A model generated the notes under the pieces. That model had not been told where the DNA came from. It saw only the letters and a list, made by a program, of their open reading frames with translations, and did not search any database. A stretch of 38,074 bases of DNA from Opitutales bacterium (GTDB taxonomy: Bacteria > Verrucomicrobiota > Verrucomicrobiia > Opitutales > Seribacteraceae): the NCBI GenBank assembly GCA_029252505.1, contig JAQXBH010000036.1:1-38074 (forward strand), given 5' to 3'. The position numbers were made by a program, and so were the translations under genes. Every line of letters begins with the position of its first letter. The first letter of the stretch is position 1. Shown here in pieces: positions 1 through 38,074 of the stretch.

Positions 1-2
1 TC

Positions 3-428
3 GCCTTCGCATTTGGACAGGTGGCTTACCGAGACTGGAAGTATAAGAATTGGCAAATTAATGATCGTAATGTATTTTCACTTCTAACGATTGGAGGTAC
101 TCTATGTGCCGCCTGCTTTTCTTCGTTGTTTACGAATTGGAGCACATTGGAAATCAACCCCGATCAATTGAAATCAATTCTCTACCTCGGATTTGTAGCC
201 TCTGGCCTTGGTTTTTTCCTATGGAACAAAGGGGCAACCCTATCGAATACGGGAACTCTAGCCGCCTGTAACAATGCAGTAGTTCCACTAGCCGTTATTT
301 GTTCGCTCTTTTTCTTTGGAGAAATCGAAAACATTAGTGCGGATGCACTCTTCAAATTGTTCACTGGATCAATTCTCATCTTTGGAGCAATGATAATTGG
401 GCAAAAAATATCCAGAAGGAAAACCTAA
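3..428 (+). CDS. EamA/DMT-family transporter, C-terminal part (5' end outside window)
   Basis: The reading frame is open from base 3, so the gene starts upstream of the window; a GTG at 21 is only an internal codon. About 141 residues remain, with four to five hydrophobic segments. The stretch FVASGLGFFLWNKGA followed by an Asn-Asn-Ala-Val-Val-Pro motif and a last helix is typical of the second half of the ten-helix drug/metabolite transporter (EamA) fold. Proteins of this family export amino acids or other small metabolites across the inner membrane. The substrate cannot be told from this fragment. It converges with the leftward transporter gene ending at 501. Confidence 0.75.
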   Translation, partial: AFAFGQVAYRDWKYKNWQINDRNVFSLLTIGGTLCAACFSSLFTNWSTLEINPDQLKSILYLGFVASGLGFFLWNKGATLSNTGTLAACNNAVVPLAVICSLFFFGEIENISADALFKLFTGSILIFGAMIIGQKISRRKT

Positions 429-500
429 AGATTGTTCGACGACTTATTAATCAAAATTGTAAATCGATATTACCGAATCGATTCGAATGTTATTCTCAAA

Positions 501-1913
501 TCAAGTAGTAATTAACAAGTAAACTACCCCGAGCGCCAACTGAATAATTGCATAGGGAAGTGCCACTTTAACAAATCCGGCGAAGGAAAGCTTTAATCCA
601 TATTTGTGAATGATTGTCACTGAAACCAAAGTGGATGCCGACCCAATCGGAGTAATATTTCCGCCAAGGTTTGATCCAAAGATAACCGCCCACCAGTAGG
701 GACTGTCCGGATTGGATGAAATTTCGGGCATCGCTCCCAGTATCTTAGCCAACATAGCAGCAAGGGGAATGTTATCCGTCACCGAACTGGCAGCGGCCGA
801 GGCAACAAGCAGGGCAGCTGGACCCGCAGAATCACCCAACCCCATAATGGGCATGAGCCAATCACCAATTAGGTTAAGCACTCGGGCATGCTCCATTACA
901 TTAATTACCGCAAATAAGCAGACAAAGAAAAAGAGTAAGTCCCAATCAATTGTCTTATAAAACCGATCCGCCACTGACTTGTAGCGAATGAGCATAATAC
1001 CCGCAAAAGAAAGTGCCACAAAGCCTAGTCCCAGCTCGTTGACCACTGGCAATTGCGAGGTCATGGCCACAGTTCCAATAAACACAAAAGTCATGATGGC
1101 TCCAAAACGGAAAAATCCGGGCGATTCAATTCCTTCGTTTTCATCGAATCCGGACACCAAATTCTTAGCGGAAGTTTTTTCTTCCTCCGTTTTCAGGGAA
1201 CCAATTTTGAAAAGTTTGGAACCCATCCAAAGAGTAACCACAGTGGCAATTACCACATAAGGGGCCGCTTTAAGAAAGAAATCAATAAATTCAATCCCCG
1301 CCGTTTTCCCCACAATAATATTGGGCACCGAAGAAATAAGGGTGAGCAGTCCTCCAATGTTGGTGAGTAATCCCTCCACCAGGAGGAAGCCCAGAAGTTT
1401 TTCTGATTGATTGAGTTTTTTTAGGGAGACTCCAGTCAGAGAACCCACGATGATCATCGCGGTAACATTATTCAACACCGCGGAAAAAACTACTGTCATT
1501 ACCCCGTACAGGATAAGTAGGCGAAGAGGATCTCCGGAAGAAAGCTTGGTTAATTTAACCGCGACCCAAGTGAAGAGTCCCGACTTGCTTGTGACATCCA
1601 CAAACAGAGAGGAACCGAGTATAATCGCGATGACTTCCCAATCCACTCCGGGTATATAAATGGGCAGCGAAATTTTATGTCCACCGATTACAAGGTTACC
1701 CACATCTGCAAAGGGGAGCAGATTAAACCAGGCACCTAGAAAAAGGGCCACAACAGAAAACAACCCCACAATCAAAGACTTTTTAGCGTGAATCTTTTCC
1801 TCCAAAGCCAAACAGAGAATCATACAAACCAGCAATCCTAGAAAAATATATGTTACTCCAGGACTGACAGAATTCGCGGGGGAAGATGCCAGAACATTAG
1901 GTAATATACTCAT
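501..1913 (-). CDS. NhaD/ArsB-type (ion transporter superfamily) sodium:proton antiporter or anion permease
   Basis: A 470-residue integral membrane protein with roughly 11-13 hydrophobic segments. Two matching halves carry Asn-rich motifs: SAVLNNVTAMIIVG near residue 145 and SSVTDNIPLAAML with GSNLGGNITPIGSAST near 380-420. This repeat pattern is characteristic of the ArsB/NhaD/P-protein group of the IT superfamily, which moves Na+/H+, arsenite or carboxylates. The NhaD-like length and the TDNIP motif make a sodium:proton antiporter the best guess, but the substrate is inferred. Its ATG overlaps the stop codon of the upstream universal-stress gene by four bases (ATGA), so the two are translationally coupled and the stress protein may modulate transport. 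Confidence 0.8.
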   Translation of the reverse strand: MSILPNVLASSPANSVSPGVTYIFLGLLVCMILCLALEEKIHAKKSLIVGLFSVVALFLGAWFNLLPFADVGNLVIGGHKISLPIYIPGVDWEVIAIILGSSLFVDVTSKSGLFTWVAVKLTKLSSGDPLRLLILYGVMTVVFSAVLNNVTAMIIVGSLTGVSLKKLNQSEKLLGFLLVEGLLTNIGGLLTLISSVPNIIVGKTAGIEFIDFFLKAAPYVVIATVVTLWMGSKLFKIGSLKTEEEKTSAKNLVSGFDENEGIESPGFFRFGAIMTFVFIGTVAMTSQLPVVNELGLGFVALSFAGIMLIRYKSVADRFYKTIDWDLLFFFVCLFAVINVMEHARVLNLIGDWLMPIMGLGDSAGPAALLVASAAASSVTDNIPLAAMLAKILGAMPEISSNPDSPYWWAVIFGSNLGGNITPIGSASTLVSVTIIHKYGLKLSFAGFVKVALPYAIIQLALGVVYLLITT

Positions 1914-2770
1914 AGCAAAAGAATCGGGACAGAACGAAGTTCAACCGCAAGTGGGTGAGCCATTCCATGCATGGCCATCTGGTCCTCTTCCTTGGCGTGC
2001 ATGACCAGAAGGTCAATCTGTCCTTCTTCGATTAGTTTTCGATAGTCCTCAAGGCGCCTTCCCACTTGGGCACGGCATTCAACATTGATTGTCCGGCCAG
2101 CTTCCTGCAAACCCTGGCGGGCAGATTCAGAAAAATCCTTCGCGTCCTTAAGCAAACGGGTAAGTAATAATTCCCGAGCTAAACCCGAATCAATTTCTGG
2201 GATTTTTTCGATCGCTTCCAAATAACGATCTAGGGTTGATTGATCCTCCACATGACTAAGAATTAGCGAGCCTCCTTCCGGAGTGAAAGTAGAGCCGTAA
2301 TGGACCAAGCTTCCCTCGCCACACAAATGTCCCGAAACCGCCATCACATTGCGAAGATCTTTGGCAAGAAGCGTAGCACAATCATCCCGGTCAGGATGGG
2401 GTAGAACGAGAACTGGAGTAGTAGTAACCTGAGTCAGGACATCAAGATGTTCACCCAAACTGTAGGGCCATCGCCAGGATTCACTTCCTAGATTTCGATA
2501 AGTGACAAGTAAGTCGGGTTGGTGTTCTTCTACTTTCTCCAATACCTCCTTCACCGATCGGTAGCTTCCTTTACTTAATACAATCCACTCAGAATCACTC
2601 TCCGGTAAGGCATTTGCAAAAAAATCACGCACAGACGAAAGGAAGAGATTCGCTTCTGCTTCCTCTAAGTCGGTGACTAAAACCACTTTGGCGAGCGTGG
2701 GCTTTTCGTGCTCATAAACTACCTTTGCTGCGGCCTTAAAAACACTTTCAAATTGATCGACTGTACTCAT
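1910..2770 (-). CDS. Tandem universal stress protein (UspA-like)
   Basis: A 286-residue soluble protein with two alpha/beta halves. The first has an AKVVLVTDLEEAE strand-loop and ends in TTPVLVLPHP. The second ends in IDLLVMHAKE, then LRSVPILLL, the usual last strand of a Usp domain. Tandem Usp proteins of about 280-300 residues commonly bind ATP or act as ligand sensors beside transporters. I chose the ATG at 2768-2770 rather than an in-frame TTG at 2812, because the extra 14 residues are hydrophobic and look like non-coding leader. No Shine-Dalgarno is visible. It is the first gene of a two-gene operon with the downstream antiporter-like gene. No G-x2-G-x9-G nucleotide loop stands out, so ATP binding is uncertain. 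Confidence 0.75.
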   Translation of the reverse strand: MSTVDQFESVFKAAAKVVYEHEKPTLAKVVLVTDLEEAEANLFLSSVRDFFANALPESDSEWIVLSKGSYRSVKEVLEKVEEHQPDLLVTYRNLGSESWRWPYSLGEHLDVLTQVTTTPVLVLPHPDRDDCATLLAKDLRNVMAVSGHLCGEGSLVHYGSTFTPEGGSLILSHVEDQSTLDRYLEAIEKIPEIDSGLARELLLTRLLKDAKDFSESARQGLQEAGRTINVECRAQVGRRLEDYRKLIEEGQIDLLVMHAKEEDQMAMHGMAHPLAVELRSVPILLL

Positions 2771-2928
2771 ATAAAAGTAATTATTAAACAATAAAATAAG
2801 TCTAAATTGCAACTCGAAAACTCAAGGAATAAAGAAAATAACTTTGGAAATTTACAACGAACTTAATTCGACAAGGTGGGAGCATAATCAATTAACTTGA
2901 AGTAATTTGATTTGCTGGAGTGGACAGG

Positions 2929-3975
2929 CTATCGACCAATTAGATTTGCTTCAACCCGAAATGAATTCCCATTCCATTTCTGCTTTTTCAATGTGACAAG
3001 AAGTTCATTGATCATTGGCTGAATCGGAACCTCAATCGTGGGTAAAATATGATTAAAGTAGGGAAGAGAATCTATTTTATCAAATCCAAGTAGGTTAATA
3101 TCTGATGGAATGGATAATCCAGCTTCTTCTAAAACAGCGGCCATTCCCTGAGCAATCCGATCCGAAGAGGTCAGAATAAAATCATAGTGCTGCTCTCTTA
3201 TCCTAGGAAGAAGCATATGAGCAACCTTTTCCCCAATCAGAAAAGGGTTTTGGTCCAATTTGTCACTTTGGGGATTGGGATAAGTATCCAATCGATCAAA
3301 GCTCTCACAAATTTTACTCACAGTTGTTCCTACTTTGAAAAGGGCAAAAATCTTGTCGTCCATCAAAATTCGGGTCTTCTCTGGGGCAGAAAAACCTTTA
3401 AAAAAGTCGGTGTATGCCTTTTCCTTAGAAAATCCAATCAGTTGAGAACCTCCCCGGGTCAGTTCTTTTTCAAGCGAGTCCTCATGAATCCCGAAAGGAA
3501 AATTGTATATAATATTGGGCACTACCCGTAATAATTTGAGAATCGATGGATTCTTCAAATCAACCTCGCAAAAGTTTCGGGTCATCGGGCTGAGTAAAAC
3601 AACCAGACTTTCCACTCGTTGCCCCATCAAATCCCGTAATCCTTCGGCAAGTCTTCCTTCCGCACTTATGTGCATTTCAACTGGAATGCCTTGATCTAAA
3701 AAATGGTGATTGAGTTTTTCAATCGCGGTCAAAATATGAGAGTATAAAGGACCATGACAGAGTAGTCCCACTTTTTTCCGACTGTCTTTTTTGAGTGAGA
3801 CTGCAGTCCGGTCCGGTACAAAGCCAAGGTCATCCATCGCTTTCTTTATGCGTTCGTATGTAGCCTGCGAAATTCTCTTCTCCTTCCACTTCTCGTTTAT
3901 AATTGCGGAGATCACCTGCCTCGAAGTCCCTGTTTTCTGGGCCAATTCAGCAGTTGAGTAATACTTTGCCTTCAT
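2929..3975 (-). CDS. LacI-family transcriptional regulator
   Basis: A 348-residue regulator. Residues 8-27 form the helix-turn-helix (AELAQKTGTSRQVISAII), followed by the hinge region with ERIKKAMDDLGFVPD, and then a periplasmic-binding-protein-like sensor domain (KVGLLCHGP... to ILTSSDRIAQGMAAVLEEAG and INLLGFDKIDS). The ATG at 3973-3975 is preferred over the adjoining TTG. It is the last gene of the five-gene leftward sugar-acid operon, 23 bases after the SDR gene, so it is probably co-transcribed and controls its own operon in response to a sugar acid or its breakdown intermediate. The likely operator region is 8059-8161, but I could not identify a convincing operator there. Confidence 0.88.
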   Translation of the reverse strand: MKAKYYSTAELAQKTGTSRQVISAIINEKWKEKRISQATYERIKKAMDDLGFVPDRTAVSLKKDSRKKVGLLCHGPLYSHILTAIEKLNHHFLDQGIPVEMHISAEGRLAEGLRDLMGQRVESLVVLLSPMTRNFCEVDLKNPSILKLLRVVPNIIYNFPFGIHEDSLEKELTRGGSQLIGFSKEKAYTDFFKGFSAPEKTRILMDDKIFALFKVGTTVSKICESFDRLDTYPNPQSDKLDQNPFLIGEKVAHMLLPRIREQHYDFILTSSDRIAQGMAAVLEEAGLSIPSDINLLGFDKIDSLPYFNHILPTIEVPIQPMINELLVTLKKQKWNGNSFRVEANLIGR

Positions 3976-3998
3976 CAATTATCCAACCATACGAGATT

Positions 3999-4814
3999 TT
4001 AGACCCCGCAGAAAGAAGAAAAACCACCATCCACTGCCGCAACGGTTCCAGTTACGAAAGAAGCGGCATCCGAAAGTAGATAATGAATGGTTCCATAAAT
4101 CTCTTCCTGCTCCCCAAATCGCCTGAAAGGAGTTTTATTTATGACCTGCTGTCCACGTTCAGTAAAGGTACCATCCTCATTCAACAAAAGAGCCCGATTT
4201 TGATTAGAAATAAAAAATCCCGGGGCCACTGCATTTACTCGAACTCCGTCTCCATATTTAATTGCCATTTCAGTCGCCATCCATCGGGTAAAATTATCGA
4301 TTGCAGCCTTGGCGTTGGAATATCCCAAAACCCGAGTCAAAGCTTGGCCCGAAGACATTGACGAAAAATTAATTACTGAACCGGCGCCCTGTGCCTTAAA
4401 TGCTTTGGCAAAAGTAAGTGTCGGCAAAACCGTACCCTTGAGGTTCAAGTCCATCACTTGACTGTAGTCGTCTATACTCAGATCGAAAATTTCTTTATCC
4501 GGCCCAATGGTCGCACCAGGCATATTTCCCCCTGCTCCGTTAATCAGAGCATCGACCCTGCCGAACTCGTTCATCACTTTCTCATACCCCTTATTGAGCC
4601 CCTCTTCGTCGAGGACATCAGTAGTCACTCCCAGGCAATGCTCGGATATCTTCCTCGCCTCTTCCAAGACTGCATCCACCTTGGCCTGATTCCGTCCGAG
4701 GTAAGCCACCTTGGCACCCTGCTCCTGTAAATACCTTGCAGTTCCACCGGCAAGAACACCAGTTGAGCCTGTTACCACAAAAACTTTTCCGCTTATATTA
4801 AATAATTCTTTCAT
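3999..4814 (-). CDS. SDR-family oxidoreductase, D-mannonate oxidoreductase/fructuronate reductase-like
   Basis: A 271-residue classical short-chain dehydrogenase. It has the cofactor loop TGSTGVLAGGTARYL (residues 16-30), NGAGGN near 90, catalytic Ser in SVINFSSMSS and the YxxxK motif in GYSNAKAAIDNF. The insert GNMPGATIGPDKEIFDLSID is typical of the Bacillus YjmF-type D-mannonate oxidoreductase group, which interconverts D-fructuronate and D-mannonate with NAD(P)H in the cytoplasm. It sits 20 bases after the KDG kinase gene and 23 before the LacI gene, which supports a role in hexuronate or aldonate breakdown. The substrate is inferred from family and neighbours; a KduD-like or gluconate dehydrogenase activity is the main alternative. 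Confidence 0.8.
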   Translation of the reverse strand: MKELFNISGKVFVVTGSTGVLAGGTARYLQEQGAKVAYLGRNQAKVDAVLEEARKISEHCLGVTTDVLDEEGLNKGYEKVMNEFGRVDALINGAGGNMPGATIGPDKEIFDLSIDDYSQVMDLNLKGTVLPTLTFAKAFKAQGAGSVINFSSMSSGQALTRVLGYSNAKAAIDNFTRWMATEMAIKYGDGVRVNAVAPGFFISNQNRALLLNEDGTFTERGQQVINKTPFRRFGEQEEIYGTIHYLLSDAASFVTGTVAAVDGGFSSFCGV

Positions 4815-4834
4815 ACAAAATAAAGAGTTGAGAT

Positions 4835-5932
4835 TTACCTTACCACCCGGGCTCCACCACCCTCCATTACTTTTTCCACATCCGCAACGGTCACCATAGA
4901 AGTATCTCCCGGTGTGGTCATCGCCAGGGCCCCATGGGCAGCTCCATAGTTAACTGCTTTTTCTCCGTCATGCCCCCGAAGGAATCCATAAATCAAACCG
5001 GATGCAAAACTGTCTCCACCCCCGACACGGTCCATAATCTCAAGGTCCGGACGATGAACCGCCTCATAAAAATTTCCGCCCTGCCAACAGATTGCACCCC
5101 AATCGTTCAGTGTGGCCGTTTTCACGGTACGCAGCGTGGTCGCAGTTGCCTTAAAATTGGGAAACTCAGACACTACCTGGGTGATCATTTTCTTAAAACT
5201 GTCCACTTCGATCGTGGAAATGGCTTCGTCCACACCCTCCACTTCAAACCCGAGACAGGCAGTAAAGTCTTCCTCATTTCCAATCATCACATCCACATTC
5301 CGGGCGATCGCACGATTCACCTCCTGGGCCTTTTCAATTCCACCGATCGATTTCCAAAGTGATGGGCGGTAGTTCAGATCATAAGAAACCACGGTTCCGT
5401 ATTTCTGGGCAGACTGCACCGCTTCCGCAGTTACTTCTGCAGTGGACTCAGATAACGCCGCAAATATTCCGCCCGTATGAAACCAGCGGACACCTTGGTT
5501 TCCAAAAATGTCGTCCCAGTCAATATCTCCGACTTTCAATTGAGAGGCTGCAGTCAGTCCACGGTCGGGAACCCCGACCGCTCCGCGAATACCAAAACCG
5601 CGCTCAGTAAAGTTTAGACCGTTTCTCACCTCCCGTCCGAGTCCGTCATAGGGAACCCAACGGACTAGGGAAGTGTCCACACCACCCTGTAAAATAAAAT
5701 CTTCAATTAATCGGCCAATCTCATTATCCGCAAATGCGGTGACCACTCCCGTGTCCATCCCAAAGCATCGTCGTAACCCACGGGCCACATTGTACTCCCC
5801 TCCCCCTTCCCAGGCGGAAAAACTTCGGGCCGTCCGTATCCTACCCTCCCCCGGATCGAGACGAAGCATAATTTCACCGAGCGATAATAAATCATATCGA
5901 CAGTCAGATTTTGGCTTAATTTCTAGGCTCAT
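4835..5932 (-). CDS. kdgK: PfkB-family sugar kinase, probable 2-keto-3-deoxygluconate kinase
   Basis: A 365-residue ribokinase-fold kinase. It begins with LSLGEIMLRLDPGEGRIRTA, typical of KDG kinases, and has the substrate-lid glycine pair WEGGGEYNVARGL near residue 43. Near residue 306 is the anion-hole motif RVGGGDSFASGLIYGFL, with the catalytic Asp in GGGDSFASG. KDG kinase phosphorylates 2-keto-3-deoxygluconate to KDPG, which an aldolase then splits to pyruvate and glyceraldehyde-3-phosphate. No KDPG aldolase or mannonate dehydratase gene is in the window, so the pathway must be completed elsewhere. It is flanked by dehydrogenase genes with gaps of 18 and 20 bases. Some sequence drift from classic KdgK leaves a related keto-sugar kinase possible. 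Confidence 0.82.
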   Translation of the reverse strand: MSLEIKPKSDCRYDLLSLGEIMLRLDPGEGRIRTARSFSAWEGGGEYNVARGLRRCFGMDTGVVTAFADNEIGRLIEDFILQGGVDTSLVRWVPYDGLGREVRNGLNFTERGFGIRGAVGVPDRGLTAASQLKVGDIDWDDIFGNQGVRWFHTGGIFAALSESTAEVTAEAVQSAQKYGTVVSYDLNYRPSLWKSIGGIEKAQEVNRAIARNVDVMIGNEEDFTACLGFEVEGVDEAISTIEVDSFKKMITQVVSEFPNFKATATTLRTVKTATLNDWGAICWQGGNFYEAVHRPDLEIMDRVGGGDSFASGLIYGFLRGHDGEKAVNYGAAHGALAMTTPGDTSMVTVADVEKVMEGGGARVVR

Positions 5933-5950
5933 AATATTAAAATTTGAAAT

Positions 5951-7051
5951 TTATTTACTGATTTGAAACTCACTCATTCTCCAAGGCTCTGCACCGCATT
6001 CCAGGGCAATATGATTAAACTCCTCAATTTCTTTTTCTGAAAAAAGCAGTCCCCCTGCCTCTTCGGAAAGCTTCGCAAATTGGGCCTCAATCTGACCGGG
6101 AAGAATACACTCCTCGTTTCCTTCCCCTAAAATATCATCCAAAATAACTTTTATATTTTCAGCCTGATTTCGTCCCTGGGCGAATGCTCCACTACTCAGG
6201 GCTTCCGGATGGATAACCTGAAAATAAAAATTGGGGGTGTGTTTATCCCCATCATTCAAATGCTTGCTACGCAGCGTGGGCTTAGATGCGCCAATAAATC
6301 CGGCCACCAATTCATTGATCAATGATAAACCATACCCCTTATGAGCACCGAAAGGTTTAAGAGCGGCGACTTGATGGGGGTCTGTGGTTTCATTGCCCTC
6401 GGAGTCAACTGCAGCACCCGGTGGTAGGGACTTTCCTTCCCTCTTGAGTTGCTGAACCCGTCCCATTGCAATGACGGAGGTTGCCCAGTCAATTACTATG
6501 GGAAAACCGAGAGCCTCAGTAGTGGGGAAGCCCCAGGAATGAGGATTCGTGCCCAAAGTCGGGCTACTGCCCATAAAGGGAACCACTTCCGTAATCGCAG
6601 CCGTACAGTTAGTGTAAGCAATATAACCTCTCTTCGCTGCCTCCATAACATAGCCACCACCCCATAAATAATGAAAGGCATGATCTACCGAAATTTGACC
6701 GATCCCGAATTTATCTGCCAACTCAATACAGGCATCCATTGCCTCGTAAGCCGTAGCCTGCCCCAACTTATACTGACAGTCCCAAACCTGAGAGGCAGCA
6801 AAACGGCTTTCCTTTTTAATAATTGTTGCAGACGGCTTGCATCCACCTGCTTTTGAACCAAACAAATCATCCAAATGTAAAGCTTTCAATGCATTATGAG
6901 TGCGTATTCCATGATGCGTCGCGTAAGATGAAAAGCGAGCTGCTGCCTCACATTCCCCCTCGTCAAATCCCCGCTTGCTGTAAGCCTGTTCAACTAACGA
7001 GTTATGAGTCTCCTCGGGAACAATGTAGAATATTTCTTCGTTTTGATTCAT
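5951..7051 (-). CDS. Ldh-family (malate/L-lactate/ureidoglycolate-type) NAD(P)-dependent oxidoreductase
   Basis: A 366-residue protein of the Ldh2/YlbC/YiaK fold, which is unrelated to Rossmann dehydrogenases. Landmarks are YATHHGIRTHN (residues 48-58, with the conserved His pair), VDHAFHYLWGGGYVMEAAKRG, the motif GTNPHSWGFPT and KGYGLSLINELVAGFIGA. Members reduce 2-keto acids such as 2,3-diketogulonate or oxidise malate, sulfolactate or ureidoglycolate. In this operon, between the D-2-hydroxyacid dehydrogenase and KDG kinase genes, it probably acts on a sugar-derived 2-keto or 2-hydroxy acid. The exact substrate is unknown. The GC-rich part of the gene and the ATG at 7049-7051 give a normal family length. 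There is no Shine-Dalgarno before the ATG. Confidence 0.82.
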   Translation of the reverse strand: MNQNEEIFYIVPEETHNSLVEQAYSKRGFDEGECEAAARFSSYATHHGIRTHNALKALHLDDLFGSKAGGCKPSATIIKKESRFAASQVWDCQYKLGQATAYEAMDACIELADKFGIGQISVDHAFHYLWGGGYVMEAAKRGYIAYTNCTAAITEVVPFMGSSPTLGTNPHSWGFPTTEALGFPIVIDWATSVIAMGRVQQLKREGKSLPPGAAVDSEGNETTDPHQVAALKPFGAHKGYGLSLINELVAGFIGASKPTLRSKHLNDGDKHTPNFYFQVIHPEALSSGAFAQGRNQAENIKVILDDILGEGNEECILPGQIEAQFAKLSEEAGGLLFSEKEIEEFNHIALECGAEPWRMSEFQISK

Positions 7052-7083
7052 GGTACCAGGTAAGTAAGGGTTCTAAAATTAAT

Positions 7084-8058
7084 TTAACAATGTGCAGTTA
7101 CTGGCACATCATTTGCCTGGGCAAGTGGCTTTTGCCCCTTCAGGGCAAGAATAAGATTATCCGCCGCCATACCCGCCTGACGTTGCACAGACTCATAAGT
7201 ACGTGATCCGATATGTGGGGTGACAACAGTGTTTTTTGCCATTAAAATTGGATGATCAGAAGGAGGTGGTTCCACATCCAATACATCAGCCCCGTATCCA
7301 CCCACTGTTCCCTCGTTTAATGCATCAGACAATTCTTTCGAATTTACAATCTCTCCTCTGGCGCAATTCAGAATAATCACTCCGTCTTTCATTCGGGTAA
7401 TGCTTTGCTCATTAATTAAATCCCGGGTCTCTTCAGTCAAATTAACATGGAGGCTGACCACATCTCCAGCACACAATGCCTCATCCATACTGGCAGCCCG
7501 TCTCACATCATACTTGTTGGCAAACTCATCGTCCCAGTAGAGATCAAATCCAACCACATTCATTCCAAATGCCTTCGCCCGGATTGCGACTTCTTTACCA
7601 ATCCGGCCCATCCCAATAATCGAGATCGTTTTTCCCATTATTTCATTACCGGTCAAACGCACCCACTCTCCCGCAGCACAGTGATTTGCTTCGGTGATTA
7701 ACTGGCGGGATAAAGCAAGTAGCAAAGAAAAAGTATGTTCTGCGACCGTGGTATGGTTTACCCCAGGGCAAAAAGTAAGTGGTATTTTTTTCTCCGTAAC
7801 ATAATCGACATCAATCTTATCCAACCCGATCCCATATTTGGAAATTACTTTCAAACGAGGAAGAGCTTTGTCGACGACCGCTCTGGTAATTTCATCATCA
7901 CCACAGATAAAGGCGTCTACATCACCAACCAACTCAAGCATCCGGGCTTCTGTTAACGGGCCCCGTTCACAGAGAAGTTCAAAACCGGCTTCACTGAGTT
8001 TGTCGTGGTGTGGACCGGGCGTGTCCTGAAAAGATGTAGTGGTAAGCAGTACTTTCAT
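7084..8058 (-). CDS. D-isomer-specific 2-hydroxyacid dehydrogenase (phosphoglycerate dehydrogenase-like)
   Basis: A 324-residue NAD(P)-dependent dehydrogenase. The Rossmann loop is IGMGRIGKEVAIRAKAFGM. The catalytic triad is visible as Arg in LNCARGEIVNSKEL, Glu in DVLDVEPPPSDHPI and His in VTPHIGSRTYES. The family includes SerA, GhrB and 2-ketogluconate reductases. There is no ACT domain, and the sugar-acid operon context argues for a keto-aldonate or hydroxypyruvate-type substrate rather than serine synthesis. The start at 8056-8058 (MKVLLTTTSF) is preferred over an upstream TTG at 8082, which would add eight unlikely residues. It is the first gene of the leftward operon and faces the divergent DUF1080 gene across 103 bases. 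Confidence 0.85.
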   Translation of the reverse strand: MKVLLTTTSFQDTPGPHHDKLSEAGFELLCERGPLTEARMLELVGDVDAFICGDDEITRAVVDKALPRLKVISKYGIGLDKIDVDYVTEKKIPLTFCPGVNHTTVAEHTFSLLLALSRQLITEANHCAAGEWVRLTGNEIMGKTISIIGMGRIGKEVAIRAKAFGMNVVGFDLYWDDEFANKYDVRRAASMDEALCAGDVVSLHVNLTEETRDLINEQSITRMKDGVIILNCARGEIVNSKELSDALNEGTVGGYGADVLDVEPPPSDHPILMAKNTVVTPHIGSRTYESVQRQAGMAADNLILALKGQKPLAQANDVPVTAHC

Positions 8059-8161
8059 TGAAATGTAGTAATTATAAACCAAAAAGCTTTACACGAGTTA
8101 ACCCTAACGTCAATTTAGTTAATAAAATCCCATAAAAACGGATTATCTCTAACTATTTTTT
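8059..8161. promoter_or_regulatory. Divergent intergenic control region of the sugar-acid locus
   Basis: These 103 A/T-rich bases separate the leftward five-gene operon from the rightward DUF1080 gene, so both promoters must lie here or overlap the coding starts. A GTTA(ACCC)TAAC inverted repeat lies at 8097-8108 and a second GTTA at 8118-8121. They could be part of a LacI-family operator, but they lack the usual central CG and I do not call one. Neither flanking start codon has a Shine-Dalgarno. Confidence 0.45.
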
Positions 8162-8812
8162 ATGAAATTATATTCCATCATTCTATTTCCCTTATTCGTA
8201 TCCGTATTTCTGACCTCAGTCTGTGCCGGGAAATCCAAGCAGAAATGGGTCAATTTGTTTAACGGAAAGGATTTATCCGGTTGGCACAACCCATATTCCC
8301 ACGGTGAATTTAAAGTGGTCAAGGGAGTGATTGAACTTGTCGCGAATAAAAAATTCTTTCTCGCCCACGACAAACAGGTCAGCAATTTTATCCTTGAAGC
8401 AGAAATAAAATTACCGCAGGGCAAAGCGAATTCCGGCTTTCTCTTTCGTTCGCAAAAAAGGGAAAACGGTTCCATGTTTGGCTACCAGGCGGAAGTCGAC
8501 GGATCCGATCGAAAATGGTCCGGTGGGCTGTACGACGAAGGCCGGGGTGGTTGGATTCACCCCAAAAAACCAATCGAAAATGCCTACAATGATAAACACT
8601 GGACCAAGGAAAAAAGTAATGCATTTCAACGAAATGCCTGGAACCACTACAAAATTGATTGTCAGGGAGAACATATTCAAATCTGGGTAAACGGGGTTAA
8701 AACCACGGACCTTAAAGATTCAACGGACGCCAAAGGATTCATCGCCATTCAACACCACGGAGAAAAAGGACAGATTTACCGATTTAAGAATATCAAAATT
8801 CTTGAACTCTGA
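8162..8812 (+). CDS. Secreted DUF1080 (3-keto-disaccharide hydrolase-like) protein
   Basis: A 216-residue protein with an N-terminal signal peptide (charged start, hydrophobic 4-19, likely cut after CAG near residue 23). The DUF1080 domain follows: WVNLFNGKDLSGWHNP at the start, NFILEAEIKLPQGKANSGFLFRS in the middle, a GYQAEVDG motif and an ending of GFIAIQHHGEKGQIYRFKNI. The fold is a concanavalin-like jelly roll. Characterised members cleave glycosides whose sugar has been oxidised to the 3-keto form. Here it is exported and is followed by a Gfo/Idh/MocA oxidoreductase and a TIM-barrel isomerase, the usual companions of that chemistry. The natural glycoside is unknown. Confidence 0.85.
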   Translation: MKLYSIILFPLFVSVFLTSVCAGKSKQKWVNLFNGKDLSGWHNPYSHGEFKVVKGVIELVANKKFFLAHDKQVSNFILEAEIKLPQGKANSGFLFRSQKRENGSMFGYQAEVDGSDRKWSGGLYDEGRGGWIHPKKPIENAYNDKHWTKEKSNAFQRNAWNHYKIDCQGEHIQIWVNGVKTTDLKDSTDAKGFIAIQHHGEKGQIYRFKNIKILEL

Positions 8813-8847
8813 GCGTTCGATCTATTGAAGAGGTTCAACCTACAAAA

Positions 8848-9903
8848 ATGAAATCTTTTAAAATTGGAATTATCGGTGCGGGCGTGATCGCTGATTTTCA
8901 CGCCCAAGCCATTCAAGCAATGGAGGGTGCGGAATTAGTCGCGGCATTTGCCCGGAAGGATGAAAAAGCAAAATCATTCGCGGACAAGTACGGCTGTGCT
9001 GGTTACTCCGACCTGAGTGAATTCCTCGCCCATCCCGACATGCATGTGGTTACCATCTGCTCAGTTAGTGGAGCTCACCTAGAGCATGTAAGCGCAGCAG
9101 CACAGGCAGGAAAGCATATTATTTGTGAAAAACCATTGGAAGTTACCACCGAGCGGATTGATCAGATGATCCGGGTCTGCGAGGAAAACAAGGTCTCTCT
9201 TTCCGGCGTGTTCCCACGTCGATTCAATGATTCCACTTACATTTTCAAAAAAGCAATTGAGGAGGGAAGGCTTGGAAAAATTGTTCTCTGTGACACCGCC
9301 ATTAAGTGGTGGCGCTCTCAGGAATACTACGATAGCGGAGCTTGGCGCGGAACCTGGGATCTCGATGGCGGGGGTGCCCTAATGAATCAGTCTATCCATA
9401 CGATCGATCTCATGCTCCACTTGTTGGGGGATGTAAAATCTGTATCCGCCTCGGGCGGTTTGGAAGCACATGAAGGAATTGAAGTGGAAGATGTGGCCGT
9501 AGCTATTGTTGAATTTAAATCCGGGGCCCGCGGAGTCATCCAAGCCTCCACTGCCTGTTTTTCCAACACCGGACTACCTGCATCCATCCATATCTGCGGG
9601 GACCAGGGTTCTATTATGATGGTGGACGACAAATTCAGCGTCTGGGATTTGAAAAATCACCGACCTGAAGATGAAAAAATTCTCTCCCAACATGGAGTGT
9701 ATGAAAATACTTCAGGAGCCGGGGCAGCAGATCCCAAAGCAATCGACTTCCTCTGGCATCAAAGAAATTTTGAAAATGCACTCCACGCACTTCGTAACCA
9801 AGAAAAGCCAGAAGTCGACGGTAAGGAAGGCAGGCGGGCTGTTGAATTAATCACCGCCATTTACCAGTCCATGAAGAACGATGGTGCTAAAATCTCTCTC
9901 TAA
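8848..9903 (+). CDS. Gfo/Idh/MocA-family oxidoreductase
   Basis: A 351-residue cytoplasmic dehydrogenase with no signal peptide. The N-terminal Rossmann domain starts KIGIIGAGVIADFHAQAIQ. The family Lys is in ICEKPLEVTTE (EKP motif near residue 95). The substrate domain contains GGGALMNQSIHTIDLMLHLLG, with the conserved His and Asp. These enzymes oxidise or reduce a sugar hydroxyl using NAD(P); many act at C3 to make or remove 3-keto sugars. It lies 35 bases after the DUF1080 gene and 16 before the isomerase gene, so all three are probably one transcript. Oxidation at C3 is inferred from that context. Inositol-type dehydrogenation is an alternative. Confidence 0.87.
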   Translation: MKSFKIGIIGAGVIADFHAQAIQAMEGAELVAAFARKDEKAKSFADKYGCAGYSDLSEFLAHPDMHVVTICSVSGAHLEHVSAAAQAGKHIICEKPLEVTTERIDQMIRVCEENKVSLSGVFPRRFNDSTYIFKKAIEEGRLGKIVLCDTAIKWWRSQEYYDSGAWRGTWDLDGGGALMNQSIHTIDLMLHLLGDVKSVSASGGLEAHEGIEVEDVAVAIVEFKSGARGVIQASTACFSNTGLPASIHICGDQGSIMMVDDKFSVWDLKNHRPEDEKILSQHGVYENTSGAGAADPKAIDFLWHQRNFENALHALRNQEKPEVDGKEGRRAVELITAIYQSMKNDGAKISL

Positions 9904-9919
9904 TTTAACAATTTAAACT

Positions 9920-10819
9920 ATGTATTTAACCGGCATCGCGGACGAAGCATCCCAAAATATTGAAACTCAAATTGAAGTAACCCGAACACTCGGATGGAAC
10001 GCGATTGAGTCACGCTTCATTGATGGGAAGAACATTCACGATCTAAGCGAGGAAGCATTTGATCAGGTCTGCGAGACATTGGATGGAAGCGGGGTTCATA
10101 TTAACGCCTTCGGGTCCGCTATCGCCAATTGGGGAAAAGATGTACGCGATGACTTTGCCATTACTGAGGCGGAAATTAATCGGACTATTCCCCGTATGAA
10201 AAAACTGGGTACCCAGTTTGTCCGCGTAATGAGCTACAAGGTTGTGGAAGGAGAAGACTTAATGGTTACCGAACGTATTAGGCGACTACAACTCATTCTC
10301 GATGCCTTCACTGCTGAGGGTATTACCGTTGTCCATGAAAACTGTATGAATTACGGCGGAATGAGCTGGCAAAACACTCTTGCACTTATCGATGCCCTGC
10401 CTGGCATGAAACTGGTCTACGATACTGGGAATCCGGTCTTTAACCGCGATCGTTCAAAAGAGGGAAACCATTGGCAAGATCCCTGGGAATTCTATCAGAA
10501 TGTGAAGGAACATATTGCCTATGTCCATATTAAGGACTGCCTCAATCCATCACCAGAAAATGGTAACAAAGAAGTATATACCTACCCAGGCGATGGACAG
10601 GGACGTATATTGGATGTGCTGACCGACCTAAAGAAAAGCGGATATGACGGTGGAATTTCCATCGAACCTCACCTCGCTGCGGTTTTTCACGATGCGGATT
10701 CAAACACAGGATCCAAGGAAGACCCGATTGAAATTTACCTCAAATACGGCAGACAACTCATGGGCATGCTCAATTCAATTGGATTTTCCCACCAACCGTA
10801 TCGTCCCTTATCCGGGTAA
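9920..10819 (+). CDS. Sugar phosphate isomerase/epimerase (xylose-isomerase-like TIM barrel)
   Basis: A 299-residue AP-endonuclease-2/xylose-isomerase-like TIM barrel. Likely metal ligands are Glu in VVHENCMNYGG, Asp in LVYDTGNPVF, His in AYVHIKDC and Glu in ISIEPHLAAV. These positions match the metal site of 3-ketosugar and tagatose epimerases. It begins with LTGIADEASQNIETQIEVTR, common to Verrucomicrobia and Planctomycetes members. It is co-oriented with, and 16 bases from, the Gfo/Idh gene, which suggests isomerisation or epimerisation of the same sugar intermediate in the cytoplasm. It converges on the glycoside hydrolase-like gene with 52 bases between stop codons and no clear hairpin terminator. 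Confidence 0.83.
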   Translation: MYLTGIADEASQNIETQIEVTRTLGWNAIESRFIDGKNIHDLSEEAFDQVCETLDGSGVHINAFGSAIANWGKDVRDDFAITEAEINRTIPRMKKLGTQFVRVMSYKVVEGEDLMVTERIRRLQLILDAFTAEGITVVHENCMNYGGMSWQNTLALIDALPGMKLVYDTGNPVFNRDRSKEGNHWQDPWEFYQNVKEHIAYVHIKDCLNPSPENGNKEVYTYPGDGQGRILDVLTDLKKSGYDGGISIEPHLAAVFHDADSNTGSKEDPIEIYLKYGRQLMGMLNSIGFSHQPYRPLSG

Positions 10820-10871
10820 AACGAAACAGGGACAAGAGGAATTCTACCCCAAACCAGACTCGTTCCGAAAG

Positions 10872-12635
10872 TTATCGGGTCGGGCTAAACTCCACAGTAG
10901 TGAATTTCCGTGCACCGTTTACCCTCGCCTTCAAAATTCCGTTTTTAACCTCCACTTTTGCACCCCGTGATGTTTTTGAATTTTGATCACTTCCATTCTC
11001 TCGGTCGATATCCTTAGTCTCGATACTATATTTAAACATCGTTCTATCCTTTAAACCCTCGCCCCGAAAATCGACTTTCGAGCTTTCGTTATTGTAGTGC
11101 TTTCCATTTTGAATGGTAGCCGGAATAGAAACATCCATATAGCCAGTCCCATTTGCACCGCTTGAATAAATCAGTACCGTAAAACTTTTCTTCGTCCGAT
11201 TATAGGATGAAATCTTGTACTGTTCATTCCCGGTTATGCCTGGTCCTGCAACAAGAATATCATTACCACGCTCGCCCTTAATCGCGTGCCGGATTACCTC
11301 ATCTGAACCACCGGCAATCTTCGAATACCACCGCCAGATATAATAATGTAAATGATTGGGATCAGCCGGGTTAATATAGTCTTTCTCAGTAAAAGGTAAT
11401 CCACTTTTAGGCATTTCCACCGGTTGAAAAGTATCATCCGAACCACCACGCAAACCAATCTTTCTGGTTACAATGTCAGGCCCGCCATCGTCGGATGGAA
11501 TAACCCATTCTGGTTTTAGCTCCTTTACCCTTCCATTATAGTCAACACGCTTCACCAGTCCCATTGACCAACGGCTCGAATTATCACACCAAGGCATATT
11601 CACCGTGTTTAAACCACGTTCTAAAACCTTTCCAAAAATCGTCACGGTCTTATCAAATGCATCTACTTCATTCTTCACCCCGTCCCCATTCACATCATGA
11701 TTATTGGAAGAATTATCCCACACGATCCATGATTCGGAAGAAAGAACCTTTTTAGAAAAATAATTTGCCTTATCTAATTTACTGCGTGCCAAGTCATACT
11801 GAGTCCAGCAGTTAGGAATAAGCTCACCATCCATCATTCCATATCCATTGGAGTGGTCCGAAATGTTCAGATTCAATGCGTCCACCACCTCCATCATTTC
11901 TTTATTGGCAACCAATTGATCGTAATAATCATCCACCGCCACCGCACCTACTCCACGCAAACCCTCGCGTGCTCCACAAGGCTGGCAAGGAGAAGTTCCA
12001 GAAGTCGATATAATGACAGGGGTTTTAGGATCTGAATCATACACTTCACGGATCGCCCGACCTCCATTAATAAAGACCTCACTGATAATAAAATTCATAT
12101 CCGCCTCATTCATCATACCTTGTAAATTGACTTCATGGTAAAGCTGAAAAGCATCAACCCTCCCCTTGAAGTACTTGGCCATTCGCTCACAAAATTTTGG
12201 ATATTCCCCCTCCCTTGGCTTCCACCCTCCAGATTTCCCAGACTCGGTTGCCCATCCCGGACAGTGCCACATCACCAATTCCGTTTTGACTCCGCGTGCT
12301 ACGCATGCATCCACCGCATTTTCAATCCCCTTCAGGTAACCCGAGATATTATTCTTATAATCTGTATGATTCTCGGTTGGTTCAACCGCACTCCAACTCA
12401 CCCAAAATTGAGCATAACTACTGTGCTCAGAGATTATGGGTCTGCCTGCATCATACATATCACACCCATTCAATCCAAACGGTTGCCAACGCACCCCTAC
12501 ATGCATGTGATCCGTGGTCCAGGAATAAGACTTCACCTCCGTATTCTTTGCCTCCAAGGTCAATGAATTCGAATGAAGACCCATTAATGAACATATCATT
12601 AAAAGAGTGGAAGGAACGAACGAACGAATAGACAT
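10872..12635 (-). CDS. Secreted glycoside-hydrolase-like protein (clan GH-A TIM-barrel type)
   Basis: A 587-residue protein with an N-terminal signal peptide (residues 1 to about 29). Residues 40-340 look like a TIM barrel: the strand-like GVKTELVMWHCPGWA is followed by FQLYHEVNLQ with Glu168 at the usual acid/base position, and VLSSESWIVWDN with Glu301 at a nucleophile-like position. The C-terminal 200 residues look like a beta-rich domain (KSFTVLIYSS, VSIPATIQNG). This layout resembles GH39/GH5-type enzymes, but I cannot assign a family or substrate. NHDVNGDGVKNEVDAFD near 310 resembles a calcium-binding loop. It faces the isomerase gene and may supply sugars to the neighbouring pathway. 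The missing classical NEP motif makes it possible that this is a divergent or non-catalytic member. Confidence 0.6.
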   Translation of the reverse strand: MSIRSFVPSTLLMICSLMGLHSNSLTLEAKNTEVKSYSWTTDHMHVGVRWQPFGLNGCDMYDAGRPIISEHSSYAQFWVSWSAVEPTENHTDYKNNISGYLKGIENAVDACVARGVKTELVMWHCPGWATESGKSGGWKPREGEYPKFCERMAKYFKGRVDAFQLYHEVNLQGMMNEADMNFIISEVFINGGRAIREVYDSDPKTPVIISTSGTSPCQPCGAREGLRGVGAVAVDDYYDQLVANKEMMEVVDALNLNISDHSNGYGMMDGELIPNCWTQYDLARSKLDKANYFSKKVLSSESWIVWDNSSNNHDVNGDGVKNEVDAFDKTVTIFGKVLERGLNTVNMPWCDNSSRWSMGLVKRVDYNGRVKELKPEWVIPSDDGGPDIVTRKIGLRGGSDDTFQPVEMPKSGLPFTEKDYINPADPNHLHYYIWRWYSKIAGGSDEVIRHAIKGERGNDILVAGPGITGNEQYKISSYNRTKKSFTVLIYSSGANGTGYMDVSIPATIQNGKHYNNESSKVDFRGEGLKDRTMFKYSIETKDIDRENGSDQNSKTSRGAKVEVKNGILKARVNGARKFTTVEFSPTR

Positions 12636-13184
12636 AATAATTGAATGTTAATGTGAGGGAGAAAATTAGAGGTGGATGACTATCAATCAAACAGCACAAC
12701 GATTTAGACTGTTCACATAGCAAAAACACCCTATCAAGTGAAGCTCAAAACCAAATGAAAGCTATGTGTTTTCAGAATTAGAAAAGAAAAATTTATTTTT
12801 GGAGCGAATCACTAGGCACTTCTATCCAATTAGCTACCATCTCATCCTGTTTTACATTTTAGGCTTATGGTTTTTAGATATAGCATGAACCTAAAATAAA
12901 TAATCAGTCCCTTACAATTTAGTGAATCGAAAACATATTGGGTATGTGTACCGACATATGATCTACAAATGACGGAGGCATTGAGGAAAAAGTCCGAGAT
13001 AAAGTCGAAGAATAAAGTAATAATTCTTTAGCTAAAACATAGGGATTAGATTCAAATAATGGCAAGAATTTGTACCTTTTTAGTAATACTAACGGTAGTC
13101 TTCTAACACGCTTGACGATGATGATTTATACTGAGTGATTGAATAGGATTGCAGTAGAAGTAAATAAGCTCATGAGATAGCTCC
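12636..13184. other. 549-bp A/T-rich intergenic region, no gene seen
   Basis: This gap lies between the divergent glycoside hydrolase-like and SGNH hydrolase genes and must carry both promoters. I see no open frame with recognisable protein similarity, no tRNA-like cloverleaf and no strong inverted repeat. A TATACT box at about 13128 has no matching upstream hexamer at a sensible distance. The length is large for this otherwise compact window, so a decayed gene or a small RNA is possible but unsupported. Confidence 0.5.
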
Positions 13185-14018
13185 ATGTATCTTAAAAGAA
13201 CAGGCTTTTCCCGCCTTATTGGTATCACATTCCTGAGCACAGTTCTTGTGGCAGTACTTTCCGGGGAGCAAAACTCTCAGACTGAATCAATAAACGAGGC
13301 CAATCAATCAAGCGTGGATACATTACGAATCATGTGCCTGGGAGATTCGATTACGGTAGGATATACCGATAATCCAATCTGGAAGGTGCCTTTCAAGTTC
13401 GGTTATCGTAGCCGGCTTTACAAGCATCTCAAGCAAGCTGGATATAACTTTAAATTTGTCGGGAATTCACCGCAACCTTGGAACAAAATGAGCGGGGACC
13501 CATCACACGGTGGTACCTACAAGCCCGAGTTTGATCTGCGTGATCTTGGGCAAGATAATCACCAAGGCGGTGGTGGTGCACCGATCTCTGCACTTAAAAA
13601 ATGGGTTTCCACGAGTTCACCTGATCTCATTTTACTTATGATTGGAATCAACGGTATCAGCGAAAATAGCCCGAGCAAAATTCGCGATTTGGTGAACACA
13701 ATTGTGACCGATAAACCGGAGGTACATTTAATCGTGGCACAGATTACGCCGTATGTGAATACACAAATACAAAAGAACAAGCTGCTCTACACTTACAATA
13801 TTTATATCCGAGATACGCTCGTTCCTGAGCTTGCTAGCAAGGGGCATAAGATCTGTACAGTTGATATGTATTCATTATTCCTGACTGATATTAATAACTA
13901 CAAGTCGGTTGTTGCAGAGGGAAAACATTCAAACAATTTCAATCATCCGCTTAATGTAGAGTATGACCTCATGGCGGATCGTTGGTTTGCCTCTATTGAA
14001 AAGCTAAATTTAAATTAA
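13185..14018 (+). CDS. Secreted SGNH/GDSL hydrolase-like protein
   Basis: A 277-residue protein with a signal peptide (hydrophobic 11-26). Block I is clear: RIMCLGDSITVGY, with the nucleophile Ser55. DLILLMIGINGI corresponds to block III, but the usual GxND has become GING. Near the C-terminus, SNNFNHPLNVEYDLMADRW corresponds to block V, keeping the catalytic His but with Asn in place of the DxxH Asp. Family members are esterases or acetyl-esterases that remove acyl groups from carbohydrates, which would fit the neighbouring secreted carbohydrate genes. The altered blocks suggest either a Ser-His dyad enzyme or reduced activity. The ATG at 13185 gives a sound signal peptide. Distance to recQ is 93 bases. 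Confidence 0.75.
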   Translation: MYLKRTGFSRLIGITFLSTVLVAVLSGEQNSQTESINEANQSSVDTLRIMCLGDSITVGYTDNPIWKVPFKFGYRSRLYKHLKQAGYNFKFVGNSPQPWNKMSGDPSHGGTYKPEFDLRDLGQDNHQGGGGAPISALKKWVSTSSPDLILLMIGINGISENSPSKIRDLVNTIVTDKPEVHLIVAQITPYVNTQIQKNKLLYTYNIYIRDTLVPELASKGHKICTVDMYSLFLTDINNYKSVVAEGKHSNNFNHPLNVEYDLMADRWFASIEKLNLN

Positions 14019-14111
14019 GCTTCCATTAATAAATTGAACGAGTTCGCCAATCATAAAGCCTTCTCTTACCATTTATTAATTAATTCTCATTTACCATTAT
14101 ACTAATTAACA

Positions 14112-15923
14112 GTGCATCAAACCGTAAAAAACCCCCTGACTATACTCAAGCAGACCTATGGCTATGGTCAGTTTCGTGGGCAGCAGTCTGAGATTATTGA
14201 TTATGTAAACCAAGGGGGAAATGCATTTGTGCTCATGCCCACCGGAAGCGGAAAATCACTTTGCTATCAGATTCCCGCCCTCTGCCGGGAAGGCGTAGGG
14301 GTAATTATTTCTCCTCTTATCGCCCTGATGCAGGATCAAATCACTGCACTTGAACAGCTTGGAATTTCAGCTGGGGCCATCAATTCGGGAATGCCTTACG
14401 GAGAGGTACTTCGGGTTAGGCAGAAACTGGAAAATAACCAGTTAGATCTATTATATGTTGCCCCCGAGCGTTTGGTCATGGAGGAATTCCTTGAATTACT
14501 AGATCATGTAAACATTGCACTCTTTGCGATTGATGAGGCTCATTGCGTATCCCAGTGGGGCCATGACTTCCGCCCGGATTACACCGCCCTTTCTCTGCTC
14601 GCCAAGCGGTTTAAGGGAATACCCCGGATTGCCCTTACCGCCACTGCAGATCAGGCAACGCGAAAGGACATTGTCGACCGACTGAAACTAGCGGAAGGAA
14701 AAACTTTTGTGGGTGGGTTTGACCGGCCAAACATTCACTACTCCATTTTAGAACGAAATAATCCGAGAAAACAGGTTTTTGATTTCATCAAAAACAATCA
14801 CTCGGGGGACAGCGGGATCATTTATTGTATTTCACGTAAAAAAGTCGAAGATATGGCCGAGTGGTTACAGGGAAAGAATATCAACGCACTGCCCTACCAT
14901 GCCGGACTGACTCCCCAGGTAAGGAGCCGAAACCAGGACCGTTTCCTGCGTGAGGACAATATTATTATTGTCGCGACTATCGCATTTGGTATGGGAATTG
15001 ATAAACCCGATGTTCGCTATGTCGCCCACATGAATATTCCCAAATCTATTGAAGCATATTATCAGGAAACCGGACGGGCAGGACGGGACGGGCTGCCTTC
15101 CAATGCCTATATGATTTATGGAATGGATGATGCGGCCATGCAGCGAAACTGGATCGAAAACTCGGAGGCCCCGGATATCCAGAAACGTATCGAGAACCAG
15201 AAACTCAACGCTCTGCTCGGGTTGTGCGAGGCGGCAATTTGCCGACGCCAAATTCTGCTTGAATATTTTGACGACCGCTCAGAACCCTGCGGAAATTGCG
15301 ATACCTGTGATACCAAACCGGAAACCTTCGACGGTACGATTGCTGCCCAAATGGCTCTTTCCGCAGTATTTAGGACGGGACAAAGATTTGGCATGGTCTA
15401 TGTGGTCGATGTATTGATGGGCAAGGTGGATGACCGTATCCAACGATTTGGACACGACAGGCAAAGCACATTTGGGATCGGGGATAAACTGAGCAGGAAC
15501 GAATGGCAAAATATTTTCCGTCAGTTGGTTTCGCAAAACCTTCTCATGGTCGACGTCAATGAACACAATGGAATCAAGATTACGGATAAGGGATTTCTTT
15601 TTTTAAAAAATAAAGAAAGTATTAACTTTCGTAAACTGACCGAAAAGCAAAAAGCCAGTAAAGGAAAATCCGGTAAAAAATCAAAAGTCGTGCTGGATAA
15701 TGACCTCGATCAGTCACTCTATGAAAACCTCAGAGCTGCCCGTCAGCAAATGGCCAAAAAGAGACGGGTTCCTGCTTATGTAATTTTCAACGATAAGACT
15801 TTAATTGAACTCGCAAAAACAAGACCCAAAAGCTTTGAGGAAATGCTCGATATCAGCGGGATAGGGGAAGCCAAGCTCAAGAAATTTGGCCAGACCCTAC
15901 TCGATGTCATTCTCGCAGCCTAA
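14112..15923 (+). CDS. recQ: ATP-dependent DNA helicase RecQ
   Basis: A 603-residue superfamily-2 helicase starting at GTG. Walker A is PTGSGKS (43-49), the DEAH box is IDEAHCVSQWGHDFRPDY (140-157) and the arginine-finger motif is ETGRAGRDGLPS. The zinc site is CRRQILLEYF followed by CGNCDTC. After the RQC winged helix, the last 65 residues are an HRDC domain (LRAARQQMAKKRRVPAYVIF ending in ISGIGEAKLKKFG). Length and order of domains match Escherichia coli RecQ. The protein unwinds DNA for recombination and replication-fork repair. The gene appears to stand alone. Its HRDC domain is a useful comparison for the separate HRDC protein of the retroelement at 37525. Confidence 0.96.
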   Translation: MHQTVKNPLTILKQTYGYGQFRGQQSEIIDYVNQGGNAFVLMPTGSGKSLCYQIPALCREGVGVIISPLIALMQDQITALEQLGISAGAINSGMPYGEVLRVRQKLENNQLDLLYVAPERLVMEEFLELLDHVNIALFAIDEAHCVSQWGHDFRPDYTALSLLAKRFKGIPRIALTATADQATRKDIVDRLKLAEGKTFVGGFDRPNIHYSILERNNPRKQVFDFIKNNHSGDSGIIYCISRKKVEDMAEWLQGKNINALPYHAGLTPQVRSRNQDRFLREDNIIIVATIAFGMGIDKPDVRYVAHMNIPKSIEAYYQETGRAGRDGLPSNAYMIYGMDDAAMQRNWIENSEAPDIQKRIENQKLNALLGLCEAAICRRQILLEYFDDRSEPCGNCDTCDTKPETFDGTIAAQMALSAVFRTGQRFGMVYVVDVLMGKVDDRIQRFGHDRQSTFGIGDKLSRNEWQNIFRQLVSQNLLMVDVNEHNGIKITDKGFLFLKNKESINFRKLTEKQKASKGKSGKKSKVVLDNDLDQSLYENLRAARQQMAKKRRVPAYVIFNDKTLIELAKTRPKSFEEMLDISGIGEAKLKKFGQTLLDVILAA

Positions 15924-15963
15924 GCGATTTCATCAGCTTATAAATAGAGGTTTATTTTATTGC

Positions 15964-17466
15964 TTACCCCTTTAAGCGATTAAGGGTGTACCAGGCTTTT
16001 GTATTACTCATTTTAGTACCGTCTTTCGCTGAGATTGAGTCCAAATTAAATCGATACACACGGTTGGTCTCGAGGGTAGTCTCAAGGTTTACCCTTAATC
16101 CGTCCTTTGAAATCTCCACTTTTGTGGGTTTTTCTTTTTTAAAATCGGTCTTAGGTGAGCCGTATTTCGGATGATAGTGATAGCCCCACCTTTCGAGGTT
16201 ATAATGATCTGGGTTCCCTGCTAAATTGGGATCAACCGGCTTAGTGAAAGTAATTTGAAATCCTTTTTTTGTAAGTTTTAAATCGTGCATCGAAAAAGGA
16301 GTCGTTTTTCCATCCCAACTCACCTGCTGAAGTCCAAATTCCTTCCCCCCAGCGGATCCCCATCCCCGTCCCGTCTGACCGACCCACATACTTCCGTCCG
16401 GAGCAAAAACCTGTCGAATACATCCGGTTTGTAAACGATTGATGAAGTCAAAAATCACGCCCTGATACTCTCCCCCTACCTTGTCGAGGGACACACGCAT
16501 CATATTGGATCGACTTTGATCCCCAATAAACATCTGCCCGGTAAAGGGGCCAAACTTCCCCCGAGTGTAATCAAAGGTTGGTTCTCCGGGGGAATTCGCT
16601 AGTTCGCCATGAGGAATCCACACGGCCGGTCGCTTGCGTAGCTTATCATACTCCTCAATTGCAATGGCGTTCAAGTCCTGATCTTTAAAATCTGGGTGAT
16701 CCATTAGGGAGGACGGATGACCATGAAACCGATCCTTTACAATATGATGAAGGGAACTGCTGGCTTCCCAGTCTCCTTGGTTATCGGTAAAAAAAAGTTC
16801 ATCCTTTTCGTTGATTCCGATGCCGGCAGGAGAACGCATGCCCGATGCAAAAGGAATAAACTCTCCTTTGGGTGTGACCTGAAATCCCCAACCGCGATAT
16901 TTAGCCGCTCGGCCCATCTTGCCCTCCGTATCTTCGTATTCCTTAGTCCATACACGGCCGATATCCCATTTCTTGCTCCTCGCCCAACCTGGCCAGGAAA
17001 GGGAGGTATTGAGGGTACCATAAAAATTTCCCTTTCGATCGCGAACTAGACCGAATGCATATTCGTGGTAGTTATCCGTAACTCCCCAACCGGCATTAAC
17101 GGTTTCATAAACATCCGCCCGACCATCATTGTTCGAATCTATAAGCCTGGTAATTTCCGGACGATGAATGACATAAATTTCCGCGTTCTTGGGATCAATC
17201 CATATCCCGAGTGCTTCGTGCAGACCATCCGCAAAAAGGCTCCATTCCTTATCCAGTACAATATATTTCCACACCTCCCCTTCTCGTGTACAGACAAAGA
17301 GATCGCCATCCGGGGAAAATTCCATTCCACCAATCCCCAAAAAAACCTCGGGAGGAGTCTCGATAGTCCGAACAGAATAACCCTGCGGAATAAGGTCCGG
17401 TTGCTTCTCGGCGATACAAGAAAGTAGAGGAAGTAAGCAGAGAAATATATAATAATTTGACTTCAT
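15964..17466 (-). CDS. Lipoprotein beta-propeller, PQQ/sorbosone-dehydrogenase-like (Piru_Ver N-terminal type)
   Basis: A 500-residue protein with a lipoprotein signal peptide: a hydrophobic stretch then LPLLSC, Cys17 being the likely acylated residue. The body is a beta-propeller: GIGGMEFSPDGDLFVCTREGEVWKY, DNNHDGRAD-like loops (SNNDGRADVYET), FASGMRSPAGIGINEKDELFFTDNQGDW and QTGCIRQVFAPDGSMWVGQTGRGW. Such propellers are plentiful in Planctomycetes and Verrucomicrobia and are often annotated as membrane-bound dehydrogenases. No CxxCH heme motif is present, so electrons would have to leave by another carrier. The cupredoxin fusion gene directly upstream (9 bases apart) is an obvious candidate. 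A dehydrogenase role is inference; the protein could instead be structural or binding. Confidence 0.72.
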   Translation of the reverse strand: MKSNYYIFLCLLPLLSCIAEKQPDLIPQGYSVRTIETPPEVFLGIGGMEFSPDGDLFVCTREGEVWKYIVLDKEWSLFADGLHEALGIWIDPKNAEIYVIHRPEITRLIDSNNDGRADVYETVNAGWGVTDNYHEYAFGLVRDRKGNFYGTLNTSLSWPGWARSKKWDIGRVWTKEYEDTEGKMGRAAKYRGWGFQVTPKGEFIPFASGMRSPAGIGINEKDELFFTDNQGDWEASSSLHHIVKDRFHGHPSSLMDHPDFKDQDLNAIAIEEYDKLRKRPAVWIPHGELANSPGEPTFDYTRGKFGPFTGQMFIGDQSRSNMMRVSLDKVGGEYQGVIFDFINRLQTGCIRQVFAPDGSMWVGQTGRGWGSAGGKEFGLQQVSWDGKTTPFSMHDLKLTKKGFQITFTKPVDPNLAGNPDHYNLERWGYHYHPKYGSPKTDFKKEKPTKVEISKDGLRVNLETTLETNRVYRFNLDSISAKDGTKMSNTKAWYTLNRLKG

Positions 17467-17475
17467 TCGACTTCC

Positions 17476-18540
17476 TTAAATTGATTCAACACTAATAAAA
17501 AATTTATTGGCTTCATTCGCGGGAATTTGAACGAGTCCTTTATCGGATTTCCATTTACCTGCAGTGGAGGAAACACGTAGGCCTTTCGGTTTGATCAAAA
17601 AGTAAAGATCATCTGGTGCATCCATGACTTTGAATCCGTAGGTCAGACCCTGCCCGTTCGGGTTTCCTGTTGCTGTTTGGGTAACCTTCACTCCATCCAC
17701 TTCGTAGTTAAATTCTGGATTTCCCAATCTTGAATATCCACAAAAGCGAACTACAGGAACTCGTAGTGCATTTCCAACTCGCAAAGGAAATTCACTTGAA
17801 CCCACATTAAATTTTTGCCCGAGAATAGAACAAGGTCCACCGCCCCGGCTTCGACGGTCTCTCCCCACATTAATAAACGGACCACTCCACCCCATTCGCA
17901 CCATTAATTTCTCAGCATCAAAAAGGTAATTAAACCCACCGGGTAACCCCACGGCAATGGAACGGCCAGAATCCACTCCAGAAATGTGCACGCGCACCAC
18001 CCGTGCTTCCTTCCCCACCTCCAATACCCCATTTTTTGGAGTGGTTCCAATTGATGCCTTTTTAATTTCAGCAAAATTGACCGAGGAAGGATCGTCCACA
18101 ACCTTCATTATTCCACGCATAGTCAATGAGTGACCGGGAAATGTACAAACAAAAGAATAGTCTCCTTTTTTCATGGGCGCAGTAAATTCGATTGAAGACT
18201 TTTTTCCGGGCTGCACCAGTCCAATAGCAGAAATAATGGAAGGATCTTTTGGTACAAAACCCATTTCCATTCCCCTTACTCCCAAGTTAAGAGCCAAGTC
18301 CGCCAATCTTTGAATTTCCTTAGATCCTCCATTTATTAGGACAAGGTTGTGAATCATTTCGTCTGTATTATTTAAGGTAAGTTTAATATAAGTTCCCGGT
18401 TTCACAGCAAAAACTTCGGGAGAAAATCTCAATTGAGCATGCCTGGTTCCAATAATAACCTCACGATCCGGCAATCCTATCAACTCAGAGCTAACCGTTA
18501 AAAAAAGCGATATCAGAATATAAGCAGTAAATTGTTTCAT
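17476..18540 (-). CDS. Azurin/plastocyanin-like cupredoxin fused to a C-terminal domain
   Basis: A 354-residue exported protein with a signal peptide (residues 1-19). Residues 25-148 form an azurin-like cupredoxin. Its type-1 copper ligands can be read as His64 (EMIHNLVLI), Cys132 and His137 (VCTFPGHSLTM) and Met141. The remaining 200 residues form a separate beta-rich domain (GRSIAVGLPGGFNYLFDAEK, WSGPFINVG) that I do not recognise. It is the first gene of a two-gene operon with the lipoprotein propeller, nine bases downstream. A role as electron acceptor or docking partner for the propeller is inferred. The copper site looks intact. Confidence 0.75.
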   Translation of the reverse strand: MKQFTAYILISLFLTVSSELIGLPDREVIIGTRHAQLRFSPEVFAVKPGTYIKLTLNNTDEMIHNLVLINGGSKEIQRLADLALNLGVRGMEMGFVPKDPSIISAIGLVQPGKKSSIEFTAPMKKGDYSFVCTFPGHSLTMRGIMKVVDDPSSVNFAEIKKASIGTTPKNGVLEVGKEARVVRVHISGVDSGRSIAVGLPGGFNYLFDAEKLMVRMGWSGPFINVGRDRRSRGGGPCSILGQKFNVGSSEFPLRVGNALRVPVVRFCGYSRLGNPEFNYEVDGVKVTQTATGNPNGQGLTYGFKVMDAPDDLYFLIKPKGLRVSSTAGKWKSDKGLVQIPANEANKFFISVESI

Positions 18541-18950
18541 TGAGAGAGATTTTCGGGTGAGAGCAGCAATACAACAACAGCAAATAATTCACAGTCAAGT
18601 CGAGTACATTTAGGCTGTTTTTTAAAAAAAAATTTTATATTTTGCGACAGAGAGAGTTTTTTAGAAAAACTACCACTTCAATACTCAATTTTAATGAGAT
18701 CGTTAAATAGTATACGGTTAAAACTTTATTTTGGGGTTTCACCAGCCAAGCTTACCGATAAGTGTAAGATTCTGTTCGAATAATTCTGCATTTTCGAAAA
18801 AATAGACTCAAAGCCACTATTTTTAATTCACTGGAAAATTATTATTAAAAAGAACCGTCGGTATTCATACAAAAATAAAAAATTAGGCTAAAATACAATT
18901 TATTATAACTTAAAGTGTAAGATAACGATATTTCACAACATTAATAAGCT
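18541..18950. other. 410-bp very A/T-rich divergent intergenic region, no gene seen
   Basis: This region separates the leftward cupredoxin-propeller operon from the rightward small gene and azurin. It is strongly A/T-rich with runs of A and T. A perfect AGTTTTT-TAG-AAAAACT inverted repeat sits at 18655-18671, but it is too weak and A/T-only to call a terminator or operator. Promoters for both directions should be here. I found no open frame or RNA structure that I can support. Confidence 0.5.
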
Positions 18951-19160
18951 ATGTTTAACGAATTAATTGAAAGATTTGGATCCACTTTAGGTTTAAGCCC
19001 TAAGGAGGCAATCCAGTCAGAACTTATAAAAAAGCTTTGTTCCGATTTAATTAACGGTCAGGTAGTTGTGATTAATTCAAAACAAAAAAAGCCCATCAAT
19101 TTAAATATAAATGAAGTTCATCAGAATTCTGCTGAAACATTGAATGACTCCGATCGTTAA
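18951..19160 (+). CDS. Small hypothetical protein (69 residues)
   Basis: A short open frame starting at ATG. The N-terminal half (MFNELIERFGSTLGLSPKEA, then LIKKLCSDLINGQVVVINS) looks like an amphipathic helical segment followed by a beta turn; the C-terminal tail is polar. There is no signal peptide, Cys or membrane segment. I do not recognise a family. It lies 94 bases before the azurin gene in the same direction and could share its promoter. Coding is plausible from the balanced amino-acid content and ATG, but unproven. Confidence 0.45.
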   Translation: MFNELIERFGSTLGLSPKEAIQSELIKKLCSDLINGQVVVINSKQKKPINLNINEVHQNSAETLNDSDR

Positions 19161-19254
19161 ATTTCATCCCCCAACTTTAGAATTTCAACTGCGAAATAAA
19201 CCGAATTTCTAATCTCGAATTGGATTTCTCAAATTCACCAATAGATAATTCACA

Positions 19255-19695
19255 ATGAATTATTTATCTATGATTACTCTCTCGTGTTTGTTTTTTGCAA
19301 ACCTTCAAGCAGCGACCAAGATTTCAATATCTGGAAACGATCAAATGCAGTTCAGTGTAAAAGAATTTGAGGTGAAAGCAGGAGAGCAAATTGAATTGGA
19401 ATTCAAAAACGAAGGTACATTACCAAAAATTGCCATGGGGCATAACATTGTCATTCTAAAGCAGGGTGTCTCCGCAATCGCTTTTGGGGGTAAAGCCTTA
19501 CAGGCGGGTGCCAATGCAACCAATGCCCTTCCAGACTCGGTTAAGAGTGATGTCATTGCATACAGTCAATTGTTGGGCCCCGGCGAAACTGAAATTGTAA
19601 AATTTAAGGCTCCGGTTAAGCCAGGGATTCATCAATTTGTATGCACCTTCCCCGGTCACTATGCCATGATGCGTGGTGTGATGGTAGTGAAATAA
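19255..19695 (+). CDS. Azurin-family blue copper protein
   Basis: A 146-residue periplasmic cupredoxin with a signal peptide (residues 1-19, cut after LQA). Copper ligands are His63 (KIAMGHNIVIL), Cys130 and His135 (FVCTFPGHYAMM) and Met139, spaced as in azurins. Typical azurin strands are NDQMQFSVKEFEVKAGEQIE and LGPGETEIVKFKAPVKPG. Azurins carry single electrons between periplasmic redox proteins. With the cupredoxin fusion at 17476 and the propeller lipoprotein, it suggests a copper-based extracytoplasmic electron chain. It converges with the mqo gene, with only 12 bases between the stop codons and no separating terminator. Confidence 0.9.
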   Translation: MNYLSMITLSCLFFANLQAATKISISGNDQMQFSVKEFEVKAGEQIELEFKNEGTLPKIAMGHNIVILKQGVSAIAFGGKALQAGANATNALPDSVKSDVIAYSQLLGPGETEIVKFKAPVKPGIHQFVCTFPGHYAMMRGVMVVK

Positions 19696-19707
19696 GCTAG
19701 TTTCATA

Positions 19708-21219
19708 TCACGAATGAAGTTCAAGTGAACTTTCAGCAGACTTACTGCACTCCAAATATTCTTTTATCTCACCTTGTTTGTGAACATCACTCACACTATT
19801 GCAGTAATTAGGGATCATTTGTTGGAGCTTATCCTTGGCTTTTTCACATTTGCATAACTGTGGAAAGCATTTCTGAATAACTTCGAGGACGATATTGACA
19901 CAAACTGAAGCTCCAGGGGAGGCACCCAAAAGTGCCGAGATCGTTTTATCCTCCGTGGTCACCACTTCAGTTCCAAAATGAACAATCCCGGCATCTCCAT
20001 CCTCTTTCTTAATTGCCTGTACCCGAATACCAGCATCAATCAGTTTCCAGTCTTTGGATTGAGCATCCGGATAAAAATTCCGTAATTCTTTCATCCGGGT
20101 TTTCATGCTTTGTAGTCCTTGTTGAATGAGGTAGCTGACAAGGGGAATATTACTAATACCCACCTTAATAAGGGTAAGTAGGTTATGGATTTTAATCGAA
20201 CCGGGTAAATCGAAAAAACTTCCGCCGCGATGTAAAAACTTAGTGGTCCATGCTGCATAAGGTCCGAACAACAAAGTTTTTTTTCCCTCCAACCATCGAC
20301 TGTCTAAATGAGGAACCGCCATAGTCGGGGCCGCACCAGGAGACAATCCGTAGACCTTGGCTTCGTGCTTTTTTACAATTTCAGGATCATCGCAGACTAA
20401 CCATTGTCCACCTATTGGAAATCCACCATACCCTTTAATTTCGGGCACCCCGGCTTTTTGAAGGAGCGAAAGGGATCCTCCTCCGGCTCCGATAAAGACA
20501 AACTTTGCCTGTCTTTTTCGAATTGTTCCTTCCTTTAAATCCTTAATAGTAAGCTCCCATCCCTCCACACAGCGGGTCAGGTCAGTGACTCGATTAGAGC
20601 AATGAAAAGAACAATCTTCCTGCTCCCCCATCCAATGAATTAATTTACGGGAAACTTCTCCAAAATTAACATCAGTTCCAGCATCCATTTTGGTCGCTGC
20701 CACTGGCATATTTTCCCGTCCTGCCATTAAAAGGGGTGCCCACTCGCGAATTATTTTCGGATCCTCACTGTATTCCATTTCCGAGAAAAAAGGGTGAGCA
20801 ACGAGTCCCTCAAAACGGGACTTAAGAAAATCAACCTGTTCCTGACCGTAAACAAAACTGATATGTGGAACCGGTCGAATGAATTCGGACGGATTATCAA
20901 TCATCCCCGTGCGCACAGCATAGGCCCAGAATTGTTTAGTCTGTTCGAACTGTTCGAATATTTCCACCGCTTTGGAAACCTCGACCTCGCCATCCGGTCC
21001 ACGATCTGGAGTGTAACTTAACTCACATATTCCAGCATGTCCAGTCCCGGCATTATTCCAACCATTGGAACTTTCCTGTGAAAGCTCATCCGTTACTTCA
21101 TAAAGTTCAATCTTATGATTGGGATCAAGGCATTTGAGCAAAGCACCCAGGTTAGCAGACATGACTCCGCTCCCAATGAGGGCAACATCTATTGTTTCGA
21201 ATTCTAAATCAGGACTCAT
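19708..21219 (-). CDS. mqo: Malate:quinone oxidoreductase
   Basis: A 503-residue FAD protein of normal Mqo length. The dinucleotide loop is VALIGSGVMSANLGALL at the N-terminus. Family landmarks are SNGWNNAGTGHAGICELSYTP near residue 55, PVPHISFVYG, GENMPVAATKMDAGTDVNFG-like text near 185, GAGGGSLSLLQKAG and LLGASPGASV near the C-terminus. The enzyme oxidises malate to oxaloacetate at the inner membrane and reduces quinone in the TCA cycle. The ATG at 21217-21219 is chosen because an upstream start would run into the upp gene. The start is 13 bases after the upp stop, so it may be the last gene of the cdd-deoA-upp transcript. Confidence 0.94.
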   Translation of the reverse strand: MSPDLEFETIDVALIGSGVMSANLGALLKCLDPNHKIELYEVTDELSQESSNGWNNAGTGHAGICELSYTPDRGPDGEVEVSKAVEIFEQFEQTKQFWAYAVRTGMIDNPSEFIRPVPHISFVYGQEQVDFLKSRFEGLVAHPFFSEMEYSEDPKIIREWAPLLMAGRENMPVAATKMDAGTDVNFGEVSRKLIHWMGEQEDCSFHCSNRVTDLTRCVEGWELTIKDLKEGTIRKRQAKFVFIGAGGGSLSLLQKAGVPEIKGYGGFPIGGQWLVCDDPEIVKKHEAKVYGLSPGAAPTMAVPHLDSRWLEGKKTLLFGPYAAWTTKFLHRGGSFFDLPGSIKIHNLLTLIKVGISNIPLVSYLIQQGLQSMKTRMKELRNFYPDAQSKDWKLIDAGIRVQAIKKEDGDAGIVHFGTEVVTTEDKTISALLGASPGASVCVNIVLEVIQKCFPQLCKCEKAKDKLQQMIPNYCNSVSDVHKQGEIKEYLECSKSAESSLELHS

Positions 21220-21232
21220 AAATTGAAATCGA

Positions 21233-21868
21233 TTAGGATTGTGTCCCAAACATCCGATCTCCGGCATCACCGAGTCCGGGAACAATGTATCCATGTTCGT
21301 TCAGTTTTTCATCAAGGGAGGCGGTAAAAATCGGTACATCGGGATGGGCTTCTTTCATGCGGGCCACTCCTTCGGGAGCTGCAAGTAGACAAAGCAAACG
21401 GATTTCACTGGCACCTTCTTTTTTTAATCGATCAATCGCAGCGACAGATGAATTGCCGGTTGCAAGCATAGGGTCGACCGCAATAACCAAGCGGTTTTCC
21501 AATTCAGCCGGCACCTTGCAATAGTATTCAACCGGCTCAAGAGTTTCCTCATCCCGGTACATGCCCACAAAACCAACACGGGCTGCGGGAATGACTTCAA
21601 GGATACCGTCAAGCAGTCCATTACCCGCCCGAAGGATTGAAATGAGGGCGAGTTTTTTTCCATCCAAAATAGGCGAACGGGCCCGGCAAACTGGAGTCTC
21701 AATAGTAACCTCAACCAGGGGAAGATCATCAGTCACTCCATAAGCAAGCAGCATGGAAGTCTCCCACAATAACTGCCGAAAAGTCGAACTGGGAGTCTCC
21801 TTTTTGCGCATCAGGGTGAGTTTATGCTGAACCAGAGGATGATCTAAAACGGTAAGATGTGAGGTCAT
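21233..21868 (-). CDS. upp: Uracil phosphoribosyltransferase
   Basis: A 211-residue protein, the standard family length, beginning [20 protein letters not shown]. The PRPP-binding motif is [21 protein letters not shown] and the uracil site is [18 protein letters not shown] at the C-terminus. [13 protein letters not shown] carries the conserved Arg-Ala-Gly. It makes UMP from uracil and PRPP. The open frame extends 60 codons upstream through deoA, but homology starts at the ATG at 21866-21868. It lies 16 bases after deoA, and salvages uracil released by DeoA-type phosphorolysis after cytidine deaminase has made uridine or deoxyuridine. Confidence 0.96.
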
Positions 21869-21884
21869 TGGAATAAAATTTGTT

Positions 21885-23192
21885 TTATTGAACAAGTTCT
21901 CCCACAACAGGAATGGGACTAAATTGTGATTGTACGATAGTAAAAGCAGATAGCAAATTTTCTGAGACCGAATGAACAGATTCTTCATCCTTGGCATGAA
22001 TCCGGCAAAGCAAATCCCCCTGTTGAACGGCTTGGCCAAGCCCTGCAATTTGATCTAAGCCAACTGAAAGATCGAGAGTATCATCCTGTTGCTTGCGCCC
22101 TCCCCCCAATTCAATCACCACCTGTCCGACCGCACGCAAATCAATTCCAGAGATAAATCCATTTTCTTTTGCAACCAAGTCATAAAGGAAGGGTGCTTCA
22201 GGTAAATGGCGGGAATAATTTTCAAGAAAATCATTGGGTCCGCCTAAGGCAGAAACCATCTGAGCGAACCGTTCGGCTGCCTGTCCGCTATCGATGGCCT
22301 GTTCAATTTTAGTTTCTCCCTGACTAGAATTTTCAACTAATCCGCCCAGGCAGAGTAATTCTCCGCCCAAGGAAAGAGTGACTTCACGCAACCGAGGATC
22401 CTGTTTTACACCATTCAGGAACTCGAGTGCATTTCGACATTCAACTGCATTCCCGGCAGCACGGGCAAGTGGTTGTTCCATATCAGTCAGGCGGGCCGAT
22501 GTTTTACACCCCGCGCCGTTCGCTCCGTCAACCAAAGAACGGGCCAACCGCTTGGCCTCATCCGGATCACTGATAAAGGCACCGTTCCCAACCTTGACAT
22601 CAAGAATGAGTCCCTCCAAACCAGCTGCTAATTTCTTCGAGAGAATGGATGCAGTGATTAAATCAATACTTTCCACAGTGGAAGTGATATCGCGAATCGA
22701 GTATAACCTCTTATCCGCAGGAGCAATCCCCTGCCCCGCCCCGACTATTGCACAGCCCACATCCGCGACAATTTCTTGAAACTCTTCCTCGGGAAGTAAA
22801 GTACGATATCCCGGAATGGACTCCAATTTATCCAGCGTACCACCAGTATGACCCAGTCCACGGCCAGAAATCATGGGAACAAAAGCTCCACAAGCAGCAA
22901 GTGCAGGTGCAAGAATGAGGGAAACATTATCCCCAATTCCTCCGGTTGAATGTTTATCCAAAACTGGTCCGGGTAAGTCCCACTGTTGGACATTCCCCGA
23001 ATCCCTCATCGCCAAAGTCAGGCCTACGCGTTCCTCCTCACTTAATCCATGGACACAGACGGCCATCGCAAAAGCACCTGCCTGGGCATCAGAAACCTCA
23101 CCGGAAACTAATCCACGGGCAAATTCGCTTAACTCGCCAGTAGAAAGAATAACGCCATCCCGAACCTTCGATAAAATCAGCGGTATATTCAT
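21885..23192 (-). CDS. deoA: Thymidine (pyrimidine-nucleoside) phosphorylase
   Basis: A 435-residue enzyme of the nucleoside phosphorylase-II fold. The phosphate-binding motif is [18 protein letters not shown] (residues 79-96). The second signature is [20 protein letters not shown] (108-127), and the substrate residues [12 protein letters not shown] and [20 protein letters not shown] follow. It cleaves thymidine or deoxyuridine with phosphate to the base and deoxyribose-1-phosphate. Its ATG overlaps the cdd stop by four bases, so translation is coupled. No phosphopentomutase (deoB) gene is present here, although one is needed to link deoxyribose-1-phosphate to DeoC. Whether the enzyme also accepts uridine cannot be read from the sequence. 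Confidence 0.95.
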
Positions 23193-23581
23193 TCCCCCGG
23201 CAAGTGGGAATTTGAAAAGGCATGGGGTAAAAGTTCACCGATAGTGATTCGTTTTGTTTCCCCATTCAGGTCGGCAAGAACCACCTGTACATCTGGGATG
23301 GAAAACTCGGCAATCTTTTGCCGGCACCCGCCACAAGGGGCAATAGGAACCGGACTTTCCGCAACCACACAAACCTCCTCAATTTTATTTTCCCCTGCCG
23401 CAATCATCGCGGCAATCGCCCCCGCCTCTGCACAGGTTCCCTCCGGATAAGCTGAATTTTCCACATTGCAACCGACAAAAACCTTCCCATTGGCAGATCG
23501 AACAGCAGCCCCCACCTTAAACCTGGAATAAGGAGCATGTGCATTCTCACGAACAGCAAGGGCATTTTGAAAAAGTGACAT
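23189..23581 (-). CDS. cdd: Cytidine deaminase
   Basis: A 130-residue homotetrameric-type cytidine deaminase. Zinc and catalytic residues are visible: GTCAEAGAIAAMI with Cys50 and the proton-shuttling Glu52, and PCGGCRQKIAEF with Cys83 and Cys86. YSRFKVGAAV and GCNVENSAYPEG are the substrate-binding segments. It converts (deoxy)cytidine to (deoxy)uridine. The ATG at 23579-23581 is chosen because homology starts there; an upstream frame to 23668 would add 29 residues with no family match. It is the first gene of the leftward deo operon and overlaps deoA by four bases. Confidence 0.95.
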   Translation of the reverse strand: MSLFQNALAVRENAHAPYSRFKVGAAVRSANGKVFVGCNVENSAYPEGTCAEAGAIAAMIAAGENKIEEVCVVAESPVPIAPCGGCRQKIAEFSIPDVQVVLADLNGETKRITIGELLPHAFSNSHLPGE

Positions 23582-23708
23582 ATAAAATTTTATTCTGACT
23601 GTATTTTGAAACGAAGCTTCGATTCTGGCAAGCGAATGCGAAAAACAAGAAACTTGCCACAGACCCAAGGAATTACAATGATTCTATATTCACCCTGCAT
23701 TTAATATT
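23582..23708. promoter_or_regulatory. Shared divergent control region of the cdd-deoA-upp and deoC-ALDH operons, with two inverted repeats
   Basis: These 127 bases lie between the start codons of cdd (leftward) and deoC (rightward). Two dyads are present. GAAACGAAGCTTCGATTC at 23608-23625 is an 18-base palindrome with one mismatched pair and a perfect core, CGAAGCTTCG (23612-23621). TGGCAAG (23626-23632) is mirrored by CTTGCCA (23653-23659) across 20 bases. Either could be an operator for a deoxynucleoside-responsive repressor, but no regulator gene is adjacent and the assignment is inference. Confidence 0.4.
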
Positions 23709-24698
23709 GTGTCTCAATCTAATACCAACTCAATCTCAACAAGCCATTCCCTGAAAAGAAACCCCGGTATGGAACTCGACCTGGACTGGGCACTCTCTGT
23801 ACAGGCGAACACATCGGCGATTGAACGCCGGTGCAAAACCCTGCCTGGTAGACGCTCAATCAAGAAAGCAAACCAGGCGGCCTGGCTACTCAAGGCCATT
23901 ACCTGTATTGACCTGACCACTTTATCCGGGGATGACACCGAGCAACGGGTTCGGAGGTTATGTCAGAAAGCGAAATACCCAGTGCGCAATGACCTGCTCG
24001 AAGCAATGGAGATTGAACCGGGCACAATCCACACTGGTGCAATCTGTGTATACCACGAAATGGTTCCCGCCGCAGTTTCAGCTCTCAAAGGAACTGATAT
24101 TCCTGTGGCTGCTGTATCGACTGGTTTTCCTGCTGGTCTATCCCCGTATGCACTTCGCTTGGCGGAGATCGGGGAATCCGTGCAGGCAGGTGCCAAGGAA
24201 ATTGATATTGTAATTTCCCGTCGCCATGTACTGACCCAGAACTGGCAGGCTCTGTACGATGAAATGAAAGCTTTTAGGGAAGCCTGTGGAGATGCTCATG
24301 TGAAAGCAATTTTAGCCACCGGAGAACTGGGAACTCTGCGCAATGTGGCCCGTGCCTCGTTGATCTGTATGATGGCAGGTGCGGATTTTATTAAAACTTC
24401 AACTGGTAAGGAAAGTGTCAACGCGACCCTCCCCATCAGCCTGACCATGATCCGGCAAATTCGCGACTATTACGAAAAAACCGGGTACCATGTCGGTTAC
24501 AAACCGGCGGGGGGAATATCCAAGGCAAAAGACTCACTCACCTATCTTTCTCTGATCAAGGAGGAACTCGGGGATCGATGGCTCCAGCCCGATCTTTTCC
24601 GCTTCGGTGCCTCCAGTCTGCTGGGGGATATCGAACGACAACTAGAACACTTTGTAACCGGGCACTACTCGGCCAATTATCGACACGCAATGGGATAA
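23709..24698 (+). CDS. deoC: Deoxyribose-phosphate aldolase (long, DERA type)
   Basis: A 329-residue class I aldolase starting at GTG. The Schiff-base Lys is Lys229 in GADFIKTSTGKE; the second catalytic Lys is Lys265 in VGYKPAGGIS, and Asp166 lies in GAKEIDIVIS. The chain is about 80 residues longer than short bacterial DeoC because of an N-terminal extension (SGDD...CQKAKYPV), as in animal DERA. It splits 2-deoxyribose-5-phosphate into glyceraldehyde-3-phosphate and acetaldehyde. The ALDH gene follows after three bases, so the toxic acetaldehyde would be oxidised at once. A later ATG (Met21) is possible as a start, but the GTG keeps the usual long-form length. Confidence 0.95.
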   Translation: MSQSNTNSISTSHSLKRNPGMELDLDWALSVQANTSAIERRCKTLPGRRSIKKANQAAWLLKAITCIDLTTLSGDDTEQRVRRLCQKAKYPVRNDLLEAMEIEPGTIHTGAICVYHEMVPAAVSALKGTDIPVAAVSTGFPAGLSPYALRLAEIGESVQAGAKEIDIVISRRHVLTQNWQALYDEMKAFREACGDAHVKAILATGELGTLRNVARASLICMMAGADFIKTSTGKESVNATLPISLTMIRQIRDYYEKTGYHVGYKPAGGISKAKDSLTYLSLIKEELGDRWLQPDLFRFGASSLLGDIERQLEHFVTGHYSANYRHAMG

Positions 24699-24701
24699 GG
24701 A

Positions 24702-27074
24702 ATGAAAGTTAAGGAAATTTTGGAAACAATGGAATATGGAGAAGCACCAGAAAATGCCGAACAGGCAAAGGAATGGATTACCAAACATTCCGGAAAAATG
24801 GGCCTGTATATCAATGGATCAATTGAATATCCGGATGGACGAGATTCCCTAGAAAGCAGAAATCCTGCAAACGGAGAACTTCTCGCCCACATCTGCCAGG
24901 CAGAAAAAAAGGATATCGACCGTGCAGTAAATGCCGCCCGGAAAGCACAACCGGGATGGGAAGGAATGGGGGGACCGGCACGGGCGAAATATCTCTACGC
25001 CCTCGCCCGTCTTGTACAAAAACATTCACGACTCCTTGCCGTACTCGAAACCTTGGATAATGGAAAACCAATCCGGGAAAGCAGGGATATTGATATCCCC
25101 CTGGTTGCACGCCACTTTTATTATCATGCCGGGGCCGCTCAGTTAATGGAAAAGGAAATGCCCGGCCAAAAAGCACTCGGCGTGGCCGGACAGGTCATTC
25201 CATGGAATTTCCCCCTGCTCATGCTGGCCTGGAAAATTGCCCCGGCCATTGCCATGGGCAACACAGTGGTTTTAAAACCGGCAGAGTACACCTCCCTTTC
25301 CGCTCTTCTCTTTGCAGAAATTTGTAAGGAAGCAGGTCTGCCCGACGGGGTGGTCAATCTGATCACCGGAGACGGACAGGTCGGAGAAATGCTCGTCACT
25401 CACGAGGGAATTGATAAGGTTGCTTTTACCGGATCAACTGAGGTCGGCCGTAAAATCCGTCAGGCAATTGCCGGACAGGGCAAGGAACTCACTCTCGAAC
25501 TCGGAGGCAAATCTCCCTACATCGTATTCGACGACGCCGACCTGGACAGTGCAGTGGAGGGACTGGTCGATGCAATCTGGTTTAATCAGGGGCAGGTATG
25601 CTGTGCCGGATCCCGATTGTTTGTACAGGAAGGAGTCGCAGAAAAATTTCATACAAAACTCAAGGCACGGATGGACAAACTCCGAATCGGGAACCCGATG
25701 GACAAATCAATTGATGTGGGTGCCATCGTTGATCCAAGCCAACTCGAATCCATTACCCGGATCGTGGAAGATGGATTAAAGGAGGGTGGTAATCGACACA
25801 CCTGTCCGGCTAAATTACCAGAAACTGGTTCTTTCTATCCACCCACACTCATCACCGAAGTGGATCCGGCATGTCAATTAATGCAGGAAGAAATTTTTGG
25901 CCCCGTTTTAGTAGGAACCACATTTCGCACACCCGCCGAGGCGGTGGCACTGTCGAATAACACCCGTTATGGACTGGCCGCATCTATCTGGACAGAGAAT
26001 ATTAATCTCGCCCTCGATATTGCACCCCAAGTGATCTGCGGAGTGGCGTGGATTAATTCAACCAATCAATTTGATGCCGCCGCTGGATTTGGTGGAAGGC
26101 GGGAAAGTGGATTCGGCCGCGAAGGCGGTCGGGAAGGATTGTATGCTTACACGCGCTCCCAAAATACTCCCACTAATGATCTCATTGAAGTCAAGGCTCA
26201 CACAGGAAATACGGAACCGGCAGGCACAGAAATCGACCGCACTGCCAAGCTCTTTATTGGGGGAAAACAAGCCCGTCCGGACAGCGGATATTCAACCCCA
26301 GTCTTTTCACCTGACGGGAAACTGCTCGCACAAGTCGGGCAAGGAAACCGGAAGGATATCCGCAACGCAGTGGAAGCCGCAGCAAGTGCGAAAGGATGGG
26401 GTAAGACAACCGCCCATCTGCGTGCACAAATTCTTTATTACATCGGAGAAAACCTATCCGCCCGCAAGAACGAGTTTGCCGGTCGTATCGTGAACATGAC
26501 CGGGTGCGAAAAAGAATTCGCCGAGCAGGAGGTGGAAAGTTCAATCGACCGTTTATTCACCTATGCCGCATGGGCGGATAAATATGACGGTTCAGCCCAT
26601 GGCGTTCCTATCCGTGGGGTTGCCCTGGCCATGAATGAACCCGTGGGAGTGATCGGAATAATCTGCCCGGATGAATCTCCACTACTTGGATTAATCTCAC
26701 TTATTGCCCCTGCACTAGCGATGGGTAATACCTGTGTAGTGGTTCCTTCTGAACCCTTTCCCCTCTCCGCCACTGATCTTTATCAGGTATTTGAAACTTC
26801 GGACTTACCGGCAGGTGTAGTAAATTTGGTAACCGCAGAACATGCTGATGTGGCGGACACCCTCGCTGGACATATGGAAATTGATGCCCAATGGTACTTC
26901 GGATCCGGTGGGCTCTCCGAATTAATTGAAAAACCCTCCGCCAGTAACCTCAAGCGAACCTGGGTTAATCATGGAAAAGCGATTGATTGGATGAATTTGT
27001 TACAGGCGGAAGGCAAAGAATTTCTTCGCCAATCAACCGAGGTAAAAAATATCTGGATTCCTTACGGAGAATAA
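24702..27074 (+). CDS. Two-domain aldehyde dehydrogenase, ALDH16 type
   Basis: A 790-residue fusion of two aldehyde dehydrogenase domains. The first (about 35-485) is complete: Asn169 in VIPWNFPLLM, Glu266 in LTLELGGKSP, the cofactor loop AFTGSTEVGRKI and catalytic Cys300 in FNQGQVCCAGSRL. The second (about 515-790) keeps the N-terminal cofactor fold (VGVIGIICPDESPLLGL, ALAMGNTCVVVPSEP) but has no Cys motif, reading YFGSGGLSELIEKPS where it should be. This is the pattern of ALDH16, whose second domain is structural. With deoC three bases upstream, acetaldehyde (possibly also glyceraldehyde) is the likely substrate, giving acetate. That role is inferred from context. Confidence 0.88.
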   Translation: MKVKEILETMEYGEAPENAEQAKEWITKHSGKMGLYINGSIEYPDGRDSLESRNPANGELLAHICQAEKKDIDRAVNAARKAQPGWEGMGGPARAKYLYALARLVQKHSRLLAVLETLDNGKPIRESRDIDIPLVARHFYYHAGAAQLMEKEMPGQKALGVAGQVIPWNFPLLMLAWKIAPAIAMGNTVVLKPAEYTSLSALLFAEICKEAGLPDGVVNLITGDGQVGEMLVTHEGIDKVAFTGSTEVGRKIRQAIAGQGKELTLELGGKSPYIVFDDADLDSAVEGLVDAIWFNQGQVCCAGSRLFVQEGVAEKFHTKLKARMDKLRIGNPMDKSIDVGAIVDPSQLESITRIVEDGLKEGGNRHTCPAKLPETGSFYPPTLITEVDPACQLMQEEIFGPVLVGTTFRTPAEAVALSNNTRYGLAASIWTENINLALDIAPQVICGVAWINSTNQFDAAAGFGGRRESGFGREGGREGLYAYTRSQNTPTNDLIEVKAHTGNTEPAGTEIDRTAKLFIGGKQARPDSGYSTPVFSPDGKLLAQVGQGNRKDIRNAVEAAASAKGWGKTTAHLRAQILYYIGENLSARKNEFAGRIVNMTGCEKEFAEQEVESSIDRLFTYAAWADKYDGSAHGVPIRGVALAMNEPVGVIGIICPDESPLLGLISLIAPALAMGNTCVVVPSEPFPLSATDLYQVFETSDLPAGVVNLVTAEHADVADTLAGHMEIDAQWYFGSGGLSELIEKPSASNLKRTWVNHGKAIDWMNLLQAEGKEFLRQSTEVKNIWIPYGE

Positions 27075-27206
27075 CATCGAAAAAAAAATTTAAATTTTCT
27101 AAGAAATTTCAAACCGGTGCGTCTACACTCACCATGATTGAAATTATATTTTCGAATTTGAACAGCTTCATCTATTTCCGTTTCCCATTAAGATAATATC
27201 AAAACT

Positions 27207-30200
27207 ATGAAAAAGCCACTTATCACCCTCTCTTATCTTCTTTTCATTCTCCAGGTACAGGTATTATCCACTCAAGCCAACTCGATTGGGTATATCGAAA
27301 AATTCTCTCTTGCCGAAGACCGTACACAAGCACTCGCTGAACTGATTCCCGGAACACGAGATTATTACTACTTCCAAGCCCTGCATGCTCAGAACGAAGG
27401 TCGGCATGGAGAAGTCGAACAGTTACTCAAAACCTGGATCAAGAGATACGGGAACACCAGCCGGGTTCGCGAAATTCAAAACCGGGCCGCCCTGCTCAAC
27501 TACGACAAGAATCCGGAAAAATCACTCGCCTATTTAAAAGACCGCCTCGGACTGCGCTTTCAACACAGTCGAAAAATAGAAGGCAAGAAACCGACCCACC
27601 CCATCAAGCTGGATCCCAAGATCATGGACTACCAGACTTTTTACAACGATGCCCTCCGGGTCTATAAAAACCTGCAGGGATTTGAAGATCGTGGCCTGCG
27701 TACTATTAAACCAGGCAAGCTCAATGCGATCCAACTACGCGATTTCCTGGGCAGGCTTACTCATCCCGATATCCCCGACCTGCCCACCCTGATTATAAAG
27801 GATCTCAAGACAAAGGAAAGCCGGGGCTTTGGCTCGGTCAAGATTCACCGCAAGCTCACCAAGCAACAATTGGAAACTCTATTGGAACTGGATCCAAAAC
27901 TTCTGAATTCAAGCATATTTGTACAGGGATTTCTTTCCCGGCTAGCTCCTTCATCTGACCTCAATCCCGAAATGGAAGCAGATGAAAAATCTGCCTGGTT
28001 GAACCGACAGCTTCTCTTTTCCCGTACACTTTCTCCTGCTTTCAATTCCCTAAAAGCGAATATTCTGTTTAATCTACTCGGGCACAAACGTTCCCTCGGC
28101 ATTTGGGACCGGGAACTTTTTTTAGAATACCTGGCCCTCCCCAAACCTGTTTTCTATCTACGCCGGGAATGGACGCAGTCACAATTGAAAAAGCCCGCTG
28201 CCCGGCAGGTTAATTTAAATGAGGATTTTCGTTCATTTGGATGCTTTGGACCAATTGGACAGGACATCTCCCTGGTTAAAGCCATGCTTCTTCACTTTTT
28301 TGTCGGGGATGCAAACTTTGACTCCTTCTCCAAATACCTTACGGATGAGTTCCTCAAACCGATCTTTGCAGAAGCCAAGCTTACATCCGGAAAAGGGGAT
28401 GCTGAAAAATGGTATTCTATGCTATCCACTAATCAGCTTCAACAGATCAGGGAAAGAATTGACCTCTCCTTCGCACCGGACAACCCCAAGAGTTTTGCTC
28501 CCAGCGAAAAGGTGGACCTAAAAATACGGACTAAGAATGTGGACCGATTGATGGTCAAGGAATTTGAAATCAATGCTTTTAATTACTACCTCAAAAATGG
28601 AAAGGAAGTAAGTACGGACATTAAATTGGACGGGTTATCTGCCACCCGCGAACGCGTATTGGAAAGCAGCTTCGCCCCGGTTCGTAGAAATCTTCGTTCA
28701 ATCTCTTTTCCAAACCTGAAAAAAAGAGGAGTCTATGTGGTTGAATTGATTGGCAACGGAATTTCAAGCCGGGCCCTAATCCGTAAGGGAGCCCTGCGAT
28801 TGCTCGAAAAAATAGGCCCCGCCGGTCACGAATTTCGAATTCTCGATGAAAGTAACCGCCTTCGGGAACAGGCGAGTCTCTGGCTGAATGGAAAAGAGTA
28901 CAAACCAAAGCAGGGAGTCATCCTCATCCCCTTCAGCAATCAACCGGGTGGAAGGACAGTTATCCTGCGCGATGAAAACTTTGCCAGCCTCGCTCAGTTC
29001 AACCACCTTGGAGAAAATTATCGCCTGCAGGTCGGATTTCATATTGACCGCGAATCCCTTAGATCCGGAAAAAATGCCAAGCTACTGGTCCGCCCCACAC
29101 TCCGGTTAAATGGATACCCCACATCCCTGCAATTACTGGAACAGATCAAATTGGTGTTAATTACAAAGGATCACGACAACCAACCCAACCGGATGGAAAT
29201 CCCCATTGCAAAACTCGATTCCAATGAAGAATTTATCCATGAATTCCGGGTTCCTGAAAGGATGTATCAAATGGAAGCCTTCATTGAAGCCAAAGTGGAA
29301 AGCCTGAGCGGTGCGAAAAAGATTACCCTTAAGGATAGCATTTCACTCAGTATTAATTCCATCGATCAAGGCACACAGGTGGCCAGTGCTTTACTCAATC
29401 AATCCTCTGCAGGGTACACCCTGGAAATACGCGGTAAAAACGGAGAGTCATTTGCAGACTATCCGGTCTCTATAACCTGCAAACATGTCGACTTCCGTCG
29501 GACCCGCAGTCATATGCTCAAGACCGATAATAATGGAAGGATTGAACTGGGCTACCTACCCAATATTCAGTGGATTCAAACACAAGCTACCATTTCACAA
29601 AAATGGGAATTGGAAAAACACGCGGTCGGGCGATCCCTTCTTCCCGGACTGGTGCATACCAATGTTGGGGACAGTCTTTCCTTTCCTTTCCCCAGATTAA
29701 ATAACCGTTTCCCGGCAAATGAATTCTCACTATTTGAAACCAGATCGAATGCATATTTCCAAGATCACTCTGAAAAAATTAAAACACGCCCGGGACTAAT
29801 TGATATCCAGGCACTGCCTGCGGGTGATTTTGAAATGCACCACCATCCATCTTCCCGATCAGTGACCATCCGGGTAACCAAAGGCGAAAACCAATCCGGT
29901 TTTGCGGTCTCCAGACATCGTATTCTTGAGCGTTCCTACGGACAACCTCTCAGCATATCATCGGTCGACACCAAAGATGGAAAACTCCTTGTCCGCTTGA
30001 CCAATGCTCGGCCCAGTGCACGCCTGCATGTATTCGCCACTGCCTACACCCCTTCTTTCGATGCCCATGAAGGACTTCAACTCGACCCCGCCCCCACACC
30101 AACATCCCTGGATCTGGTCATTCCTGGCACGCTGTATGTGGAAGAACGCGACATTGGCGAGGAATACCGCTATGTTCTTGAAAGACAGGGTGCCGAGAAG

Positions 30201-33200
30201 TTCCCCGGCAACCTGCTACCCCGGCCCGGACTGATCCTTAATCCATGGAAAGTCCGCACCACGGAAACCGAAAAAAAAGATGCCCAGGCCGGCAACGAGT
30301 ATCAAAGCCTCTCCGATTCAGTGGACCTAAGGTCGGACGCAGAAATGAAAAGAAAAGCGATCAGCGGTGGACTGAACGATCCCATAAACTTTGATTTCCT
30401 CGCTCACGGCACCCTGATTAAAAGTAACTTACGCCCAGACAAAAACGGTGAAATCACCATCGAAATCCCGGCAGACCAGGGATATCGAATGCTCCGTCTG
30501 GTCGCATTGGACCCGGTGCAACAGGTCAGTCTCGATGTTCCTTTACGTGATTCAAAAACCCAGAAAAGAGAACTTCGAATGGTCACTGAACTGGATATTG
30601 AAAAAGCCCACGCCAAAAAGAAACAAGTCTCCAGGTTGGAAAAGGGTCAGGGTTTTAAAATTGAAGATTTCACCACTTCCCGCTTCCGGGCTATTGATTC
30701 CCTTAAAGATGCCTACGACCTCCTGCTCACTCTCAATGGAAATCCCGACTTTCGTGAATTCGAATTCCTACTGGACTGGCCAAGCCTTACGGATGAAGAA
30801 CGGTTGGAAAAATACCGGTCCTATGCCAGTCACGAACTGCATTTCTTTCTCTATCGAAAAGATCCGGATTTTTTCAATAAAGTCGTAAAGCCCTACCTCG
30901 CAAACAAGAAGGAACCCACTTTACTGGACGATTGGTTTCTCTCGCGTGATTTATCCCAATACATCGAACCGATACGATTTGATAAACTAAACGCGTTTGA
31001 AAAAGCGATCCTTTCCACCACCCGGTTTGCAGATGCCAAAGAAATAAGCCGTCACCTATCCGATCAGACCGACCTCCTCCCACCCGACCTCGATCTTTTC
31101 GATCGTCTTTTTGAAACTGCCCTGCAAAGTGCATCCCTGGAAACCCAGGGGGGAGAACTTGAAAAACTGGCTATGTCTAAATTAGGCTTCAAAAAACAAA
31201 AACAGGCCCTCGTGTTCAACCAAGCGGCACCTGTTCCCACATCCAGCGCTTCACCAGCTCCCCGAATGAGAAGTTTGGAAGGGTTTTCTGATGTCAAAAG
31301 CATGAGATTATTTTCCCTGGATGAAGCCAGGCCTGAGATGGCTATGATGGCAGAAAGCTCTTTCAACGCGGAGATAGCCATGGATCAAGAAAAGAAATCT
31401 GCTGAAATCATGAACCGAAAATCCAAAGCTGGTAAAAGCCGGGATAAAGGCTGGTATAAATATTCATCCGGATTTACTGGTGGCGGAACAGTCGACCCCT
31501 TCGCAGCAAACCTAGGCCTTCGTAAACAAGCACGTGGGTTTTACCGAAAAACAGGAAAAGTCATGGAATGGGCGGAAAGTAATTACTTCCGGGTTACCCA
31601 TGCCAGTGCCCGTAATCCCGGCCTTGTACCATTCCATTCCTTCTGGAGTGATTATGCCCGGCATTTGGCATCCGGTAGTAAAGGACCATTCATATCCGGA
31701 AACTTTGTTTACGCGACCAAGAATGCGACTGAAATGCTACTCGCACTTGCAGTACTCGATCTGCCCTTTGAGCCTGAAGAGACCAAAACCAAGATTGATG
31801 AGCGGGCCGTAACCATCGAACCAAAACAAGGACTTCTCCTTTTTCACGAACAACTCCTTCCTTCAGAAGAAGATAAAAAGAGCGAAGTCCTGATTAGCCA
31901 AAGATTCTACCGGCTCGATTCCCGCTACCGTTATGAAAAAAGCGAACGACTCGACAATTTTGTGGACAAAGAATTTCTCCCCGGAATTCCCTACGGTTCA
32001 ATTATTGTCCTGACTAACCCGACATCCTCCCGTCAAAAAATCCGCCTCCTCCTTCATCTGCCTAATGGATCCATGCCCTTGAACAAAACAAAGGCGGTAC
32101 GAAGTATTCCCCTCACTCTGGAAGCCTACTCAACCCAGACCTTTGAAAGTTCCTTTTATTTCCCGCTCAAAGGAAATTTTCAAATGTACCCCGCCCGTGC
32201 ATCCAGTGGTGGAAAATCAGTTGCTTCCTCACCCCTTACCCGGTTCGAAGTAGTGGAGGAACTGAGTAAAAAGGACAAAACCTCCTGGGCATGGATTTCT
32301 CAGAATGGAACGGATAAAGATGTGCTGGCTTACCTTAAGGCAAATAACCTCAACCGTACCGACCTGAATCAAATTGCCTTCCGCTTACGCAGGGAGAACG
32401 AAGGCGGTTCCGGGAAAATATTTTATGACCGTCTGCTCAAGCAACTGGAGACACGCTACCATTACCAATCCACTGCCTGGGCTTATTCATTTTACCATCA
32501 GGACACCGATCGTTTTCGGGAATTTCTGACCAAGTCCTCTTTTGCCAACCAATGTGGCTTATGGATTAAGAGTGCCCTGCTCAACCTCGATCCGATAGAC
32601 CGTGGAAAATACGAACAACTTGAATATGCTCCCCTCGTTCATGCCCGAGCCCATCGACTGGGCAAAGACAGGCGAATCCTGAACGACCGCCTGCGTACCC
32701 AGTACCTCAATCTACTCAATGTACTTGCTTACAAACCCGTACTCGAACAAGAGGATCATCTCATGCTCACCTACTACCTCCTCGCGCAGGACAGGATCGA
32801 GGAAGGACTGGCCCATTTTGAACAGGTCGAACGGGAACAAATTCGTGAAAAACTTCAGTATGATTACTTCGCGGTTCATGCGGCTTTTTACCGGCTTGAA
32901 CTCGAGAAAGCGGAAAAAATTGCCAAGCCGTACCGCAACTACTCGATCAACCGTTGGCAAAAATTATTTTCTGAAGCACTCGCACAAGTGGAAGAAGCTA
33001 AAGCTGCTCTCAATCCTGCGGTGGTCGACGATCAAGAACGGGATCAACAAATGGATCAACTCGCTGACACTGAGTCCACCTTCTCCTTCGAATTTATTGA
33101 TGACCAAATTCGACTCGATCATAAAAACACCGAGAATGCGCAAATCCGTTTCTATCCAATGGAAGTGGAACTACTCTTTTCCCGACAACCCTTCGCTAAA

Positions 33201-33647
33201 AATGACGCCGATCACTTCACCCTCGTCTCTCCCGACGGGGAGGAAACCATCGCCCTGAAAAAAGCGGATATGCAAACCACCTATCGATTACCCGAAAAGT
33301 ACCGCCGTAAAAATGTAATGATTGAAATTGAAGCCGGTGGAAAACGAAAAGCCCAGGCCTACTACGCAAATCGATTAAATACCGAACTCACCCCTGAATA
33401 CGGCCGGGTACGAATCCTCGATAAAATAACCGGCAAACCCCTGCCCAAAGTCTATGTTAAAACCTATGCCCGGATGAACAACGGGGATGTACGCTTTTAC
33501 AAAGACGGCTACACCGACCTGCGTGGAAAGTTTGAATACGCATCGCTTAATACCGATGACCTCGACCAAGTCCAACGCTTTGCCCTCCTCATCATCGACC
33601 CCGAAGCTGGTGCCCAGATCGAGGAAGCAGCACCACCCACACGATAA
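27207..33647 (+). CDS. Giant exported protein (2146 residues) with alpha-2-macroglobulin-like features
   Basis: One unbroken 6.4-kb gene. Residues 1-24 are a signal peptide (KKPLITLSYLLFILQVQVLS). The next 90 residues look like TPR-type helices (YYYFQALHAQNEGRHGEVEQLL). Many beta-sandwich-like segments follow, for example GVYVVELIGNGISSRALIRK near 515-535, and ENGRIELGYLP-like text near 775. A LAHGTLIKSNLRPDKNGEIT segment near 1070 resembles the macroglobulin core. The C-terminal 90 residues resemble a carboxypeptidase-regulatory-type beta domain (VRILDKITGKPLPKVYVKTY). I see no CGEQ thioester. It is preceded by 132 bases without a terminator and followed by repeats. Bacterial macroglobulins act as periplasmic protease traps, but this assignment is tentative. 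It may be a distinct family of large envelope proteins. Confidence 0.6.
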   Translation: MKKPLITLSYLLFILQVQVLSTQANSIGYIEKFSLAEDRTQALAELIPGTRDYYYFQALHAQNEGRHGEVEQLLKTWIKRYGNTSRVREIQNRAALLNYDKNPEKSLAYLKDRLGLRFQHSRKIEGKKPTHPIKLDPKIMDYQTFYNDALRVYKNLQGFEDRGLRTIKPGKLNAIQLRDFLGRLTHPDIPDLPTLIIKDLKTKESRGFGSVKIHRKLTKQQLETLLELDPKLLNSSIFVQGFLSRLAPSSDLNPEMEADEKSAWLNRQLLFSRTLSPAFNSLKANILFNLLGHKRSLGIWDRELFLEYLALPKPVFYLRREWTQSQLKKPAARQVNLNEDFRSFGCFGPIGQDISLVKAMLLHFFVGDANFDSFSKYLTDEFLKPIFAEAKLTSGKGDAEKWYSMLSTNQLQQIRERIDLSFAPDNPKSFAPSEKVDLKIRTKNVDRLMVKEFEINAFNYYLKNGKEVSTDIKLDGLSATRERVLESSFAPVRRNLRSISFPNLKKRGVYVVELIGNGISSRALIRKGALRLLEKIGPAGHEFRILDESNRLREQASLWLNGKEYKPKQGVILIPFSNQPGGRTVILRDENFASLAQFNHLGENYRLQVGFHIDRESLRSGKNAKLLVRPTLRLNGYPTSLQLLEQIKLVLITKDHDNQPNRMEIPIAKLDSNEEFIHEFRVPERMYQMEAFIEAKVESLSGAKKITLKDSISLSINSIDQGTQVASALLNQSSAGYTLEIRGKNGESFADYPVSITCKHVDFRRTRSHMLKTDNNGRIELGYLPNIQWIQTQATISQKWELEKHAVGRSLLPGLVHTNVGDSLSFPFPRLNNRFPANEFSLFETRSNAYFQDHSEKIKTRPGLIDIQALPAGDFEMHHHPSSRSVTIRVTKGENQSGFAVSRHRILERSYGQPLSISSVDTKDGKLLVRLTNARPSARLHVFATAYTPSFDAHEGLQLDPAPTPTSLDLVIPGTLYVEERDIGEEYRYVLERQGAEKFPGNLLPRPGLILNPWKVRTTETEKKDAQAGNEYQSLSDSVDLRSDAEMKRKAISGGLNDPINFDFLAHGTLIKSNLRPDKNGEITIEIPADQGYRMLRLVALDPVQQVSLDVPLRDSKTQKRELRMVTELDIEKAHAKKKQVSRLEKGQGFKIEDFTTSRFRAIDSLKDAYDLLLTLNGNPDFREFEFLLDWPSLTDEERLEKYRSYASHELHFFLYRKDPDFFNKVVKPYLANKKEPTLLDDWFLSRDLSQYIEPIRFDKLNAFEKAILSTTRFADAKEISRHLSDQTDLLPPDLDLFDRLFETALQSASLETQGGELEKLAMSKLGFKKQKQALVFNQAAPVPTSSASPAPRMRSLEGFSDVKSMRLFSLDEARPEMAMMAESSFNAEIAMDQEKKSAEIMNRKSKAGKSRDKGWYKYSSGFTGGGTVDPFAANLGLRKQARGFYRKTGKVMEWAESNYFRVTHASARNPGLVPFHSFWSDYARHLASGSKGPFISGNFVYATKNATEMLLALAVLDLPFEPEETKTKIDERAVTIEPKQGLLLFHEQLLPSEEDKKSEVLISQRFYRLDSRYRYEKSERLDNFVDKEFLPGIPYGSIIVLTNPTSSRQKIRLLLHLPNGSMPLNKTKAVRSIPLTLEAYSTQTFESSFYFPLKGNFQMYPARASSGGKSVASSPLTRFEVVEELSKKDKTSWAWISQNGTDKDVLAYLKANNLNRTDLNQIAFRLRRENEGGSGKIFYDRLLKQLETRYHYQSTAWAYSFYHQDTDRFREFLTKSSFANQCGLWIKSALLNLDPIDRGKYEQLEYAPLVHARAHRLGKDRRILNDRLRTQYLNLLNVLAYKPVLEQEDHLMLTYYLLAQDRIEEGLAHFEQVEREQIREKLQYDYFAVHAAFYRLELEKAEKIAKPYRNYSINRWQKLFSEALAQVEEAKAALNPAVVDDQERDQQMDQLADTESTFSFEFIDDQIRLDHKNTENAQIRFYPMEVELLFSRQPFAKNDADHFTLVSPDGEETIALKKADMQTTYRLPEKYRRKNVMIEIEAGGKRKAQAYYANRLNTELTPEYGRVRILDKITGKPLPKVYVKTYARMNNGDVRFYKDGYTDLRGKFEYASLNTDDLDQVQRFALLIIDPEAGAQIEEAAPPTR

Positions 33648-33652
33648 ATCAA

Positions 33653-33762
33653 TTTATTATTACGAGAAGGAAGCGATAGCTTCGAGGGAAGCGGACGACT
33701 TCTCTCTTCGCTTGCTGGTTCTCAGCGGATCGCCACGGGCCTTCAGCCTTCGCGATGACAAG
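33653..33762. repeat. Palindromic repeat element, copy 1 (degenerate left end)
   Basis: This copy keeps the right half of the family: GGATCGCCACGG at 33727-33738 and the terminal CGCGATGACAA at 33751-33761. Its left end (TTACGAGAAGG, 33660-33670) is a degraded form of the TCATTGCGAGG end. It starts immediately after the stop of the giant protein gene and could fold into a long imperfect hairpin on the RNA. Confidence 0.65.
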
Positions 33763-33803
33763 GTGTGAAGAAATAAGTGTGTGGTATCGTTATAACACGA
33801 TCT

Positions 33804-33870
33804 TTGTCATTGCGAGGAAAGAGCAAAGCGAGCGAAGCAGCAATCCATCGTGTCTCGAAGGGTGGCGAGT
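33804..33870. repeat. Palindromic repeat element, copy 2 (left half only)
   Basis: It begins TTGTCATTGCGAGGAAAGAG at 33804 and contains GCAGCAATCCATCGTGTCTC, matching copies 3 and 4, then diverges around 33870. The right half with GATCGCCACGG is missing, so the copy is truncated. Confidence 0.7.
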
Positions 33871-33937
33871 GGAGGTGGAGCTCGCATACTAGATCATCCT
33901 GTATTACAGGAAACTAATAGCATACAGGTTATACAAA

Positions 33938-34117
33938 TTAACGGTCGAGTAAATCGCGAATAATCTTTTTGGCCAGCCTTTCATTGATCTCACGATGGCG
34001 TGGTACTGGCTGGGATAACCCCTTATCCGGATTAAAATAAATATCGTGCTTTGCTCCATGCCTTAACAACTTGCAGCCTCCCTTTTCGAGACGCTTTACA
34101 AGATCAACCCTTTTCAC
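33938..34117 (-). CDS. hicA: HicA-family toxin (mRNA interferase)
   Basis: A 59-residue protein beginning at GTG (34115-34117), which overlaps the hicB stop as GTGA. The sequence MKRVDLVKRLEKGGCKLLRH, then GAKHDIYFNPDKG, PVPRHREINERLAKKIIRDL, is the complete HicA double-stranded-RNA-binding-like fold with its catalytic His (KHDIY). HicA toxins cleave mRNA and are neutralised by HicB. The order hicB before hicA, with translational coupling, ensures antitoxin first. It was found by reading the minus strand downstream of hicB. Between-gene spacing and length fit the family well. Confidence 0.88.
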   Translation of the reverse strand: MKRVDLVKRLEKGGCKLLRHGAKHDIYFNPDKGLSQPVPRHREINERLAKKIIRDLLDR

Positions 34118-34305
34118 GCAACTTCAAGCTGCCCGACCTTGCGAATACCGGGCAATGAATCATCAGAGAATTCCTTGTGCAAATCGAGAAGATGTTTTTT
34201 AAGATCATCAAAATTTTCTCCCTGCGTCCAATGATCTGGATAATCATTCAAATACCCCAACACAGTGCCATCCTCCTCCGTCCAGTAGGTAAAATTGATT
34301 TTCAT
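34114..34305 (-). CDS. hicB: HicB-family antitoxin
   Basis: A 63-residue partial-RNase-H-fold antitoxin. MKINFTYWTEEDGTVLGYLN, then DYPDHWTQGENFDDLKKHLLDLHKEF, is the conserved HicB core with the Gly-Tyr-Leu and GEN/LDDL landmarks. There is no C-terminal DNA-binding domain, so repression of its own promoter is uncertain. The stop codon overlaps the hicA start. The pair sits between palindromic repeats in a region with no housekeeping gene, typical of a mobile or accessory toxin-antitoxin module. Confidence 0.85.
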   Translation of the reverse strand: MKINFTYWTEEDGTVLGYLNDYPDHWTQGENFDDLKKHLLDLHKEFSDDSLPGIRKVGQLEVA

Positions 34306-34377
34306 AATTTAAAGCTAAAGCATCTACTCTGTTTCTTCAAGTAAAGATCAGTAACTCTCTGTCTCCCTGCTTTCAAC

Positions 34378-34508
34378 TTGTCATTGCGAGGAAAGAGCGA
34401 AGCGAGGGACGCGGCAATCCATCGTGTCGCGAGGGGACGCGAACGACTTGGCTCTCCGCTTCCCGGCTCACAGTGGATCGCCACGGTCTACGCCCTCGCG
34501 ATGACAAA
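34378..34508. repeat. Palindromic repeat element, copy 3 (complete)
   Basis: A complete 131-base copy. The ends are TTGTCATTGCGAGG (34378-34391) and CCTCGCGATGACAA (34494-34507), inverted with one mismatch. Nested inside is a second pair, GCAATCCA (34433-34440 region) against TGGATCGC (34473-34480 region), so the element can fold into one long imperfect stem. There is no open frame for a transposase, so it resembles a REP/MITE-type non-autonomous repeat. It lies just downstream of the symporter gene stop and may also serve as its transcription end. Confidence 0.78.
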
Positions 34509-34549
34509 AGACGGAAAGACTGACCGTCGTAGGAGATTCCTTCGCTTCA

Positions 34550-35911
34550 TTATGCCTTCTTCAACTTCGCAAAATACTGCTTGGCAGCCTGATTTACCCG
34601 GGGGGCGAGAAGTAAACTCGATAAAATCGTGGGAATTGCCATCAAGCCAAATGCGATATCCAAAAAATTAATAATCTCTGCCATGGTGGCCACAGAAGAT
34701 ATAATGATAGTAAGCAGGTAAAATCCGAGTACTGGAAGCCTTGCTTTTTGCCCAAAGAGAAAGCACCCGCATTTGACCACATAATACGAAAATCCAAGCA
34801 TCGAGGAAAAGCTCAGGCAAAGCACACCGGCAAGCAACAGGTAAGGGCCCACTCCGGGTAATGCCTGCTCAAATGCCTGCGTGGTAAGGAGCACACCATC
34901 GCCTTCTCCTGACTGCCATACATTGGTGACCATCAGAACCAATCCGGTCAAGGTACACATGAGCAAGGTATCAATTACCGGTCCCCACATTGCCACCAAG
35001 CCTTCCCGGATAGGTTCCTTTGTTTTCGCCGCTCCATGGGCCATCGCCTCGGTTCCCATCCCCGCCTCATTAGAAAAAGCGGCCCGGCGCACACCGGTTA
35101 CAATAACCATCCCCAAAGCACCCCCAGCCACTGCCTGGCCGGTAAACGCATCGGATAAGATCAAACTCAGAGATGGAAAAATTTGGTCGGCATGGAGTAA
35201 AATAATCACCAGGGAAGTTCCCCCGTACAATAAAACCATTCCCGGTACAAGCCTGGCGGCAAAGGCTCCAATTCGCTTTATTCCACCGATCACCACCATC
35301 CCGACAAGGACTGCAAGTAACAGGCCGAACAAAGCATTTCCAGTCTGCACCGTTGTGTCAGACCCGACAAACCAACCTTGTGGTTCGAAGAACATCGAAC
35401 GTACGATTTGGGTAAGTTGGTTGGACTGAAGGAGAGGCAGGCATCCAAACATACCACAGGCAGCAAAAAAGACTGCCAGTGGTTGCCATTTTTTTCCGAG
35501 ACCTTCCCGGATAAAATACATCGGCCCGCCCTGCACCACTCCATTTTCATCTTTTCCACGATACATTACTGCCAGCGAACAGGTATAGAATTTTGTAGCC
35601 ATCCCCAGTAAAGCACAGACCCACATCCAAAATAAAGCACCCGGTCCACCCTGGGTAATGGCCACTGCCACACCGGCCACATTTCCCATCCCCACCGTAC
35701 CGGATAATGCACTGCATAGTGCCCGGAAATGGCTGACTTCACCGGGTGCCTCTTCTTCCTTGTATTTCCCGAAGAGCAGATCGAGGCCATGCCCCAGATA
35801 ACGAAAAGGAGAAAAGCGGGAAAACAGGGCAAAAAATGCCCCGCCACCCAAAAGAATGAAGAGTAGGTTGCCCCAGAGCCAACCCGAGAAGGATGATAAA
35901 AATTCTGCCAT
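34550..35911 (-). CDS. Alanine/glycine:cation symporter (AGCS) family protein
   Basis: A 453-residue membrane protein with about 11 helices. The AGCS signature region is clear: SALSGTVGMGNVAGVAVAIT, then GGPGALFWMWVCALLGMATK near residues 68-106, and GGPMYFIREGLGKKW near 128. TGVRRAAFSNEAGMGTEAMA near 278 is the second family landmark. These symporters import alanine or glycine with Na+ or H+ across the inner membrane. The protein is slightly shorter than average but complete. It is a single gene with palindromic repeats on both sides. The ATG at 35909-35911 lacks a Shine-Dalgarno. Confidence 0.93.
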   Translation of the reverse strand: MAEFLSSFSGWLWGNLLFILLGGGAFFALFSRFSPFRYLGHGLDLLFGKYKEEEAPGEVSHFRALCSALSGTVGMGNVAGVAVAITQGGPGALFWMWVCALLGMATKFYTCSLAVMYRGKDENGVVQGGPMYFIREGLGKKWQPLAVFFAACGMFGCLPLLQSNQLTQIVRSMFFEPQGWFVGSDTTVQTGNALFGLLLAVLVGMVVIGGIKRIGAFAARLVPGMVLLYGGTSLVIILLHADQIFPSLSLILSDAFTGQAVAGGALGMVIVTGVRRAAFSNEAGMGTEAMAHGAAKTKEPIREGLVAMWGPVIDTLLMCTLTGLVLMVTNVWQSGEGDGVLLTTQAFEQALPGVGPYLLLAGVLCLSFSSMLGFSYYVVKCGCFLFGQKARLPVLGFYLLTIIISSVATMAEIINFLDIAFGLMAIPTILSSLLLAPRVNQAAKQYFAKLKKA

Positions 35912-36029
35912 TGATTACTTAGGTTGCAGGAAATGAGCGGAGGGTCACTCCTGAAATGAAGATTCTTTATGTGCATGACTAAAAAAGTGAACTTGGCAAA
36001 GACTTGCGAACGAAAAATATGCGTTTCTT

Positions 36030-36163
36030 TATCATTGCAAGGAGGGAGCAAAAAAGTGACCGACGCGGCAATCCATCGTGTCTCGAGATGGGCGGACGGG
36101 TGACACGGTACGCTTACTGGTGCCCAGTGGATCGCCACGGCCTTACAGTCCTCGCGATGACAA
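36030..36163. repeat. Palindromic repeat element, copy 4 (complete)
   Basis: A copy of about 134 bases, starting ATCATTGCAAGGAGGGAGC and ending GTCCTCGCGATGACAA at 36148-36163. It shares GCGGCAATCCATCGTGTCTC and CAGTGGATCGCCACGG with copy 3, while the segment between them has diverged. It lies in the gap between the symporter gene and the retroelement template region. Confidence 0.75.
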
Positions 36164-36181
36164 CAGGGGTCTCATAGTAAA

Positions 36182-36499
36182 TCACCCGTGGAGAAAGCTT
36201 TCGAAGCATATTGCTCTACTCACCTTCCCCACCGGTTTATCCCACAACGGGGTTTTGCGAAGCCAAATCATTTGTTGACGACGCGGGACCAAGACGCGTT
36301 TCCAAGCTTGGCTTTGTGAAAAATCCATTCCACTCAAACCAACGCGGAAGCCAACACGGAAGCCAAGGTTGTTGTTGCGGTTGCTGGGGGTGTTGTTGTT
36401 GCGCTTAGCTGAACGCAGGTTCGTTCCATCGTTGTTCCAGGAACCACCCCGTTTGACCCGATTCGAGCCCGATGCCCTCGTCTTGCGCCCTAAATACAT
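36182..36499 (-). other. DGR template repeat (TR) region, with in-frame lectin-like open frame
   Basis: An open frame starts at ATG (36497-36499), 15 bases after the reverse transcriptase stop. It reads SNRVKRGGSWNNDGTNLRSA, then KRNNNTPSNRNNNLGFRV. This is the C-terminal motif of FGE-sulfatase/C-type-lectin DGR target proteins, but with its variable positions still all Asn. From 36439 down to 36368 there are ten AAC codons, the form expected of an unmutated template: A changes in AAC never create stops. The core TR probably spans about 36330-36480. It has no N-terminal domain, so it is not itself a displayed protein. The exact ends cannot be set without the matching variable repeat. A degraded target gene is the alternative. 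Confidence 0.85.
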
Positions 36500-36516
36500 C
36501 AATCGTTAAACATTCT

Positions 36517-37494
36517 TTAAATACCTCCCTGTAAGTTGATCAGGTTGGACAGGCTGCCAAATCCCAAAAGGCACTGGTGTCTCTGTTGAAGTTCCAGTTC
36601 ATCAATCATTCCCTCATTGGCCTGCCACTCAAGGCTACGAATTTTTCGGAAAAACCGTACCCTTGCCCGCCGATCCGGTTCCATCCGAAAAGGATGAACT
36701 GTATGACCTAAAAAGGGTACACCGTCCCGCACTCTTTCGGGGTGGGCCCGTTTCTTTAATTGTAACCCAATTCCATTCAATTCTTTTTCCACCCCCTCCC
36801 GTGCTTTCATTAAGTCCTCTCTTTCATGACCCCACAATATAAAGTCGTCCATATAACGGAGGTATCCGGGTACCCCCAAAACTTGCTTACAAGTCCGGTC
36901 AAGTTGTGAAAGATAATGATTCGAAAAGAACTGGGAAGCCAGACTTCCGATGGGCAAACCCCGTCCTCGCTCCGTTTCGTAACCACCAATAATTTGAGCA
37001 AACAACTTGAGCAAATGAGTATCCTTGAACACCCGTCCGAGCATTTCAAGTAATTGTGAATGCACCACCGAATCAAAGTACCTCCGCACATCCAGTTTTA
37101 AATACCACTTATACCGGCGGGCAAAAACCTGGGCTCTTTTCAACGCTCCATGGGTACCCTTTCCCTTCCTGCAGGCAAAGCAGTCATCAACCAGTTTCTT
37201 TTCCATTATGGGTTCACAAAGATTGAATATTGCGTGCTGAGCGACCCGTTCCCGAAAGGCAGGAGCATGGATTAATCGAGTCTTTGGGTCACGAACCTCA
37301 AAACTATGGTATTCCCCAAATGGGAAACTTCCATCCGCCAATCCGTCACCCAAAAATCTTAAATTCTCATCCAGGTTCTCACGGTACACATCGGCTTCAT
37401 GTTTATCGCTTAATCCCCGCTCGGCCCGGCAAAATGCGAGAAGCAAATTATCCCATTCCACAATTCCGGGCATCAGGTGACCCACTCGTTTCAT
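36517..37494 (-). CDS. DGR-type reverse transcriptase
   Basis: A 325-residue reverse transcriptase. Motif A is YLKLDVRRYFDSV with Asp135 and the second conserved Asp141. The catalytic YMDD is at 215-218 (GYLRYMDDFILWGHE). The motif after the finger is LPIGSLASQFFSNHYLSQLD, giving GxxxSQ at 183-188 in place of the QGxxxSP of group-II intron and retron enzymes; this is the hallmark of diversity-generating retroelements. The thumb and C-terminal part (VPFLGHTVHPFRM) are present. The enzyme copies the template RNA with errors at adenines, and the cDNA replaces the variable repeat. It lies 30 bases after the HRDC accessory gene and immediately before the template repeat. Confidence 0.95.
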   Translation of the reverse strand: MKRVGHLMPGIVEWDNLLLAFCRAERGLSDKHEADVYRENLDENLRFLGDGLADGSFPFGEYHSFEVRDPKTRLIHAPAFRERVAQHAIFNLCEPIMEKKLVDDCFACRKGKGTHGALKRAQVFARRYKWYLKLDVRRYFDSVVHSQLLEMLGRVFKDTHLLKLFAQIIGGYETERGRGLPIGSLASQFFSNHYLSQLDRTCKQVLGVPGYLRYMDDFILWGHEREDLMKAREGVEKELNGIGLQLKKRAHPERVRDGVPFLGHTVHPFRMEPDRRARVRFFRKIRSLEWQANEGMIDELELQQRHQCLLGFGSLSNLINLQGGI

Positions 37495-37524
37495 CCGCCT
37501 TAATCCACTAAGCTCAGCCTGTGT

Positions 37525-38016
37525 TCAAGGCTTGGCATCCGATGTTCTTATCTTTGCCTCGTCCTTGAGGACTTTCAAAAATTGCCCCCCATACTTTCCT
37601 ACCCTGTTTTCCCCCACCCCTTCAATTTTAGATAATGCATTGGCAGAAACAGGAAGAATCTTGGCGATCTCAGCCAACTGTTCGTTGGTAAAGATCGCGT
37701 ACGCCGGTACCTGCTCTGCTTTCGCCAATTCCTTACGGACTTCTCGGAGTCGGGCAAAAGTAACAAAGTCTGCAGGGGATAAAATTTCCTTGTAATCAAC
37801 CAATGCTTTGGCCCGTTTTGGTGTATCCTTGGTAAGTGCACCATCGCGCCAGCGAACGCTAAAACACCAATGGGATCCCCCCTCACAATGTGCGAACTCC
37901 TGTCGAATATCGACCACTGCTTTGCTCTCTAAAAATGAATTTAATTCCTCCTCTAAAAAAGTGTCCCCGCAAGCGGGGATTTGGAAAAAATTATATTTGA
38001 AGGATATTTTTCCCAC
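37525..38016 (-). CDS. HRDC-domain DGR accessory protein
   Basis: A 163-residue protein starting at GTG. The N-terminal part (SFKYNFFQIPACGDTFLEEE, then LNSFLESKAVVDIRQEF) is a small alpha/beta domain that recurs next to DGR reverse transcriptases. A linker with VDYKEILSPADFVTF leads to an HRDC domain at about 82-152: LREVRKELAKAEQVPAYAIF and IEGVGENRVGKYG. HRDC domains bind nucleic acids. In the DGRs that lack Avd, HRDC proteins of this type are the recognised alternative accessory gene, thought to assist reverse transcription or homing. It is co-oriented with the reverse transcriptase, 30 bases upstream. A perfect GC-rich inverted repeat lies inside codons 13-18 (37964-37979). Confidence 0.85.
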   Translation of the reverse strand: MGKISFKYNFFQIPACGDTFLEEELNSFLESKAVVDIRQEFAHCEGGSHWCFSVRWRDGALTKDTPKRAKALVDYKEILSPADFVTFARLREVRKELAKAEQVPAYAIFTNEQLAEIAKILPVSANALSKIEGVGENRVGKYGGQFLKVLKDEAKIRTSDAKP

Positions 38017-38074
38017 TTCTCAATCGAAATAATTTTTAATTCAGGATGCGGACTTACGCCGGGGCTCCGCGTGC

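Follow-up and report, generated by a model that had tools for sequence, protein, structure and literature searches.

In diversity-generating retroelements (DGRs), the RNA of a template repeat (TR) is reverse transcribed inaccurately at its adenines, and a variable repeat (VR) is then replaced by the cDNA. The DGR of Bordetella phage BPP-1 uses the accessory protein Avd, its TR lying between avd and the reverse transcriptase (RT) gene (PMC12875486), and that of T. denticola has an HRDC accessory protein and the target TvpA (PMC4891356; PDB 2y3c). Tandem VRs in FGE domains of a single open reading frame have been reported in Marichromatium, where the question of an artefact was left open (PMC3521204), and VRs remote from their core genes are also published (PMC3521204; PMC10907252). 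DGR surveys in the literature also list Verrucomicrobia.

The locus described here lies in a window of 38,074 bp, which is the entire contig C238 of an Opitutales metagenome-assembled genome (MAG) of 291 contigs, 87% complete. It is almost certainly a bacterial chromosomal DGR with an HRDC accessory protein rather than Avd. As in T. denticola, the HRDC gene adjoins the RT gene and there are several targets, some of them far from the core; in T. denticola, however, the accessory gene is placed between the TR and the RT gene, with which it overlaps, whereas the type described here is arranged target-HRDC-RT-TR without overlap, and the host phylum is different. A first-pass annotation of the sequence had proposed that the order accessory-RT-TR fits known DGRs lacking Avd. 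BPP-1 and BMP-1 share with our locus the RT family, an IMH-like 3' end and, probably, adenine-specific rewriting from TR to VR, but they have Avd and a TR between avd and RT, whereas the present system is chromosomal, with an HRDC accessory and FGE-type targets. Here, as in Marichromatium (PMC3521204) and Thiohalocapsa PB-PSB1 (PMC10907252), one polypeptide can hold several VR domains, and a single TR apparently serves VRs at distant sites. The PB-PSB1 targets are conflict-system proteins, whereas those considered here are surface-type proteins with signal peptide, Ig and FGE domains in an Opitutales host, and, in comparison with both systems, one relative (G016) has ten VRs matching a single TR. 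As remote VRs, tandem VRs in FGE domains, targets of the FGE type and accessory proteins of the HRDC type have all been published, the locus is a further member of a known DGR type. With it, marine Opitutales gain a well-supported DGR of the HRDC type whose targets are tandem lectins with several VRs.

The HRDC gene and the reverse transcriptase

The first-pass annotation had described a minus-strand trio of HRDC accessory gene, RT and TR, and all three parts are confirmed. They stand at the right end of C238, transcribed in this order, with 30 bp between the HRDC and RT genes and 40 bp between the RT stop codon and the TR. The order given by the annotation is therefore seen at the locus, but is refined by the relatives, in which a target gene precedes the trio; here, its place would be just beyond the contig end. 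The features are:

37525..38016, minus strand: HRDC-domain DGR accessory gene (163 aa, GTG start)
36517..37494, minus strand: DGR reverse transcriptase (325 aa; GSLASQ, RYMDD)
36346..36476 (about), minus strand: template repeat of 131 bp, aligned to the VRs of G010, of G016 and genus-wide
36330..36346, minus strand: second copy of the IMH-like end (TTGGCTTCCGTG/TTGGCTTCCGCG duplicated)
36200..36330, minus strand: conserved non-coding stretch 3' of the TR, a candidate RT-binding/priming spacer RNA
38017..38074, minus strand: start of the target-HRDC intergenic region, cut by the contig end; the VR-bearing target gene is missing

The RT matches Pfam RVT_1 (E 5e-18). The motifs on which its first assignment was based, GxxxSQ and YMDD, are present, and GxxxSQ is found in all the DGR sequences compared, SP/YADD being found in the retrons and in nearly all the group II-type sequences. 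In a tree of 44 RTs, from which that of T. denticola was left out, the window RT shares the DGR clade (support 100/99) with BMP-1, VHML, ANMV-1 and an Avd-type cyanobacterial DGR, and retrons and group II introns lie outside it; the tree suggested as a check by the annotation thus agrees with it. In a PDB search, the top match is the reverse transcriptase of 8ub7 (2e-32), which we take to be the BPP-1 DGR enzyme, a group II RT being matched at 5e-16. Group II and DRT models do occur, with modest scores, among the profile-library matches, as would be expected if the RT were instead a retron, group II intron or DRT defence enzyme and the repeat a duplicated fragment of an FGE gene. As tree, motifs and best PDB match all point to a DGR, and as the TR/VR differences are adenine-specific (see below), this explanation is exceedingly improbable, and the RT tree together with the TR/VR pattern refutes it.

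A search of viral contigs for close relatives of this DGR RT returned none. Both RT and HRDC genes are intact and under purifying selection, with dN/dS values of 0.11-0.16 for the RT against same-genus relatives and of 0.15 for the HRDC gene against G010. Other RTs are encoded in the genome (G000): two of them, at C227:3223-3828 (L018) and C99:5727-6332 (L020), have UG17 as best PADLOC class (2e-40 and 6e-40) and form a long separate branch of the RT tree, and a retron-type RT with GAPTSP and RYADD is found at C213:10220-11017 (L115).

The accessory protein was correctly recognized as HRDC-type: its residues 87-150 match Pfam HRDC (E 7e-20), the predicted fold of this C-terminal part matches the HRDC domain of E. 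coli RecQ (1wud; Z 13.1), and homologues adjoin DGR RTs at four other loci (L069, L070, L040 and L041), in addition to an orthologue, 93% identical, in G010. The N-terminal half is predicted to fold as a small alpha/beta domain, for which the fold search gave only weak S6-like/dodecin-like matches (Z about 5) and no family that could be named. Presumably, the HRDC protein takes the place of Avd; a literature search for functional work on HRDC accessories in DGRs found none, and the protein is a testable candidate replacement. The window also holds, at 14112-15923, a RecQ helicase gene with an HRDC domain of its own; the HRDC gene of the DGR lies 22 kb away from it.

As to the surroundings, a symporter gene adjoins the cassette in the window and lies about 32 kb from it in G010. 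A dispersed repeat pair (TTGTCATTGCGAGGA...GCAATCCATCG and GTGGCGATCCAC...) is present in three copies (36032-36163, 34378-34509 and 33709-33868), which flank the symporter and the 3' side of the cassette. Further away, at 27207-33647, an open reading frame of 2146 aa has no Pfam match at E 0.1.

The template repeat and its pairing with variable repeats

The TR contains about 34 adenines, many of them in AAC codons, and encodes an AAC-rich FGE-type tail (RVKRGGSWNNDGTNLRSAKRNNNTPSNRNNNLGFRV; Pfam FGE-sulfatase, E 8e-6), although the open reading frame enclosing it (36182-36502) is probably not a gene. Its 3' end, GGCTTCCGTGTTGG, is the IMH-like end common to TR and VRs; the IMH-like 12-mer TTGGCTTCCGTG is duplicated (36330-36360) in the TRs of the window and of G010, but not in that of G016. 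The stretch that follows is about 90% conserved with G010, outside any coding sequence. Its fold stability is not unusual (z -0.66), and an Rfam search at the locus gave no match.

As no clean VR is found in the contig or in the genome, the identification of this repeat as a TR, placed by the annotation at 36330-36480, is drawn from relatives, whose VRs pair with it, and from concordant cousin loci in other phyla. The cassette is also present in two genomes of the same genus, G010 (isolate AH-709-J17, locus L067) and G016, with RTs 94% identical, and in both the gene order is target(VR)-HRDC-RT-TR. Over the four VRs of G010, differences from the TR affect 74 of 128 adenine sites and 5 of 396 other sites (p 3e-48); over the ten VRs of G016, they affect 129/304 and 17/950, respectively (p 2e-70). 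In the G010 target next to the HRDC gene, 20 of 22 mismatches in one VR and 16 of 17 in the other fall at TR adenines. All three substitutions of TR adenines are seen. VRs from across the genus show the same adenine pattern when compared with the window TR itself (e.g., 23/34 adenines vs 4/97 other sites). Outside the genus, Anammoxibacter, Lewinellaceae and two cousins of the order Opitutales also have the layout VR-HRDC-RT-TR, adenines accounting for 85-91% of the mismatches; the layout thus extends to Planctomycetota and Bacteroidota MAGs.

It could be argued that no retrohoming is involved, and that the likeness between VRs and TR, with its bias towards adenines, arises as a by-product where conserved FGE motifs (GGSW, LRSA, GFRV) border variable Asn-rich loops, as the older FGE copies of the window's own genome are also adenine-biased, if more weakly (18/33 vs 15/93 for C283). 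In the relatives, however, non-adenine sites are near-identical between TR and VRs (5/396), third codon positions included; since synonymous positions are conserved as well, protein-level conservation is not the cause. Such a by-product is very improbable as a general explanation: it is refuted for G010 and G016, and not for the copies on C283, C223 and C95.

The VRs of G016 (L083, L085, L087 and L089-L093) also contain 27 single-base gaps, of which 26 fall at TR adenines and one elsewhere. Skipping of adenines by the RT was considered and set aside, because the G016 contigs carry frameshifts elsewhere, including in the HRDC gene, and because no other genome of the genus has such gaps. The likelier origin is a failure of the consensus at hypervariable positions in an indel-prone assembly.

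The variable repeat of the window's own genome

The annotation had proposed to look elsewhere in the genome for a near-identical repeat differing at template adenines. Such repeats are found in G010 and G016, but no clean cognate VR is present in the window contig or in the binned genome, where the TR matches nothing but FGE domains that differ from it at many sites other than adenines. The FGE/VR-like copies on C283, C223 and C95 are adenine-biased but have 15-22 non-adenine differences each; they are therefore older, or no longer served by the window TR.

These diverged copies would fit a degenerate, inactive remnant, in which RT, HRDC gene and TR persist, the target has been lost and the remaining FGE domains are no longer rewritten. 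Against this stand the purifying selection on intact RT and HRDC genes, a TR 97% identical to that of G010, and the state of the assembly at the place where a target is expected. Upstream of the HRDC gene, where the target is expected, C238 continues for just 58 bp, and its last positions (37995-38074) are 93% identical to 5421-5500 of the G010 locus, whose upstream neighbour is a VR target. A homologous target gene, encoding an apparent signal peptide followed by Ig-like, FGE, surface Ig-like and FGE domains, is present on contig C121 of the same assembly, which ends about 48 bp before the expected start of the VR. The two contigs do not overlap; by analogy with the relatives, they are probably adjacent with the VR in the gap, and, as C121 stops so close to the VR, the missing stretch would be about 390 bp.

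Contig breakage at such positions is systematic: among 29 contigs, or regions of contigs, that carry a VR in this genus, 14 end within 400 bp of it, against 1.3 expected. The cognate VR is thus most likely absent from the MAG because contigs break at VRs, and a remnant is improbable. As VRs break metagenome assemblies, MAG-based surveys miss targets, and a DGR can look target-less.

Target proteins and proposed rewriting

Lectin-fold targets, expected by the first-pass annotation, are found in the relatives, whereas the homologous gene of the window's own genome is cut before its VR. The target domains are of the FGE-sulfatase family, each VR forming the 3' end of an FGE/C-type-lectin domain, and the closest PDB match to such a domain is T. 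denticola variable protein 1 (TvpA; 2e-23). An AlphaFold model of the target domain, with two sequences in the alignment, reached a pLDDT of 31. The G010 target directly upstream of the HRDC gene is 1020 aa long, with two FGE domains carrying one VR each, and two VR domains per chain are frequent. As tandem VR domains recur in several genomes with adenine-specific patterns, they are supported as real. The targets are multi-domain proteins that are probably secreted and may be exposed at the surface.

Under the mechanism that we propose, the TR-containing RNA would be reverse transcribed by the RT, with the help of the HRDC protein, template adenines being misread. The cDNA would then take the place of the corresponding 131-bp VR, with which the FGE/C-type-lectin domains end at their 3' side, so that the ligand-binding face of the target would be rewritten and its scaffold kept. 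One TR could serve several VRs, those of the target next to the HRDC gene, on its upstream side, in cis and those of other loci probably in trans.

VRs of this TR type are present in 20 of the 27 genomes of the genus, and the RT was found in three. A tentative and rather unlikely reading is that a single conserved TR acts on a family of tandem lectins spread over the genome, and that the RT/TR cassette is mobile or shared among genomes that retain their sets of VRs and diversify them in trans. Assembly and binning losses may explain much of the imbalance, to which loss of the RT may also contribute. The hairpin search used found none after terminal VRs; many internal VRs are followed, 22-26 bp downstream, by a hairpin of 7-8 bp.
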